Below, in pieces: positions 1-64,000 of a stretch of 64,000 nucleotides of DNA. The DNA lies in contig NZ_JXBK01000001.1 in the NCBI RefSeq assembly GCF_000816495.1, forward strand, positions 129,174-193,173. The letters are read 5' to 3'. Under the pieces are notes generated by a model that saw nothing but the letters and a program-made list of their open reading frames with translations, ran no database searches and had not been told where the DNA came from. The position numbers were made by a program, and so were the translations under genes. This stretch comes from Acinetobacter harbinensis. GTDB taxonomy: Bacteria; Pseudomonadota; Gammaproteobacteria; Pseudomonadales; Moraxellaceae. Numbering within the stretch: the stretch's first letter is position 1; each line of letters starts with the position of its first letter.

Positions 1-452
1 AAAAAATTATCAATCTCGATTAAACCACTATGCTTTAGATGCTTCATAACTGGTAATAATTTTTCATCGACTAAAACATCAAAGTTATATTTAATCATAT
101 CAATTGAATAATTATTATGAATGATATTTAATATTTTAAAAAAATATCCCTCTAGCAAAATATCATCTGAATCTAAAAATGCAATATATTCCCCATTAGA
201 GGATTCTATCCCAAGATTTCTGGCAGCACTTAATCCTTGATTCTCTTGATGAATAAGTATTACATTTTTTTTTAATTTAGGAGTTATTTTTGATAAATAA
301 TTCATCAAATATTCAATAGACTTATCTTGACTTCCATCATTGATAAAAATAACTTGTACTTCTTCTGGTAGTTGAGAAAATATACTCTCAGCACAATCAA
401 TAATATATGATTCCACATTATAAATAGGAACAACTAATGAAAGAATAGTCAT
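1..452 (-). CDS. Glycosyltransferase family 2, GT-A fold (partial, cut by window edge)
   Basis: About 150 N-terminal residues are visible; the reading frame runs off the left edge. The start MTILSLVVPIYNVE, the INDGS motif near residue 40 and the DSDD metal/nucleotide-sugar motif near residue 100 are hallmarks of GT-A family 2 enzymes, which transfer a sugar from a nucleotide-sugar donor in the cytoplasm. The gene starts 3 bp after the FkbM methyltransferase stop and is probably co-transcribed with it. Its base composition is strongly AT-rich, as in surface-polysaccharide islands. Donor and acceptor cannot be read from sequence. Confidence 0.9.
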   Translation of the reverse strand, partial: MTILSLVVPIYNVESYIIDCAESIFSQLPEEVQVIFINDGSQDKSIEYLMNYLSKITPKLKKNVILIHQENQGLSAARNLGIESSNGEYIAFLDSDDILLEGYFFKILNIIHNNYSIDMIKYNFDVLVDEKLLPVMKHLKHSGLIEIDNF

Positions 453-455
453 TTA

Positions 456-1217
456 TTAAATCTCTTTAATATTGCCTTTTGATAAATATATATTTTCACC
501 CTTTATCCATTCTTCAGGGAAACCAGAAGAGTTTTGATAGAAATTTCGACTACAACCTGATTTCATACGATCATGTAATTCCACAATTAAGGCATCAACA
601 TTATTAATCCAACGTTCTGTATTCTGAAAAACTTCTTTCTCAGCACCCTCAATATCAATCTTTAAGATATTAATTTTTTCTAAATTAAATTTTTTGATGA
701 TTTCATCAACTGTAAGAGCATCAACCGCATGTTCTATTTTTTGTGTATTATCAGAAATTTCTTGAGTCATGAAGCCCCATTCGCCCAATCCAGAATCACA
801 AATGTTGATTTTTGTATTGTGATTCCAAAGTGCTGCTTGCAAAGGAATAATATTTGTATACTCAGCTACATTCTTTTTTAATAAAATAAAATTACTTTTT
901 TCTGGCTCAATGGCTATGATCTTAGCATCAGGGAATAATTCAGCAAAGAATACAGAAGCTAAACCAATATTTGCTCCAGCATCAACAATAAACTTGGGTG
1001 AATTAATAGTTTTAAAATCATACTCTTTATCTAAAAAAACTTGTTTAAACACCCAAGGATCTGAAGAAGGTATTCTTAATTTTACATTTTTATTTTTTCC
1101 AGGAATTTTTAAATCAATAATAAATTTTTTCCCAGTTAAACGTGATAAAAGTAGTTTTAAAAAAGCATTAAAACCAACAATGTTGATATAGCTATATATA
1201 CGGCTAATTGATATCAT
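456..1217 (-). CDS. FkbM family SAM-dependent methyltransferase
   Basis: A 253-residue protein. The SAM-binding loop VDAGANIGLAS lies at residues 78-88, with an acidic residue at the end of strand 2 (IAIEPE, E105) and the FkbM motif LKIDIEGAE near residue 205. FkbM enzymes O-methylate sugars or other hydroxyl groups. A good ribosome binding site (GGGGA, 7 bp before ATG) supports this start. It is separated by 425 bp from the ABC transporter upstream, so it and the following glycosyltransferase probably form their own unit. AT-rich composition suggests horizontal acquisition. Methylation of a glycan made by the neighbouring genes is inference. Confidence 0.85.
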   Translation of the reverse strand: MISISRIYSYINIVGFNAFLKLLLSRLTGKKFIIDLKIPGKNKNVKLRIPSSDPWVFKQVFLDKEYDFKTINSPKFIVDAGANIGLASVFFAELFPDAKIIAIEPEKSNFILLKKNVAEYTNIIPLQAALWNHNTKINICDSGLGEWGFMTQEISDNTQKIEHAVDALTVDEIIKKFNLEKINILKIDIEGAEKEVFQNTERWINNVDALIVELHDRMKSGCSRNFYQNSSGFPEEWIKGENIYLSKGNIKEI

Positions 1218-1642
1218 AATTATTTCCCCAAAAATCTAAAAAGTACTAATAAATTTCACAATTTATTGAATATCAAACGATTCAGTTTTACAATACCCAT
1301 CAATGATAAATCAAAAATTCTGCTCACCTTTCTCCATCAAAAACAATTCCCCAAAGGTTAATTCTTGCCCATTTTCGATGGCTTTCCAGTCATTTTTCTA
1401 CTCAAACAACTCAACTAACTACCCAACGCATATTACTTTTAAGCTATCCTTATTCACAACTTTCAAGTGGGCATCAACTGCTTTTAATTTCAGCCTTAGT
1501 TTGATTGATATATCAGCAGGCTCAATATATCTTTTCGCTCAAACTTGCTCTAGATGAAGGACATTTTTGACTTCATTTTATAAACGCACCATTATTTTCA
1601 TAAAATGAGTTTTTTCTCTCAGACGGTTACTACCTTCAAAAA
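1218..1642. other. Intergenic stretch, 425 bp, no supported gene
   Basis: AT-rich spacer between the ABC transporter and the FkbM gene. A plus-strand open frame (1303-1557) has no recognisable protein features. A minus-strand frame from about 1553 to 1263 has protein-like composition but four internal stops, about what chance would give. It presumably holds the promoter of the FkbM gene; I see no clear -35/-10 pair. Confidence 0.5.
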
Positions 1643-3358
1643 TTACAATTGTAAGATTCGATCACAGCTTGCCACCGCACTTTCCCGATGTGCAATAATT
1701 ACTATCGTCATTTTTCCATTTAAGCTCTGAATAGCTTCATTCAAATCTCGCTCAGTTTCATTATCTAAAGCACTAGTAGCTTCATCCATAAAAAGAACTT
1801 GTGGATTTTTATATAAAGCGCGAGCAATACCTATACGTTGGCGTTGTCCACCAGAGAGCATCACGCCACGCTCACCTACGATAGTATGATAGCCTAAAGG
1901 CAATTGAAGTTGAATAAAATCATCTATTTGAGAAAGTCTAGCTGCATATTTAACTTGTTCTAAATCAAGATCTGCTTTCGGTCTACCAAAAGCAATGTTT
2001 TCAGCTATCGTTTTATCTGCTAAATAAATACTTTGAGGTACATAACCCACTAAATCTCGCCATGCATTTATATTGTGCTGTGTTAGTGCTACATCATCTA
2101 TATAAACCTGACCTTGTTGTGGTATCAAAAGCCCTAAAATAATATCCATGAGCGTGCTTTTTCCACTACCACTTTTCCCTACAATGCCTAAGCTAGAATT
2201 TTTTTTAATTTCAAGGCTAAAGTCATTAAGGATGGGTTGCTCTGTTCTATTTGGATAAGCAAAACTAATATTTTCTAATCGTATGGAATTCTCAAATTTC
2301 AACTTTTGAATATCTGATTTCAAACTGTCTGTATGCTCAGTTTTTTCTAAAGCAAACTCTGGTTGAAGTATAGATAAAACTTGTTCTGAAAATTTAATTT
2401 GCGAAATAGAACGATAGATATTTTGCGCAGCAGGGAGCATACGATAGGCAGCAAAACCATACAAACCCAGCACAGGTAAAATATGCGATACTTCTTTACC
2501 AGACACCACCAAAATCATGGCTAAACCAATCAGACAGCCATAGCCAACGGTTTCAATAATATTAAGTGGCACTTGTCCCAGCGTATCCCTTGTCGCAATA
2601 TGTCTGGCAAAAACTCGTGAAGACTGTTCGAACTGCTCGATATAGCCTTGTTTAGCATTATTAATCATCACATCTTTAATGCCTGCTAAGGCTTCCTGAC
2701 ATGTTTGATAACGCTCTTTATTGGCTTGAGTAAATTCCTCACCAATCTGTGTCAGTTTTTTCCGCACCAACATATAAATCATACAGTAAAATGTTCCGAG
2801 TACAGTTGCCGTAGCGATTGCCATCAACGGATCATACAGTAGCAAAATTCCAATCATTGCTAGCAGTACCACACCATAAGACATAAGTGTCAAAGCGGGT
2901 AATATCATGGTCCAAATCAGTTGATCAACTTCTGATAAAATATTTTTGACCAAAGTTGCACTGTTTCGCTGAATGAAAAATTCATAGTTCTGCTGTAAAT
3001 AGATTTTAAGTAAGCGAGTAGCAAAGTAGTGTCGCTGTAAACTGGCAAATCTATTCACTGCATATTGCGTAATTATTTTAAAAATGGTTGAAAATATAAC
3101 AATTCCTAAAGATAAGAAACCTAAATAAACAATAAAATTTTGTTTACTTATCGCGCCTGTAAAGTCATAAATTAATTTTAAAGAATGATTTGACTCGACA
3201 ACTTCTGGATTTGATAAAACAGCCAAAAAAGGCATAATCGAAATTACACCTGCAGACTCTATAAGCGCCATGCCCATAACTAAAATTAAGACATAAATGA
3301 CTTTATGCTTGTCTAGTGGTGACAAAATTTGCCAAAGCTGTTTCAAACTATTTAACAC
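1643..3358 (-). CDS. PglK/MsbA-like ABC exporter (lipid-linked glycan flippase candidate)
   Basis: A 571-residue half-transporter: an N-terminal membrane domain with about six hydrophobic segments (residues 20-315), then an ATPase domain. Walker A GKSGSGKST is at 394, the ABC signature LSGGQ near 501, Walker B with DEATSALD near 525 and the H-loop AHRE near 556, so the ATPase looks intact. N-terminal residues resemble PglK-type flippases, which move polyprenyl-diphosphate-linked oligosaccharides across the inner membrane. It starts with GTG 8 bp after the GT2 stop, with a weak ribosome site, so translational coupling is likely. The substrate is inferred from the adjacent glycosyltransferases; a general lipid or peptide exporter is the alternative. 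Confidence 0.8.
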   Translation of the reverse strand: MLNSLKQLWQILSPLDKHKVIYVLILVMGMALIESAGVISIMPFLAVLSNPEVVESNHSLKLIYDFTGAISKQNFIVYLGFLSLGIVIFSTIFKIITQYAVNRFASLQRHYFATRLLKIYLQQNYEFFIQRNSATLVKNILSEVDQLIWTMILPALTLMSYGVVLLAMIGILLLYDPLMAIATATVLGTFYCMIYMLVRKKLTQIGEEFTQANKERYQTCQEALAGIKDVMINNAKQGYIEQFEQSSRVFARHIATRDTLGQVPLNIIETVGYGCLIGLAMILVVSGKEVSHILPVLGLYGFAAYRMLPAAQNIYRSISQIKFSEQVLSILQPEFALEKTEHTDSLKSDIQKLKFENSIRLENISFAYPNRTEQPILNDFSLEIKKNSSLGIVGKSGSGKSTLMDIILGLLIPQQGQVYIDDVALTQHNINAWRDLVGYVPQSIYLADKTIAENIAFGRPKADLDLEQVKYAARLSQIDDFIQLQLPLGYHTIVGERGVMLSGGQRQRIGIARALYKNPQVLFMDEATSALDNETERDLNEAIQSLNGKMTIVIIAHRESAVASCDRILQL

Positions 3359-3366
3359 GTTGTAAT

Positions 3367-4215
3367 CTACTTTTCTTTATACATAAGAGCAGTAATCTGC
3401 TCTGAAATTAAACCCATTAAAAAAATCATAATACTACCCGTATAAAGTAGGGCACTCATATTGGTAAAACGATGAAAATCATACAAAGTGTAACCATACC
3501 AACCAGTTCCCATCATAAATAGAATGACTGAAATGGGTAAGAACATTTTCAGGGGAGAGAACAGTGTTGCAATTTTAAAAATAATTAAAAAGAAGCGAAC
3601 GCCATCTTTTAAAGGTTGGATATGACTTTTGCCAATCCGTTTAGCGGCCTGAATGGGTACATAGGAGACTGAATAACCTGCTCGGAAAAATGCCATCGTA
3701 CTGGTGGTTGGATAAGAAAATCCATTGGGTAATAAATATAAAAATTCTCGGAATTTGTCTGCACGGACTGCACGGAAGCCTGAAGTTAAGTCTTCGACTT
3801 TCTGCTCAGTCATATAAGTTGCAAGGCTGTTATAGAGTGTATTGGCAATGCCACGTCCAACACTGGCTTGTGAGCCTTTTTGGCGAGCACCGACCACTAA
3901 GTCATAGCCCTGGTTTATTTTTTCTAATAATTTGGGAATATCTTGCGGATCATGCTGTCCATCAGCATCCATAAAAATAATCACATCACCTATTGCAGTT
4001 CGAGCACCAGTTTTAATCGCTGCCCCATTACCTTTTGAATAAGGGTGAGTAATTACTTTAGCACCTGCTTCTTCTGCAACTTGGGCGGTATTATCAGTTG
4101 AGCCATCATTGATAACTATAATTTCATGAGCAAATTGTAGCTGTTGAATTTGTGCAATAGTTTGACCGATTGCTCCCGATTCATTTTTGGCAGGAAGCAC
4201 CACACTAAGATTCAC
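3367..4215 (-). CDS. Polyprenyl-phosphate (dolichol-phosphate mannose type) GT2 glycosyltransferase
   Basis: From the GTG at 4215 the protein has 282 residues. VVLPAKNE at residues 5-12, INDGSTD near 35-41 and the DAD metal site at 83-85 (in FMDADGQHDP) identify a family 2 enzyme of the DPM1/GtrB type. Two C-terminal hydrophobic segments (about 225-245 and 255-277) would anchor it in the inner membrane. Such enzymes load one sugar onto polyprenyl phosphate, the donor used by GT-C enzymes. The GTG start is preferred because AGGAG lies 6 bp upstream; the longer ATG frame from 4242 has no such site. The gene overlaps the end of the GT-C gene by 11 bp, so the two are probably translationally coupled. 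Confidence 0.85.
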   Translation of the reverse strand: MNLSVVLPAKNESGAIGQTIAQIQQLQFAHEIIVINDGSTDNTAQVAEEAGAKVITHPYSKGNGAAIKTGARTAIGDVIIFMDADGQHDPQDIPKLLEKINQGYDLVVGARQKGSQASVGRGIANTLYNSLATYMTEQKVEDLTSGFRAVRADKFREFLYLLPNGFSYPTTSTMAFFRAGYSVSYVPIQAAKRIGKSHIQPLKDGVRFFLIIFKIATLFSPLKMFLPISVILFMMGTGWYGYTLYDFHRFTNMSALLYTGSIMIFLMGLISEQITALMYKEK

Positions 4216-6154
4216 TGCTAGCTCCTTGCTTTTGTAACTCAATATCCAAATCTTTTTGCATATTTTGTCTTGTTTCCTGAATCATTTCATCATAATAATA
4301 CTGAGATTTCTTTAACTCTTTTAAATTTTGCTTTTTGTAAATATTTTCTGTTTCATCAAGTAATTTAAGTGCATGAATTAGATCCCCTTCATTTCCTATT
4401 AAAACTGACATATATAGCCCATGTTCTACATCTTTTGATAAATGCAAAGATTTTAAATAGCTTTGGTATGCTCCCTCTATATCATTAGACACAGAAAAAA
4501 TGCGACCTTTAAAAAAATAAGCCAGTTTTTCAAAAGCTGGGTTTATCCTATAGCTTGAATTTTTTAACGTACTGTCTATAATTTTAATTATATGCTTCCC
4601 ATACAGTTTGACTATGTCAGGATGCTTAACCGTTTCAGTCATTAAATCGCGTAGACCTATGACTGCTTGTGGATCAGCACGATGACTTTTGATTGTATTT
4701 ATAGTAAATAAAAAGTCGCTTTCTACAACTGATTGCTTTTTTATTTTCAACTCTAATAATTGAAATATTAACATTCCATTATTTGGCATATTATTGATAG
4801 CATTTTTTAATACTCGTTCTGCATCAGCATACTGGCCGTTTTTTATTAAAACATTCGCTTTCACACTTTGGGCACGTGCTGAATTTGGACTATTTTGTGC
4901 CCAATAGAGCATTAGTTTTATGTTGTCAGACCATAGTATAGCGCGCTGATATGTCATAAAACTTAAAAAACTAAATATCAAAATTGTGATTAAAATAACA
5001 ATTTGTGGTTTAATTTGCTCAGATAACCAATATAGCCCTATGGCAATTGGTAAAAAAATAAAAATTCCGGCTACATAATTTCGATGTTCAAAATATAGTT
5101 CAAGACCAATGACGGTTGACTCCATAAGATGAGCCGCAAAAAAGAAGAAAATTGCCAAGCTAATTAAAGGAATATTTTTTCTTAAGACGAATGCACTTAC
5201 TAATAATAAAGCTAAGAAAATAAAGGAATATAAGGTAGATATTGGAGAAATTAAACTTTTAGAGACTAAAAAGCCATCTTGAAATAAGCCGTAACCTTCA
5301 ATTTGAGGAATATATAATTGCACTAAATAATTTGCAACCACTCGGCATTCTGTCAACAATCTTTCAATTTGATTGAAATTTCTAGTTGGCCAAAGATTGG
5401 CTGAAAAATCAATATGCCATAATAAAGCGAATACTATTGCAATTGAAGGTAATCCTAAAAATACGACTCTCCATTGCCAAAAAGGTTTATTTACTTTATT
5501 CGGATTACAAAATTCAATGACTAAAATGAGTAAAGGTAGCAGAGCTCCATTTTCCTTACTCAAAGTTGCTAAAATCGTGCCAAATATTATTGAAATCGAC
5601 ATCAATAGATAAGCTTTAATAGGCTTTATATTTATTAGTAGTCGACCCTTTAGATAACCAATGATCGTCAGTAAACTAAAGAGCAGTGGGAGCTGCGCCA
5701 TCCGTTGTATAACGTACAATGTTGTTGATAACATTAAAGGATGTAACATCCAGAAACCTGCTGCCAACAAAGCAATCCATTGAATTTTTTGCTCTTTGAT
5801 TTCTCCATAGCTTTTTAAAATAAGACATGTTGCCCCGTACAATAAAACACCACAAATGAGATGAATAAGTAAGTTCACAACTTTAAATGGATAAGCCTCT
5901 CCATTTAACCATGCCCCAGCCTGAGGTACATAAGTCAATAACGAAATGGGACGCCCTGTTGGACCTGCAATACCATTCATGACAAATTTTTTTGCATTGT
6001 CCCAATTGCTCATCTCTCCGTATTGATTCATTTCTCCCAAATTACTAAAGTCATCAAAAAGAAAATTTCCTTTTAGTCCTGGTAAATAAACAAGTATGGT
6101 AATGAACACCAAGAATAATAAACAGAACCCTACGGACCATTTTTTTATCAACAT
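4205..6154 (-). CDS. GT-C type membrane glycosyltransferase with TPR-like C-terminus; candidate pilin glycosyltransferase
   Basis: A 649-residue protein with about ten to twelve hydrophobic segments in residues 10-400, followed by a soluble helical tail. A first-loop FDDF motif (residues 33-36), LHPL near 137 with a following QR (150-151), KENGA near 200 and FEHRNY near 355-360 fit the GT-C/TMTC-like family, which uses polyprenyl-phosphate sugars. Residues about 425-470 look like tetratricopeptide helices. It lies directly downstream of pilA and overlaps a polyprenyl-phosphate sugar synthase, which suggests pilin as acceptor, as for TfpW in Pseudomonas aeruginosa. It has no Wzy_C/O-antigen-ligase signature, so it is not a TfpO or PglL. 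The ribosome site is weak. Function is inferred from context. Confidence 0.7.
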   Translation of the reverse strand: MLIKKWSVGFCLLFLVFITILVYLPGLKGNFLFDDFSNLGEMNQYGEMSNWDNAKKFVMNGIAGPTGRPISLLTYVPQAGAWLNGEAYPFKVVNLLIHLICGVLLYGATCLILKSYGEIKEQKIQWIALLAAGFWMLHPLMLSTTLYVIQRMAQLPLLFSLLTIIGYLKGRLLINIKPIKAYLLMSISIIFGTILATLSKENGALLPLLILVIEFCNPNKVNKPFWQWRVVFLGLPSIAIVFALLWHIDFSANLWPTRNFNQIERLLTECRVVANYLVQLYIPQIEGYGLFQDGFLVSKSLISPISTLYSFIFLALLLVSAFVLRKNIPLISLAIFFFFAAHLMESTVIGLELYFEHRNYVAGIFIFLPIAIGLYWLSEQIKPQIVILITILIFSFLSFMTYQRAILWSDNIKLMLYWAQNSPNSARAQSVKANVLIKNGQYADAERVLKNAINNMPNNGMLIFQLLELKIKKQSVVESDFLFTINTIKSHRADPQAVIGLRDLMTETVKHPDIVKLYGKHIIKIIDSTLKNSSYRINPAFEKLAYFFKGRIFSVSNDIEGAYQSYLKSLHLSKDVEHGLYMSVLIGNEGDLIHALKLLDETENIYKKQNLKELKKSQYYYDEMIQETRQNMQKDLDIELQKQGASSES

Positions 6155-6193
6155 TTAACAACCATTGAAAATTCTAAAGAAAATCATACATAT

Positions 6194-6224
6194 AAAAAAA
6201 GCGACCCGAAGACCGCTTTTTCTT
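6194..6224 (-). terminator. Rho-independent terminator after pilA
   Basis: On the minus strand an AAAGCG/CGCTTT stem closes a short TTCG-type loop and is followed by seven T residues. It lies 10 bp after the pilA stop, so most pilA transcripts should end before the GT-C gene; that gene would be expressed by read-through or its own promoter. Confidence 0.75.
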
Positions 6225-6233
6225 AAATGTATC

Positions 6234-6632
6234 TTATTGAACAGCTTTAGGTAAATATTTTGCTAGAACACCTGGACTTGGCACTTTAACAGCACCATTT
6301 GATTGAATTATTGCAGCTACAGATTGACCTGCGATTTGGCTTGCGATACCAGCTTTATATTTAATTGTAATATCACAACCTTTATCGGTACGTAATGCAG
6401 GTGTAACTGTTACTGAAGCATATTTACCACCTACAGAAGTAGCACCACATGTACCATTTTGCAAGTTATCCGCAACATCAGTTTTTAAACCATTCGCTAA
6501 AGTAAATGCCTCAGTTGCCTGTGAACGAGCAATATAATCTTGATAAGCAGGAATCGCGATAGCAGCCAAAATACCGATAATCGCGACAACGATCATTAAT
6601 TCAATAAGAGTAAAACCTTTTTGAGCATTCAT
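6234..6632 (-). CDS. pilA: Type IV major pilin PilA
   Basis: A 132-residue prepilin with the short leader MNAQKG cut before FTLIEL, giving a 126-residue mature protein with N-terminal Phe and Glu5, and the classic hydrophobic helix at residues 1-25. It is the subunit of type IV pili, cleaved and N-methylated by PilD and used in twitching, adhesion and DNA uptake. Two cysteines (mature C56 and C80) can form the pilin disulfide, but the second is 46 residues before the end, unlike the C-terminal D-loop of many pilins. There is no C-terminal serine, the residue that TfpO-type ligases modify. The ATG at 6632 has GGAG at 6 bp; the in-frame GTG further up is rejected. A sigma-54 promoter lies upstream. 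Confidence 0.95.
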
Positions 6633-6689
6633 AACATTCTCCACAAATGTTTTTGTTTATTTATAAGCTTTGTAAGCTAATTTATAGTT

Positions 6690-6706
6690 AGCACTAACTG
6701 TGCCAA
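6690..6706 (-). promoter_or_regulatory. Sigma-54 (-24/-12) promoter of pilA
   Basis: The minus strand reads TTGGCACAGTTAGTGCT, with GG and GC separated by exactly ten bases, close to the sigma-54 consensus YTGGCACGNNNNTTGCW. The predicted start lies near 6678, leaving a leader of about 46 nt. RpoN with the PilS/PilR pair is the known control of pilA in Pseudomonas. No pilSR genes are in this window. Confidence 0.8.
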
Positions 6707-6796
6707 AATTAATTATAATAAAATTCACAGAAAAAACAGCAATTTGTAGAAATAAAATTGTTACAATGTGGTTTTATTGTTTAATTTGGTAAAAAA

Positions 6797-6813
6797 GTGA
6801 CATTTTACGTCAC
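6797..6813 (-). promoter_or_regulatory. Inverted repeat GTGAC-N7-GTCAC upstream of pilA, candidate activator site
   Basis: A perfect 5-bp half-site palindrome, about 120-135 bp upstream of the predicted sigma-54 start. This is the usual place for an enhancer-binding protein, and the half-site contains the TGTC-like core described for PilR targets. The assignment is inference from position and partial motif. Confidence 0.4.
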
Positions 6814-6828
6814 TAATCCACCTATTTT

Positions 6829-7389
6829 CTAGCCTAATATGATTGGATTATTACTCAATTCATTCTGCTGATCTGTTGTTGACTGCGCATAAAAATTGTT
6901 TAACACATCGCCTATATTAAATACGCCCGCCATAACAGCTTCCCGATATTGATGTTTGGAAAGTTGTTCAGTCATTTTAAGGCAAATTCCATCCCAAACA
7001 GTTTGGTCAGTTTCTTTTTGAATTCCCCGATCAATCACAATTTCAACTTTTTGTTCACATAAATTTAGATATAAAAGAATACCACTATTAAACTCGGTAT
7101 CCCAAACACCCAGTTCAGCAAAAAGTTGTCGTGCCCGCATTTGAGTATTTTGATAGTAGGCTTGATTGGAAGGAATATTCCCCTCAATCACCACCTGAAT
7201 TTCTCCTGCATGTCCATATTCTGCTTCCGTCACTGCCTGTGCGATTGCATATTGATCCATTTTATTAAAATAGCGTTTAGCCGCAGGCATATATAAAAAA
7301 TGCTTTAACCAGCGTTTAAAGCTTGGTTGATTGATTTCTTCCATTTTAGGTTGTGTGATAATTTCTGTTGTTTCTGTTTTAGTTACCAT
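6829..7389 (-). CDS. TPM-domain protein (second copy, no signal peptide)
   Basis: A 186-residue protein. Residues about 50-165 resemble the TPM domain (VTEAEYGHAGEIQVVIEG, GVWDTEFNSGILLYL, VEIVIDRGI). TPM proteins are membrane-associated, act in envelope or photosystem maintenance, and sometimes have phosphatase activity; no catalytic claim can be made here. There is no N-terminal signal; one weakly hydrophobic segment lies near residues 25-40. Its start overlaps the end of the larger TPM gene by 7 bp, so the three genes lemA-TPM-TPM form an operon. No clear terminator follows. Confidence 0.8.
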   Translation of the reverse strand: MVTKTETTEIITQPKMEEINQPSFKRWLKHFLYMPAAKRYFNKMDQYAIAQAVTEAEYGHAGEIQVVIEGNIPSNQAYYQNTQMRARQLFAELGVWDTEFNSGILLYLNLCEQKVEIVIDRGIQKETDQTVWDGICLKMTEQLSKHQYREAVMAGVFNIGDVLNNFYAQSTTDQQNELSNNPIILG

Positions 7390-8468
7390 GACCCTGATGC
7401 TCCTCCCCCGCCAAAACCACCGCCTCCACCGCTATATCCACCACCACCTCCAAAGCCGCCACCACGTCCTCCACCACGTCCACCCCCTCCAGCTAAAAAT
7501 AACTGGAAAATCGTTTGCGCCAAGGCAGTAAAGAGTAAAAAGAAGATTCCACCACCAATCAGCAAACTCATGACTAAGCCTGCGCCATTGAATAGACCTG
7601 CAGCTGTGGCGGCCACGGCAGCGGTAGACGCACTTAAACCGCGACCGACTACAAATGAGGCCATTATGCCGGCAATTAAAATAAACAAGGCCGTACTGAA
7701 GGTCTTTTCTTTGGCTTGTTGCTCATGCAAGGCTTGTGCTTGACGCTCTTTCAGCTCTGCTGCAGCTTGGGCGGCCACTTCCGGATCTAGATTTAAAATA
7801 CGTTCAATTTCTAAAAGACCTGCATCAATACCTTGTGCATATTGGCCTTGCTTAAAATAAGGGGTAATTTGATTGCGAATAATTCGACTCGCCACAATAT
7901 CCGGCAGTACCCCTTCTAAGCCATAACCAGTGAGAATTTGAATACGATGATCATTTATCGCAATGGCCATCAATAAGCCATTGTCTTGTTTGGCGGAACC
8001 GAGTTGCCATTTTTCCGCCACACGCATAGCAAAATCGAAAATATCTTCTTGCCCTGTGCTGGGTACAATCACCACGCCAATCTGCGCTTTACCTTGCTGA
8101 TGCAATGAAATAATACGCTGGCTTAATGCTTGTTTTTCAGCGGCAGATAAGACATTGGCTTGATCAATCACCGGTTCATTGAGCGTTGGTAAGCCACGAA
8201 TAGATTCACCCTCTGCCATGTCATTGGCAACTTTGGGTGACTGAACTGTGCTGTTAGAGCTTTGTGATGGATTGGCCGGATTTTGTGCAGTTTTTTGTTG
8301 ATCCTGAATGACTTTACCGATGACGACTGTTTCTGCAGCACTGTCTGGTGTAGTGCTGTCCTGCGCAGTGGCCACTTCACTGTAGCTGAGTGAACACATT
8401 ATGCTTGTACACAGTAGCAGCGCTTGTGCGAGCCGACCAGCAAGAGAAGATTGATCAAAATCAGACAT
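7383..8468 (-). CDS. YgcG-like TPM-domain membrane protein with glycine-rich tail
   Basis: A 361-residue protein from the ATG at 8468, chosen because AAGGAG lies 5 bp upstream; an in-frame GTG two codons earlier is less likely. An N-terminal signal or membrane segment (about 10-35) is followed by a low-complexity linker, a TPM domain (about 95-225, with the conserved IVASRIIRNQITPYFK region), a long helix, two hydrophobic segments near 255-325 and a glycine-rich tail ending in SGSW. This is the usual YgcG layout. YgcG and LemA are often neighbours and are thought to act together at the envelope, but the molecular role is unknown. Confidence 0.85.
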   Translation of the reverse strand: MSDFDQSSLAGRLAQALLLCTSIMCSLSYSEVATAQDSTTPDSAAETVVIGKVIQDQQKTAQNPANPSQSSNSTVQSPKVANDMAEGESIRGLPTLNEPVIDQANVLSAAEKQALSQRIISLHQQGKAQIGVVIVPSTGQEDIFDFAMRVAEKWQLGSAKQDNGLLMAIAINDHRIQILTGYGLEGVLPDIVASRIIRNQITPYFKQGQYAQGIDAGLLEIERILNLDPEVAAQAAAELKERQAQALHEQQAKEKTFSTALFILIAGIMASFVVGRGLSASTAAVAATAAGLFNGAGLVMSLLIGGGIFFLLFTALAQTIFQLFLAGGGGRGGGRGGGFGGGGGYSGGGGGFGGGGASGSW

Positions 8469-8496
8469 CGGCACTCCTTATTTCATTCAGCGTGAT

Positions 8497-9093
8497 TTAA
8501 TCAAAGGACACTTTCGGTACGTTTTGTGAAGCTGGATCGGCACTAAAATTCGGCTTGGTGTCCATACCAATCACTTTGGCGGTCATGACTTGTGGGAATT
8601 GGCGTGCATAGCTATTAAAGTCTTGCACACTGCTGATATAACGATTACGTGCCACAGCAATACGGTTTTCTGTGCCTTCTAATTGCACTTGTAAATCACG
8701 AAATTGCTCATTAGCTTTTAAATCTGGATAATTTTCCGATACTGCAATCAGGCGCGACAAAGCACTGGTCATCTGTGCTTGTGCTTGTTGATATTTTTCA
8801 AACAATGCAGGGTCTTCTAAGACCTCTTTATCGACTTTTAAACCAGCCACATTGGCGCGGGCTTGGGTCACTTCAGTCAATACCTGCTCTTCATGTTTGG
8901 CATAGCCTTTGACCACATTGACTAAATTTGGCACCAAATCAGCACGGCGTTGATATTGGTTTTGTACTTCAGACCAAGAGGCAGTCACGGCTTCATCTTT
9001 AACTTGTAAGGTATTATAGCCGCAGCCCGACAGGGTTAAGGTACTGGCGAAGGCAAGTGCCACTAAAGTTTTTTTGATTGGATTCATAAACAT
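8497..9093 (-). CDS. lemA: LemA family lipoprotein
   Basis: A 198-residue protein with a lipoprotein signal (hydrophobic stretch then LSGCGYN, lipobox Cys near residue 24) and a LemA helical domain including the family motif RRADLVPNLVNVVKGYA near residues 50-66. LemA proteins are membrane-tethered helical bundles of unclear function. The start may be this ATG or the ATG 6 bp later (9087); a GAGGA ribosome site precedes both. It is the first gene of an operon with two TPM-domain proteins, 28 bp upstream of the next start. Confidence 0.9.
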   Translation of the reverse strand: MFMNPIKKTLVALAFASTLTLSGCGYNTLQVKDEAVTASWSEVQNQYQRRADLVPNLVNVVKGYAKHEEQVLTEVTQARANVAGLKVDKEVLEDPALFEKYQQAQAQMTSALSRLIAVSENYPDLKANEQFRDLQVQLEGTENRIAVARNRYISSVQDFNSYARQFPQVMTAKVIGMDTKPNFSADPASQNVPKVSFD

Positions 9094-9260
9094 CTATCCT
9101 CTATATTTCTTTGTATTTGTTCAGATAAAATCATTGTAAACACTTTTATGTCAGGTTTTGTTGACTTTATTTAGCTGTATTATTATTCAACTGAATCAGA
9201 CTGATATTTTGGTCTGCGCTGGGTTTATCAATAACGGTAGCTACCGCTAATTTTTAAATC

Positions 9261-9296
9261 AAAAAAAAGAGCAAACTTTTAAAAAATTTGCTCTTT
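9261..9296 (-). terminator. Terminator of the gltBD operon
   Basis: On the minus strand the stem AAAGAGCAAA/TTTGCTCTTT with a short loop is followed by a run of T. It lies about 60 bp after the gltD stop. Confidence 0.8.
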
Positions 9297-9357
9297 AAAA
9301 CCAGATGACCAACAAGGCAGTTAATCCATTAAATTGGTCACTTTAATACACCAATGC

Positions 9358-10815
<1,458 letters not shown>

Positions 10816-10851
10816 TCAGTGCCACCTGCCTATCAATCTGCAGTAATAGAG

Positions 10852-13800
10852 TTATTGTGGATCAGCTTGCGTGGTTTTCAGTAAAGTCTGTAAATTGGCC
10901 GCTTTCGGTTTCACCAGCCAGAATTTACGGCTGTAATAGTCAAACTCATTGCGAATTTTATAGGCCCAAGCACTACCAGTGGCTTGAATATGTTCATCCA
11001 AGATACGCAGCAAGAAGGTTTGATGCTCTTCCATGGCTTCTGTTGAAATACGGTTTAGCTCAATCAGTTCATGATTATAGTGATCGACAAAGTCATTCTC
11101 TAGGTCCAGTACATAAGCAAAACCGCCCGTCATACCGGCACCAAAATTATGCCCCACTTTACCCAGTACCGTAACAATACCACCCGTCATATATTCACAG
11201 CAGTGATCGCCGGCACCTTCAATCACGGCAAATGCCCCTGAGTTTCGTACTGCAAAGCGTTCACCGGCAGTCCCTGCAGCATAGATTTTACCGCCGGTGG
11301 CACCATACAAACAGGTGTTGCCAATAATGGCGGTGTTTTGCGTTTGAAACGGTGAACCTTTTGGTGGGAAGATGGCAATACGTCCACCCGCCATGCCTTT
11401 ACCGACATAATCGTTGGCATCACCTTCCAGTTTAATGTGTAAACCGCCGGCATTCCAAACTCCTAAGGACTGACCTGCAGTGCCTTTTAAGTTCATCACC
11501 ACCGGATGCGCTTCCATACTTAAATTGCCATAACGACGGGCAATTTCTCCGGAAATACGTGCACCAATCGAGCGATCACAATTGACCACATTAAAACTAA
11601 ACTCAGCACTGTGACCCGCTTCAATACTTGGTAGCATCTCTGCGATCATTTTTTCAGCCAATATGCCTTTGTCAAATGGCGCATTGCCTTGTACTTGGCA
11701 ATACTGCGCTTTACCTTCAGCCGATGGATGCGAGGTTAATAGCGCACTTAAATCGAGATGCGCATGTTTATCGGTATCACCGGGCAAGACTTCGAGTAAA
11801 TCGGTACGGCCAATCAAATCTTTTAACTGCGCCACACCTAAAGCCGCCAACCACTCACGGGTTTCTTCGGCAATAAAGTGGAAGAAGTTAATCAGCATTT
11901 CTGGCTCGCCAATATAATGCTCTTGACGTAAATGATCTTGTTGGGTTGCCACACCGGTGGCACAGTTGTTTAAGTGACAAATACGTAGATATTTACAGCC
12001 CAAAGCAATCATCGGGGTTGAACCAAAACCAAAGCTTTCTGCACCGAGAATAGCCGCTTTCACCACATCTAGACCAGTTTTTAAACCGCCATCGGTTTGC
12101 ACGCGTACTTTGCCACGCAAATCATTCACACGTAGCGCTTGATGTGCTTCAGCCAGACCAAGCTCCCACGGTGAACCAGCATGGTGAATCGAGGAGAGTG
12201 GCGATGCTGCGGTACCGCCGTCATAACCGGAAATAGTAATAAAGTCGGCATAGGCTTTGGCCACACCGGCCGCAATGGTGCCGACGCCCGGTTCCGAGAC
12301 CAATTTCACCGAAACCATGGCTTGCGGATTGACTTGTTTTAAGTCAAAGATCAGTTGGGATAAATCTTCAATTGAATAAATATCATGATGTGGTGGTGGT
12401 GAAATCAAAGTGACACCGGGTACAGAGTAGCGTAAGCGTGCAATTAAACCATTGACTTTACCGCCTGGTAACTGGCCGCCTTCACCGGGTTTCGCGCCTT
12501 GGGCAACTTTAATTTGCAACACTTCTGCCGACATTAAATAGGCCGGTGTCACGCCAAAACGACCCGAGGCAATCTGTTTGATTTTTGAATTACGAATGGT
12601 GCCGTAACGCGCCGGATCTTCACCGCCTTCACCGGAATTGGAACGGCCACCAATGGTGTTCATGGCAATGGCAATAGCCTCATGTGCTTCAGGTGACAAT
12701 GCACCCAACGACATACCCGCCGAGTCAAAGCGCGGTAAAATATCTTCCACCGATTCCACCTGATCAAGCGCAATGGAACTGTCAGTTTTAAGCTTGAATA
12801 AATCACGAATGGTGGTGATGGGACGGTTATTCACCAGCTGCGCATATGCTTTAAAATCGGCATAATCACCGGAGCGAACAGATTTATGCAAAGCATTGAT
12901 CACGTCCGGATTAAAGGCGTGATATTCCTTATCAAAAACAAATTTCAGCAAACCGCCTTGATCAATCGGTTTACGGGTTTGCCATGCCAAAGCGGCCAAT
13001 TTTTTCAAATCATTTTCAAGATCAATAAACGTTGCACCTTGAATTCGACTTGGCACGCCAGTAAAGCACTGATGAACCACTTCATTAGATAGACCCACGG
13101 CTTCAAACAGTTGACCACCGCGATAAGACGCCACGGTCGAGATGCCCATTTTTGACAAGACTTTGAGTAAGCCTTTTTCAATGCCTTTACGGAAATTGTT
13201 TTGTGCATGAATCGGGTCACCCAACAACTCACCTTTGGCAATCAAATCATTAATCACGTCATAGGCCAAGTATGGATAAATCGCGGTTGCACCAAAACCC
13301 AACAGCACCGCAAATTGATGTGCATCACGCGCTAAACCACTTTCAACAATAATATTGGCATCGGTACGTAAACCGACTTGAATCAAGTGATGATGAATGG
13401 CGCCAGTGGCCATCAAGGCATTGGCCGGTAAATAGCCTTCACGAATTTTTTTATCTGACAGCAGCAATAAGGTTTTACCGTCACGAATGGCTTGTGCCGC
13501 TTGTTGACAAATCCGCGTGATCGCCGCTTGCAAACCTTCATCCACGGCATAGTTTAAGTCGATATCGGCAATTTCATAGCCTGTACGCCCTAAAGTCCGA
13601 ATCTGCTGCATTTTAGAGTTGGATAACACCGGACTAGAGATAATCAAGCGATCGGCATGGGCTGGGCTTTGCTCAAAGACATTTTGCTCACGCCCCAAAC
13701 AAGTTTCCAACGACATCACAATCGATTCACGCAACGGATCAATCGGTGGATTGGTCACTTGGGCAAATTGTTGACGGAAATAATCCGAAACATGGCGCAC

Positions 13801-15333
13801 TTGACGCGATAGCACCGCCATCGGCGTATCATCACCCATCGAACCGACCGCTTCTTGACCACTTTCTGCAATTGGACGCAGCAATTGATCGCGTTCTTCA
13901 AAGGTCACCATAAACATTTTTTGCGCGGCTTTTAAGGCATCGCCTTTTAAGCCTTGATCACATAAATATTCTTCAAGTTCTGGACTCCCTTGCAGACGGA
14001 TTGAATTTTCACGTAACCATTCACGGTAAGGGCGCATTTTTTTCAAGTGCATGTTAACGTCTTGGGTGTCGAGTAATTTACCGGTTAAGGTATCAATCAC
14101 CAACAGCTGCCCTGGGCCAACGCGACCTTTAGAAATTACATCTTCCGGCTGATAATCCCACACCCCAATCTCTGAGGCCAGCGTAATATAGCCATTTTTG
14201 GTGATCACCCAACGTGCCGGACGTAAACCGTTGCGATCAAGCATACAAATGGCATGACGACCATCTTGAATCACTAAACCGGCTGGGCCATCCCACGCTT
14301 CCATGTGTTTAGAGTTAAACTCATAAAATGCACGTAAATCTGCATCAATGGTTTCCACGTTTTGCCATGCCGGTGGCACTAACATGCGTAGCGCACGGAA
14401 TAAATCCATACCACCACCGACCAAAATCTCCAGCATATTATCCAGACTAGACGAATCTGAACCGGTGCGATTGACGATTGGATTCAGTTCAGCTAAACCC
14501 GGCAACAGTGGATTTTCAAATTTAGGTACACGTGCCATCGCCCAATTACGATTGGCAGTAATAGTGTTAATTTCACCATTGTGCGCTAGATAACGAAAAG
14601 GCTGCGCCAATGGCCAACGTGGCAAGGTATTGGTGGAGAAACGTTGATGGAACACCACAATATGCGACTCTAAACGCGGATCGGCCAAATCGGTATAAAA
14701 ATCCGCAATTGCCGCCGGCATCATTAAACCTTTATAGGTGATGACGGTTGAGCATAAAGTGGTGACATAAAACGCGTCATCTTGAGTAAGCAATTGCTCG
14801 GCACGACGACGCGCTAAAAACAACTTCCGGTTGAATTCAACTTCGGTGACACCCATTGGGCAATTGACAATAATCTGCTCGAACGCCGGCATTGACTGTA
14901 GAGCGATTTCCCCTAAAGCGGCGACATTGGTCGGAATAACTCGCCACGCCAGTACTTTCAGGCCTTCTGCTTCTATTTCTTTGGCTAAAATCTGTTTTGA
15001 ATGTGCAGCAACAGCAGGATCTAGATTTAAAAATACCGTACCGACGGCAAAAATTTCACTTAAAGTAATATCACTGAGTTTTTTCGCTTCTTCTCGAAAG
15101 AAAGCTTTTGGCATTGCCAACAATAAACCACACCCATCGCCTGTTTTACCATCTGCAGCAATACCACCACGATGCGTCATACAACTTAGACTCTGAATGG
15201 CGGTCTTGACCAAATCATGGCTAGCATCACCCTGCATGTGGGCAATTAAACCAAAACCACAGTTATCTTTAAACTCATCAGGTTGATACAAACCTTGAGC
15301 GGGAGCTACCGTATTCGGCGATGACATGTGCAT
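10852..15333 (-). CDS. gltB: Glutamate synthase (NADPH), large subunit GltB
   Basis: About 1,493 residues from the ATG at 15333, which has AAGAAGG 7 bp upstream; in-frame codons further up lack this. The enzyme converts 2-oxoglutarate and glutamine to two glutamates. Cys25 (in FKDNCGFG) should become the N-terminal nucleophile of the class II glutamine amidotransferase after propeptide removal. The FMN-barrel region contains [16 protein letters not shown], and the [12 protein letters not shown] cysteines bind the 3Fe-4S cluster. The C-terminal beta-helix domain ([14 protein letters not shown] onward) is intact. A sigma-54 promoter and an NtrC-like site lie upstream. Confidence 0.97.
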
Positions 15334-15613
15334 AGCGTACCCTTCTTTAACATGGCCCAAAATGTGGACCTATCACAAATTCAATATGGTGGCTGGCGAT
15401 TCAATTCCTTGCTCAAGACCTCAAATAAAATTCCGCAGGATAAACACCATGCTCTACTGAAGATAAGGCTATTTACCTCATGCTGTATAGCGCAATGACA
15501 AAAATATTTTCATGCGCTCAGTGCATTTAAACAAGGAAAACTCAACCTGATCTGCTTCATTTTAATTAAGGTGCAAGCGCTAAAGGACCATGACGCAGCA
15601 TAGACAGAGCTAA

Positions 15614-15630
15614 AGCAAAGAGCATGCCAA
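15614..15630 (-). promoter_or_regulatory. Sigma-54 (-24/-12) promoter candidate for gltBD
   Basis: The minus strand reads TTGGCATGCTCTTTGCT. The -24 GG and -12 GC are ten bases apart and the TTGCT box is exact; only the seventh and ninth consensus bases differ. The predicted start is near 15602, giving a leader of about 270 nt before gltB. The NtrC-like site upstream at the usual enhancer distance strengthens the call. Confidence 0.65.
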
Positions 15631-15711
15631 ATAATGAAGTGAGATAAAAATCCACCAGACAAACAGCGCAAAGCCTGTGTGAAGGGAGCTAATAAGATGA
15701 ATATTATTTTC

Positions 15712-15728
15712 TGCACCATTTTTGTGCA
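15712..15728 (-). promoter_or_regulatory. NtrC-like binding site upstream of gltBD
   Basis: The 17-bp sequence TGCACAAAAATGGTGCA (minus strand) differs at one position from the NtrC consensus TGCACCA-N3-TGGTGCA. It lies about 110-126 bp upstream of the predicted sigma-54 start, a classical enhancer position. Confidence 0.6.
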
Positions 15729-15749
15729 ATATAAAAGCGCAGGTTATCA

Positions 15750-15900
15750 ATGCTGCACTATTTTAGAACTTGACATCCTCCCCGACCTAAAGGACGGGGA
15801 TTCCTACTGCTAGACGCTCATGTCCGAGCGCAAGAATATTCAGTGCGGAATTTATATCCCGATCATGGAGCGTACCGCACTCCATGCACTGCCATTCTCT
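15750..15900 (-). ncRNA. Predicted omega RNA (reRNA) of the TnpB element with its guide
   Basis: TnpB elements produce a non-coding RNA from the 3' end of tnpB and the right end; its last 16-20 nt come from the flanking DNA and serve as guide. Here the scaffold would include the CCCCG/CGGGG hairpin at 15780-15799 and end at TCAA (15773-15770). The guide would begin at 15769 and read GTTCTAAAATAGTGCAGCAT. The 5' boundary is a guess. Confidence 0.45.
15780..15799 (-). repeat. Right-end hairpin of the IS element
   Basis: The stem CCCCG/CGGGG plus CC/GG with one mismatch and a four-base loop overlaps the tnpB stop codon. It is the likely TnpA recognition hairpin and part of the omega RNA. The same sequence recurs at the left end. 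Confidence 0.85.
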
Positions 15901-16845
15901 TATTCCAAGTCCTGCTCTACCTTTCGGACTGCTTAGGCGCGAGCCACAGCACGAGCAAGTTTGGGTGGTATAGGCTTCGTTGACTTCTTCAAACAATACC
16001 CTTGCGTTCTCGCATTTATACTTGAGCATTGTTCTTAATGTTGTCCAACTAGCATCCAGTACAGACTTTGCTAATTTAGTCTGTGCGAGTGCCTTAGCAT
16101 TAACATTGCCAACGATAATCATTGCATGTTCATTCACAAGTTTACGTGTGAACTGGTGCAACATATTTTGTCTAATATTTTTGATTTTGGCGTGGACTGA
16201 GCGAACACGGTTCTTATTTTTCGCCCTCTGTGCTATGCCTAGTTTTTGCTCGTACTGGCGATATATTTTTGGTGCTTTAAGTTTTAATCCATCAGAACAG
16301 GTTGCCAAGTCCTTTAAGCCTAAATCTATGCCAATTGATGTTTTACCTTTGGATTTAATCGTCGTGGCATTATCAACAACCAAACACACATACCAACGTC
16401 CACGGCTATCTTCTACGAATGAACCTGTTTTGACATTGTATTTTGAAAGTCCGTAGCTATCCCATAGCTTAAATTGATGTTTGCCATACTGAACGTAACC
16501 ATCGGCATACTTAATAGCAACTTTTTTGAATGGAATCCAACCGAGTGACCGTCTTGCTGATTTCTTATTGCTGACGCGCCATTTTAATTTAGCTTTTTTG
16601 AATTGTTTTCTTCGGGTGACTAATTCAGCAGAAATAGCCTGTATCGTTTGGCTGTGCAAACCACATTCTTTCGATGCGCCCTTAGTATATTTATCAATAT
16701 CGTATGAGCTTAAGAACTCACCCGTCCTTTCAAGGTATTTAAAACCTAAATCATTCGCATAATTCCAGACAAAATTAACCTCAGATGCCAATTGGTCTAG
16801 CACCTTTAAGTTTTTGTCTTTTATGCGTAATTTAAGTGTTTTCAT
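15787..16845 (-). CDS. tnpB: TnpB, RNA-guided RuvC-type endonuclease of an IS605-family element
   Basis: A 352-residue protein. The N-terminal half is the RNA/DNA-binding part. RuvC-I has D174 in IGIDLGLKDLAT; RuvC-III has D328 in LHDRDINSALN; the zinc ribbon is C297/C300 and C320/C323. The place of the usual RuvC-II glutamate (family ILxEDL-like) reads IIVGNVNAKAL, with Gly246 instead; E287 or E290 in FEEVNEAYTTQ could supply the acid. The end GIPVL and the TAG stop lie inside the right-end hairpin, as is typical. TnpB cuts DNA next to a TTAC-like motif under omega-RNA guidance and helps retain the element. Confidence 0.92.
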   Translation of the reverse strand: MKTLKLRIKDKNLKVLDQLASEVNFVWNYANDLGFKYLERTGEFLSSYDIDKYTKGASKECGLHSQTIQAISAELVTRRKQFKKAKLKWRVSNKKSARRSLGWIPFKKVAIKYADGYVQYGKHQFKLWDSYGLSKYNVKTGSFVEDSRGRWYVCLVVDNATTIKSKGKTSIGIDLGLKDLATCSDGLKLKAPKIYRQYEQKLGIAQRAKNKNRVRSVHAKIKNIRQNMLHQFTRKLVNEHAMIIVGNVNAKALAQTKLAKSVLDASWTTLRTMLKYKCENARVLFEEVNEAYTTQTCSCCGSRLSSPKGRAGLGIREWQCMECGTLHDRDINSALNILALGHERLAVGIPVL

Positions 16846-16936
16846 TGCTCAATTTTAGCAGGTTTGAGGTTTAATGTTCAGCGCAGAATACCTAAACGAC
16901 ACTCCCTGTCGTATGACTTACGTCAGTCGCTTATAT

Positions 16937-16956
16937 CCCCGACCTAAAGGACGGGG
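16937..16956 (-). repeat. Left-end hairpin of the IS element
   Basis: Identical 20-bp imperfect palindrome to the right-end copy and in the same orientation, 16 bp inside the left boundary at 16972. Confidence 0.85.
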
Positions 16957-16978
16957 CTTTCCGCTCTACAGGGTAAAA

Positions 16979-17842
16979 TTAATTAAAAGGATCGCTGATT
17001 TCTGTTTCAGCTGGCTTGGTGGGGCTTTTCGCAGGTGCAGGTTTTGGGGCACTATCGACATTAGAGCGTGATTGTTGAACGTCTACGATATTACCCTGTG
17101 GGTCACGGCGAGTCACCGTGGTGTTGGTGGTGGCGGTTTTAGGGTTAATGGCAGTCGGTGGTGAACCGATGGCTGGTTTTGCTGCTGTCAACAGGCTTTC
17201 ATCAAGGCGCGGCAGTGCCGCGACTTTTAAATTCACCGCATATAACGGCTGATTGGTGCGCATCTCTTCAGCGCCCATGTCATTGACCAAAGCAGCATAG
17301 TCTTTCATCGCTTGAATTTTAGGCTGAATAGATTTGGGCAGTTTTAAGTCCAATTGTTGCAATGCTTGCTGCGCTGCAGCATTATTTTTATAGATGCCAT
17401 AGATCAGCGCATATTGTTCCACTTGATCGGCATCATTAAGGCGAATATAGAAAAAGTTCTTGCGTTGATCCTGTTTTTTTAAAAAACTACGAATGATATC
17501 GACTTTGCTGACTCGAAATAGTTCAAGGGTAAAGGCATTTTTATTGTCATTGATAAATTTAGAGCCCCGAAATTCGGCTTCATAACTGCCCGTATTGACC
17601 ATGCGTGTGGTCATCTCTAAAGGCCTAACTTCATCTTCAAGCGCACCCAGTAAATGCGTTGCTGCGACTTTCTCTGGCTGGATTTGTAGATCGACCTCGG
17701 TTTCAGCAGATTTTTCTATCTCAACCAAGGCATCAGTATCGGTAATGGCCCAGAAAATCAGCGCAGCCAATAAACATCCCACCCCACACACCAGCCAGAT
17801 ATAACTTTGAATACGTTGCCACGGTGTAGGACGGGTTGTCAT
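16979..17842 (-). CDS. SPOR-domain inner-membrane protein
   Basis: A 287-residue protein with a short cytoplasmic start, one membrane helix (about residues 13-33) and a periplasmic part. Residues about 130-200 (FFYIRLNDADQVEQYALIYG, then AAQQALQQL) look like a SPOR fold, which binds denuded peptidoglycan at division sites. The tail from about 225 is Pro/Ala/Thr-rich and disordered. It starts 3 bp after the aroB stop and ends 6 bp before the insertion sequence, so the coding region is intact. Its exact role is unknown. Confidence 0.8.
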   Translation of the reverse strand: MTTRPTPWQRIQSYIWLVCGVGCLLAALIFWAITDTDALVEIEKSAETEVDLQIQPEKVAATHLLGALEDEVRPLEMTTRMVNTGSYEAEFRGSKFINDNKNAFTLELFRVSKVDIIRSFLKKQDQRKNFFYIRLNDADQVEQYALIYGIYKNNAAAQQALQQLDLKLPKSIQPKIQAMKDYAALVNDMGAEEMRTNQPLYAVNLKVAALPRLDESLLTAAKPAIGSPPTAINPKTATTNTTVTRRDPQGNIVDVQQSRSNVDSAPKPAPAKSPTKPAETEISDPFN

Positions 17843-17845
17843 AAC

Positions 17846-18931
17846 TTATACCTTATCTTGATTCGCTAAAATCGCTTGTTTCATCAGTTCCACATCAAAC
17901 GCTTTGGTAATGACGGCTTGCCCTAAAGATTTAAGCAGAACCAAACGCAACTGTCCATTCAGGACTTTTTTATCGTGCGCCATATAAGCCAAAAATTCAT
18001 CCAGTGGAATGGGCGGGCATTTTACGGGTAAACGCGCACGCTGAATGATTTTTTTTGTACGCTCAACATCGGCAATTGAAATCCAGCCTAAACGTTGCGA
18101 TAAATCGGCAGCCATCACCATACCGGTGGCGACCGCTTCACCATGTAACCACGTCCCATATCCTAAATATGATTCAATGGCATGACCAAAGGTATGTCCC
18201 AGATTCAGTAAAGCCCGTTCGCCTTGTTCTGTTTCATCTCTGGCGACAATTTGTGCCTTATGTGCGCATGAACGGTAAACCGCTTCTGCCAAAAGTGCAG
18301 CATCACGCGCCACCAAGCCCTCCATATGCTGTTCCAGCCAGACCAGAAAGTCCAGATCGCCCAATAACGCATATTTAATCACTTCGGCCAAACCTGCCGA
18401 TAATTCACGCTCTGGCAAGGTACTCAGTTGCGCCATATCCGCCAGCACCACTTGCGGCTGCTGAAAGGCACCAATCATGTTTTTCCCTAAAGGATGATTA
18501 ATGCCCGTTTTACCGCCCACACTGGAATCCACTTGTGACAATAAAGTGGTTGGCACTTGAATAAAAGATACACCACGCTGAAAACAGGCAGAGGCAAATC
18601 CAGCCATATCGCCAATCACGCCGCCACCCAGTGCCAGTACCGTTGCATCTCGATTAAAACCTGACTCAAGTAAGGCGTCAAAAATTAAATTCAAATGTGC
18701 ACTGTCTTTATATTTTTCCCCATCCGGCAAAATACAGGTGGCTACGGTTTTACCTAAACGCTGAAGCGCGGCTAGGTAATGTGCCAAATATAAAGGTGCT
18801 ACGGTGGTGTTGCTGACCAGCATCACTTGTTGACCCACAATATAAGGCGCCAATAAAGCTTCAGGGTCTAGATGACTGCCAATAAAAATAGGATAACGTC
18901 GCGCACCGAGTTCAACATGTAAAGTTTGCAT
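17846..18931 (-). CDS. aroB: 3-dehydroquinate synthase AroB
   Basis: A 361-residue enzyme of normal length converting DAHP to 3-dehydroquinate, the second step of the shikimate pathway, using NAD and a divalent metal. The glycine-rich [14 protein letters not shown] is at about 94-107, [18 protein letters not shown] at about 126-143 and the metal-ligand segment [12 protein letters not shown] near 242-253. It lies 17 bp downstream of aroK, the common aroKB arrangement after pilQ. Confidence 0.97.
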
Positions 18932-18948
18932 GCTCTTAAAACCTTCAA

Positions 18949-19497
18949 TTAAACGAGTTTAGCTTGTTGGGAAATAATCATATGGAAGATTTTTTGTGCC
19001 AAATCACGTGCAGCACCCTGATTGGTTTCAATAATATAGTGCGCAACGTCACGATATAAAGGATCACGTAGTGCCAATAAATCACGCAGCTTTTTTTCAG
19101 GATTTTCAACTTGTAATAAAGGGCGATTTTTATCGCGATAAGTACGCTGTAATTGGATTTCAACTGGCGTATAAAGATAAACCACAATGCCGCGTTTTTT
19201 AAGAAACTCACGATTGGGCTGTTGCGTCACTGCGCCGCCGCCTGTGGCTAAAACCAATTGAGAACGTGCGGTCAACTCATCAATCACTAAGGTCTCACGG
19301 CCACGAAATCCGTGCTCACCTTCTTTTTCAAAGATCCACGGGATGGTGGCTCCAGTTTTTCGCTCAATTTCATGATCGCTATCAAGAAACTCTCGCCCTA
19401 ACATTTCTGCCAAATGGCGACCCACTGTGGTCTTTCCAGCGCCCATGGGCCCTACCAAATAGATATTTGGTAGGGTTTCAAACTCATTGCTTGGCAA
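18949..19497 (-). CDS. aroK: Shikimate kinase AroK
   Basis: A 182-residue kinase that phosphorylates shikimate with ATP. The P-loop [12 protein letters not shown] is at 16-27, the shikimate-binding DSDHEIE near 40-46, and FRGRET near 63-68 and ATGGGAV near 83-89 complete the active site. It lies 36 bp downstream of pilQ in the same direction; pil-aroK-aroB linkage is common in gammaproteobacteria. Confidence 0.97.
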
Positions 19498-19533
19498 AGA
19501 GTCACCTATTTATTTTGCTAAATTCAAAATATA

Positions 19534-21711
19534 TTAATGATTTCTTGAAACGCTGTCATTAACAATTCGTGGTGTAACAAAAATCAACAGCTCACTTTTA
19601 TTATCTAACTTCACATCTTTACGGAATAAACGTCCAACATATGGCAAATCACCCAAGAAAGGTACTTTGGTTTGCGTATTATTGGTCATTTGCTCGAAGA
19701 TACCGCCCAAAACAACTGTTTCACCATTGTCGACCAAGACATTGGTATTAATCTCGTTTTTATTGATGGTAAATTGACCGGTCGGTGTTGGATTACCCAC
19801 AGAGTCATTTTTGATTTGCAGCATCATCTGAATTTTGCCGTCAGGGGTAATACTTGGCGTGACTTCTAGACTTAAAGTTGCATCAACAAACTCTGTAGTA
19901 GAAACGGCATTGGCACCACCACCTTCAGCGGACTGATACGGAATTTGCGTACCCGAAGCCACTTTGGCCGGTTGCTTATCCGCAGTCAGTACCTTCGGTG
20001 TAGAAATCACTTCACCATAACCATCGGCTTGCAGTGCAGAGAGTTCTAAATCAAGCATAAAGTCAGACAGACTGATCAGACCAAAAGCAATACGACTCGC
20101 GCCTTGTGCAGTGACCCCTAAATCGACATTGAGATTGTCCGGACGTTGAATGGTATATTTACCATCATCGGTAGGCTTTCTTAAGTCCCATAAGGTGGTA
20201 TCACTGCCGCCAACCAATAAACTATTATTTTTAGTGATCCCTTGCGATAACAGGCCCCATTTCACCCCCATTTGCTTACTAAACTCGGTCGAAGCACGAA
20301 CAATACGCGCCTCAATCATCACTTGTTTAACAGCAACATCGAGTAAATCAATCATCTTACGAATCTGATCAATTTTGATCGAGGTATCATTGACAATAAC
20401 TGTATTGGTGCGCGGATCAACTGAAATGGTCCCGCGCGGACTAAGTAAACTTCCAACGCTGTCACCGAGAGGATCAGAGCCTGAACCACTTGAATTACTA
20501 TTTGAACCGTTGGATGAGTTTTTGCCTTGGGTAATCAGCTTTTCAATATCGGTGGCTTTGGCATAACTCAGCTGAATATATTCAGTTTGTAAAGGTGCTA
20601 GTTTCACACTCTGTGCAATTGCTTTGGCTTCTTCTTCTTCAGCTTTAATCAACTCCGTAACCGGTGCAATCCAAATCACACTGCCATTGCGGCGCTTATC
20701 TAAATTCTTGGTTTTTAAGATAATATCTAAAGCTTGATCCCAAGGCACATCTTTTAAACGTAACGTAATATTACCTTGTACGCTATCGGCTGTGACCATA
20801 TTAATTTCAGTGAAATCTGCCAATAATTGCAGTACACGACGCACTTCAATATCTTGAAAATCTAAAGAAATCTTTTTACCAGTGTAGTGATTAGCCGCTT
20901 TCGGTTTTAACGGGTTTTTATCTTCAGGACGTTTTAAACTGATGGTTAATTTATTGTCCGTCTGATAAGCCATATATTCATAGCTACCCGAGGTCTGAAT
21001 GGTAATCACACCATTGCCATTTTCATTTTTAGCATCGATCACAGAGGCTGGCGTGGCAAAATCATTGACATTTAAACGACGGACCAAATGTGTCGGCACT
21101 TTATTACCTAAAGTGCGGATCACCACTTTGCTGCCTTGCTGTTGAACGTCAATTGGGGTATTGCTGCCCAATAGATCAACCACAATTTGGCCTTCGCCTT
21201 GATTGCCACGTTGGAACGCGATATTCGAAATACCTTGGTTTGCTCTTTGCGCTGCGACTGGCTTAACAGCTGACACATTGTCTGTGGCAGAATTAATTTT
21301 TAAAATAAAAGTATTGCCTTCAATACGCGTGGTAAAAGCGCCTGCATCGGCTAAATTCACGGTTAAACGTGAACGCTGCGCATCAGAAGTGACTTCCACT
21401 GAAGCGGCTTCTTTGGTGGCCACGGCAATATTGCTTTGTTTTAAATTTTGCTGTGCTTTATCAAAATCAAGAATCAAACGTGAGGGTTGTTCTAATTGAT
21501 AGGCCTGTGGCTGTGGTGGTAAACCATTGAACATGACACGAATTTCTGTGCCCTGACCGGCCACTTGCATCGGTACAATATTGGTGATACTGACTTGTGC
21601 ATTGGCCACTTGCATCACTGCAATAGCCACTGCCCCCATAGAAAATTGACGGAACAAATGGTTCATCGTATTGCCATCCCCAAATATAAAATCTTTAAAA
21701 CTGTTATTCAT
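19534..21711 (-). CDS. pilQ: Type IV pilus secretin PilQ
   Basis: A 725-residue outer-membrane secretin through which pili exit. The ATG at 21711 has AAGGA at 6 bp and is preferred to an in-frame start 33 bp upstream. A signal sequence lies near residues 20-40, then two AMIN domains for peptidoglycan binding (about 45-270), an N0 domain starting ISLDFQDIEVRRVLQLLADF, an N1 domain with a Ser/Asn/Gly-rich insert near 420, and the secretin core ending in VPFLGDLPYVGRLFR near 700. It is the last gene of pilMNOPQ. Confidence 0.96.
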   Translation of the reverse strand: MNNSFKDFIFGDGNTMNHLFRQFSMGAVAIAVMQVANAQVSITNIVPMQVAGQGTEIRVMFNGLPPQPQAYQLEQPSRLILDFDKAQQNLKQSNIAVATKEAASVEVTSDAQRSRLTVNLADAGAFTTRIEGNTFILKINSATDNVSAVKPVAAQRANQGISNIAFQRGNQGEGQIVVDLLGSNTPIDVQQQGSKVVIRTLGNKVPTHLVRRLNVNDFATPASVIDAKNENGNGVITIQTSGSYEYMAYQTDNKLTISLKRPEDKNPLKPKAANHYTGKKISLDFQDIEVRRVLQLLADFTEINMVTADSVQGNITLRLKDVPWDQALDIILKTKNLDKRRNGSVIWIAPVTELIKAEEEEAKAIAQSVKLAPLQTEYIQLSYAKATDIEKLITQGKNSSNGSNSNSSGSGSDPLGDSVGSLLSPRGTISVDPRTNTVIVNDTSIKIDQIRKMIDLLDVAVKQVMIEARIVRASTEFSKQMGVKWGLLSQGITKNNSLLVGGSDTTLWDLRKPTDDGKYTIQRPDNLNVDLGVTAQGASRIAFGLISLSDFMLDLELSALQADGYGEVISTPKVLTADKQPAKVASGTQIPYQSAEGGGANAVSTTEFVDATLSLEVTPSITPDGKIQMMLQIKNDSVGNPTPTGQFTINKNEINTNVLVDNGETVVLGGIFEQMTNNTQTKVPFLGDLPYVGRLFRKDVKLDNKSELLIFVTPRIVNDSVSRNH

Positions 21712-21727
21712 TTTTATTCCTTTAAAC

Positions 21728-22255
21728 TTAAGGTGCAGGCCCAAGCAATATGAGACTTCTTGGACGCTCTACGTAGCCTTCTCGCCCATCTGGAATAATT
21801 TCCAAAAGATCAATTTGTGTTGGTGTAATATTCACCACACGACCATGATTCACACCCAAGTAACTGCCGCGTTGTACGCGTTCAATTTCACCATCAGGCG
21901 TTTGAATGAGAGCGGTAATCCGGCCAGATTGACTGCGCAGACTTCCTTTCATATTTAAGGATTCAATCGCATAGCTTTCTAACGGTTGTGGCTGACGTGA
22001 TAAATTCGGATAGACGCGCTTACCGGCCATCACTTTTAACTCAGCTGCCAAAGAGCTTGGTAAAAATGGACTTTTCAGCTGATGAGCGGAATAGTTAAAT
22101 GTCGGCACAGGCAGGAACACTGGTGCCGGTTCAATCGGCAAAGGTGGCTGATTGCGAATATCAGCCATTTGCTCGTTCACCGCGTCAATACGCGAATCAC
22201 AGCCCACCAACAGCATGCCCAACAGTAGGCTTAAGGTAATTTTTTCTATTTTCAT
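21728..22255 (-). CDS. pilP: Type IV pilus lipoprotein PilP
   Basis: A 175-residue lipoprotein: hydrophobic signal then LVGCDS (lipobox Cys near residue 19), a Pro-rich linker, and a C-terminal beta domain with LESYAIESLNMKGSLRS, typical of PilP, that docks on PilQ and links it to PilN/PilO. Its start overlaps the pilO stop by 1 bp and pilQ follows after 16 bp. Confidence 0.95.
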   Translation of the reverse strand: MKIEKITLSLLLGMLLVGCDSRIDAVNEQMADIRNQPPLPIEPAPVFLPVPTFNYSAHQLKSPFLPSSLAAELKVMAGKRVYPNLSRQPQPLESYAIESLNMKGSLRSQSGRITALIQTPDGEIERVQRGSYLGVNHGRVVNITPTQIDLLEIIPDGREGYVERPRSLILLGPAP

Positions 22256-22989
22256 TACTTTGCCCCTCCAGCTGTTGCAGTATTTGCCGCAGTTGCTGCA
22301 TCAGTGGCTTGCTCATTGTCTGTATTACCAATATAGCGATAGGTTTTGGCTTTCACATTATAGGTAATTTGTGGAATATCGCTTTTCTTCTCAGTATTTT
22401 CCGTACCTGTAATCTCAAAGTCATGCAGGGTAACAATACGAGGAAGTGCCGCAATTCCGCTAACAAACGAACCAAAAGCATGGTAATCGCCGGTGGCTTC
22501 AATGGAAATAGGTTGCTCAATAAAGAATTCTTGTCTAATTTCATTCTCTAAACGAATGTTTTTAAACTTCAGTCCCGAGTTTACGCCACTGACGTTAATG
22601 TCTTCGACCAGACCGGGAATTTCAGTTTCTTTCGGCAACTGTTCCAACTGTTGATTAAAGTTGGCTTCCATTTCTTGTAACTGTGCTTGTAGTTGTTGCA
22701 AATTACGCAATTTCGAATCTTTTTCACGAAACTCATTGAGTAAATTCTGTTCTTGCGCTTGTGCATTTGAAATACTGTCTAACTGACCACGAATGACCAG
22801 AAAATAGCCCAATGCCCCAATCATCAGCATAATCATAATCCAGCAGGTAATCTTGACCGATAAAGGCCAGCTGCCGTAATTATTCATATCCAAAGTATTG
22901 AACTGCTGCAAGAAGCGATCCAAAGTCATCTTCTTTTTGGCAACTACCGCTTCATTTGGATTTACTTCATCAAATTCATCGAGACTCAT
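22255..22989 (-). CDS. pilO: Type IV pilus alignment protein PilO
   Basis: A 244-residue inner-membrane protein with one membrane helix (about 48-68), a coiled coil (about 75-125) and a ferredoxin-like periplasmic domain. PilO pairs with PilN and aligns the motor with the secretin. The C-terminus is Ala/Thr-rich. Overlaps with pilN (4 bp) and pilP (1 bp) show tight translational coupling. Confidence 0.95.
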   Translation of the reverse strand: MSLDEFDEVNPNEAVVAKKKMTLDRFLQQFNTLDMNNYGSWPLSVKITCWIMIMLMIGALGYFLVIRGQLDSISNAQAQEQNLLNEFREKDSKLRNLQQLQAQLQEMEANFNQQLEQLPKETEIPGLVEDINVSGVNSGLKFKNIRLENEIRQEFFIEQPISIEATGDYHAFGSFVSGIAALPRIVTLHDFEITGTENTEKKSDIPQITYNVKAKTYRYIGNTDNEQATDAATAANTATAGGAK

Positions 22990-23627
22990 TGTGCTGCCTC
23001 CGCTGTTGAAGTGGCTGGATTTTGAAGTGTAGTGCTGTCATTGGGTTGTGCGATTTGATCTAAATCAGCGGTCACCACAAATGAGCCATAACTTTCTTCA
23101 ACACGCGGCACAACCGACGTTGGCGTTTTGTCTTTTTTCTCTTCAACAGCTAAGAAAGAGTTCATAAACGCATTTCTGTACCATGCAGACGCTTCTAAAT
23201 TACGTAAAAATTCTGCCACGGTGTTTGGACTTTCAGCTTTACCTTCAATGGTAAATTTATCGCCCACACGGATGAATTTGGTAATATATAAGCTGCTTGG
23301 TGTAACCCGAGCCATTTCATCAATCAGACGCACGGCAATCGGTCTTTGTCCTTGTAAGCCTTGAATCAACTTCATGCGCTCAATAATGGCATTACGCTGA
23401 TTTTCCAAGCCTTCTAAAGATTTCAATTGCACATCTAAGTTTTGATTGGTACTGGTAATTAACTGATTGGCTTGCTCTTGATCTTCAAGTTTATGAGCAT
23501 AGTAAAACCAAGCCAATGCCACAGCCATAACCCCAATTAAGGCAGCAGCAATACACACCGCAATAAATTCTTTTTTTCGTTTCTCTCTAAGCTCATCGCG
23601 CCAAGGGAGTAGGTTAATTCTTGCCAT
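22986..23627 (-). CDS. pilN: Type IV pilus assembly protein PilN
   Basis: A 213-residue inner-membrane protein. The cytoplasmic start ARINLLPWRDELREKRKK carries the INLLPWR motif that binds PilM. A single membrane helix follows (about 23-44), then a coiled coil and periplasmic domain that pair with PilO. Its start shares 1 bp with the pilM stop. Confidence 0.96.
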   Translation of the reverse strand: MARINLLPWRDELREKRKKEFIAVCIAAALIGVMAVALAWFYYAHKLEDQEQANQLITSTNQNLDVQLKSLEGLENQRNAIIERMKLIQGLQGQRPIAVRLIDEMARVTPSSLYITKFIRVGDKFTIEGKAESPNTVAEFLRNLEASAWYRNAFMNSFLAVEEKKDKTPTSVVPRVEESYGSFVVTADLDQIAQPNDSTTLQNPATSTAEAAQ

Positions 23628-24688
23628 TAATCAAAACTCCTCATTGCCAAACCACATGCCACCATCAGTGATGAAGCATCGTTCTCAATCTTTTTAATAT
23701 CAATTTGTGGAGAAAAGCCCATCTGTAAAAATGGGTTGGCAACCGTCACGCGATACCCTAATTTTTGCTGCAAGAGTTTCGCAAGACCAGGAATATTGGC
23801 ATTACCACCGGCCAATAAAATATGATCGATTTCATTGAACTGTGAAGATGAAAAGAAGAACTGTAATGATCGAGCGGCTTGTTGAACCACTGCCTCTAAA
23901 TACGGTCCTAACACCTCAACATCATAATCGTCAGGCAGTGAACGACTTTTCTTGGCACGGCCAGCTTCTTCAAAAGACAAACCATAACGATTCTGAATCT
24001 CTTGGGTCAGCTGCTTACCGCCAAAAACTTGTTCGCGCGTATAAATAACTTTATTTTTTTGCATCACCGACAAGGTGGTCATAGTATGACCAATATCTAA
24101 AATTCCGACGGTATTTACGCCCATCGGTAAAGTATCTGCAAAAACTTGATACGCATTTTCTATGGAGAAACTTTCAACATCGGCAATTTTTGCTGTTAAA
24201 CCTGCAAGTTCAAGAACTTCTGCACGCGCTTCTACATTTTCAAGACGCGTGGCAACAAGCAAGACATTCACGCGATTTGGATTGGCCAAACGATCGGGTA
24301 AAACCTCAAAATCAAGACTGGCTTCATCTAAAGGAAAAGGAATATATTGCTCTGCATCCATACGGATTTGAACTTCTCGTTCATCATCCGACATATCAGC
24401 ATCCATCTCGATGGTTTTTGTAATCACCATAGATGTAGGAATGGCAAACGCTGCCGCTTTGGATTGGCTATTGGCAAGATTGAAGGCGCGCTCAAGTGCG
24501 TCACCCACAGCCTCTGGATTTAAGATATTTTTTTCAACCACGCTACCTTCAGCTAATGGCACTAGGGCATAGCTTTCAACCCAATATCTACCCCCACTTT
24601 TAACAGAAAGCTCTAGTAATTTAACAGAAGTAGAACTAATATCTACTCCAATTAACCCTTTATTTGGCTTACGATATAACCTGACCAC
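23627..24688 (-). CDS. pilM: Type IV pilus actin-like ATPase PilM
   Basis: A 353-residue cytoplasmic actin/FtsA-fold protein: GLIGVDISSTSVKLLEL at about 10-26, GILDIGHTMTTL near 193-204 and the nucleotide-binding ILLAGGNANIPGL near 293-305. PilM binds the PilN tail and forms the cytoplasmic ring of the pilus machine. It is the first gene of the operon and is transcribed divergently from mrcA across 165 bp. Confidence 0.96.
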   Translation of the reverse strand: MVRLYRKPNKGLIGVDISSTSVKLLELSVKSGGRYWVESYALVPLAEGSVVEKNILNPEAVGDALERAFNLANSQSKAAAFAIPTSMVITKTIEMDADMSDDEREVQIRMDAEQYIPFPLDEASLDFEVLPDRLANPNRVNVLLVATRLENVEARAEVLELAGLTAKIADVESFSIENAYQVFADTLPMGVNTVGILDIGHTMTTLSVMQKNKVIYTREQVFGGKQLTQEIQNRYGLSFEEAGRAKKSRSLPDDYDVEVLGPYLEAVVQQAARSLQFFFSSSQFNEIDHILLAGGNANIPGLAKLLQQKLGYRVTVANPFLQMGFSPQIDIKKIENDASSLMVACGLAMRSFD

Positions 24689-24853
24689 AATATAATTCCT
24701 ATTATTTTTTTATCCCCAATAAAAATAACCCACTAACGGTTGCCGATCTATAATTTTCTACAGATACATTAACGCATCTAACAATCTGTATTTGTAAACG
24801 CTATACTGATCGTCAATTAGTTTGCCATCAGCCCATATTAAAACTTACTTGTT

Positions 24854-27382
24854 ATGAAAAAGCTATCTTGTTCGGGCCGTGTTCATCCATTTTTTTTGAT
24901 CGTAATTATTGCCTTAGTCGCAATTCCGATGGGATTCTATGGCATGTATCTCTATATTGCCCCATCTTTACCTAAAATGACCACTTTGAAAAAGGCGCCA
25001 TTGCTTAAACCTTTACAGGTCTATAGCACGGATAATGAGCTGATTGCAGAGTATGGTGGAAAATTATCCGTTCCGGTGCAGTATGCCCAGATCCCTCCCG
25101 CGTTCATTTCTGCCTTTTTAGCGGCAGAGGATTCCGCTTTTTTTGAGCATAGTGGCATTAGCTTTAAAAGTTTAGGCCGAGCCGTCAGTGAAACCATTAC
25201 TGGATCGGATGTGCAAACCGGTGGTTCAACCATCACCATGCAGGTGGCAAAAAACTATTATTTAAGCCCAGAGCGCACGCTTAAACGCAAGCTGACTGAA
25301 ATTTTTCTAGCCCGCAAAATCGAGCAAAACTTAACCAAAGAAGAAATTTTAACGCTGTACGTGAATAAGATCTTTTTAGGCAAAAATGCCTACGGTATCG
25401 CTGCGGCAGCAAAAATTTATTATAACAAGAGTTTAGATCAGCTGAGCATTGCACAAATGGCAATGATTTCCGGTCTACCCAAAGCACCATCTAAATACAA
25501 TCCTGTGGCCAATCCGAGTCGTGCTTTAGAGCGTCGCAACTGGATTTTAGGGCGTATGTTGCAATTGGGTTATATCAACCAAAGCCAATATCAAACAGCC
25601 ATTGCTGAACCGATTAATCTGGATATGCCCGATCGTGGGATTAGCAATAAATTTCCATATGTTGGCGAAATGGTCCGTGCAGAATTGGTGGAAAAGTTTG
25701 GTGATCAAGCGGTAGATTCCGGTTATAAAGTCTATACCACCATCAATAGCCAACGCCAAGCCTATGCAGAACAAGCCGTGCAAGAAGGCTTAGAAGCGTA
25801 TGACCGTCGTCATGGATGGCGAGGTGCCGAAGCGCATGATAAACCATTAACCGAATTTAGCGCCTATGCCAACACCTATCCTGCTCAGGTGCTTAAGGTG
25901 AACAACACCTCTTTTGACGCCTTGATGCAAGATGGCTCAACGGTCACTGTGCCTTGGTCAAGTATGTCATGGGCTGCGCCTTATCGAAATGCCAATAGCG
26001 TTGGTGCTGCACCGAGTCGCGCCTCTCAGATTGTGAAAGTCAAAGATATTATTCGCTTGCGTCCCAATGAAGCCAAAGACTCATGGGCATTGATTCAAGT
26101 ACCCAAAGTACAAGGTCAGTTGATTGCCATTCAGCCCAATAATGGTGCTATTGAAGCCATTGTCGGTGGTTATAATTTTTATCAATCTAAATTTAATCGC
26201 TCACTACAAGGCTGGCGTCAACCCGGTTCAACCATCAAGCCCTTTGTCTATGCGTTGGCGCTTGAACGCGGCATGACCCCATATAGCATGGTCAATGACA
26301 GTCCGATTACAATTGGTAAATGGTCACCGAGAAACTCTGATGGGCGCTATTTGGGCATGATCCCCTTACGCCGCGCCTTATATCTATCGCGTAATACGGT
26401 ATCGGTACGTTTATTACAAACCGTCGGCATTGAGCGCACACGACAATTGTTTATGGATTTTGGTTTACAAGAAGATCAAATTCCGCGGAACTACACCATT
26501 GCACTGGGTACACCACAGGTATTGCCGATTCAAATGGCCACCGGTTATGCCACTTTTGCCAATGGCGGTTACCGAATTCAACCGCATTTTATTGATCGTA
26601 TTGAAGATGCCTATGGCAAGGTGATTTATCAAAGTAATCCGGAATATGCCTGCATTGCCTGTATTAATCAAAAAGAAGAAACAGAATCTGCTGAAGCGAC
26701 AACCCCAGATGATGAAGTGATTGACGTCACCAATCAAACCTTGGCTGAAGAAAAAGAGTTGGACCGCTTACAACTGGATGAATCAAAAAGCCAGTATCGC
26801 CAAGCACAACGTATTTTAAAATCAAGTTCAGCCTATGATATGGCCAATATTCTGCGTGATGTGATTCAGCATGGTACCGGACGTGCAGCACTTAAAATTG
26901 GTCGTGGCGATATCGGCGGCAAAACCGGTACCACCAATGATGCCAAAGATGCTTGGTTTGCCGGCTTTAATGGCAAATTGGTGACTGTGGCATCGGTTGG
27001 TTTTGACCAACCCACCACGCTGGGTCGCCGCGAATATGGTGGCGTCGCGGCCTTACCAATTTGGACCAACTTTATGGGCAATGCCTTAAAAGGTACGCCC
27101 GCGGCATGGGTGAATTTCGATAAAAATGCACGTGCACCAACCGATCGTACGCAGCCGATTGCCAATGATGAAGTGGTCCGAGAAGATCGCTCTTCGCCAC
27201 CCTTGGCGCGTCCATTGTTCCGCCCCGCCCCTGTTGTCGTGACGCGACCAGCAGAGCGTGACTTTGATGATCTCCCGGGAGAAGAAATACTGCTGCCCAC
27301 TGAAGCTGCGCCACCCAGTATGAAAAAAGCACCGGCTAAAAAGCCAGATGCTTTGGAAAATCTGATTGAGCAAATCCAGTAA
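24854..27382 (+). CDS. mrcA: Penicillin-binding protein 1A (bifunctional class A PBP)
   Basis: An 842-residue enzyme that polymerises and cross-links peptidoglycan. A membrane anchor (about 12-34) is followed by the glycosyltransferase domain with catalytic E92 in AAEDSAFFEHSG and TGGSTITMQVAKN, an OB-like insert (about 320-420), and the transpeptidase domain with S459-x-x-K462, SRN near 516 and K690-TG. The C-terminus is long, Pro-rich and probably disordered. Location next to pilM is conserved in many gammaproteobacteria (ponA-pilM). Confidence 0.96.
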   Translation: MKKLSCSGRVHPFFLIVIIALVAIPMGFYGMYLYIAPSLPKMTTLKKAPLLKPLQVYSTDNELIAEYGGKLSVPVQYAQIPPAFISAFLAAEDSAFFEHSGISFKSLGRAVSETITGSDVQTGGSTITMQVAKNYYLSPERTLKRKLTEIFLARKIEQNLTKEEILTLYVNKIFLGKNAYGIAAAAKIYYNKSLDQLSIAQMAMISGLPKAPSKYNPVANPSRALERRNWILGRMLQLGYINQSQYQTAIAEPINLDMPDRGISNKFPYVGEMVRAELVEKFGDQAVDSGYKVYTTINSQRQAYAEQAVQEGLEAYDRRHGWRGAEAHDKPLTEFSAYANTYPAQVLKVNNTSFDALMQDGSTVTVPWSSMSWAAPYRNANSVGAAPSRASQIVKVKDIIRLRPNEAKDSWALIQVPKVQGQLIAIQPNNGAIEAIVGGYNFYQSKFNRSLQGWRQPGSTIKPFVYALALERGMTPYSMVNDSPITIGKWSPRNSDGRYLGMIPLRRALYLSRNTVSVRLLQTVGIERTRQLFMDFGLQEDQIPRNYTIALGTPQVLPIQMATGYATFANGGYRIQPHFIDRIEDAYGKVIYQSNPEYACIACINQKEETESAEATTPDDEVIDVTNQTLAEEKELDRLQLDESKSQYRQAQRILKSSSAYDMANILRDVIQHGTGRAALKIGRGDIGGKTGTTNDAKDAWFAGFNGKLVTVASVGFDQPTTLGRREYGGVAALPIWTNFMGNALKGTPAAWVNFDKNARAPTDRTQPIANDEVVREDRSSPPLARPLFRPAPVVVTRPAERDFDDLPGEEILLPTEAAPPSMKKAPAKKPDALENLIEQIQ

Positions 27383-27450
27383 AATAAGCTCTGCCGGTCT
27401 TGAGGCTTTGTCCAATGGGGCATTCCTCAAGGCCGTGGCGAGGCTTATTT
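27383..27450. terminator. Bidirectional hairpin between mrcA and rlmA
   Basis: A long imperfect stem with AATAAGC/GCTTATT at its base and CTTGAGG/CCTCAAG near its top lies between the convergent genes mrcA and rlmA and overlaps the rlmA stop. A T-run follows on the plus strand. Confidence 0.65.
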
Positions 27451-28248
27451 CTTTTTAAACAAATAGAGCTGAAACTGGGCGTTTAATGATAAGTGCTCAT
27501 TTTGCTCTAACGCCTGACGACGTTCAGGCTTGGCCTTGTAAGCATAAGGGGTCATGGCAATTAGATGCTTTAAAGCTGTCTGTGACAGCGTTAAAGGCGC
27601 ATCCACAATCCACTGCTCTACTAGATCAAAGTTGCCTTGCAGTTGCTCAACAAATTTTTGTGGCTGATGCGGATTGACCTCTTCAAATAAGGCTTCACGT
27701 AGGGCATATAAATGTCCATTGGCCGGTGTCACCACCAGTAAATAGCCATGCGGTTTAAGCACACGTAATATTTCTTGCTCAGGAATTGGGCTAAATAGAC
27801 TACTACACAGATCGATACAGCCATCTAAAACCGGTAAAGTTGCGCCCGTACCCACCACCCAAACCACATTTTTATTTAATTTAGCCGCCACTTGAACGGC
27901 ATTTTTGGCAATATCCACCCCCACGCATTGCTGCACTTCCGCCTGCATGGCCGCAGTGTAATAACCTTCTCCACAGCCAATATCCAGTAGCGTTTCAATT
28001 TTTAAGGCACGAATTTTTTCAACCACAGCCTGTTGTAGCGGTGCATAAAAGCCCGCGCTTAAAAATGCACGACGCGCTTGCACAGATTCCGCGGTATCGC
28101 CCGGATTTTTACTGTGTTTATGCTGTACCACATGCAAGTTAACGTAGCCTTGTTTGGCCACATCATAACTATGATGATTCAGACAGCGCCATGTTTGATC
28201 TGTTAAAGATAAGGTCTGACGGCAGACAGGACACATCAACAAATTCAT
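27445..28248 (-). CDS. rlmA: 23S rRNA (guanine-N1)-methyltransferase RlmA
   Basis: A 267-residue enzyme from the ATG at 28248 (GAGAG at 6 bp). The longer frame from 28296 runs through the mraY terminator and is rejected; the ATG at 28251 is possible. The N-terminal zinc finger CPVCRQTL...CLNHHSYD and the SAM motif LLDIGCGEGYYT (about 83-94) match RlmA, which methylates a guanine in 23S helix 35. The PANGHLY segment near 180 is family-typical. An RlmA(II)-type specificity is not excluded. Confidence 0.9.
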   Translation of the reverse strand: MNLLMCPVCRQTLSLTDQTWRCLNHHSYDVAKQGYVNLHVVQHKHSKNPGDTAESVQARRAFLSAGFYAPLQQAVVEKIRALKIETLLDIGCGEGYYTAAMQAEVQQCVGVDIAKNAVQVAAKLNKNVVWVVGTGATLPVLDGCIDLCSSLFSPIPEQEILRVLKPHGYLLVVTPANGHLYALREALFEEVNPHQPQKFVEQLQGNFDLVEQWIVDAPLTLSQTALKHLIAMTPYAYKAKPERRQALEQNEHLSLNAQFQLYLFKKK

Positions 28249-28265
28249 CATTTTCTCTCGGACAT

Positions 28266-28292
28266 AAAAAAAGCCGGCCAATGCCGACTTTT
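28266..28292 (-). terminator. Terminator after mraY
   Basis: On the minus strand AAGTCGGC-ATTG-GCCGGCTT is followed by seven T residues, 14 bp after the mraY stop. It ends the division/cell-wall cluster transcript. Confidence 0.85.
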
Positions 28293-28305
28293 GCAATAGA
28301 TAGGC

Positions 28306-29424
28306 TTAACGCAATTTTAAGGTCATTAGCCCCAAAACCACCAGCATAATTGTAATAATCCAAAAACGAATCACCACTTGGGTTTCACGCCAGCCCTTTT
28401 TCTCATAATGATGATGCAAAGGCGCCATTAAAAAGACCCGTTTATTGCGCATACGCAGTGAACCGATTTGTAAAAAGACTGAAATCGCCTCGACCACAAA
28501 GACACCGCCCATAATGGCAAATACAATTTCTTGGCGCACCATCACGGCAATGGTTCCGAGCATTGCACCCAAGGATAACGCACCAACATCACCCATAAAC
28601 ACTTGTGCAGGATGGGCGTTGTACCATAAAAAGGCCAAGCCTGCGCCGATCATCGCCGCACAGATCACCACCAATTCTGATGAATATTTCACATAAGGCA
28701 GATGCAAGTAATTGGCAAAACGAAGATCACCGGCTAAATAGGCAAACACACCCAAACCGGCTGCCACCAACACGATCGGCATAATGGCCAAACCATCCAA
28801 ACCATCGGTTAAATTCACCGCATTGGATGCGCCATTAATCACCAGATACGTGAACAGAATAAAACCAATTCCCAGTGGAATGGCTGAAAAAGGGATACTG
28901 ATATTTTTAAAAAATGGGATCAGCAAATCCAGCATATTGGCGGTATGGATCGGATCGGCCTGTTGTTTGGCAATTATATACAGCGCAATACCGGCGCCCA
29001 AAGAGCCAACCGAGGTCCAAAAGAATTTCTTCTTGGCCGGTAAGCCGGCATTGTCTTTATAGCGCACTTTAATCCAGTCATCGGCCCAACCCACTGCACC
29101 AAAGATCACCATCACCGCCAGCACAATCCAGACATAAGGGTTGGATAAGTCCGCCCAAAGCAAGGTGGAAATCCCAATCGACAATAGAATCAGCACGCCG
29201 CCCATGGTCGGTGTGCCCATCTTTTTGGCATGTCCTTCGGGTGCAAAAGAACTCACCGCTTGACCATATTTCAGCGCTTGCAGTTTTCGAATCATCACGG
29301 GCCCAAGTACCAGCCCAATGGTCAGTGCGGTTAAAACACTCAATAGCGCACGTAACGTTAAATAACGAACCACCTGAAACGAGCTGTTATAGCCTGCCAG
29401 TTGTTCAAAGAGCCATAACAGCAT
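28306..29424 (-). CDS. mraY: Phospho-MurNAc-pentapeptide transferase MraY
   Basis: A 372-residue inner-membrane enzyme with about ten helices that joins UDP-MurNAc-pentapeptide to undecaprenyl phosphate, making lipid I. The conserved motifs [14 protein letters not shown] (about 112-125), [13 protein letters not shown] (about 203-215) and [14 protein letters not shown] (about 276-289) are all present, as is the HHHYEK loop near 337. It starts at the murF stop with 1 bp overlap. Normally murD and ftsW follow; here the cluster ends with a terminator. Confidence 0.98.
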
Positions 29425-30830
29425 TAAAGTGTCTCCATCAAATCAGCCATCAATGTTTCCATATGGGTATAGCGCGAACCTTTAAACAGGAAGCTCATGG
29501 ATTGCGGTTGATGTGTTGCGATTAAATCAATTAAAAAAGGTAAGGCTTGCTGCTGATTCAGAAAAGCCTGCATTTTTTTGCCATATTGGGTACTGCGCGC
29601 ACCTTCTTGCGCAGCCGGTGCAAACTCACCCACCGCCACCACAAAGTTAATGTCTTGCGCCACCAGATCGCGCCCGAGCATATAATGCTGCTGTGCCGCA
29701 GATGTACCCAACTCGCCAATATCGCCCATCACCAAGACTTTAATGCCCTGTTGCTGCGCCAGCACTTCAGCTGCTGCACGCATTGAGGTCGGATTGGCGT
29801 TGTAGGTATCATCAATGAATAGGTGTTTATCTTGCTGGATAAAGTTCAAACGACCTTTAGCCCCTTGGGCTTGCGCTAAACCTTGCACAATATCCTCCAA
29901 GGTTATACCGAGCGCTAAAGCAAAGGCAGCCGCAGCAGTGGCATTTTGCACATTATGTTCACCGGCAAAAGGCAGATTGACCGTGCGAATGCCCTGCGGT
30001 GTATTTAAACTAAATTTCGAGGCTTGTGGCTGCAACTCAATTGCGCTGGCAAAGACATCACCATTTTCACCAAAACTTAAGACCTGTTTGCTCTGCACCG
30101 CTTGCGCAATACGCTCTGCAAAATCATCTGCTGCTGGAATAATTGATGTACCTGAAGGGGTAATATGCGCATAAATTTCAGATTTAGCACGGCAAATTCC
30201 CTCACGACCACCAAATTCCCCCAAATGTGCGGTACCAATATTGATAATCCCAGCCACATGCGGTTGTACTAAATTCGAGGTGTAGTCAATTTCACCTTGA
30301 TGACTGGCACCAAGTTCCATCACCGCGTATTGATGCTCAGCACGCAGCTCCAGCAACATCATCGGCACGCCCAAATCATTGTTCAGATTGCCACGGGTAA
30401 TTAACGTGGGTGCCAAGCGCGACAAAATACTGCCGAGCATTTCTTTGGTGGTGGTTTTCCCACTACTACCGGTTAAAGCAATGACTTTTAACTGCGTATT
30501 CTGTGCACGGCGATAAGCACCCAAATGGCCGAGTGCCAGACGGGTATCGGCCACCACCAGTTGACATATATCGACATCTACAGGATGACTGACAATCGCC
30601 ACCTCACACCCCTGCGCTGCCACCTGTGCTACAAAATCATGCGCATCAAAACGCTCGCCGTGTAACGCCAAAAAGGCATCGCCTTTTTCGGCATGGCGTG
30701 AATCGGTTAAAATACGTTTAATTGCCGCTATTGGCGCTTTGCCCTGATACCAATGCCCTTGGGTGGCTTGTTGTAATTGTTCTGCTGTCCACGGCACTAA
30801 AGCTGCGGTACTGGTGGTTGAAGTATGCAT
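29424..30830 (-). CDS. murF: UDP-MurNAc-tripeptide:D-alanyl-D-alanine ligase MurF
   Basis: A 468-residue ATP-dependent Mur ligase that adds D-Ala-D-Ala to the UDP-MurNAc-tripeptide. The P-loop [11 protein letters not shown] (about 119-129), [13 protein letters not shown] (about 170-182) and [13 protein letters not shown] (about 335-347) are the family signatures. It lies 9 bp after murE and overlaps mraY by 1 bp. Confidence 0.97.
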
Positions 30831-30839
30831 GGCTGTTTC

Positions 30840-32336
30840 CTATTGCGCGGGATATGCAGAATCTGTGCTGTGATGCTGAGCGTTAATGGCCGATTGCACT
30901 TCCACCACATCGTCAAACCAATGGCGGACGCCATCAATTTCTTGATAGTTTTCATGACCTTTACCGGCAATCACCACAATATCACCAGCCTGTGCCTGCT
31001 GTACCACAAACTTAATCGCTTCACGGCGATCATGAATTTCATGCACGCTATGACCAGAGAAATTAATATCGGCTTTCATGTCGGCAAAAATCTGTGCAGG
31101 ATCTTCGGTGCGCGGATTATCGGAGGTCAGTACAGCCACATCTGCACCTTGTAATGCTGTTTTAGTCATTAAAGGACGTTTACCACGATCGCGATCACCG
31201 CCACAGCCAAACACCGCCCACAATTGATGGGACACATGACGTTTCAAGGTTTTGAGTACTTGAGTTAAGGCATCGGGGGTATGGGCATAATCGACCACAA
31301 ATAAGCGTTCAGCATCTCGAATCACTTGCATGCGACCCGGCGCACCTTGTAATTGTGGCACAGTAGAAATTAATGCCGCTAAGTCAAAACCCGCCTGTTC
31401 AACACTGATTAAACTGGCGAGTAAATTTTCAATATTAAAATGTCCCAACAATGGACTCTGTACACGCCACTCACCAGATGCTGTGCTTAAGTTAAAGTGC
31501 GCACCGGCCAAGCTATACTGAATATCGCTCACCTGATAATCCGCAGTCTGTATGGTGGAATAGCTGAAGATTTTCGGTTGTGCCGGATTGGCTTTGGCCG
31601 CGGCGATCATCAAATCAGCATGGGCATCATCTATATTAATAATTGCCACTTTTAAGGTCGGAAATTTAAATAATTCAGATTTGGCTTCAGCATAGGCTCT
31701 AAGCGTTCCATGATAATCCAAATGGTCACGGCTTAAGTTGCTGTACGCGGCAATTTCAATTTCACAGCCCTTTAAACGTCCTTGCTCTAAACCGTGCGAA
31801 CTGGCTTCAATAGCGGCAAATCCCGCAGCCTGCTGGGCATACTCATGCAAAGCAGTTTGCAGATGTAGCGCATCCAACGTGGTATGCGAAGAGGCTTCTA
31901 AATTGGGTAAAATACCATTGCCGGTGGTGCCCATCACCGCACATTTTTGATGTTGTAACAGCAACAATTCAGCCACTAAACGTGAAATGGTGGTTTTACC
32001 ATTGGTTCCGGTCACGGCTAAAATTCGTGCTGCATGAACTGGATCTATCGCCTGCAAATATCGTTTTTGCCACTGCCCCATCAACTGACGGACATCGGGC
32101 ATGACAATACTGTTCTGTAGGGCTAAATCCACTTCACTGATCACTGCCAGTGCGCCACGCGCCAAAGCAGATTGTGCAAATTGCAACATTTTTTCAGGCT
32201 GAGAAAAGCTATGCAAAGCAATAAAAATCTGTCCGGATGCAATCTTACGGCTGTCTAGACTAAAGCCATTAAACGGCTGATCCATCCAAGCCGCAGTCTG
32301 ATCTATGGGACAAAGATCTTGAAATGTAATGGACAT
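30840..32336 (-). CDS. murE: UDP-MurNAc-dipeptide:meso-diaminopimelate ligase MurE
   Basis: A 498-residue Mur ligase. The ATP loop VTGTNGKTTISR is at about 110-121, and the carbamylated-lysine region is SNLSRDHLDYHGT. SDNPRTEDP near 405 carries the DNPR motif that selects meso-diaminopimelate, as expected in a Gram-negative cell wall. It follows ftsI by 10 bp. Confidence 0.97.
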   Translation of the reverse strand: MSITFQDLCPIDQTAAWMDQPFNGFSLDSRKIASGQIFIALHSFSQPEKMLQFAQSALARGALAVISEVDLALQNSIVMPDVRQLMGQWQKRYLQAIDPVHAARILAVTGTNGKTTISRLVAELLLLQHQKCAVMGTTGNGILPNLEASSHTTLDALHLQTALHEYAQQAAGFAAIEASSHGLEQGRLKGCEIEIAAYSNLSRDHLDYHGTLRAYAEAKSELFKFPTLKVAIINIDDAHADLMIAAAKANPAQPKIFSYSTIQTADYQVSDIQYSLAGAHFNLSTASGEWRVQSPLLGHFNIENLLASLISVEQAGFDLAALISTVPQLQGAPGRMQVIRDAERLFVVDYAHTPDALTQVLKTLKRHVSHQLWAVFGCGGDRDRGKRPLMTKTALQGADVAVLTSDNPRTEDPAQIFADMKADINFSGHSVHEIHDRREAIKFVVQQAQAGDIVVIAGKGHENYQEIDGVRHWFDDVVEVQSAINAQHHSTDSAYPAQ

Positions 32337-32346
32337 GCATCACCTA

Positions 32347-34170
32347 TTACTGGATGTTAGGAGTATCTAAGGGCTTATCTAAGGGCACGTTCATTAAACG
32401 TAAGGACTCTTGCATCACGCGGGAAAAAACCGGTGCCGACACGGTACCGCCGTAGTAACTGCCTTTTGGATTTTCAACCACCACAATCATGGCCAGACGT
32501 GGATCACTGACCGGTGCGACCCCAGCAAATAAAGCCCGATATTCACTGGTGGAATAACCTTTGCGATCGGCACGTAACTTATGTGCTGTCCCCGTTTTAC
32601 CACCAATACGATAACCCGGAATGGTGGCACGCGTGGCGGTACCGCCCGGTAAAGTGGCACCTTCCATCATCATCAACACTTGGTCGGCAATTTTAGGGTC
32701 AATTATTTGTTCGCCTTTGGGCGGTTGATCCAGCTTATACAGACTCAGCGGCATTTTCACGCCTTTATTGGCCAGCATCGCATAGGCATCAGCAATCTGT
32801 AATACTGTGGCATTTAAGCCATAACCATAGGCCATGGTCGCCACTTCCGAGACATTCCATTTGCTTGGCGGTAAAATCAAACCGCCACTTTCACCGGGAA
32901 ATTTCACCGCTGAACGCTGGCCAAAACCCACGCGCTTATAAAAAGTGGGTAGCGTTGCATAAGGTAGAGACAACGCAATTTTAGCCACCCCAACGTTGGA
33001 GGATTTTTGGATAATCCCGCCCAAGGTGAGAGGGCCATAATTGTGCGTATCCCGAATGGTATGATTACCGACACGCATCGAGCCCGGCGTGGTATTGACC
33101 ACACTATTGGGCATGTATTTGCCACTTTCCAAAGCCATCGCAATGGTAAGCGGTTTCATGGTTGAACCCGGTTCAAAGGAGTCCACTGCACCGCGGTTAC
33201 GCATGGCATCTTTATTGGATAAACTTTTCTTGTCATTTGGGTTATAAGACGGCCAACTGCTCATGGCCAGAATTTCACCGGTTTTAACATCCACGGCAAT
33301 CGCAGTGGCAGAGCGGGCATTATTGGCCACTCCTGCCGCAGTCAGTTCACGGTACATAATATATTGCAGACGTGAATCAATACTTAAGGTGATGTTCTCG
33401 CCGGCTTCGACTTCTTTAATTACTTCGGCATCTTTAAAACGATTGCCTTTTTTATCGCGTACCACTTGCTGCTCGCCATCATGACCAGCCAAGACGCTAT
33501 TTAACTGCATCTCTAAGCCTTCAATTCCGGTACCTTCACTGTTGGTCAAACCAATAATTTGTGCATTCGGTTGTGGCTGTGGATAGTAGCGTTTATAGTT
33601 TTTTTCAGTATACACACCCTGAAATTCGCGTTTGGCAATCAGTTGACCTTGCTGCGGCGGAATTTCTTTTTGTAAGACCAAATAGCGTGAACGGGGACGA
33701 TCATGCATTTTTTTCTTGAGTTCAGCGCGATCCATGCCCACGGCATCGGCCAGCTCATCTAAATTTAAGTTCTTATCCGGTAATTGACGCTTCAGTTTAC
33801 GATTGGTCGGATCTTTGGCCAGTTCTGCCGTGATCTCTTCAAATTGTGCTTTGGCTTCAAAATAGTCACGCGGATCAATCACCACTTTCATCACTGGTGT
33901 ACTGATGGCCAACGGTACGCCATGACGATCATAAATCACACCGCGCATGGCTTTGACTTTTTCTGTTCTTAAAATATTGGCATTGGCTTTATTTTGCAAA
34001 AAGTCTTTATTGACAATTTGCACATAAAACGCCCGACCGACCAGTGCCACAAAGCACAATAAAACCACGACCCACATTAAATAAAAGCGCCACATATCTA
34101 CACTCAGCGTGCTTTTTTCGCTAATCGACGGCTGTTTGTTACGCAGTTGCTTATTTCTCTTGTCCACCAT
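32347..34170 (-). CDS. ftsI: Peptidoglycan D,D-transpeptidase FtsI (PBP3)
   Basis: A 607-residue division-specific transpeptidase. A cytoplasmic start and one membrane helix (about 27-50) are followed by the pedestal domain and a transpeptidase domain with S336-x-x-K339 (in EPGSTMKP), SSN near 390 and KTGTAHK near 525. It cross-links septal peptidoglycan with FtsW and is the target of several beta-lactams. It lies 13 bp downstream of ftsL. Confidence 0.97.
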   Translation of the reverse strand: MVDKRNKQLRNKQPSISEKSTLSVDMWRFYLMWVVVLLCFVALVGRAFYVQIVNKDFLQNKANANILRTEKVKAMRGVIYDRHGVPLAISTPVMKVVIDPRDYFEAKAQFEEITAELAKDPTNRKLKRQLPDKNLNLDELADAVGMDRAELKKKMHDRPRSRYLVLQKEIPPQQGQLIAKREFQGVYTEKNYKRYYPQPQPNAQIIGLTNSEGTGIEGLEMQLNSVLAGHDGEQQVVRDKKGNRFKDAEVIKEVEAGENITLSIDSRLQYIMYRELTAAGVANNARSATAIAVDVKTGEILAMSSWPSYNPNDKKSLSNKDAMRNRGAVDSFEPGSTMKPLTIAMALESGKYMPNSVVNTTPGSMRVGNHTIRDTHNYGPLTLGGIIQKSSNVGVAKIALSLPYATLPTFYKRVGFGQRSAVKFPGESGGLILPPSKWNVSEVATMAYGYGLNATVLQIADAYAMLANKGVKMPLSLYKLDQPPKGEQIIDPKIADQVLMMMEGATLPGGTATRATIPGYRIGGKTGTAHKLRADRKGYSTSEYRALFAGVAPVSDPRLAMIVVVENPKGSYYGGTVSAPVFSRVMQESLRLMNVPLDKPLDTPNIQ

Positions 34171-34183
34171 AGTACAGCCAGCC

Positions 34184-34516
34184 TTATTTTTGATCTTCTG
34201 AAGTCATGGGTAAAGAAATAACCACCGTTTGTGCCGCTGGAGGTGAATACATGCGTAATTGGGTCACGGCGCGTGTGCCAATTTGCGCCGTTGCACCAAA
34301 GGTTTGTTGCTCAATCAGCAAACGACCCCATTCTGCATTGAGGTCATCTCTATCGCGGGTAAAAGCACTTAATTCACGATAATCATGACGGTATTCAAAC
34401 ACTTGAAACACCACCATAATGGCACTGCTAAAAACCAACAACAGCAAAATGGCATAGCTGATTGGTTTTTTTAATGCCACCTTTTGTGCTTTCTTTTCAA
34501 TTACGTCAGTTTTCAT
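34184..34516 (-). CDS. ftsL: Cell division protein FtsL
   Basis: A 110-residue bitopic protein with a basic cytoplasmic end, a membrane helix (about 20-40) and a periplasmic coiled coil (about 45-85) containing RDRDDLNAEWGRLLIEQQ, the FtsL signature. It forms the FtsQLB complex that activates FtsWI. The start at 34516 overlaps the rsmH stop as TAATG and replaces a longer frame running into rsmH. Confidence 0.92.
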   Translation of the reverse strand: MKTDVIEKKAQKVALKKPISYAILLLLVFSSAIMVVFQVFEYRHDYRELSAFTRDRDDLNAEWGRLLIEQQTFGATAQIGTRAVTQLRMYSPPAAQTVVISLPMTSEDQK

Positions 34517-35439
34517 TACTTGCCTTTTAAAGCTAAACGCTCTGCAACTCGAAGCCATGCACTACGTGAACGAGGGTTGGCTTTGACTTCCTCATCACTG
34601 GCGCGTACTCGGGAAATTTTCTTTAAACGACGGGTATCTTCCCGTTCTTGTGGCATGCCCCAACTGGTGTCTTCTGCCAAATTTGCTTCTTTTTGAATAA
34701 ACTGCTTAATTAAGCGGTCTTCCAAAGAATGAAAGCTAATCACCGCTAAACGACCATCGGTTTTTAACACCTCTAAGGCTTGCGGTAGAAACACTTCAAT
34801 ATCTTCTAATTCTTTATTAATGGCAATACGAATGGCTTGAAAAGTTCGCGTAGCCGCATGTTTATGTTTTTCCCATTTTGGATGGGCAACTTTCACAATT
34901 TCTGCCAATTTCGCCGTGGTGTCAATATAACCGGCCGCTTTAATGGCTTTGGCAATACGGCGACTATAACGCTCTTCACCATATTGAAAAATCACATTGG
35001 CCAAAGCCTCTTCTTCGATATGCATGAGCCATTCGGCCGCGGTTGGACCTTTTGAATTGTCCATACGCATATCGAGTGGACCATCTTTCATGAAACTAAA
35101 GCCACGTTCTGCCTGATCTAACTGTGGTGATGAGACGCCTAAATCGGCCATCACGCCATCGACCAAACCAATGCCGCGTTCTTCAAGTTCTTGTTTTAAA
35201 TCGGCAAAACTGGCATGAATGATTTTAAAGCGCGAGTCTTCTTGTTCTAATTGTGCGGCGGTTTCTAAGGCTTGCGGATCTTTATCAAAGCCATACACTT
35301 GTGCATGTTCATCTAATTTAGACAGCAATAAACGCGTATGTCCGCCACGCCCAAAGGTTGCATCGATATAAATTCCTGTATTTCGATCTGCCAATAAGGC
35401 ATCAACAGTTTCGTGAAGTAATACAGAAATATGCGACAT
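34516..35439 (-). CDS. rsmH: 16S rRNA (cytosine-1402-N4)-methyltransferase RsmH
   Basis: A 307-residue SAM-dependent enzyme (MraW). The start MSHISVLLHETVDAL, the SAM motif YIDATFGRGGHTRLLL (about 24-39), DLGVSSPQLD near 103-112 and FHSLEDRLIKQF near 222-233 are diagnostic. It modifies the ribosomal P site. It is the first gene of this cell-division cluster; mraZ, which usually precedes it, is absent. Confidence 0.97.
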   Translation of the reverse strand: MSHISVLLHETVDALLADRNTGIYIDATFGRGGHTRLLLSKLDEHAQVYGFDKDPQALETAAQLEQEDSRFKIIHASFADLKQELEERGIGLVDGVMADLGVSSPQLDQAERGFSFMKDGPLDMRMDNSKGPTAAEWLMHIEEEALANVIFQYGEERYSRRIAKAIKAAGYIDTTAKLAEIVKVAHPKWEKHKHAATRTFQAIRIAINKELEDIEVFLPQALEVLKTDGRLAVISFHSLEDRLIKQFIQKEANLAEDTSWGMPQEREDTRRLKKISRVRASDEEVKANPRSRSAWLRVAERLALKGK

Positions 35440-35568
35440 AAGGGTTCAATCAAGACTATGAAAAATTTAACTGCACATTATTACCTTGTTTTAACAAAGC
35501 TCCAAACGACTTTTTGTAGGAAAATATTACTTTCTGCCTAGAAAGGGCCTTTCGGCCAAGCTAAAAAG

Positions 35569-35597
35569 CAAAAAGCCTTCTGGGTAGAAGGCCTTTT
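35569..35597 (-). terminator. Terminator after sbp
   Basis: On the minus strand AAAAGGCCTTCT-ACCC-AGAAGGCTTTTT forms a strong stem ending in T residues, 18 bp after the sulfate-binding protein stop. Confidence 0.85.
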
Positions 35598-35614
35598 AAT
35601 CAGTTATGCATCAG

Positions 35615-36634
35615 TTATTTACGTGCACCATAAATCTGATCGAAGATGGCACCATTCACAAAATGGGTCTTTTGTGCTTGCGCCCAGCCCCCAAAGACAT
35701 CATCAATGGTGAATGTTTTAATCTGCGGAAATTGTGCAGAATATTTTGCCAACACTTGTGCATTACGCGGACGATAGAAATGCTTGGCCGCCATCTCTTG
35801 ACCTAGCGGTGAATATAGATAATTGATATAGCCTTTTGCCAGCCACTTATTGCCATTTTTCTCAACTGTTTTATCCACAATCGCCACCGAAGGTTCGGTT
35901 AGAATTGAAACAGAGGGATAGACAATATCAAACTTATTTTTACCCAACGTTTTTTGCGTGACCAATGCTTCATTTTCCCATGTCAGCAACACATCGCCCA
36001 TGCCACGCTCTGCAAATGTGGTCATAGAGGCTCGTGCAGCGGAGTCCATTACTTTTACGTTACGGTACATTTTACCGACGAAATCTTTAGCTTTGGCCTC
36101 ACTGCCGTTGGGCTGTTGCAGTGCATAGCCCCAAGCCGATAAATAGACCCAACGCGGTAAACCGCCGGTTTTTGGATTCGGGGTAATAATTTGTACACCC
36201 GGTTTAATTAAATCAGACCAATCTTTAATCTGCTTCGGATTACCTTTACGCACCATAAAAACAATGGTCGAAGTATAAGGGGCGGAGTTATTTGGAAATT
36301 CTTTTTGCCAGCCTGCGTTGATTTGACCCGATTTTACAATTTCTTCAATGTCATTGGCCAAAGCCAAGGTCACCACATCACCTTTTAAGCCATCCACCAC
36401 TGAACGTGCTTGTTTGCCTGAACCGCCGTGTGACTGTTTAAAATTTACCGTATGACCCGTACGCTGCTTCCAATAGCTGCCAAAAGAGTGATTAAATTCA
36501 TCATAAAATTCACGTGTTGCATCATAAGAGATATTTAAAAAATCACGATCTGCCGCAATTGCGGTGGTGGCAGTCAAAGCCAAACCACTGGCCAGTAAGG
36601 CAGCACTAAATAACGCTTTAAATTGGGATTTCAT
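35615..36634 (-). CDS. sbp: Periplasmic sulfate-binding protein
   Basis: A 339-residue exported protein. The signal peptide ends near ATTAIAADRDF (residue 28). LNISYDATREFYDEFN, KQSHGGSGKQARSVVDGLKGDVVTLA-type segments and LLTWENEA near 220 are characteristic of the sulfate/thiosulfate-binding family (Sbp/CysP). It delivers sulfate to a CysTWA importer; those genes are not in this window, so this is a stand-alone copy. CysB control would be expected but I cannot identify a site. Confidence 0.93.
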   Translation of the reverse strand: MKSQFKALFSAALLASGLALTATTAIAADRDFLNISYDATREFYDEFNHSFGSYWKQRTGHTVNFKQSHGGSGKQARSVVDGLKGDVVTLALANDIEEIVKSGQINAGWQKEFPNNSAPYTSTIVFMVRKGNPKQIKDWSDLIKPGVQIITPNPKTGGLPRWVYLSAWGYALQQPNGSEAKAKDFVGKMYRNVKVMDSAARASMTTFAERGMGDVLLTWENEALVTQKTLGKNKFDIVYPSVSILTEPSVAIVDKTVEKNGNKWLAKGYINYLYSPLGQEMAAKHFYRPRNAQVLAKYSAQFPQIKTFTIDDVFGGWAQAQKTHFVNGAIFDQIYGARK

Positions 36635-37637
36635 TACAGCACAAATAGGTTATATCAATTGACAGCAAATATATGGAATAAAGCCAGCAATCGCAATGAT
36701 TTAAAACCATAGACGATTTAATTCAGCCACCCACGCAACAACATAAGTTTTTGTTTTATAAGTTAGATATTATGCAATTATAGATCTATCCACACATATA
36801 CTGTTTTCTGAATTCCATATCTAAAAAATGCATAATCTAACAGTGCAATAGCTAAAAAAATCCAAAAAAAAGGGCTTTTATACCTCCATTATTCCGGTTC
36901 AGAAAATATTGATAGCATGCGGCTATGTAGAAAAAATATAACTCTATCATCCCGTTTTATGCCGCTTATCCTTAGCTTAGTAACGATTGTGCGCTGCAAG
37001 ACTGTTAAAAAACTTCGCTAATTTTGCTGGATAGATCAAGTTTAAGCGCATTACCCATTTTTATATTACCCCACATAAACACACGTATTAGCTGTAAAAA
37101 TATAGCTTAGCTTGCTCAAGGCATGGATTACATCGTTTACAAAATGCAGTTAAAGGCCAAGTCGCTGTTTATGTAAATTTTAATCACTCAATCATCAATA
37201 ATCACCGCCAACAGATCCATACTTTTAAGTACCCTCACGGCGCTTATTGACCGGAAAAGATGAACCATCAAGCCTCTCTCCCCTAGCTTATTAAGCAATT
37301 TTTTTCGAACCAGTCACTTTAAAATAAAATAATGTATTTACAAATCAAATAATTATAATAATATTCCACTCAAATGGTCTTTAAAAAATCATCTCAGCAA
37401 CGCGATACGCTTTGTCTATTGCATCCGATAAAATTAGAATTGATCAATTGCATGATGAATATTCAGCTCTTCATGTTCTCTCCATATTTCTTTGTTACAA
37501 CGTTGCTGTATTGAATTAGTTTCTTATCCTTTTGTAATGAAGTGTGACCTAGTTCTACTTTTGTATTTTTTTATGTGGTTCAATGGTGTCCCTTGGAAAC
37601 AAAAACAATGAGTACATTCCGGGATCAATAGGGGAAA
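36635..37637. other. Gene-free region, about 1 kb
   Basis: No open frame with a ribosome site and protein-like composition was found on either strand, and no tRNA, terminator-bounded small RNA or repeat was recognised. It must contain the promoters of sbp (minus) and of the small secreted protein at 37638 (plus). The length is exceptional for this otherwise dense window. Confidence 0.5.
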
Positions 37638-37946
37638 ATGAACATGCAAGCAACTCAGTTTTTAAAAATCTGTGGTTTAAGTTTAAGTTTGACATTGATT
37701 GGTCAAATGGGACATAGCGCTGCGCTTAAGGCAACAGAGACTAAAGTTAATCTCAGCCCTGAACGTCCCTCTTTAATGGAAAAAGCGTTGCAACAACAGC
37801 GCAAAGATTCAAAAATTTTACGTGATGAAAACGACCTAAGAGTTCTGACCGAAATTAAAGTAGCGCCGACACAAAGTTTTTTTGCCGCACAAAATCAAAG
37901 ATTCTCGCGTATCGTACAAGCCTTGTTTATCCAAAATAATTCTTAA
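37638..37946 (+). CDS. Small exported protein of unknown function
   Basis: A 102-residue protein, not recognised. An N-terminal signal-like segment (LSLSLTLIGQMGHSAA, about residues 14-29) is followed by a charged, Gln/Lys-rich region with a short predicted helix (SLMEKALQQQRKDSKILRDENDLRVL). AGGGG precedes ATG by 4 bp; the second ATG, two codons later, is at a better distance. A strong terminator follows. Probably periplasmic or secreted. Confidence 0.65.
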   Translation: MNMQATQFLKICGLSLSLTLIGQMGHSAALKATETKVNLSPERPSLMEKALQQQRKDSKILRDENDLRVLTEIKVAPTQSFFAAQNQRFSRIVQALFIQNNS

Positions 37947-37986
37947 TCTTATTTTTAGCCCATTGGGCAGTTTAGTCGTTTAAATA

Positions 37987-38036
37987 AAGCCCCAGCACTG
38001 CAATGTTGAATTTAACATTAAGTGCTGGGGCTTTTT
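37987..38036 (+). terminator. Long terminator hairpin between the small exported gene and gltX
   Basis: GCCCCAGCACT pairs with AGTGCTGGGGC, an inner AATGTT/AACATT stem extends it, and five T residues follow. It ends only 43 bp before the gltX ATG. TATAAT at 38040-38045, just behind it, is a likely gltX -10 box, so terminator and promoter overlap. Confidence 0.9.
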
Positions 38037-38078
38037 CGTTATAATAGTTTTAATTCACATTCTGAAAAAATATTGATT

Positions 38079-39587
38079 ATGACTGTTCGTACTCGTATTG
38101 CCCCTTCTCCTACCGGCTTTCCGCATGTCGGTACTGCCTATATTGCATTGTTTAATATGTGTTTTGCCAAACAACATGGCGGTGAATTCATTCTACGTAT
38201 TGAGGATACCGATCAACTGCGCTCGACCCCTGAATCTGAGAAAATGATTTTAGATTCGCTGCGTTGGTTAGGCTTAAATTGGTCGGAAGGTCCAGACATC
38301 GGTGGGCCACACGCGCCTTATCGTCAATCTGAACGAATGGACATCTATAAAAAATATGCGTTAGAGCTGGTGGAAAAAGGCCATGCTTTTTATTGTTTTG
38401 CCAGCTCTGAAGAATTGGATCAGATGCGTATTGAGCAACAAGCGCGCGGTGAAAACCCACGTTATGATGGGCGCGGTTTATTGCTGTCAGAACAAGAAGT
38501 GCAACGTCGTTTAGCTGCTGGTGAAGCACACGTAATTCGCATGAAAGTACCGACTGAAGGCAGTTGTAAATTTGATGATTTACTGCGCGGTGAAGTAGAG
38601 ATTCCATGGGCGCAAGTGGACATGCAGATTCTGCTTAAAACTGACGGTTTGCCAACTTATCATTTGGCCAATGTGGTCGATGACCATTTAATGGAAATTA
38701 CTCACGTGATTCGCGGCGAAGAATGGATTCCATCAGCACCTAAACATCAGTTGTTGTATCAATATTTTGCTTGGGATATGCCAGTGCTGTGCCATATGCC
38801 TTTACTGCGTAATCCAGATAAATCAAAACTTTCAAAACGTAAAAATCCAACCTCGATCAATTACTACAAAGATATTGGCGTCCTGCCAGAAGCCTTACTC
38901 AACTATTTGGGCCGTATGGGTTGGTCTATGCCGGATGAAAGTGAAAAATTTGCTTTAACCGAGATGATTGAACATTTCGACATCAAACGCGTGTCACTGG
39001 GTGGACCCATCTTTGATGTGGAAAAACTCAATTGGCTAAATGGTCAATGGATTAAAGCCTTAACGTCGGCTGAGCTGCTGAATACTTTATTGGCTTGGAA
39101 ATCAGATCGCAACACCTTAGAAGAAATTGCCGCGGCCATCCAACCACGGATTAATTTATTGTCCGAAGCGGTCAATTGGGCGGGCTTTTACTTCAATCAG
39201 TTCCCGACCTTGTCTAAAGAGCAATTTGTCAGTAAGAAACTCTCCGATGAACAAGTGCGTCAAAGCTTACAATTTGCAATTTGGCGCTTAGAAAGCCTAT
39301 TTACGTGGAACAATGACACAGTCAGTCAAACCCTGATGGATTTAGCCACACAAATGGAAGTGAAACTGCGTGACTTTATGCCTACGTTCTTTATTGCAAT
39401 TGCAGGTTCCACCAGTTCAACCCCCGTTATGCAGTCGATGGTCACGCTTGGACCTGATTTAACTTTCGCACGTTTACGTCATGCACTGGAAATTGTCGGC
39501 GGACCGAGCAAAAAAGAAGCGAAAGTCTGGGAAAAGCGCAATGAAAGTTTAAAATTGCCGAAAAATGATGCAATTGATCCATTATAA
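38079..39587 (+). CDS. gltX: Glutamyl-tRNA synthetase GltX
   Basis: A 502-residue class I synthetase from the ATG at 38079 ([13 protein letters not shown]); a longer frame begins inside the terminator and is rejected. The HIGH motif appears as H16-VGT, KMSKS as KLSKRK (residues 250-255), and the Rossmann fold and C-terminal anticodon-binding domain are complete. It charges tRNA-Glu; a tRNA-Glu gene lies 169 bp downstream. Confidence 0.97.
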
Positions 39588-39644
39588 TTAATTTTATAGT
39601 TGACGTGTGAGCGCAATGCCCCTAATATGGCGCTCACACAGACT

Positions 39645-39720
39645 GGGGTCATAGCTCAGTTGGTAGAGCGCTACAATGGCATTGTAGAGGTCAGGAGTTC
39701 GATCCTCCTTGACTCCACCA
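39645..39720 (+). tRNA. tRNA-Ala (anticodon GGC)
   Basis: A 76-nt cloverleaf with encoded CCA: acceptor GGGGTCA/TGACTCC, D-loop AGCTCAGTTGGTAGAGC, anticodon stem-loop CTACAATGGCATTGTAG and the T-loop GTTCGAT. The anticodon GGC specifies alanine. Confidence 0.97.
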
Positions 39721-39755
39721 CGTTTTATTATGCTTCACCTGTGTTGCCTCGATAA

Positions 39756-39831
39756 GTCCCTATCGTCTAGAGGCCTAGGACATCGCCCTTTCACGGCGGT
39801 AACCGGGGTTCGAATCCCCGTAGGGACGCCA
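39756..39831 (+). tRNA. tRNA-Glu (anticodon TTC)
   Basis: A 76-nt cloverleaf with encoded CCA: acceptor GTCCCTA/TAGGGAC, anticodon loop CTTTCAC (anticodon TTC) and the T-arm CCGGGGTTCGAATCCCCG. It lies 35 bp after tRNA-Ala and is probably co-transcribed with it. Confidence 0.97.
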
Positions 39832-39837
39832 AATTCA

Positions 39838-39870
39838 AAAAAGCCACTAATTCAATTAGTGGCTTTTTTA
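39838..39870 (+). terminator. Terminator after the tRNA pair
   Basis: AAAAAGCCACTAAT pairs with ATTAGTGGCTTTTTT around a short loop, 7 bp after tRNA-Glu. Confidence 0.85.
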
Positions 39871-39954
39871 TGCGCTAAACTTTATGTTCGGCTATTTTTG
39901 ATTTTTATTTCATTGTGATTAGAATAAGCACTCAATTAAAATTGTGGAGTTGTA

Positions 39955-40296
39955 ATGCAATACCGTTGCCCCAAATGCCAAAGTCCTAAAATTCTCCCTC
40001 TTGCTCAAGCCAATGGCCCTGCGGTACGACCGGTCGTGCCTAAAAGCTTGGTGGTACTCATCCCTGCGGTGTTTGTGTTATTGCTGTTGGTGTTAATCAG
40101 TATTGCGATGTGGATTTTTGCTGATGGCGCAGGCACAACACTGCAAGCTGCGACAGTGGTGGTGTTCTTGCTCTGCATCATTGCCGGCTTCTTTTTTTAC
40201 CGCGATCTTCCTGATTTTAAAATTTCCATGCAAGGCTTTATGCAGTCGCAAAAAAAATGGAAATGTCGTGAATGCGATCACGAATGGGAAATTTAA
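39955..40296 (+). CDS. Small membrane protein flanked by two zinc-ribbon halves
   Basis: A 113-residue protein, function not recognised. It opens with CPKC (residues 5-8) and ends with CREC plus a trailing DHEWEI (C103/C106), the usual ends of a zinc ribbon. Between them lie two hydrophobic helices (about 32-54 and 62-82), so both cysteine pairs would be on the same side, presumably cytoplasmic, and could form one zinc site. It lies after the tRNA terminator with its own promoter region. Confidence 0.75.
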   Translation: MQYRCPKCQSPKILPLAQANGPAVRPVVPKSLVVLIPAVFVLLLLVLISIAMWIFADGAGTTLQAATVVVFLLCIIAGFFFYRDLPDFKISMQGFMQSQKKWKCRECDHEWEI

Positions 40297-40336
40297 AATA
40301 ATAGATAAAGTTGCACATCAGCACGCAAGCTTAGGC

Positions 40337-41281
40337 CTAGTGCTGATGCAAATCTTCATCGCTATGTATATGCTGCTGTGGCTGACAAGTCGATTGAGCG
40401 ATACATTCATCCTCTTCAATTTGTAAGGTCATCTCGGTAATGCCATGCTGATGACTGAGCATCTGCCACGCTTGTTGGTACAAAGCTTGATGATCGGCTT
40501 GAGGGGCATATAAATGCACGGTCAGATGCACATTTTTTGAAGTAATCGCCCAGACTTTCAATTGATGAATACTCTCTACTTGTGCCAAAGCCAGTAGATC
40601 ATTACGCAGTGCCTCAATATCAATTTCTTCTGGCACCCCTTCTAATAAAATATTAATACTTTGTTTAAGTAACAGCCACGTTCTAGGCAACACCCAAAAT
40701 CCAATCAACACTGCAATCAAGCTATCGACCCACATCCACTGGGTAAAATAAATAATCACTGCGCCAACAAACACTCCGACCGAACCCAAGGCATCACTTA
40801 ATACCTCTAAATAAGCTCCTTTTACATTCAAGCTATCCTGTGCGCTGGAAAATAAAATCTTCATTGAGATTAGATTAATTATCAGACCAAGAATGGCCAC
40901 CACCATCATCCCCAGACTTTGAATTTCTGCCGGATGAGAAAAACGCTGATAGGCCTCATATAAAATATACAGCGCCACCATAAACAACATCACCGCATTA
41001 AACAGCGCAGCTAAAATTTCAAAGCGCTGATAGCCAAACGTGCGTTTATCATCGGCTGGTAACTTGCCGATTTTAATGGCCACCAAGGCAATGGCTAAGG
41101 CCGCCACATCGGTAAACATATGGGCAGCGTCGGACAATAGCGCTAAACTTTGTGTCATAAAACCAGCCACGATCTCCACCAACAAAAAGATCGTGGTTAA
41201 GATCAAGGCGAACGTCAGCTTCTTAACATTGGCTTCGGTGACCACTGCATGACTATGATCGTGCCCATGAGATGCTGCCAT
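40337..41281 (-). CDS. czcD: CzcD-like cation diffusion facilitator (zinc/cobalt/cadmium exporter)
   Basis: A 314-residue CDF protein with six membrane helices (about 22-205) and a cytoplasmic domain. The metal site residues are SDAAHMFTD (helix 2) and YLEVLSDALGS (helix 5), the latter with Glu as in CzcD rather than His as in ZitB. His-rich ends (MAASHGHDHSH and HIHSDEDLHQH) likely gather metal. It exports divalent cations in exchange for protons. It stands alone, convergent to the upstream zinc-ribbon gene. Confidence 0.9.
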   Translation of the reverse strand: MAASHGHDHSHAVVTEANVKKLTFALILTTIFLLVEIVAGFMTQSLALLSDAAHMFTDVAALAIALVAIKIGKLPADDKRTFGYQRFEILAALFNAVMLFMVALYILYEAYQRFSHPAEIQSLGMMVVAILGLIINLISMKILFSSAQDSLNVKGAYLEVLSDALGSVGVFVGAVIIYFTQWMWVDSLIAVLIGFWVLPRTWLLLKQSINILLEGVPEEIDIEALRNDLLALAQVESIHQLKVWAITSKNVHLTVHLYAPQADHQALYQQAWQMLSHQHGITEMTLQIEEDECIAQSTCQPQQHIHSDEDLHQH

Positions 41282-41517
41282 TGTCCCCTCCTTGTTTTAG
41301 CGTGACTTATTGTGTGAATAAGGCTTGTGCTTAGATGAAGCATAGCAATCAACCCTAAGGTAATAAAATTACATAACTGCCCAAAACAGCCAAATCAATA
41401 AAGTACATGCCGCATAGGCTGGCACGACAAAGATCAATCGCCCCGACTATTGTTAATTCTTCTGATCTTAATAATTTAATACTTGAATCTATAGACAACT
41501 TTTTAAATTTTTTAAGC

Positions 41518-41545
41518 AAAAAACCAGCCCGTAGGCTGGTTTTTA
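41518..41545 (-). terminator. Terminator after ettA
   Basis: On the minus strand AAAACCAGCC-TACG-GGCTGGTTTTTT, 21 bp after the ettA stop. Confidence 0.85.
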
Positions 41546-41565
41546 AGTTACATCAAAATCAGCGA

Positions 41566-43227
41566 TTAACCACCAATTTTTTTGTATTTAGAGCGCTTAG
41601 CATTGCTTGAATCACCTAAACGTGACTGACGATAGGCTTCATATTCAGCATAGTTACCGGCATAGAATTCTGGCTGATCATTTTCAAACGACAAAATATG
41701 CGTTGCAATACGATCGAGGAACCAACGGTCATGCGACACCACCATCACGGTGCCTGGGAAGACTAAAATTGCATCTTCTAGCGCACGTAAGGTTTCAATA
41801 TCCAAGTCGTTTGATGGCTCATCCAGTAAGATCACGTTCGCGCCTTGCTGTAAGATTTTTGCCAGTTGTAAACGATTACGCTCACCCCCTGACAACTCAC
41901 CGACACGTTTTTGCTGATCTTGGCCTTTAAAGTTAAAACGACCGATATAAGCACGTGAGGCAATTTCATAATCGCCCACTTTTAGGATATCTAAACCACC
42001 AGAAATTTCTTCCCATACGGTGTTTTTGTTATCCAAGGTGTCACGTAACTGACCCACATAAGCCACTTTAACCGAGTCACCTAAGGTGACTGTACCGGTA
42101 TCGGGTTCTTGCTCGCCAGTCATCATACGAAATAGCGTGGTTTTACCGGCACCATTTGGTCCAACAATACCGACAATCGCTGTTGGCGGTACAGAGAAGG
42201 TTAAGTTCTCATACAATAAACGACCATCAAAGGATTTACTGATCCCTTCAACATCTACAACCTTATTACCCAAACGTGGGCCGGGTGGAATATAGATTTC
42301 AGAGGTTTCATTTCGTTGTTGGAATTCTTTAGAGTTCAACTCTTCAAAACGTTCCATACGGGCTTTATTTTTCTTTTGCTGACCTTTGGCATTTGAACGA
42401 ACCCATTCCAGTTCTTTCTTCAACGCTTTGGCAAAAGATTCTTCTTGCTTGTTCTCTTGCTCTAAACGGGCATTTTTCTGCTCAAGCCAAGATGAATAGT
42501 TACCTTGATACGGAATACCCATACCACGGTCAAGCTCTAGAATCCACTCAGCCACGTTATCCAAGAAATAACGGTCATGGGTAATCGCCACGATCGTGCC
42601 GGCAAAGTCTTTTAAGAAACGCTCTAACCAAGACACCGATTCTGCGTCCAAATGGTTGGTCGGTTCATCAAGTAACAACATGTCCGGTTTAGACAACAAT
42701 AGACGACACAGTGCGACACGGCGGCGTTCACCACCAGACAACAGCGATACATCGGCATCCCAAGGTGGAAGATTCAGCGCAGCGGCTGCTTGATCCATTT
42801 GGTTGCTTAAGTTGTGTGCATCCCACGAATGAATGATCGATTCTAATTTCTCTTGCTCTTTGGCAAGCGCATCAAAATCGGCATCTTCAGCCGCATATTC
42901 AGCAAACACTTCATCTAAACGCGCTAAGGCATCCAGTGGTTCACGTAAGCCATCTTCAACGTTGCCACGCACGTCTTTATTTGCATCTAACGGTGGCTCT
43001 TGCTCCAGATAACCGATTTTAATACCCGGTTGAGCACGCGCCTCACCTGAGAAATCTTTATCTACGCCCGCCATAATACGAAGCAAGGTCGATTTACCTG
43101 CGCCGTTTAAACCAAGTACACCAATTTTGGCACCTGGGAAAAATGATAAAGAGATGTCTTTTAAGATTTCGCGTTTCGGCGGAACCATCTTCGACACACG
43201 GTTCATCGTGTAAATATATTGGGCCAC
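41566..43227 (-). CDS. ettA: Energy-dependent translational throttle protein EttA (ABC-F)
   Basis: A 553-residue soluble twin-ATPase with no membrane segment. Walker A sites GLNGAGKST (about 39-47) and GPNGAGKTT (about 355-363) and signatures LSGGERRRVALCR and LSGGERNRLQLAK are intact; the linker (PtIM) region between domains is Lys/Glu-rich. EttA binds the ribosomal E site and gates elongation according to ATP/ADP ratio. A monocistronic unit with its own terminator. Confidence 0.95.
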   Translation of the reverse strand: MAQYIYTMNRVSKMVPPKREILKDISLSFFPGAKIGVLGLNGAGKSTLLRIMAGVDKDFSGEARAQPGIKIGYLEQEPPLDANKDVRGNVEDGLREPLDALARLDEVFAEYAAEDADFDALAKEQEKLESIIHSWDAHNLSNQMDQAAAALNLPPWDADVSLLSGGERRRVALCRLLLSKPDMLLLDEPTNHLDAESVSWLERFLKDFAGTIVAITHDRYFLDNVAEWILELDRGMGIPYQGNYSSWLEQKNARLEQENKQEESFAKALKKELEWVRSNAKGQQKKNKARMERFEELNSKEFQQRNETSEIYIPPGPRLGNKVVDVEGISKSFDGRLLYENLTFSVPPTAIVGIVGPNGAGKTTLFRMMTGEQEPDTGTVTLGDSVKVAYVGQLRDTLDNKNTVWEEISGGLDILKVGDYEIASRAYIGRFNFKGQDQQKRVGELSGGERNRLQLAKILQQGANVILLDEPSNDLDIETLRALEDAILVFPGTVMVVSHDRWFLDRIATHILSFENDQPEFYAGNYAEYEAYRQSRLGDSSNAKRSKYKKIGG

Positions 43228-43536
43228 GTAGGACTCCTCTATAGAAAAAGCAAAATTCGCAGCCGAGCAATCTCAGCATGCGAACAAATATTCCAAGCAT
43301 TATACGATGAAAGCGGGGAAAAAATAAGGCATAGCCGATATCTTCAATAGAATGTTACAACTGGAAAAAGTTAATTTTTTTGAAACTGTGTGCCACGCGA
43401 TACATTTTTTCAGGCTGGCGGCAAAAATAAATTACTTATCAGAATTTAAGCTTAATTATTCAGTTAAAAACCCCTTTGATTGATATACAGAAATGCTAAA
43501 CTCGATCAATATTTAACTCACGAAGATGACGTAAAC
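43228..43536. other. Divergent promoter region ettA/metY, 309 bp
   Basis: No gene seen. It should hold back-to-back promoters for ettA (minus) and metY (plus). No riboswitch-like fold was recognised. Confidence 0.5.
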
Positions 43537-44814
43537 ATGAGCTACAAAGACGAAACACTGGCCATTCATGCAGGCTACAGCCCTGAAGCGACCACCAAAG
43601 CGGTGGCCGTACCTATCTATCAAACCACCTCGTATGCCTTTGATGACACGCAACATGGCGCAGATTTGTTTGATTTAAAAGTACAGGGCAATATCTATAC
43701 CCGTATTATGAATCCAACCACTGCTGTTTTAGAGCAGCGTTTGGCGGCACTAGAAGGCGGGATTGGTGCGCTGGCTTTGGCCTCGGGTATGTCGGCCATT
43801 ACCTATTCCATTCAAACCATTGCTGAAGTCGGTGACAATATTGCCTCGGTTTCAACCTTATATGGCGGCACCTATAATTTATTTGCACACAGCTTACCCA
43901 AACAAGGCATTGAAGTGCGTTTTTTTGATTATCAAGACCCTGAAGCACTGCGCGGTTTAATTGATGACAAAACCAAATTGGTGTTTGTAGAATCGATTGG
44001 TAATCCACTGGGCAATATTATTGATTTAGAAGCGATTGCCAAAATTGCACATGAATATGGCGTACCAGTCATTGTCGATAACACCGTGGCCACACCAGCA
44101 CTGCTGAAACCCTTTGAACATGGCGCAGACATTGTGGTGCATTCATTGACCAAATATATTGGCGGTCATGGCAACTCCATTGGCGGTGCCATTGTCGACA
44201 GCGGTAAATTCCCATGGGGTAAATATCCAGAACGCTTTAAAGTCCTCAACACCCCCGATCCAAGTTATCACGGGGTAAATTATGTCGAAGCCTTAGGCGA
44301 AGCAGCTTATATCGCGCGTGCCCGCGTAGTGCCTTTACGCAATACCGGTGCCGCCATTAGCCCCCTCAGCGTATTTTTAATTTTACAAGGTTTAGAAACA
44401 CTGAACTTGCGTATGGAACGGCATACTGAAAATGCGCAGAAAGTGGCTGAATATTTACAACAACATCCCAAAGTACAATGGGTCAATTACGCCGGTCTAA
44501 CAGATCATCCACAGCATGCTTTGGCACAAAAATATGTCAAAGGCAAACCTTCGGGCATTCTTTCTTTTGGCGTGCAAGATGGTCTACAAGGCGGTACACG
44601 CTTTATTGATGCACTAGAACTCTTTACCCGTTTGGTCAATATTGGTGATGCTAAAAGTTTGGCCTGCCACCCTGCCACCACCACGCATCGTCAGTTAAAT
44701 GAAGATGAACTCAAGTCTGCAGGGGTCAGTATTGATATGGTGCGCTTATCCGTCGGTATTGAGCATATTGATGATTTACTGGCCGATTTAGAACAAGCAT
44801 TGGCAAAAGTCTAA
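43537..44814 (+). CDS. metY: O-acetylhomoserine sulfhydrylase (aminocarboxypropyltransferase) MetY
   Basis: A 425-residue PLP enzyme of the Cys/Met metabolism family. The ATG at 43537 (MSYKDETLAIHAG) matches the family start; an upstream in-frame ATG at 43480 would add 19 unusual residues. The PLP lysine is K206 in HSLTKYIGGHG, with YTRIMNPTTAVLEQRLAALEGG near 53-74 and SLACHPATTTH near 370. It makes homocysteine from O-acetylhomoserine and sulfide. The ribosome site is weak. Confidence 0.93.
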   Translation: MSYKDETLAIHAGYSPEATTKAVAVPIYQTTSYAFDDTQHGADLFDLKVQGNIYTRIMNPTTAVLEQRLAALEGGIGALALASGMSAITYSIQTIAEVGDNIASVSTLYGGTYNLFAHSLPKQGIEVRFFDYQDPEALRGLIDDKTKLVFVESIGNPLGNIIDLEAIAKIAHEYGVPVIVDNTVATPALLKPFEHGADIVVHSLTKYIGGHGNSIGGAIVDSGKFPWGKYPERFKVLNTPDPSYHGVNYVEALGEAAYIARARVVPLRNTGAAISPLSVFLILQGLETLNLRMERHTENAQKVAEYLQQHPKVQWVNYAGLTDHPQHALAQKYVKGKPSGILSFGVQDGLQGGTRFIDALELFTRLVNIGDAKSLACHPATTTHRQLNEDELKSAGVSIDMVRLSVGIEHIDDLLADLEQALAKV

Positions 44815-45122
44815 TATTCAATCAAAAGCTATTCCCTGATACTGTGTGCAAGCATGGCTGAAGGGAATGGCTTATTAGCAGGATGATTTATCTTTGCTTT
44901 CGTTGCACATTCATGTTAATAATTAAAAGATTAAGCGAATAATAATAGAGCAATTACTCTAATTATATTTGTAAATTCAATTACTTAACTATAGCTTTTT
45001 TTTAAACATTGGTTATCATCATTGACGTAAAATCGCTCAAGCAAATAATATTTGAGCCGAACAATCATCTATAAAAAACATAATTTGGAATTTTGTTCTA
45101 CTAAAAATCAGGGAATAACTGC
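44815..45122. other. Intergenic region before acr1, 308 bp
   Basis: AT-rich, no gene seen. It contains the acr1 promoter region; no clear operator was identified. Confidence 0.5.
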
Positions 45123-46010
45123 GTGAATTCAAGATTAGAAAAACTGTTTAAAAATAAGGTCAATGGTAAAGTCGTTCTAATTACCGGTGCATCCAGTGGG
45201 ATTGGTTTAACCACTGCACACAAGTTGGCCGATGCCGGCGCTCATGTATTATTGGTGGCGCGTACCAAAGAAACTTTAGATGAAGTTAAACAAGAAATTG
45301 AAGCCAAAGGCGGCCAAGCTTCGGTGTTCCCGTGTGATTTAAATGATTTGGCCAGCATTGATGAAGTGTCGAAACAAATTTTAGCTTCAGTCGATCATAT
45401 TGATATTTTAATTAACAATGCCGGACGTTCTATTCGCCGTGCAGTACATGAATCATCTGATCGCTTTCATGACTTTGAACGCACCATGCAGCTGAATTAT
45501 TTTGGCGCCATTCGTATGGTGATGAATATTCTGCCGCAAATGATGATTCGTCGTGACGGTCACATCATTAACATCAGCTCGATTGGTGTATTGGCCAATG
45601 CAACCCGTTTTTCAGCTTATGTGGCTTCTAAAGCCGCATTAGACGCGTTTAGTCGTTGTCTTTCAGCTGAAGTGCATTCTCACAAAATTGCCATTACTTC
45701 AGTGTATATGCCATTGGTTCGTACCCCGATGATTGCACCGACCAAAATTTATAAATATGTCCCGACGTTATCGCCAGAACAAGCAGCAGATTTAATTGCG
45801 TATGCGATTGTGAAACGTCCGAAAAAAGTGGCCACGCATTTGGGTCGTTTAGCGTCAATCACTCATTCTATTGCTCCAGATATTAATAATAAATTGATGT
45901 CGATTGGCTATAACCTATTCCCAAGTTCTTCGGCTTCAGTCGGTGAGCCACAAAAACTCAATTGGGTACAAAAAGCATATGCACGCTTGTTCCCAGGTGA
46001 GCATTGGTAA
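45123..46010 (+). CDS. acr1: Fatty acyl-CoA reductase Acr1 (short-chain dehydrogenase family)
   Basis: A 295-residue protein, the length of Acinetobacter Acr1, which it matches closely from memory (for example INNAGRSIRRAVHES, ISSIGVLANATRFSAYVASK and the end ARLFPGEHW). The cofactor motif TGASSGIG is at 21-28 and the catalytic pair is Y166/K170. Acr1 reduces long-chain acyl-CoA to aldehyde, feeding wax ester synthesis. The GTG start has AGGGA at 8 bp. Monocistronic with its own terminator. Confidence 0.93.
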   Translation: MNSRLEKLFKNKVNGKVVLITGASSGIGLTTAHKLADAGAHVLLVARTKETLDEVKQEIEAKGGQASVFPCDLNDLASIDEVSKQILASVDHIDILINNAGRSIRRAVHESSDRFHDFERTMQLNYFGAIRMVMNILPQMMIRRDGHIINISSIGVLANATRFSAYVASKAALDAFSRCLSAEVHSHKIAITSVYMPLVRTPMIAPTKIYKYVPTLSPEQAADLIAYAIVKRPKKVATHLGRLASITHSIAPDINNKLMSIGYNLFPSSSASVGEPQKLNWVQKAYARLFPGEHW

Positions 46011-46024
46011 TACGGATACTCATC

Positions 46025-46051
46025 AAGGCCAGTCAATTGACTGGCTTTTTT
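46025..46051 (+). terminator. Terminator after acr1
   Basis: The perfect palindrome GCCAGTCAATTGACTGGC is followed by six T residues, 15 bp after the acr1 stop. Confidence 0.9.
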
Positions 46052-46093
46052 GTGCTATAACCTCAGCTCTATGTTATTTTCGGTGGATGGCTT

Positions 46094-46408
46094 ATGCGCA
46101 TTGCTGCTCTTATTTTCAAATACGGCTGTTGTGCCTTTGCTCTTTTTTTGTGTTATCAAATCGCCACTACGCTGCGCCAAGCCGACTACGACTTAATGGA
46201 AATCGTCAATGATATGGGTACGATTCTAATTTGTATCGATCTGGCGGTGTTTCTACATTTCAACAGCGCTCTTGCTACGCTAAAAATAAAACAAGCATCT
46301 CCCTCGCCTGCCACCGTCATTACACCGATTGAAAAAATGAGTCGCAAATTGGGTCATTTGGGCATTATGCTGATTATTTGCAGTTGGATTGTGCCCAAAC
46401 TGGCATAA
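46094..46408 (+). CDS. Small membrane protein of unknown function
   Basis: A 104-residue protein with three hydrophobic segments (about 3-22, 43-58 and 88-103), no recognised domain. It begins 83 bp after acr1 but behind a strong terminator, so it is probably separate. It ends at a bidirectional terminator shared with tex. Confidence 0.6.
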   Translation: MRIAALIFKYGCCAFALFLCYQIATTLRQADYDLMEIVNDMGTILICIDLAVFLHFNSALATLKIKQASPSPATVITPIEKMSRKLGHLGIMLIICSWIVPKLA

Positions 46409-46437
46409 AAAAAGCCTCCCAAATCGGAGGCTTTTTT
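46407..46437. terminator. Bidirectional terminator between the small membrane gene and tex
   Basis: AAAAAAAGCCTCC-CAAATC-GGAGGCTTTTTT: A and T runs on both sides let it serve both strands. Confidence 0.9.
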
Positions 46438-46458
46438 ATGCGCTAAACAATATTAAAA

Positions 46459-48819
46459 TTATTTAGACCCTTTAATGCCTGCTTGTAATAACAATGCACC
46501 CAAACCACCAATTTTTTGCTCTTGTGGTTTAGCGGCTTGTGGTTTTTTCGCCGCTGGACGCTCGCCTTGCGGACGGGTATTTTGCGGACGTTTCGCTTGT
46601 GGCTTACGCTCAGTACGCGCTTCAGTTTGTGCATTATCACGGCGTGGTTGACGCGGCGCTTTTGCTGGTGCTTCTGAACCTTCCGGACGCATCGATAAAT
46701 TCACACGATTACGTTCTGTATCCACTTGCAAGACTCGCACTTGAACAATTTGACCCGGCTTGACCACTTTATGTGGATCGGCCACAAACTCATTGGCCAA
46801 TTCAGAGATATGCACTAAGCCATCTTGATGCACGCCCACATCGACGAATGCACCAAAGTTAGTCACATTGGTAATCACACCTTCAAGCTGCATGCCTTCG
46901 GTTAACTGTGCAACTTCGGTAATGTCTTCGCGGAATTTTGCAGTACGGAATTCTGGACGTGGATCACGACCCGGTTTTTCAAGTTCAGACAACACATCTT
47001 GGATGGTCGGTAAGCCAAATTTCTCATCGGCAAATTCTTCTGCATTGACCTGACGAATAATTTCAGTGTTACCAATTAGGTCTTGGACCGTGGTCGCTTT
47101 GGCTTCAACAATTTTACTGACCAAGGCATAACTCTCAGGATGCACCGCAGATGCATCTAGCGGCTCAGAACCGTCTTGAATACGCAAGAAACCGGCCGCT
47201 TGTTCAAAGGTACGCTCGCCTAAACGGGGTACATTTTTCAATGCTTGGCGGTTGTCAAAACGACCATTTTCTTTACGGTAATCAAAGATTTGTTGCGCAA
47301 TTGATTTATTCAAACCGGCAATATAAGACAGAATCGCAGGCGATGCAGTATTTACATCCACACCGACTGAGTTCACGCAATCTTCAATCACAGCTTGCAA
47401 GGTTTTGGCCAAGCCCGTTTGATTGACGTCATGTTGATATTGACCCACACCAATCGATTTTGGATCGATCTTGACCAATTCTGCCAACGGATCTTGTAAA
47501 CGACGTGCAATGGATACTGCACCACGAATTGCCACATCCAATTCAGGCAATTCTTGCGATGCCAATTCAGAAGCTGAATACACCGATGCACCGGCTTCAG
47601 AAACCGAAACGCGGGTCAGTTTCAAATCGGGGTTTTGTGTCATCATCTCTGCCACAACCGCTTCAGTTTCACGGCTAGCAGTGCCATTGCCGATAGCAAC
47701 TAAATCGACCTCAAATTCACGGCATAAACGTGCCAGCTCAGCGATTGAACCGGCTTTGTCTTCTTTGGGTGCAAACGGATAAATGGTGCTATGCGCAACC
47801 ACTTCACCGGAGGCATTCACCACCGCCAATTTCACGCCAGTACGAATACCGGGGTCGACGCCCAAAGTACAACGCGCGCCAGCTGGTGCAGAAAGCAGTA
47901 AATGACGTAGATTTTCTGCAAAGACATCCATTGCTTCAGCTTCAGCCACTAGACGTTTTTCGGTCAACAATGAATGTTCAATTTGCGGACGAATTTTAGC
48001 AGACCAAAACAATTGAGCGGTTTGCTTGAGAAAATCAGCCCGTGCTTGCGGCTGAACTGTGGCTAAATCTAATTCAGTTTCAATACGCGCCACAGGTGCA
48101 GCATCTTCGCCTTCTACTTTAAGGCCCAAGACATTTTCTTGACGCCCACGCAGCATGGCCAATAAACGATGTGATGGCACTTTGTTAAAGTTTTCAGAAA
48201 AATCGAAGTAATCACGGAATTTTTTACCGACTTCTTTTTTATCTTCACTGGCCACTGAACTTTTCAGCACCGCTGTTTTGGCAAATGTTGCTTTTAATTC
48301 TGTGGTCAACGCAATATTTTGCGCCCAATCATCAATTAAAATATGTTGGATCGCATCCAACTGACTTTCAAGATCGGCATAATCGGCATGGCTAAAACCT
48401 GCCAAAGCTTCAGTAGGTTCAACCGCTTCATGCGCAATTTTTTCTGCAATCGGGCCTAAACCCGCTTCTTTGGCTTTAAACGATTTGCTGGTCCGCTTTG
48501 GACGATACGGCGCATAAAGCTCTTCTAACGCATTCTTGGTTTCAGCAGCGTTGACGCGGTTCAGTAAATCATCCGACAATTTATTCTGTTCTTTCAGTGA
48601 TTCAATGACTTTGTCACGGCGTTCAAATAAATCACGCAAATAAGACAAACGCGTGTCGAGTTGACGTAACTGCGTGTCATCTAAGCCTTGAGTTGCCTCT
48701 TTACGGTAACGTGCAATAAAAGGAACACTTGCACCTTCATCAATCAATTTGATGGCAGCTTGTACTTGATTTGGACGTGCGGCAATTTCTTTTGCTAACT
48801 GCTGAACTAAGTCAGTCAT
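46459..48819 (-). CDS. tex: Tex-type S1 RNA-binding transcription accessory protein
   Basis: A 786-residue protein from the ATG at 48819 (MTDLVQQLAKEIA). The N-terminal helical bundle, a YqgF/RuvC-like domain (GVDPGIRTGVKLAVV near 322), tandem helix-hairpin-helix motifs (about 490-560) and an S1 domain (about 650-720, EGVITNVTNFGAFVDVGVHQDGLVHIS) are in the Tex order. The C-terminal tail is Arg/Lys/Pro/Gln-rich and probably disordered. Tex binds nucleic acid and affects transcription; the exact role is unclear. Confidence 0.95.
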   Translation of the reverse strand: MTDLVQQLAKEIAARPNQVQAAIKLIDEGASVPFIARYRKEATQGLDDTQLRQLDTRLSYLRDLFERRDKVIESLKEQNKLSDDLLNRVNAAETKNALEELYAPYRPKRTSKSFKAKEAGLGPIAEKIAHEAVEPTEALAGFSHADYADLESQLDAIQHILIDDWAQNIALTTELKATFAKTAVLKSSVASEDKKEVGKKFRDYFDFSENFNKVPSHRLLAMLRGRQENVLGLKVEGEDAAPVARIETELDLATVQPQARADFLKQTAQLFWSAKIRPQIEHSLLTEKRLVAEAEAMDVFAENLRHLLLSAPAGARCTLGVDPGIRTGVKLAVVNASGEVVAHSTIYPFAPKEDKAGSIAELARLCREFEVDLVAIGNGTASRETEAVVAEMMTQNPDLKLTRVSVSEAGASVYSASELASQELPELDVAIRGAVSIARRLQDPLAELVKIDPKSIGVGQYQHDVNQTGLAKTLQAVIEDCVNSVGVDVNTASPAILSYIAGLNKSIAQQIFDYRKENGRFDNRQALKNVPRLGERTFEQAAGFLRIQDGSEPLDASAVHPESYALVSKIVEAKATTVQDLIGNTEIIRQVNAEEFADEKFGLPTIQDVLSELEKPGRDPRPEFRTAKFREDITEVAQLTEGMQLEGVITNVTNFGAFVDVGVHQDGLVHISELANEFVADPHKVVKPGQIVQVRVLQVDTERNRVNLSMRPEGSEAPAKAPRQPRRDNAQTEARTERKPQAKRPQNTRPQGERPAAKKPQAAKPQEQKIGGLGALLLQAGIKGSK

Positions 48820-49154
48820 CGTGTTTGATCCCACAAGGATAAGTACTAAATGGCATGATTATAAAGACCAAGACTATAAAATCCACAATTGTTTTTATTA
48901 AATTTATAAGTGGTCAATATTGCCAATTGATCTACTGCGATAATTCACCCTTAAATTAAGTGATAAATCTATTTTTAATCGCGCTCTAAGTCGCCATTCA
49001 GCGTATTTCAGATGTATACGTTTGGTATCTATGTCTTGATTTTAACTGCAATATTTGTTGCTTTAGAGCATAGTCAATCGATACAAATGAATCGTATACT
49101 CAAGCTTATCCGAACTTTTGTTTACGATGACAATAAAGAATAAAGGAGCACATC
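48820..49154. other. Divergent region tex/ompR, 335 bp
   Basis: No gene seen. It holds the promoters of tex (minus) and ompR (plus); AAAGGAG 7 bp before the ompR ATG is a strong ribosome site. Confidence 0.5.
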
Positions 49155-49919
49155 ATGAGTTTAGTGGTACCTGCTGAAAAAACCGATCCAGTACATACTG
49201 AGACAGATCGCGTCGAACGCATTCTGGTGGTCGATGATGATGTTCGATTACGTACCTTATTACAGCGCTTTTTAGAAGATAAAGGCTTTGTGGTAAAAAC
49301 TGCCCATGATGCTACGCAAATGGATCGTTTATTACAGCGCGAACTGTTCTCCTTAATTGTGCTGGATTTCATGCTGCCGGTTGAAGATGGTTTAAGTATT
49401 TGCCGCCGTTTACGCCAATCCAATATTGATACTCCAATCATTATGTTGACTGCCCGTGGCAGCGACTCAGACCGTATTGCCGGCTTAGAAGCAGGTGCGG
49501 ATGATTACCTACCTAAACCGTTTAACCCGAATGAACTCTTGGCACGTATTCGTGCTGTGCTGCGCCGTCAAGTTCGTGAAGTTCCAGGTGCGCCAAGTCA
49601 GCACATGGAAGTGGTTAGTTTTGGCCCGTGGTCATTGGATCTCTCTACCCGTACACTTACCCGTGAAGGTCAAGTGGTTACCTTAACCACGGGTGAATTT
49701 GCGGTACTCAAAGCCTTAGTACAACATCCACGCGAACCCTTAACGCGCGATAAACTGATGAATCTCGCACGTGGCCGTGAATGGGGTGCGATGGAGCGCT
49801 CGATTGATGTACAGGTGTCACGTTTACGTCGTCTGGTCGAAGAAAATCCAGCACGTGCGCGTTATATTCAAACCGTTTGGGGCGTCGGTTACGTCTTTGT
49901 TCCAGATGGTGCAGAATAA
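49155..49919 (+). CDS. ompR: Response regulator OmpR
   Basis: A 254-residue regulator. The receiver domain has the acidic pair VVDDDV near 25-30, phosphoacceptor D71 in VLDFMLP and the lysine in YLPKPF near 121; the winged-helix effector domain (about 155-250) ends in YIQTVWGVGYVF. It has a longer N-terminus than E. coli OmpR. Paired with envZ downstream; regulates envelope genes in response to osmolarity or other envelope signals. Confidence 0.93.
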   Translation: MSLVVPAEKTDPVHTETDRVERILVVDDDVRLRTLLQRFLEDKGFVVKTAHDATQMDRLLQRELFSLIVLDFMLPVEDGLSICRRLRQSNIDTPIIMLTARGSDSDRIAGLEAGADDYLPKPFNPNELLARIRAVLRRQVREVPGAPSQHMEVVSFGPWSLDLSTRTLTREGQVVTLTTGEFAVLKALVQHPREPLTRDKLMNLARGREWGAMERSIDVQVSRLRRLVEENPARARYIQTVWGVGYVFVPDGAE

Positions 49920-50185
49920 GCAGCACATGGTTTGGATAGCAAAACTTTGGTTATTCAAACCCCGATGAAATCGCGGTAAATACCATTCACAAGCTGACTT
50001 TTAGCTAGCCCCTTTGGGTGAGTACAGTATTTTAAGTCAATACGTTTTGTGAATGGTTCAATTCCTGCTTAGCTCTATAATAAACCTGCTTTAAGTTTAA
50101 TTTTTAGCTTTAATTCGTCATGTAGTTCGACTTTTGCTCCCTTTGAGCGCATAAAATCACTTCAAATTCACCATAGGAATTAGGT
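49920..50185 (+). other. ompR-envZ intergenic region with inverted repeat
   Basis: In enterobacteria these genes touch; here 266 bp separate them. An 11-bp perfect inverted repeat (ACCATTCACAA at 49982-49992 and TTGTGAATGGT at 50047-50057) encloses 54 nt with small internal hairpins. It could be an RNA structure or paired operators, and the region may hold a separate envZ promoter. No terminator T-run is visible. Confidence 0.5.
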
Positions 50186-51646
50186 GTGAAACTCGATCCC
50201 ATTCATCCACAAAAATTTACTGATTTTGAAACCTACTCAGAAAAGAAACGTACCCGCTGGGAACGCTTCTTAGATAAGGCCAAGCCACGTTCGGGTGCCA
50301 TGCGCACCACGGTACTGGTGTTATTTATTGTCTTTTTCAGTTTATTTATGTCGTTATGGTTCTTTTGGCGCACCCTTTACCTGCCTGAAATTCAACAGCA
50401 TGCACGTTACTTAAGTGTTGAATTAGAGATCATTAACAATCCAGATTTACGTATTTTCCACAACGATGCTGAAGTCGACGTCGATACGTGGTTAAAAAAC
50501 CGTGTCGGCATTGAATATATTACAGATCCAAAACAGTATCCCAATATTCGCGATAAAGTTATTGCAGAGTTTTTTACCAATCAAATTGAAAAAAAGCTGG
50601 CCAAAGAATTAAAAGTAGAACAGGTGACGGTTTATTTCCAATTTAAACCTAGTCCACAAATTTGGATTCAAACCCCAGAGATGAACGGTCATTGGGTACG
50701 TGAACCGCTAAAAACCTATGCCAACTATAGTCCAGAGTTGGTGTTTGGTTGGTTGTTCGGTGTACCTTTAATTGCCGCAGCCATTATTTTAACCCTCGTG
50801 CGCCAATTGAATCGCCCACTACGCCGATTACAAAATGCGGCCAATAACTACAGTAAAACCGGTTCTGCGCCATATTTGGAAACCAATCATGGGCCGCAAG
50901 AAATTCGTGAAGTAAACCGTGCCTTTAATCACATGATTTATACCCTTGATCAAGCCGAACGTGACCGACGTATTATGTTGGCCGGTATTTCGCATGACTT
51001 GCGCACCCCACTGACCCGAATTCGCTTAAGCGCAGAAATGATGCCGGATGATGATTTTCTCAAAGAAGGGCTGATTTATGATGTTGAAGATATGGATGCC
51101 ATTTTAAATCAGTTTATCTCTTATATGCGTGATGGCTCAGATGAGGAACTACAAGACACCGACATCAACAGTCTGTTACAGGAACTCATTATTCAGTTTA
51201 AGCCGCTGGATATTCGCTTTGAAGCACAGCCATTGCCGCGTATTCAAGCACGCAGTCAGTCGTTAAAACGTCTGATTGGCAATCTGATTAACAATGCCAA
51301 ACGTTATGGTGCAGAGCCGATTGAGTTGTCCGTCACCGCAGAAGATGAGCATATCTTAATCACCGTGGCCGATCATGGCGAGGGCATTCCAGAAGATCAA
51401 GTTGAAGAGCTGATGCAGCCCTTTGTACGCGGCAATGAAGCGCGCACCATCCAAGGCAGTGGTTTAGGACTGGCCATTGTCAAGCGCATTGTCGATATGC
51501 ACCAAGGTCAACTGACCATTCATAATCGGGCTGAAGCTGGCCTAGAAGTACTTATCTCTTTACCTATTCTTCACAATGCAGCCGAACAGCACAATGCACA
51601 AGGTGCTTTGGGTAAAATCAAACAAACCTTGACGGAGCATTTTTAA
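50186..51646 (+). CDS. envZ: Sensor histidine kinase EnvZ
   Basis: A 486-residue inner-membrane kinase. Two membrane helices (about 45-67 and 190-210) flank a periplasmic domain; a HAMP domain (about 212-262) leads to the dimerisation domain with H270 in GISHDLRTPLTRIRLS, then the ATPase boxes NLINNAKRYG, DHGEGIPEDQ and GSGLGLAIVKRIV. It phosphorylates OmpR. The start is GTG at 50186 with AGGAA upstream. The N-terminal cytoplasmic extension of about 40 residues is longer than in E. coli. Confidence 0.93.
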   Translation: MKLDPIHPQKFTDFETYSEKKRTRWERFLDKAKPRSGAMRTTVLVLFIVFFSLFMSLWFFWRTLYLPEIQQHARYLSVELEIINNPDLRIFHNDAEVDVDTWLKNRVGIEYITDPKQYPNIRDKVIAEFFTNQIEKKLAKELKVEQVTVYFQFKPSPQIWIQTPEMNGHWVREPLKTYANYSPELVFGWLFGVPLIAAAIILTLVRQLNRPLRRLQNAANNYSKTGSAPYLETNHGPQEIREVNRAFNHMIYTLDQAERDRRIMLAGISHDLRTPLTRIRLSAEMMPDDDFLKEGLIYDVEDMDAILNQFISYMRDGSDEELQDTDINSLLQELIIQFKPLDIRFEAQPLPRIQARSQSLKRLIGNLINNAKRYGAEPIELSVTAEDEHILITVADHGEGIPEDQVEELMQPFVRGNEARTIQGSGLGLAIVKRIVDMHQGQLTIHNRAEAGLEVLISLPILHNAAEQHNAQGALGKIKQTLTEHF

Positions 51647-51850
51647 TAACCGAACAAAAAAACAACAAACAGATTTGTTTAATGATTAAGCTCATTTTTT
51701 TAAAGCTTTAAAATCAAGCGGCTAAAAGCCATCAAAAATCGTTATACCCACATTTTTTGAAAAAATTAGACCTTAGCCTAACAGGCATGCACAATTTGTT
51801 TTGAGGGCGGTACAATCCGTCTAGTTTTGAACAAGAATTGAGCGTAAACC

Positions 51851-53368
51851 ATGTCTTTAGATCGTATTCGTTTAGCGTCACTTCATGACAAAGTCATGAG
51901 CGCAGAACAAGCTGCCACTTTTATCCAAGATGGTATGACTGTCGGAATGAGCGGATTTACTCGTGCAGGTGAGGCGAAAGCTGTTCCTTTAGCATTAGTA
52001 AAACAAGCGAAAGCTAATCCACTGAAAATTACTTTAATTACCGGTGCCAGTTTAGGCAATGACCTAGACAAACAATTGACTGAAGCTGGTGTTCTTGCAC
52101 GCCGTTTACCGTTCCAAGTTGACAATACCTTACGTAAAGCCATTAACAATGGTGAAGTGATGTTCATCGATCAGCATTTATCTGAAACTGTTGAACAAAT
52201 GCGTAACCTTCAGCTTAAAAAACCAGATATTGCAATCATTGAAGCGATTGCTATTACCGAAGATGGTGGCATCATCCCAACCACCTCTGTCGGTAACTCT
52301 GCCAGCTTCGCTATTTTTGCTGAAAAAGTGATTGTTGAAATTAACACCAATCTAAGCCCAGCATTTGAAGGCTTGCACGATATTTATATCCCGACTTATC
52401 GTCCAACGCGTCAACCGATTCCACTGACGCAAGTGGATGAGCGTATTGGTACTACTGCCATTAATATCGATCCATCTAAAATTGTCGGTATCGTCATTAA
52501 CAGTGAACACCATGACTCGCCATCGACTGTGACATTGCCAGATGATGAAACCCAAGGCATTGCCAATCACTTGATTAGCTTCTTTGAAGCAGAAGTGGCA
52601 GCGGGTCGTTTGCCAAGAAGCTTAGGGCCATTACAAGCCGGTATTGGTTCAATTGCCAATGCGGTATTAACCGGTCTTAAAGATTCAAACTTTGAAGATT
52701 TAGTCATGTATTCTGAAGTGCTGCAAGACTGTACTTTCGAATTGATTGATGCCGGCAAAATGAAATTTGCCTCAGGTAGCTCCATTACCCTATCTGAAAA
52801 GTATGGCGAAAAAGTCTTTAATAATCTTGAAGCCTACAAAGACAAATTGGTGCTGCGTCCACAAGAAATCTCAAACCATCCTGAATTGGTGCGTCGTTTA
52901 GGCATCATTGGCATTAACACCGCACTTGAGTTTGATATTTACGGTAACGTAAACTCAACTCACGTCTGTGGTACCAAAATGATGAATGGTATTGGCGGTT
53001 CAGGTGACTTTGCACGTAATGCGCATTTGGCTATTTTTGTGACCAAATCAATTGCTAAAGGCGGTGATATCTCATCCATCGTGCCAATGGCATCGCATAT
53101 TGACCACACTGAACACGACGTTGATATTTTAGTCACAGAACAAGGTATGGCAGATTTACGCGGTCTTGCACCACGTGAGCGTGCACACGCGATTATTAAC
53201 AACTGTGCGCACCCAATGTACCGTGATGCACTAAACGATTACTTTGATCGTGCTGTTGCCAAAGGTGGTCATACACCGCATCTACTTCGTGAAGCGCTAT
53301 CATGGCACTCTAACTTTGAAGAAACCGGCAGCATGTTGGTGACAGAGCCTGAAGCCAAAACGGCTTAA
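51851..53368 (+). CDS. Acetyl-CoA hydrolase / succinyl-CoA:acetate CoA-transferase family
   Basis: A 505-residue class I CoA-transferase. GMSGFTRAGEAKAVP near 33-47 is the N-terminal signature; the likely catalytic glutamate is in LVMYSEVLQD near 290-299; GIGGSGDFARNA near 380 and EQGMADLRG near 433 are family motifs. It probably moves CoA between succinyl-CoA and acetate (AarC/ScpC-like) or hydrolyses acetyl-CoA; sequence alone does not decide. Own promoter region and terminator. Confidence 0.88.
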   Translation: MSLDRIRLASLHDKVMSAEQAATFIQDGMTVGMSGFTRAGEAKAVPLALVKQAKANPLKITLITGASLGNDLDKQLTEAGVLARRLPFQVDNTLRKAINNGEVMFIDQHLSETVEQMRNLQLKKPDIAIIEAIAITEDGGIIPTTSVGNSASFAIFAEKVIVEINTNLSPAFEGLHDIYIPTYRPTRQPIPLTQVDERIGTTAINIDPSKIVGIVINSEHHDSPSTVTLPDDETQGIANHLISFFEAEVAAGRLPRSLGPLQAGIGSIANAVLTGLKDSNFEDLVMYSEVLQDCTFELIDAGKMKFASGSSITLSEKYGEKVFNNLEAYKDKLVLRPQEISNHPELVRRLGIIGINTALEFDIYGNVNSTHVCGTKMMNGIGGSGDFARNAHLAIFVTKSIAKGGDISSIVPMASHIDHTEHDVDILVTEQGMADLRGLAPRERAHAIINNCAHPMYRDALNDYFDRAVAKGGHTPHLLREALSWHSNFEETGSMLVTEPEAKTA

Positions 53369-53386
53369 TGCTCTAAATTGAATGCT

Positions 53387-53414
53387 AAAAAAGCGTACTT
53401 CGGTACGCTTTTTT
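53387..53414. terminator. Terminator after the CoA-transferase gene
   Basis: AAAAAAGCGTAC-TTCG-GTACGCTTTTTT, a perfect stem with a stable tetraloop, 19 bp after the stop. Works on both strands for the convergent gene at 53482. Confidence 0.92.
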
Positions 53415-53481
53415 ATGTCTCAATAATTTTAAGCAGCTGTGATTTAACGTCGATGTGCTGAATCAACGCTTTTGAGCGCCA

Positions 53482-54231
53482 CTATAAACGCTGCTCTAGC
53501 GCTTTACGATTTTGCTTTTTGATTTTTTCCATCTCAGCGTTGAGCTGCAATACTTGCTGATACAAGGCATTAAATTGCTGCAATGGTTGATCTTCATAAA
53601 ACATAAAGGTTTTATTCTTTTTCTGCCATTGATTATTTTTTAAAATATCAAATAATGCGTCGGCTTTGCTTAATATTTGCAACTCTAAGGCAAATAAAGC
53701 ATGGCTATTATCATTGTCGCGGCTTTCTCGTAAACTGTCGGTTAAACGCTGTCTCAATCCTGCCCGAATAGGTAAATGTTTGGCCTTGCTCAAACTCTGC
53801 TCTTCACCTTGCTGCAGCGCTTGTTGATACTGCGTAGTGATCAGATGGGCTTGTTTAAGCATCGCTTCAGTTTCAACAAATTGCTGTTTACGGTCTTGAT
53901 CCAAACGCTCGATATTTAAAAATTGATCCCAACCAATGGCTTTGAGCTGACGTAAATAAGCATTTCGGGCTTCTACATTGGCCACCATTTGGCTTAGCAC
54001 AAAATCCGCCATCACTTTATAATCACCCTCTAAGCGATCATCGGACAGTGGCACGTGCATCGGCTCGGACCAGTCTTGTGCTTGCTGATAAATTAACTCA
54101 GCTTTTTCATACAAGACTGTTTGGTAATTGTGCAGTTGGCTCAGTTCGTTTTGTTGTGCAGAATACTGATAAAACATCCAGCCAAATATACTGCATGTCG
54201 CTAAGGTTAAAATGATAAAAATCTTGGGCAT
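53482..54231 (-). CDS. Membrane-anchored coiled-coil protein of unknown function
   Basis: A 249-residue protein, not recognised. One N-terminal membrane or signal segment (about 4-22) is followed by an almost wholly helical, Gln/Glu/Lys-rich region with coiled-coil character, especially about 105-145 and 215-249. Most likely anchored in the inner membrane with a periplasmic helical body. It is divergent from frnE and stands alone. Confidence 0.7.
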   Translation of the reverse strand: MPKIFIILTLATCSIFGWMFYQYSAQQNELSQLHNYQTVLYEKAELIYQQAQDWSEPMHVPLSDDRLEGDYKVMADFVLSQMVANVEARNAYLRQLKAIGWDQFLNIERLDQDRKQQFVETEAMLKQAHLITTQYQQALQQGEEQSLSKAKHLPIRAGLRQRLTDSLRESRDNDNSHALFALELQILSKADALFDILKNNQWQKKNKTFMFYEDQPLQQFNALYQQVLQLNAEMEKIKKQNRKALEQRL

Positions 54232-54410
54232 ACCAAACTCCGTGCTGCTGATTTTTGTCTAGCATAACGTGATTTACAGCCGATTTGGTTATTTATTCAG
54301 CGCAAAATGGTGTCGTTTTGCTATCCTCAGACCAGATAATTGCACGAAAATGCTTTAAATTTTATTCCTCACCCCCATCAACACAGGCAAGAAAAGAAAA
54401 GGGCTTAATT

Positions 54411-55109
54411 ATGCGCGTAGATATTTGGTCAGATGTGGTGTGTCCATTTTGTTATATTGGTAAAAAACGTCTAGAGGCAGCTGCCGAACAAGCAGGTCTG
54501 GCACTTGAAGTACATTGGCACAGCTATGAGCTTGATCCAGAAGCGCCAGTGCGTCAGGAAGTCTCTAACTCTGAACGTCTGGCACAAAAATATGGCCGTA
54601 CCGTGGCCGACGTTGAAGAAATGCAACGCAATATTGCCACTATGGCAGCCGAAGAAGGTATTCAGTTCAATTGGGAAAATGCCAATTCGGGGAATACGTT
54701 TAATGCACACCGCCTGATTCACTTGGCACAGAGCAAAGGCTTAGGTTCAGAGGCGCAAGAAGCGTTCTTTTATAGCTATATGACGCAAGGTCTGGCCATT
54801 GGCGAACGTGAGACACTTGAAGATGTTGCAGCGCGTATTGGCTTAAATCCGGTTGAAGTGGAAGATGTCTTAAATTCAGAAGAATACAGCGACTTTGTGA
54901 AATTTGATGAAGATGTCGCGCGTGACCAATTAAAAGTCACTGGTGTGCCGTTCTTTATTTTCGATCAACGCATTGCGCTGGCCGGCGCACAGCCACGTGA
55001 AGTGTTCTTACAAGTGTTTGAAAAAGCCTTGCAGAATCCTAAAGCTGAAGTTGAAGCAACTGACGCGGCGATAGCCCAAGATGATCAAACCGATTCGCTT
55101 AAACATTAA
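54411..55109 (+). CDS. frnE: FrnE-like DsbA-family thiol oxidoreductase
   Basis: A 232-residue cytoplasmic protein of the DsbA fold with C11-PF-C14 in the start MRVDIWSDVVCPFCYIGKK. The ATG at 54411 has AAGGG at 7 bp; the longer frame from 54285 would add 42 residues without homology-like features. The cis-proline segment is KVTGVPFFIF near 176-185. FrnE proteins act as thiol isomerases or oxidoreductases in stress tolerance; the substrate is unknown. Confidence 0.9.
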   Translation: MRVDIWSDVVCPFCYIGKKRLEAAAEQAGLALEVHWHSYELDPEAPVRQEVSNSERLAQKYGRTVADVEEMQRNIATMAAEEGIQFNWENANSGNTFNAHRLIHLAQSKGLGSEAQEAFFYSYMTQGLAIGERETLEDVAARIGLNPVEVEDVLNSEEYSDFVKFDEDVARDQLKVTGVPFFIFDQRIALAGAQPREVFLQVFEKALQNPKAEVEATDAAIAQDDQTDSLKH

Positions 55110-55142
55110 GTTTAAGCTGGATGTGATCTGCACTCTAAAGAT

Positions 55143-55171
55143 AAAAAAATCCCCAATGTGGGGATTTTTTT
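55143..55171. terminator. Bidirectional terminator between frnE and dodecin
   Basis: AAAAAAATCCCC-AATG-TGGGGATTTTTTT lies between convergent genes. Confidence 0.9.
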
Positions 55172-55191
55172 GCTTCAGTTATGGCATTCCA

Positions 55192-55392
55192 TTATTCAAC
55201 CAAGAAACTAATTTTTAAATTCACTCGGTACTCAGTAATTTTATTGTCTTTAATCACAACTTTTTGTTCGTTAATCCAAGCACCTTGTACATTCTTAATG
55301 GTTTCTGTGACCTTTTGAATACCGGTCTGAATCGCATCTTCAAAACTTTTATTACTGCTTGAATTCACTTCAACTACTTTTGCAATTGCCAT
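55192..55392 (-). CDS. Dodecin, flavin-binding dodecamer
   Basis: A 66-residue protein matching dodecin: KVVEVNSSSNKSFEDAIQTGI, then ETIKNVQGAWINEQ with the flavin-stacking Trp (W39) and a C-terminal strand EYRVNLKISFLVE. Dodecins form hollow twelve-subunit shells that store or buffer flavins. GGAAGGA precedes the ATG by about 6 bp. Confidence 0.92.
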   Translation of the reverse strand: MAIAKVVEVNSSSNKSFEDAIQTGIQKVTETIKNVQGAWINEQKVVIKDNKITEYRVNLKISFLVE

Positions 55393-55634
55393 GCTTTATT
55401 CCTTCCTGTTTATTGTTGTGAAAAATGATCATAGAATATTTTTTTAGTGCTTGGCTTGAATTTAACATTACAGCGCAAAAACTTACAGGGCCACCACATG
55501 ATCTTAATCGGCTTAACCGACCTTACAAAAGACAACCTATCGATACAAGGCTTGGACACAAGCTGCGGCGCAATTGGTTAGGCTGTTGTACGGAACATTT
55601 AAGTTCTGTCTAACGAAACTTAAAAGAGGTCTAT

Positions 55635-55877
55635 ATGAATACTGAAACTCAAAACCCGACACTTGAAGATTCAACTCCATCTCGTACAGAAGACGTAACG
55701 CCAAGCCGTTCAAATGCTAAATCACGCTTTTCACCTACCGCCACGGGCGTGTTAATTGGTGCAGTTGCCGGTAGTATCTTGCCTGTATTTGGCACCATAA
55801 GCGGCGCGATTATTGGCGGAATCTCGGGTAAAATTTATGAGAAAAAATGCCAAAAGAATTGCCATAAAAATTCATAA
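55635..55877 (+). CDS. Small glycine-zipper membrane protein
   Basis: An 80-residue protein. A hydrophilic Thr/Ser/Glu-rich start contains the repeated TPSR, then a glycine-zipper hydrophobic stretch (GVLIGAVAGSILPVFGTISG, about 37-56) and a Lys/Cys-rich end. GAGG precedes the ATG by 5 bp. Function unknown; such segments can insert in membranes or oligomerise. Confidence 0.65.
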   Translation: MNTETQNPTLEDSTPSRTEDVTPSRSNAKSRFSPTATGVLIGAVAGSILPVFGTISGAIIGGISGKIYEKKCQKNCHKNS

Positions 55878-55900
55878 TTTTCTATATATTTAAACATCTT

Positions 55901-55930
55901 AAGGCAAAGTCTATCTTCAGACTTTGCCTT
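55901..55930. other. Perfect 12-bp hairpin after the glycine-zipper gene
   Basis: AAGGCAAAGTCT-ATCTTC-AGACTTTGCCTT is a perfect inverted repeat 24 bp after the stop at 55877. No T-run follows on either strand, so it is not a standard intrinsic terminator, though it could end or protect the transcript. Confidence 0.7.
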
Positions 55931-56104
55931 AGAGCAAAAACTCTAAACACATGATTTATATAATAATTTTGACTGACCATTCACTTTTTTAATTACTCCA
56001 AGCGCCCCTAAGTTGATCATTTTTTGCTACCATTCACATGAAATTTGTTTTCTCTCCCATGTTGTTGTCTATGTGAATGGACATCCTTTTACCTAAAGGA
56101 AATT

Positions 56105-56296
56105 ATGATGAACGTTGTTAAATCTGTGTTCGCGTTAGCTGTGTTGGCGGCTTGTGCTCATGTATCTGCCTCACCGATTGTGGCTACACCAGACTTTCCA
56201 GTGAAAAAAACCATGGAAACTGTGAAAGCTGAACAGGCAGCACCGGCTTGTCAATGTCCGACTCAACAAGTGTCTGCTGCGAAAAAAACAGCTTAA
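56105..56296 (+). CDS. Small exported peptide of unknown function
   Basis: A 63-residue protein from ATG 56105 (AAGGA upstream; 56108 is also possible and better spaced). A classical signal peptide (SVFALAVLAACAHVSASP) leaves a mature peptide of about 40 residues with one CQC motif (PACQCPTQQ). A terminator follows. The CQC motif might bind metal or form a disulfide. Confidence 0.65.
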   Translation: MMNVVKSVFALAVLAACAHVSASPIVATPDFPVKKTMETVKAEQAAPACQCPTQQVSAAKKTA

Positions 56297-56793
56297 GAAA
56301 ATCGATTGATATTGATTAAAAAATAGACTGCCGTATCGGTGGTCTATTTTTTTATCCCGCGCTTTGATCCTGCCAGCAGAGCAGATACAGTGTGCAGCAG
56401 TGAAAGCATTTTTTTAATGTTTAATGGACGATTAAAAACGCTTTTATCGACTGAACCGAGCACTGTTTCAAGTTAAAGTTATTTTAATAGCTAAAATATC
56501 GCAGTTTTAACCGTCACTGGTATGAGAATATTTTATCATCCGGTTAAAAGTGGATTAATCTTTTAACCGCGGCTTAAGCTTATGTTATTTTGATTGCCAT
56601 TATGATCAAGCATTGCCAATTAACCGTACAACTAACGCTTTTTATACTAAAGCTGACTGGCTTTATATAAAAAAGTGACAGTTTAAATTGCCGAATGCTT
56701 AAATTTACCAGACTAGAAAAAGCTTGCTTTTTGGTCTTGTTTTTAACAAGAATATTAGATAACAAGTGACATAAAAGCCAGGATACGTTTCAC
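56297..56793. other. Intergenic region, 497 bp
   Basis: Beyond the terminator at 56318-56353 there is no supported gene. AAAAAGC/GCTTTTT at about 56717-56735 forms a small hairpin. It contains the promoter of the outer-membrane candidate at 56794. Confidence 0.5.
56318..56353 (+). terminator. Terminator after the small exported peptide gene
   Basis: AAAAAATAGAC pairs with GTCTATTTTTTT, with an inner CCG/CGG stem, 22 bp after the stop. Confidence 0.8.
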
Positions 56794-57909
56794 ATGAAAA
56801 TAAGTTTATCGAACCCGTTGTTACTGGCCGTCCTATTGGTAAGCACCCACAGTTCCCATGCCGCAGAAACAACCTTAAAAACAACGACCTCATCAGCAGA
56901 TAGCCTGACCACATCTGATGACAGTGACAGTTTGCTGTATCAAATCCCCAGTTTAATTGATGCGTTGCCCACCGTTTTACCGGAACAGTCCGATCAGCCA
57001 ATTGTACCGCCTGCGGAAAATACCGCAGAAAATACTTGGATCGATCGTAAGCAACTTCAAGTTAAGAATTGGGCAGATCATACCTCGCATAAAATGGACA
57101 ATTGGTTTGGTGAAACTGATCCTGAAAAACCAGCCTCAGCCACCTTGCGTGTGATTGTCGATAACAGCTGGAACAAACATGATGGTTATGAAATTAAGCC
57201 ACGTATCCGCGGTAAAGTTAAATTGCCAACCTTAGAGCGTAAATTAAGTTTGGTTTTTGGTGATGACTCTTTAGACAACGAATTAACCAATAATGTTGCC
57301 ATTACCAATGAAAATCCAAACAACAGAAACGATAAAACCTTAGATCAAAAACGCACGCGTGAAAGCAACAGCTCTTTTGCCGTGCGTTGGTCTGATTTTT
57401 CAAAGAGTCTGCCTTTTGAAACTGATGCCGATCTGGGTTTGCGTTCAGGTGACGATGTGTACTTACGCTTAAAAGCCAGCAAAGATTGGCAATTGGAAAA
57501 TGATTTTAGTTTCCATGCCGAACAGATTTATCGTTATGGGCTTGATAGTAAAAACTATTTCAGAACCAATATGGAATTAATTCATGCGCGCCCCAATCAA
57601 GCATTTTTATCCAATCAACTTAATCTGACCCATGCCGATGATCAAGACGATGACCTAACATGGGACAACAACCTGTTTAGACAACATCAATTTTTCCATG
57701 AAAATACCTTTAGCTACGGCCTGTATACCGGTGGTTTTCTGAACAATAAGGATTTACGTTTAAACAGTTGGGGACCGTTCGTCTCTTGGCGTCAACCGGT
57801 CTGGCGTGAATGGTTATATGTACAAGGTGATTTAAATTATATTAACAACCATCGCGATGATCGTAGCCATTTTATCAGTAGCGCGCTGCGTTTAGAGGCT
57901 TTGTTTTAA
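56794..57909 (+). CDS. Exported outer-membrane beta-barrel candidate, unknown function
   Basis: A 371-residue protein, family not recognised. A signal peptide ends near THSSHAAE (residue 24), followed by a Ser/Thr/Asp-rich linker to about 80. The rest alternates hydrophobic and polar residues with many Trp/Tyr and ends in phenylalanine (LRLEALF), as outer-membrane barrels do. Asp/Asn-rich loops (DDQDDDLTWDNN) would face outward. A terminator follows. Confidence 0.7.
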   Translation: MKISLSNPLLLAVLLVSTHSSHAAETTLKTTTSSADSLTTSDDSDSLLYQIPSLIDALPTVLPEQSDQPIVPPAENTAENTWIDRKQLQVKNWADHTSHKMDNWFGETDPEKPASATLRVIVDNSWNKHDGYEIKPRIRGKVKLPTLERKLSLVFGDDSLDNELTNNVAITNENPNNRNDKTLDQKRTRESNSSFAVRWSDFSKSLPFETDADLGLRSGDDVYLRLKASKDWQLENDFSFHAEQIYRYGLDSKNYFRTNMELIHARPNQAFLSNQLNLTHADDQDDDLTWDNNLFRQHQFFHENTFSYGLYTGGFLNNKDLRLNSWGPFVSWRQPVWREWLYVQGDLNYINNHRDDRSHFISSALRLEALF

Positions 57910-57961
57910 TAGCACCGATCAATCGAAATACATTTATGAATAGAGCAGCTGAGCCAACATC

Positions 57962-57988
57962 AAAAAACCTCCCGCAGGAGGTTTTTTG
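57962..57988. terminator. Bidirectional terminator between the barrel candidate and htpG
   Basis: AAAAAACCTCC-CGCA-GGAGGTTTTTT, a perfect stem between convergent genes. Confidence 0.92.
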
Positions 57989-58006
57989 ATATTTTAAAAT
58001 ATGCGG

Positions 58007-59929
58007 TTATTTTAACAACAAATTATTGATTCGTTTTAAGTATTCCGCAGGATCTTCCGGTAAACCACCTTCAGCAATCAGCGCTTGATCAAAAATCACA
58101 TGCGCCAAATCATCAAATTGCGTAGAGCTTTCCAGTTTTTTCACCAAAGGATGTTCTGGATTGATTTCCAAAATTGGTTTGCTTTCTGGAATGGCTTGGC
58201 CGGCTTGTTTTAACATGCGCATCAACTGCGGTGAAAGTTCCCCTTCACTGGTGACTAAACATGCAGGAGAATCTACCAAACGCGTCGTGACACGCACTTC
58301 TTTGGTTTTATCTTTAAGTGAGCTTGAGAGTTTTTCAACCACAGGTTTAAATTGTTCAGCCGCTGCCTCTAATGCCTTTTTCTCTTCGGCATCTTGTAAA
58401 TCACCCAAATCGACTGCACCTTTGGCGATATTTTGCATGGCTGTACCATCAAACTCATGCACGAATTCCATCGCCCATTCATCCACGCGATCGGCCATCA
58501 ATAGCACTTCAATGCCTTTTTTCTTAAACAGTTCCAATTGAGGTGAATTTTTGGCTGCCATCAGACTGTCTGCCGTTACATAATAGATGGCTTTTTGCCC
58601 TTCTTTCATGCGCGCTTTATAATCGACCAGTGAGGTTGAAACCTCATCATTGCTTGAGGTAGAGAAACGTAAGAGTTTTAAAATACGTTCACGGTTGCCA
58701 ATATCCTCACCCAAACCTTCTTTAATCACTGAGCCAAATTCAGCATAGAATTGTTTAAATTTGGCTTGATCTTGCTCGTCTTCAGATTTCGCTAAACCAT
58801 CGAGCATGGTCAAGATACGACGCGTATTACCTTCACGAATGGTTTTGACATCACGGCTCTCTTGCAACAGTTCACGGCTTACGTTAAGCGGTAAATCAGC
58901 GCTGTCGACCACGCCTTGTACAAAGCGTAAATAATTTGCAATGAGATTATCCGCTTCATCCATAATAAACACGCGTTTGACATACAGCTTGATTCCCGCC
59001 TTGGCTTCGCGGGTAAAAATATTGTGCGCCGCCTTACTTGGCACATACAATAATTGCGTATATTCGGTGCTGCCTTCCACGCGATTGTGCGCCCACGCCA
59101 GTGGAGCTTCATAGTCGTGGCTTAAGTTCTTGTAAAACTCAATGTACTGCTCGTCAGTGACTTCATTTTTATTGCGTGTCCACAGCGCACTGGCCGAGTT
59201 AATGGCTTCCCATGCATCGCTTTTGACCATCTGACCGCCTGTTGCAGCCTCTTCACCTTCTGCTGCTTCATCGGCTTGCCAAACTTCTTTTTGCATTTCA
59301 ATCGGCAAACTAATGTGGTCTGAATATTTATTAATAATTTGCTTAACTTTACTGGCTTCTAAATAGTCCAGCGCATCCTCACGTAAGTGTAAGATGATGT
59401 CGGTACCGCGCGAGGCTTTGCTAATCTGCTCGACTTCAAAATCACCTGTTCCGGTACTTGTCCAGCGTACAGCTTCAGAAGCGGCTGCACCGGCACGACG
59501 AGACTCTACGGTAATTTTGTCAGCCACGATAAAGCCAGAATAGAAACCGACACCAAACTGACCAATCAATTGTGCATCGGCTTTTTGATCACCGGATAAT
59601 TTAGAGACAAAGTCTTTGGTGCCTGATTTGGCAATAGTGCCTAAGTTATCAATGGCTTCTTGTTCGGTTAAACCAATGCCATTGTCAGAAATGGTTAAGG
59701 TTTTATGTTCTTTATCCAAACTGACACGGACATGCAGCTCCGGATCATTTTCATAATATTCAGGATGATTAATCCCTTCAAAGCGCAGTTTATCGCAGGC
59801 ATCTGAAGCATTGGAAATCAATTCACGTAAGAAAATTTCCGGATTTGAATATAAAGAGTGCGTGACCAAATGTAATAACTGCGCCACTTCTGCCTGAAAA
59901 CTATGTTTTTGTGTGTGTTGTTCGCTCAT
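58007..59929 (-). CDS. htpG: Chaperone protein HtpG (Hsp90)
   Basis: A 640-residue Hsp90 homologue of normal length. The ATP-binding N-domain has [18 protein letters not shown] (E and N contacts, near 36-52), ISDNGIGL (about 81-88) and [11 protein letters not shown] (about 122-132); middle and C-terminal dimerisation domains follow. Family-typical insertion near 220-240 (Glu/Ala-rich). A stand-alone unit; heat-shock control is likely but no sigma-32 promoter was identified with confidence. Confidence 0.97.
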
Positions 59930-60021
59930 TAATCGCTCCTTAACCCATTAAACGCTATATCTTGCATGCTTAATGAATTGGTCTGATGCGCACAGTTTTC
60001 AATAGCAAAAAAATCATTTTT

Positions 60022-60366
60022 TTAAAAAGGCCCTTGTTCATAGATCCGCGCCATATAAATATCCAGTTTCTGTTGGCGCATTTGGTAGACTTCGCTTAAA
60101 CAACGAATTGAATGACCACACTGATCACGTAGCTGTAACCATTTCACTTGTTCATCTTGAATGACACCGCGGGTACCCATCGGTACGAGACGCTTAATAA
60201 TATAAAAAGTCGTGGCCATTTTTACATCGGCATCATTTACGGCGCGGGTGTCACAAATGGCATGTTCGGTGACCGTACGCGCCTTGTCACAATTAAAACT
60301 GGCCGCATAACTTGATGTGGCCAATACGCTCAAAACCACCCCAGCGAATAGGTGCAATACTCTCAT
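60022..60366 (-). CDS. Small exported protein, LprI/DUF1311-like
   Basis: A 114-residue protein with a signal peptide (ending near SSYAAS, residue 22) and four cysteines. FNCDKARTVTEHAICDT and VKWLQLRDQC match the LprI-type domain (DUF1311), where the first Cys pairs with later ones. Members include a mycobacterial lysozyme inhibitor; here that activity is not shown. Periplasmic location is likely. Confidence 0.8.
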   Translation of the reverse strand: MRVLHLFAGVVLSVLATSSYAASFNCDKARTVTEHAICDTRAVNDADVKMATTFYIIKRLVPMGTRGVIQDEQVKWLQLRDQCGHSIRCLSEVYQMRQQKLDIYMARIYEQGPF

Positions 60367-60475
60367 AACCCGTGTTCTCTTTTAATTTATTTTCTATTTT
60401 CAACTTAACCAAAATATTCCAGCTTAGACAGTATTAATATGCTGCATCTCTATAAGTTCTTGTAAGTTTAACCAT

Positions 60476-60504
60476 AAAAAAACCCCATCTTAACGATGGG
60501 GTTT
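60476..60504 (-). terminator. Terminator after ompW
   Basis: On the minus strand AAAACCCCATC-GTTA-GATGGGGTTTT is followed by seven T, about 30 bp after the ompW stop. Confidence 0.85.
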
Positions 60505-60533
60505 TGCGCTGTTTCTTTATTTTTATTGTTATC

Positions 60534-61136
60534 TTAGAATTTGTAACTATAACCCAGTGTATAAATAATTGGATCGATGTCTAAGTCAAATGTCGTGACC
60601 CCTTTCACTTCTACTTCTGGGCTTATTTTTGCATAACGCACATCTACAAACACACCCCAGTTTTTTGCATCGGCAGGTTGAAAATTAAACCCCAACTGAC
60701 CGGCAAGACCAAATTCCTCTTTTACTTTAATCTCTGTGCCTGCCAAAGGACCTGTGCTCTGTTCATCCCATGAAATAAATGCAGTCCCACCAATCCCCAC
60801 ATATGGAGTAAAACCAGTGGCATTTTTAAAATTATATTTCACGGTAAGCGTAGGTGGTAAATGTTTAATCTTGACAGCCTTTACACCATCAATTGCAATA
60901 TCGTGGCTAATTGGCGCAGCCAACAATAACTCTGCTGAAAATGGTGTATCGGCAAAGAAATATTCAATGGATGGTGTAAAACCTAATTCACTATCCGCTT
61001 TGACCACGCCTACACCGGCTAAATTAAAATCACTGGTGGGTGCAATTGCAGAAGCACCCATTTTTACTTGCCAACCGCCGGCCATCGTTGAAGCAGAAAT
61101 CCCCATTAATGCAATCAAAGCTAATTTTTTTAACAT
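60534..61136 (-). CDS. ompW: OmpW family outer-membrane protein
   Basis: A 200-residue protein from the ATG at 61136 (AAAGG about 9 bp upstream); a longer frame to 61169 is rejected. The signal peptide ends near STMAGG (residue 19). GWQVKMGASAIAP, the SIEYFFADTPFSAELLLAAP segment split across strands 2-3, LPPTLTVKYNF, GFTPYVGIG and the terminal YTLGYSYKF define the eight-stranded OmpW barrel. OmpW moves small hydrophobic molecules. Confidence 0.92.
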   Translation of the reverse strand: MLKKLALIALMGISASTMAGGWQVKMGASAIAPTSDFNLAGVGVVKADSELGFTPSIEYFFADTPFSAELLLAAPISHDIAIDGVKAVKIKHLPPTLTVKYNFKNATGFTPYVGIGGTAFISWDEQSTGPLAGTEIKVKEEFGLAGQLGFNFQPADAKNWGVFVDVRYAKISPEVEVKGVTTFDLDIDPIIYTLGYSYKF

Positions 61137-61289
61137 TTTATAAAACCTTTGGAAGAATAATAACAACAAAAATAAAACATTAATTAATAATAAACATGAG
61201 TGTAGTTAATATGCAATAGCCAGAAATTAATAATAAATTTATTTATTATTAAGTTATTGATAATATTATTTATTTATTTTAAGTAGACC

Positions 61290-61319
61290 AACTCGGTTGG
61301 TTTTATAATCAACCGAGTT
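61290..61319. repeat. Perfect inverted repeat AACTCGGTTG / CAACCGAGTT
   Basis: Two 10-bp arms around a 10-bp AT-rich loop. No T-run follows on the minus strand, so it is either a weak terminator of the NhaC transcript or a protein-binding site. Confidence 0.75.
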
Positions 61320-61369
61320 AATCAAAAAATTTATTATATTCCGAGTGTATAACTTGGTTTTATTCTATT

Positions 61370-61423
61370 AAACATTTATTTTAAATACATCTATTAATCT
61401 TTAAACATCTATTTTAAATACAT
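61370..61423. repeat. 21-bp direct repeat, 33-bp spacing
   Basis: AAACATTTATTTTAAATACAT (61370-61390) recurs at 61403-61423 with one mismatch. The 33-bp period is three helical turns, which would put both copies on the same DNA face. Upstream of ompW by about 230-290 bp. Confidence 0.75.
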
Positions 61424-61474
61424 GTATTCATATTATATAAAATTCAAATCAAATAGAGAAAATATCGATTTAAA

Positions 61475-62842
61475 TTAAAGCACCATTGCCGCAATCCAAC
61501 CAAAAATCATTAGGGGAATATTAAAGTGTAAAAAGGTCGGAATCACACTGTCTTTCATATGGTCATGTTGCCCATCCATATTTAAACCCGCTGTTGGTCC
61601 AAGCGTTGAATCTGAAGCAGGAGAACCGGCATCACCTAAGGCAGCCGCTGTACCAATCAAGGCGATGGTGGCAGAAGGACTAAAACCAAATTGAATACAT
61701 AAAGGCACATAGATAATGGCCAAAATAGGCACGGTTGAAAATGAAGAGCCAATGCCAAGGGTAATTAATAAACCCACCAACAGCATTAAAAATGCCGCCA
61801 AGCCTTTACTGTTGCCAATCCACTGTACAGAAGCCTCGACCAAAGCCGGCACTTGATTGGTCGCCTCAATCACGGAGGCAAAACCTTGCGCGGCAATCAT
61901 AATAAAGCCCACCAATGCCATCATGCGCATACCGGTGATAATCACATCATCGGCTTCTTTCCATTTAAAAATACCGGCAAAACTTAAAATCGCCACACCA
62001 ATTAAACCGGCTAAAATCATCGAGTCAGAATAGAGCTGCACAATCAGCGTACTGATCACGGCAATAGCGGCCATATATAAGGTAAATTTTGCAATTTGTG
62101 GTTGAGTGTTTTTATCTTCTGAGACTTCACCTGAAATACGCTGCGTCGTTCCTTCAATTGGAATATCTGCATAATAACGCGGTTTACGATAGCTAATAAA
62201 TACCGCCACCAATAAGCCCAAAAACATCCCTGACACTGGAATCATCATGGCTTTGGGAATCTGATCATAAGTGATCTGAAAGCCATACGGCTTACCAAAG
62301 GTATTGATATTTTGCCCCAAGACATCATTGAGGAAAATCGCCCCAAAACCGACAGGGATTAACATATAGGTGGCGCACAAACCAAAAGTTAATAAACACA
62401 CCACGGCACGACGGTCTAGATGCAAGTGATTAAACACTGCCAATAATGGTGGAATCAGCACAGGAATAAAAGCAATATGCACCGGAATCAGGTTTTGAGA
62501 AGAGATGGCCGCCAAGACTAGCGTGACATAAATCAGCAGTTTTACTTTATTTTGCGCTTTAACATTGCTATCACCTTTCAAGGTGGTGATCAGCTTATAG
62601 GCCAATAGATCAGGTAAACCTGAACGCGCCAAAGCCAGCGCAAATGCACCCAATACCCCATATGCCAGGGCAATTTTTGCCCCGCCACCTAAGCCATTAT
62701 TAAATGCCTCCATGGTGCCATGCAGACCCAAACCTGCCAGTAGGCCGCCTGTAACGGCCCCAATCACCAAGGAGAAAACCACAGGGACTCGTGCTAGCGA
62801 GAGTCCAAACATAACAACAATAGCAGCAATAATTGCAAACAT
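61475..62842 (-). CDS. NhaC/YuiF-like Na+/H+ antiporter family transporter
   Basis: A 455-residue inner-membrane protein with about eleven to twelve helices. GLGGGAKIALAYGVLGAFALALARSG (split across 50-75), SSQNLIPVHIAFIP near 115-128, GIGSSFSTVPILAIIYVPL near 365 and GDAGSPASDSTLGPTAG near 402-418 are typical of this ion-transporter family. It likely exchanges cations and protons or imports an amino acid; the substrate cannot be fixed. Confidence 0.82.
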   Translation of the reverse strand: MFAIIAAIVVMFGLSLARVPVVFSLVIGAVTGGLLAGLGLHGTMEAFNNGLGGGAKIALAYGVLGAFALALARSGLPDLLAYKLITTLKGDSNVKAQNKVKLLIYVTLVLAAISSQNLIPVHIAFIPVLIPPLLAVFNHLHLDRRAVVCLLTFGLCATYMLIPVGFGAIFLNDVLGQNINTFGKPYGFQITYDQIPKAMMIPVSGMFLGLLVAVFISYRKPRYYADIPIEGTTQRISGEVSEDKNTQPQIAKFTLYMAAIAVISTLIVQLYSDSMILAGLIGVAILSFAGIFKWKEADDVIITGMRMMALVGFIMIAAQGFASVIEATNQVPALVEASVQWIGNSKGLAAFLMLLVGLLITLGIGSSFSTVPILAIIYVPLCIQFGFSPSATIALIGTAAALGDAGSPASDSTLGPTAGLNMDGQHDHMKDSVIPTFLHFNIPLMIFGWIAAMVL

Positions 62843-63305
62843 AGTGAATCGAAAATCGGGAAAAAAGGCATTTTATCAGAATTCAATAGCAATATTGCAG
62901 CTGAACCAAAGCACAGCTGGATCTAACCAAATGAAAACTGCGGCGACAGCAGCTGAACGATCCATCGGTGACACATCATAAGCGCTGAGTTTTTATTTTG
63001 AATCTTGCACACAAGGCCATTTTATTGTTCAGCTAAACAACGCGTATCCAAGTATGCAAAATCTAAGCTGAGCTGATTAAAATAGCGACATCGTGAAAAA
63101 ATTAATACATTCCTGCTTATCAGTATTAAATCCAGCCCCCTGCCGGAAGATTAAAACTGATTTAAGCCCTACCCGTTAGGGTTATTTTAAAGCTTAAAAA
63201 TATAGCCATAACATTATCATTTTAAGCTGATATTTTAATTTTCAATATGTTCTGGCATTAAAAAAGCGCTTGATCAACAAGCGCTTTAACTAATCTATTA
63301 AGCGA
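62843..63305. other. Intergenic region, 463 bp
   Basis: Contains the NhaC promoter region and the terminator at 63260-63288. No supported gene; a plus-strand frame overlapping the NhaC start has no ribosome site and is a shadow. Confidence 0.5.
63260..63288 (-). terminator. Terminator after the glycine-zipper lipoprotein gene
   Basis: On the minus strand AAAGCGCTTG-TTGAT-CAAGCGCTTT ends in T residues, 18 bp after the stop. Confidence 0.85.
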
Positions 63306-63665
63306 TTAACGTTTTTTATTTTCGATAGTGGCACCTGCCCCACCACCGATTGCACCACCAATGGCTGCACCGGCATTGCCACCAATAATACTTTTACCTA
63401 CCGCTGAACCAATTGCACCGCCCACACCACTATAGGTTGCGTTACGATTAGAACCATTTTGTGCTTTACTGCCCACGGCTGCACCAGCACCACCACCTAA
63501 GGCCGCACCCACACCACCGCCTAGATTATTACCCAAACCACCACCAACCGCGCCGCCTAAAGCTGCTGCGCCAACACGTTGGTCATTAGCAGACATACTT
63601 TCACAACCTGCCAACATAACGGTTGATACTGCGGCAACCATTACCATGCTGATTAACTTTTTCAT
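63306..63665 (-). CDS. Glycine-zipper lipoprotein
   Basis: A 119-residue protein from the ATG at 63665 (AGGGG at 7 bp). The lipoprotein signal ends in MLAGCES (Cys near residue 20). The mature part is almost wholly Gly/Ala glycine-zipper repeats (AALGGAVGGGLGNN-type), as in YMGG/OmpA-like or SlyB-type envelope proteins. Outer-membrane attachment is likely; function unknown. Confidence 0.82.
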   Translation of the reverse strand: MKKLISMVMVAAVSTVMLAGCESMSANDQRVGAAALGGAVGGGLGNNLGGGVGAALGGGAGAAVGSKAQNGSNRNATYSGVGGAIGSAVGKSIIGGNAGAAIGGAIGGGAGATIENKKR

Positions 63666-63807
63666 ATCATTTCCCCTTGTGATCATTCCCTTTAGCTTAT
63701 GCTTATTCTGTGAAAATACTCCATAGGAAATGTTACAAGCTACAGCTAAAGTGCAGTATTTTGTAAAAAATACTTAATAATCAAAGAAAATTTCACACAC
63801 TCAGAGG

Positions 63808-64000
63808 TTATTCAGGTTTTGATAAAATCACCACATCTTTGGTTGTGTGACCATTCTCGCTTAACACCGCATGCGAAACCTTGGCAGGACTTCCCATATG
63901 ACTTTCCTGATCAAGTTTTAAACCACGACGCACCGGCGCTTGCCCTTCTTTAAACTCAACGCCTTCAGCAGAGATTTCCTTACGTTCAGCCAAGGTCTGG
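63808..64000 (-). CDS. C-terminal end of a gene of unknown function (partial)
   Basis: The last 63 or so codons of a frame that continues past the right edge. The visible part is hydrophilic (AERKEISAEGVEFKEGQ, then LSENGHTTKDVVILSKPE) and not recognised. The in-frame TTG at 63993 is unlikely to be the real start because the frame stays open to the edge. Confidence 0.5.
   Translation of the reverse strand, partial: QTLAERKEISAEGVEFKEGQAPVRRGLKLDQESHMGSPAKVSHAVLSENGHTTKDVVILSKPE

Follow-up and report, generated by a model that had tools for sequence, protein, structure and literature searches.

This locus raises the question of how a TnpB protein that has lost the canonical glutamate of its RuvC-II motif could still form a nuclease active site, and of which residue would stand in for the missing acid. 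The tnpB gene concerned occupies 15787..16845 on the minus strand of the window (the whole 64,000-nucleotide stretch of Acinetobacter harbinensis DNA that was analysed), and its reading frame, encoding 352 amino acids, is intact. The product belongs to the RNA-guided endonuclease TnpB family: it matches the guided_TnpB profile NF040570 with 239.3 bits (curated cut-off 100, E 8.6e-71), and the Pfam entries PF07282 and PF01385 both score above their cut-offs. A sequence-only reading of the gene had proposed an active site that is rearranged and not dead, with either E287 or E290 as the replacement acid. The analysis described here makes it highly probable that the protein is the predicted RNA-guided endonuclease of an IS200/IS605-type element, with an alternative RuvC triad composed of D174, E290 and D330. 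This is an already known kind of enzyme. The arrangement with a relocated glutamate was described in 2023 (Yoon et al. 2023, PMC10711439), as the sequence-only reading had correctly stated of TnpB clades, and the gene is a further, ordinary example of it.

Loss of the canonical RuvC-II glutamate

The residues of the active site were located by a phmmer alignment to ISDra2 TnpB (8bf8), the catalytic triad of which we take to be D191/E278/D361. D174, which lies in the sequence GIDLG (a motif of the DΦG type; codon 16324..16326, minus strand), stands opposite the RuvC-I aspartate and is Asp in 130 of 130 distinct rows. G246, in the sequence IIVGNVN (codon 16108..16110, minus strand), stands opposite the RuvC-II glutamate of the ISDra2 segment IIGTEHL, and because it faces that residue the canonical glutamate is truly absent, as had been claimed. 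The third acid of ISDra2 TnpB, the RuvC-III aspartate, pairs with D330 (codon 15856..15858, minus strand), the second Asp of D328-R-D330. Also present are the segment E286-E287-V-N-E290 and the cysteine pairs C297/C300 and C320/C323 of the zinc ribbon.

The sequence-only reading had taken D174 and D328 as the retained acids; the first assignment stands, whereas the second is two residues out. D328 is ruled out as the RuvC-III acid because it is D330 that faces the aspartate of ISDra2, and because D330 is Asp in 131 of the 134 relatives that carry both G246 and E290 (Tyr, Asn and Glu occurring once each), compared with 107 of the same 134 for D328.

An acid at position 290 accompanies the loss

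The relatives came from one scan of genome contigs (78 loci) and two of viral contigs (80 and 8 loci), to which family searches covering 150 genomes from the phylum and 59 from the genus added further loci, at most 30 being kept from each; most were gathered by their likeness to the TnpB studied here. The joint alignment has 224 rows, some loci contributing more than one, and 195 of these span the sites of interest. They comprise 173 distinct sequences, a count from which the protein itself and the second copies of its own genome's two genes (L220 and L205) were dropped, and in which the canonical TnpB of the same genome is counted once, as L002.

G246 is combined with E290 (codon 15976..15978, minus strand) in 134 of the 173 sequences and with Asp at 290 in one more. 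Another 36 have the canonical Glu at 246; their residue 290 is non-acidic, namely Pro (19), Arg (8), Ala (5), Gln (2), Ser (1) or Lys (1). The remaining two have neither Glu at 246 nor an acid at 290 (L210 and L221, of which L221 looks misaligned). An acid at 290 and Gly at 246 imply one another in 135 of 135 distinct sequences, and because the two coincide so completely the loss of the glutamate is not attributable to chance or to a sequencing error; as far as the alignment goes, it is clade-wide. In a 53-row alignment (A4), D174, E290 and the four zinc cysteines are invariant and D330 is nearly so.

The 173 sequences are not independent, because a single split accounts for most of the alternation between the two glutamates: when 92 rows were placed in a tree, those of the canonical type made up one side of a branch with support 99/96. 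On this tree two changes are required for the alternative type on account of L211 (G082), which has a very long branch and is perhaps misplaced, and the alternation of E246 and E290 would thus mainly represent one switch that has been retained since. At the level of sequence the loss of the canonical glutamate, the near-invariance of E290 and its alternation with the canonical residue are nevertheless established, as are the element ends described below.

Three relatives deserve separate mention. L032 (1501-2559), with a full-length reading frame, is the sole relative with Asp in place of E290. L057 (1501-2550) keeps E290, but its RuvC-III residue is Asn, giving DRN instead of DRD; the Guillardia theta Fanzor1 likewise has Asn there, and in it the substitution N658D reduces activity (PMC11423790). 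L211 itself is a TnpB-like protein that has diverged strongly; residues 246 and 290 are Gly and Glu, the RuvC-III residue is also Glu, and its long branch makes its placement in the tree unsure.

Predicted structure and the published alternative glutamate

A structure model built from 53 diverse sequences (mean pLDDT 90.0, pTM 0.75) superseded an earlier one built from 30 sequences (pLDDT 81.3). In this model D174 lies in strand 169–175 and G246 in strand 240–247, E287 falls within strand 284-289 with E290 immediately after it, and D330 is on helix 329-347. The top solved match in a structure search was the mimivirus Fanzor2 9b0l (Z 25.3, rmsd 3.4, 330 aligned). The overall fold agrees with that of the solved TnpBs, the ISDra2 enzyme being matched at Z 25.1 both by 8exa (rmsd 2.6, 302 aligned) and by 8h1j (rmsd 2.9, 322 aligned); SpuFz1 8gkh was also among the matches (Z 11.8, rmsd 5.8, 322 aligned). 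Taken as a prediction, the model is a tie, fitting Fanzor2 and ISDra2 TnpB equally well. A sequence search reached 9cer, a Guillardia theta Fanzor1 construct, at E 1.5 only, with 9b0l ranked 7.

Yoon et al. (2023, PMC10711439), working with a tree of about 800 representatives, define an alternative glutamate, Ealt, as a Glu six residues before the CxxC of the zinc finger. They describe its site as topologically distinct yet consistent, locate the Fanzor glutamate six residues before the zinc finger, and recognise two Ealt clades: Fanzors and pro-Fanzors, which have DPG, and a second clade that has D-Φ-G. In the Fanzor SpuFz1, two Mg ions are reported to be bound by E541, D383, N385 and D606 (PMC10432273), of which E541 is presumably the glutamate six residues before the zinc finger. 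A structural study of three Fanzors assigns the catalytic glutamate to the loop that connects the fifth strand with the TNB domain (PMC11423790). This placement fits E290 and does not separate the two types, because it is given in that study for Fz, TnpB and Cas12a alike; the description by Yoon et al. does separate them.

In the protein studied here, E290-AYTTQT-C297 reproduces the published six-residue spacing, which fits E290 only. The spacing tells against the alternative that the third acid is E287 (codon 15985..15987, minus strand), or that the two glutamates share the role. Among the 134 sequences of the alternative type, 118 have Glu at position 287, as do all 30 rows of a closer alignment (A2), but the other 16 have Val (7), Ile (6), Asn (2) or Thr (1) there, whereas position 290 is Glu or Asp in every one of the 135 Gly246 sequences. 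E290 is likewise invariant in alignment A4, from the 90% conservation list of which E287 is absent, and in the model E287 sits inside its strand while E290 directly follows it. A catalytic role for E287, alone or shared, is on this evidence improbable. The sequence-only reading had named both residues and had called the EEVNEAYTTQ segment conserved-looking; this holds for E290 (Glu in 134 and Asp in 1 of 135), and E287, though kept in most homologues, is rejected as the replacement acid on its pattern of conservation. As far as sequence can settle the matter, the residue that replaces the lost glutamate is E290.

Relation to Fanzors and to canonical TnpBs

Judged by its DLG and by E290-x6-C297, the protein belongs to the D-Φ-G Ealt clade as this is described by Yoon et al. 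(PMC10711439). Like the DΦG Ealt TnpBs of that study, it has DLG at RuvC-I and lacks the canonical RuvC-II glutamate, and residue Φ is Leu in all 134 G246/E290 sequences. The paper also prints a regular expression, which is a search device of its methods and not the definition of Ealt, and which is taken here to have spacers of 120-160 and 12-18, the first range being printed without a separator. Applied literally, this pattern matches neither the protein nor any of the G246/E290 sequences (0 of 134); it misses the protein because DLG and E290 are separated by 113 residues and the CxxC pairs by 19, both outside the printed ranges. When loosened to 100–160 and 12–20, the pattern matches the protein and 112 of the 134 alternative-type sequences, and none of the 36 canonical rows. 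The point of difference from the DΦG Ealt TnpBs is thus a DLG-E290 spacer that is shorter than the printed pattern allows.

With Fanzor1, Fanzor2 and the cyanobacterial pro-Fanzors the protein shares the alternative glutamate, and its overall fold is like that of the Fanzor2 9b0l. However, Fanzors and pro-Fanzors have DPG at RuvC-I (PMC10711439), and the combination of DPG with Ealt that marks them is not found in this protein, which has DLG. With ISDra2 TnpB (8exa, 8h1j, 8bf8) it has in common the fold, the RuvC-I and RuvC-III acids and the zinc ribbon, whereas ISDra2 TnpB has the canonical RuvC-II glutamate and the present protein has Gly246; the Glu about 50 residues before the zinc finger that characterises canonical (Ecan) TnpBs is absent from it. 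The same difference is found within the genome itself. The canonical TnpB L002 (C1:478773-479969), also of the guided_TnpB family, has Glu at 246 and Pro at 290 and lies beside a Y1 tnpA, in contrast to the G246 and E290 of its counterpart in the window.

The element, its ends and its predicted guide RNA

The tnpB gene lies inside a recognisable element of 1,203 bp at 15770..16972 (minus strand), with its left end at 16972 and its right end (…GGATGTCAA) at 15770. Among the relatives, a right end of the form GGAYGTCAA was found no more than 90 nt after the stop codon in 46 of the 58 that were read, and the sequences beyond it are unlike. It was not found in L011, L012, L013, L018, L019, L023, L046, L052, L057, L058, L060 and L074, although the right ends of some of these 12 are close variants such as GGAAGTCAA. 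For the left end, 78 loci were searched with patterns built from left ends seen earlier, and 40 could be anchored; in 34 of the 40 the left end follows directly after TTTAT, and the other six (L038, L046, L055, L057, L062 and L073) were anchored at the wrong place. Where the relatives have TTTAT, the element in the window has TTTAC as its target-adjacent motif, beside the left end at 16973..16977 (minus strand).

A hairpin, CCCCGACCTAAAGGACGGGG, lies near the right end at 15780..15799 (plus strand), and the same 20 bases recur as the left-end hairpin at 16937..16956 (plus strand). At up to two mismatches this pattern has two sites in the genome, one per element end. The element thus shows two IS200/IS605 features: each end carries a hairpin, and insertion is on the 3' side of a short, fixed motif. 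A separate hairpin scan, which required stems of at least 6 pairs and called 24 loci, missed the left-end hairpin of the window because its stem has five pairs.

Of 19 same-genus loci fetched at this place, six (L166, L167, L168, L170, L176 and L182) match the joined flanks continuously over the junction, as an unoccupied site would, at 76–81% identity over 37–53 bases and with no repeat; in L167 and L168 both flanks align with no insert between them. Next to the element lie the gene for a glutamate synthase and a 287-aa gene that has no Pfam match, followed by a 3-dehydroquinate synthase gene.

The right end probably also encodes the guide RNA. The predicted omega RNA (reRNA) scaffold, 15770..15887 (minus strand), overlaps the 3' end of tnpB, and its final hairpin contains the stop codon; its 5' end is uncertain. 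The Rfam family HgcC (RF00062) matches 15757-15887 (minus strand) with 33.4 bits and E 1.5e-5, under its gathering score of 50, and 9 of the 16 relatives that were checked have a match in the equivalent position, at E values up to 1 and every time under the gathering score. The region 15770-15990 folds better than shuffled sequences (z = -3.16). It is likely, on these grounds, that this right-end RNA, the last hairpin of which holds the stop codon, is the omega RNA and that it runs into the flank. A literature search for papers pairing HgcC with TnpB returned none.

The predicted guide segment is the host DNA adjoining the right end, directly after …TGTCAA, at 15750..15769 (minus strand), its length of 20 nt being set by convention. 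Its first 16 bases occur in the genome once exactly and twice with two mismatches, and a reversed control occurs at 3 places. On the plus strand the stretch 15754-15769 reads CTATTTTAGAAC. Several genomes of the same genus that have no element there (L166-L170) carry it, conserved, upstream of their glutamate synthase gene. As it is conserved in these element-free genomes, the element may have inserted into a promoter or regulatory region that is itself conserved.

A working nuclease or a dead one

The missing RuvC-II glutamate would also be compatible with a loss of nuclease activity. Nuclease-dead descendants of TnpB, the TldRs, exist, and are marked by the loss of catalytic acids. A non-canonical RuvC triad is found in a Cas12m that silences without cutting (PMC10442227). 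It is therefore conceivable that the protein has become an RNA-guided DNA binder resembling TldR or Cas12m. However, the acids D174, E290 and D330, loss of which would mark a TldR, are present and conserved, the first two being invariant, together with the four zinc cysteines, across 53 diverse sequences and the third nearly so. The gene, moreover, sits inside an element that has both ends and a predicted guide and that is lacking from six aligned same-genus loci, and the identity of its neighbours (glutamate synthase, the 287-aa gene and 3-dehydroquinate synthase) does not suggest a regulatory use. A dead, DNA-binding protein is accordingly very unlikely. That the gene is instead a decaying pseudogene that lost its glutamate by drift has hardly anything in its favour beyond the fact that some relatives are broken, L009 and L069 for instance being in two pieces, and is close to untenable given the intact frame, the same Gly in 135 distinct sequences, and a dN/dS of 0.07-0.17 against 11 hand-chosen intact relatives, which shows purifying selection on the sequences compared, with dS near 1 and thus close to saturation.

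The reading of a rearranged active site, as originally proposed, is therefore retained as the best one, with the conservation of E290 and the published six-residue spacing pointing in its favour. The protein is most likely a working RNA-guided nuclease with a known alternative active site.

Transposase and mobility

Within the element (15770–16972) a tnpA gene was not found. The genome's only match to a Y1 transposase is at C1:478306-478665, far from this element and beside the canonical TnpB. When that transposase was used in a tblastn search, a relative was found in the flanks of 24 of 162 E290-type loci, a lower bound because no flank exceeds 1.5 kb and some are cut short by the end of the contig. 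The 162 include the locus in the window, which has no hit, and a few near-copies, and the hit at L251 is a 46-residue piece. The same search gave hits at 8 of 31 canonical loci. The loci flanked by tnpA include L003, L010 and L011, whose TnpBs are 80–87% identical to the one studied here. Given the Y1 relatives at these 24 loci, the family can be assigned to IS200/IS605 and the copy in the window regarded as a tnpA-less derivative, whereas pro-Fanzors accompany an IS607 TnpA (PMC10711439).

As a copy without tnpA, the element would need an outside TnpA in order to move. The canonical locus of the same genome (L002/L081, C1:478306-479993) is an element of the IS200/IS605 type in which tnpA and a canonical tnpB are divergent; it seems to have TTTAT as its left flank and GAAT…TCAA at its right end, as in the window element. 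Because its ends resemble those of the window copy, its TnpA might move that copy in trans.

Proposed mechanism and significance

In the active site proposed here, position 246, where the earlier strand ends, has exchanged its glutamate for glycine, and E290, which directly follows the next strand, would take over, binding the metal ions from its position six residues before the zinc ribbon. The omega RNA would be made and TnpB would be guided to cut next to TTTAY. Following excision of the element, the empty donor site, TTTAC followed by the guide match, would be cut, and repair would restore the element.

These findings add no new kind of system. They do tie a short TnpB of the Acinetobacter type to the active site used by Fanzors, and a compact enzyme with a predicted guide and target motif is easily tested. 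SpuFz1 is reported to lack collateral cleavage (PMC10432273), and such an experiment would show whether the alternative glutamate alone accompanies that property. It is possible, if doubtful, that the proteobacterial, Y1-TnpA-associated, short-spacer DΦG Ealt TnpBs form a clade of compact nucleases (~350 aa) that escapes the Ealt pattern, perhaps without collateral cleavage like SpuFz1, and that the tnpA-less copies are moved in trans by a resident IS605-type TnpA.

One further observation concerns the left end. In 11 of the 24 loci called in the scan for stems of at least 6 pairs, a TTTAT motif is paired with AAAA 5' of the left-end hairpin. The corresponding pairs are TTTAC with AAAG in the window (16937-16977), TTCAT with GAAA in L073 and TTGAC with CAAG in L055, while other pairs in the scan table misfit or were mis-picked. 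The target motif may thus vary in step with the bases on the 5' side of this hairpin. The TnpA of IS200/IS605 elements uses a guide-sequence code, familiar from IS608, and the pairing of motif and hairpin flank seen here resembles that code.
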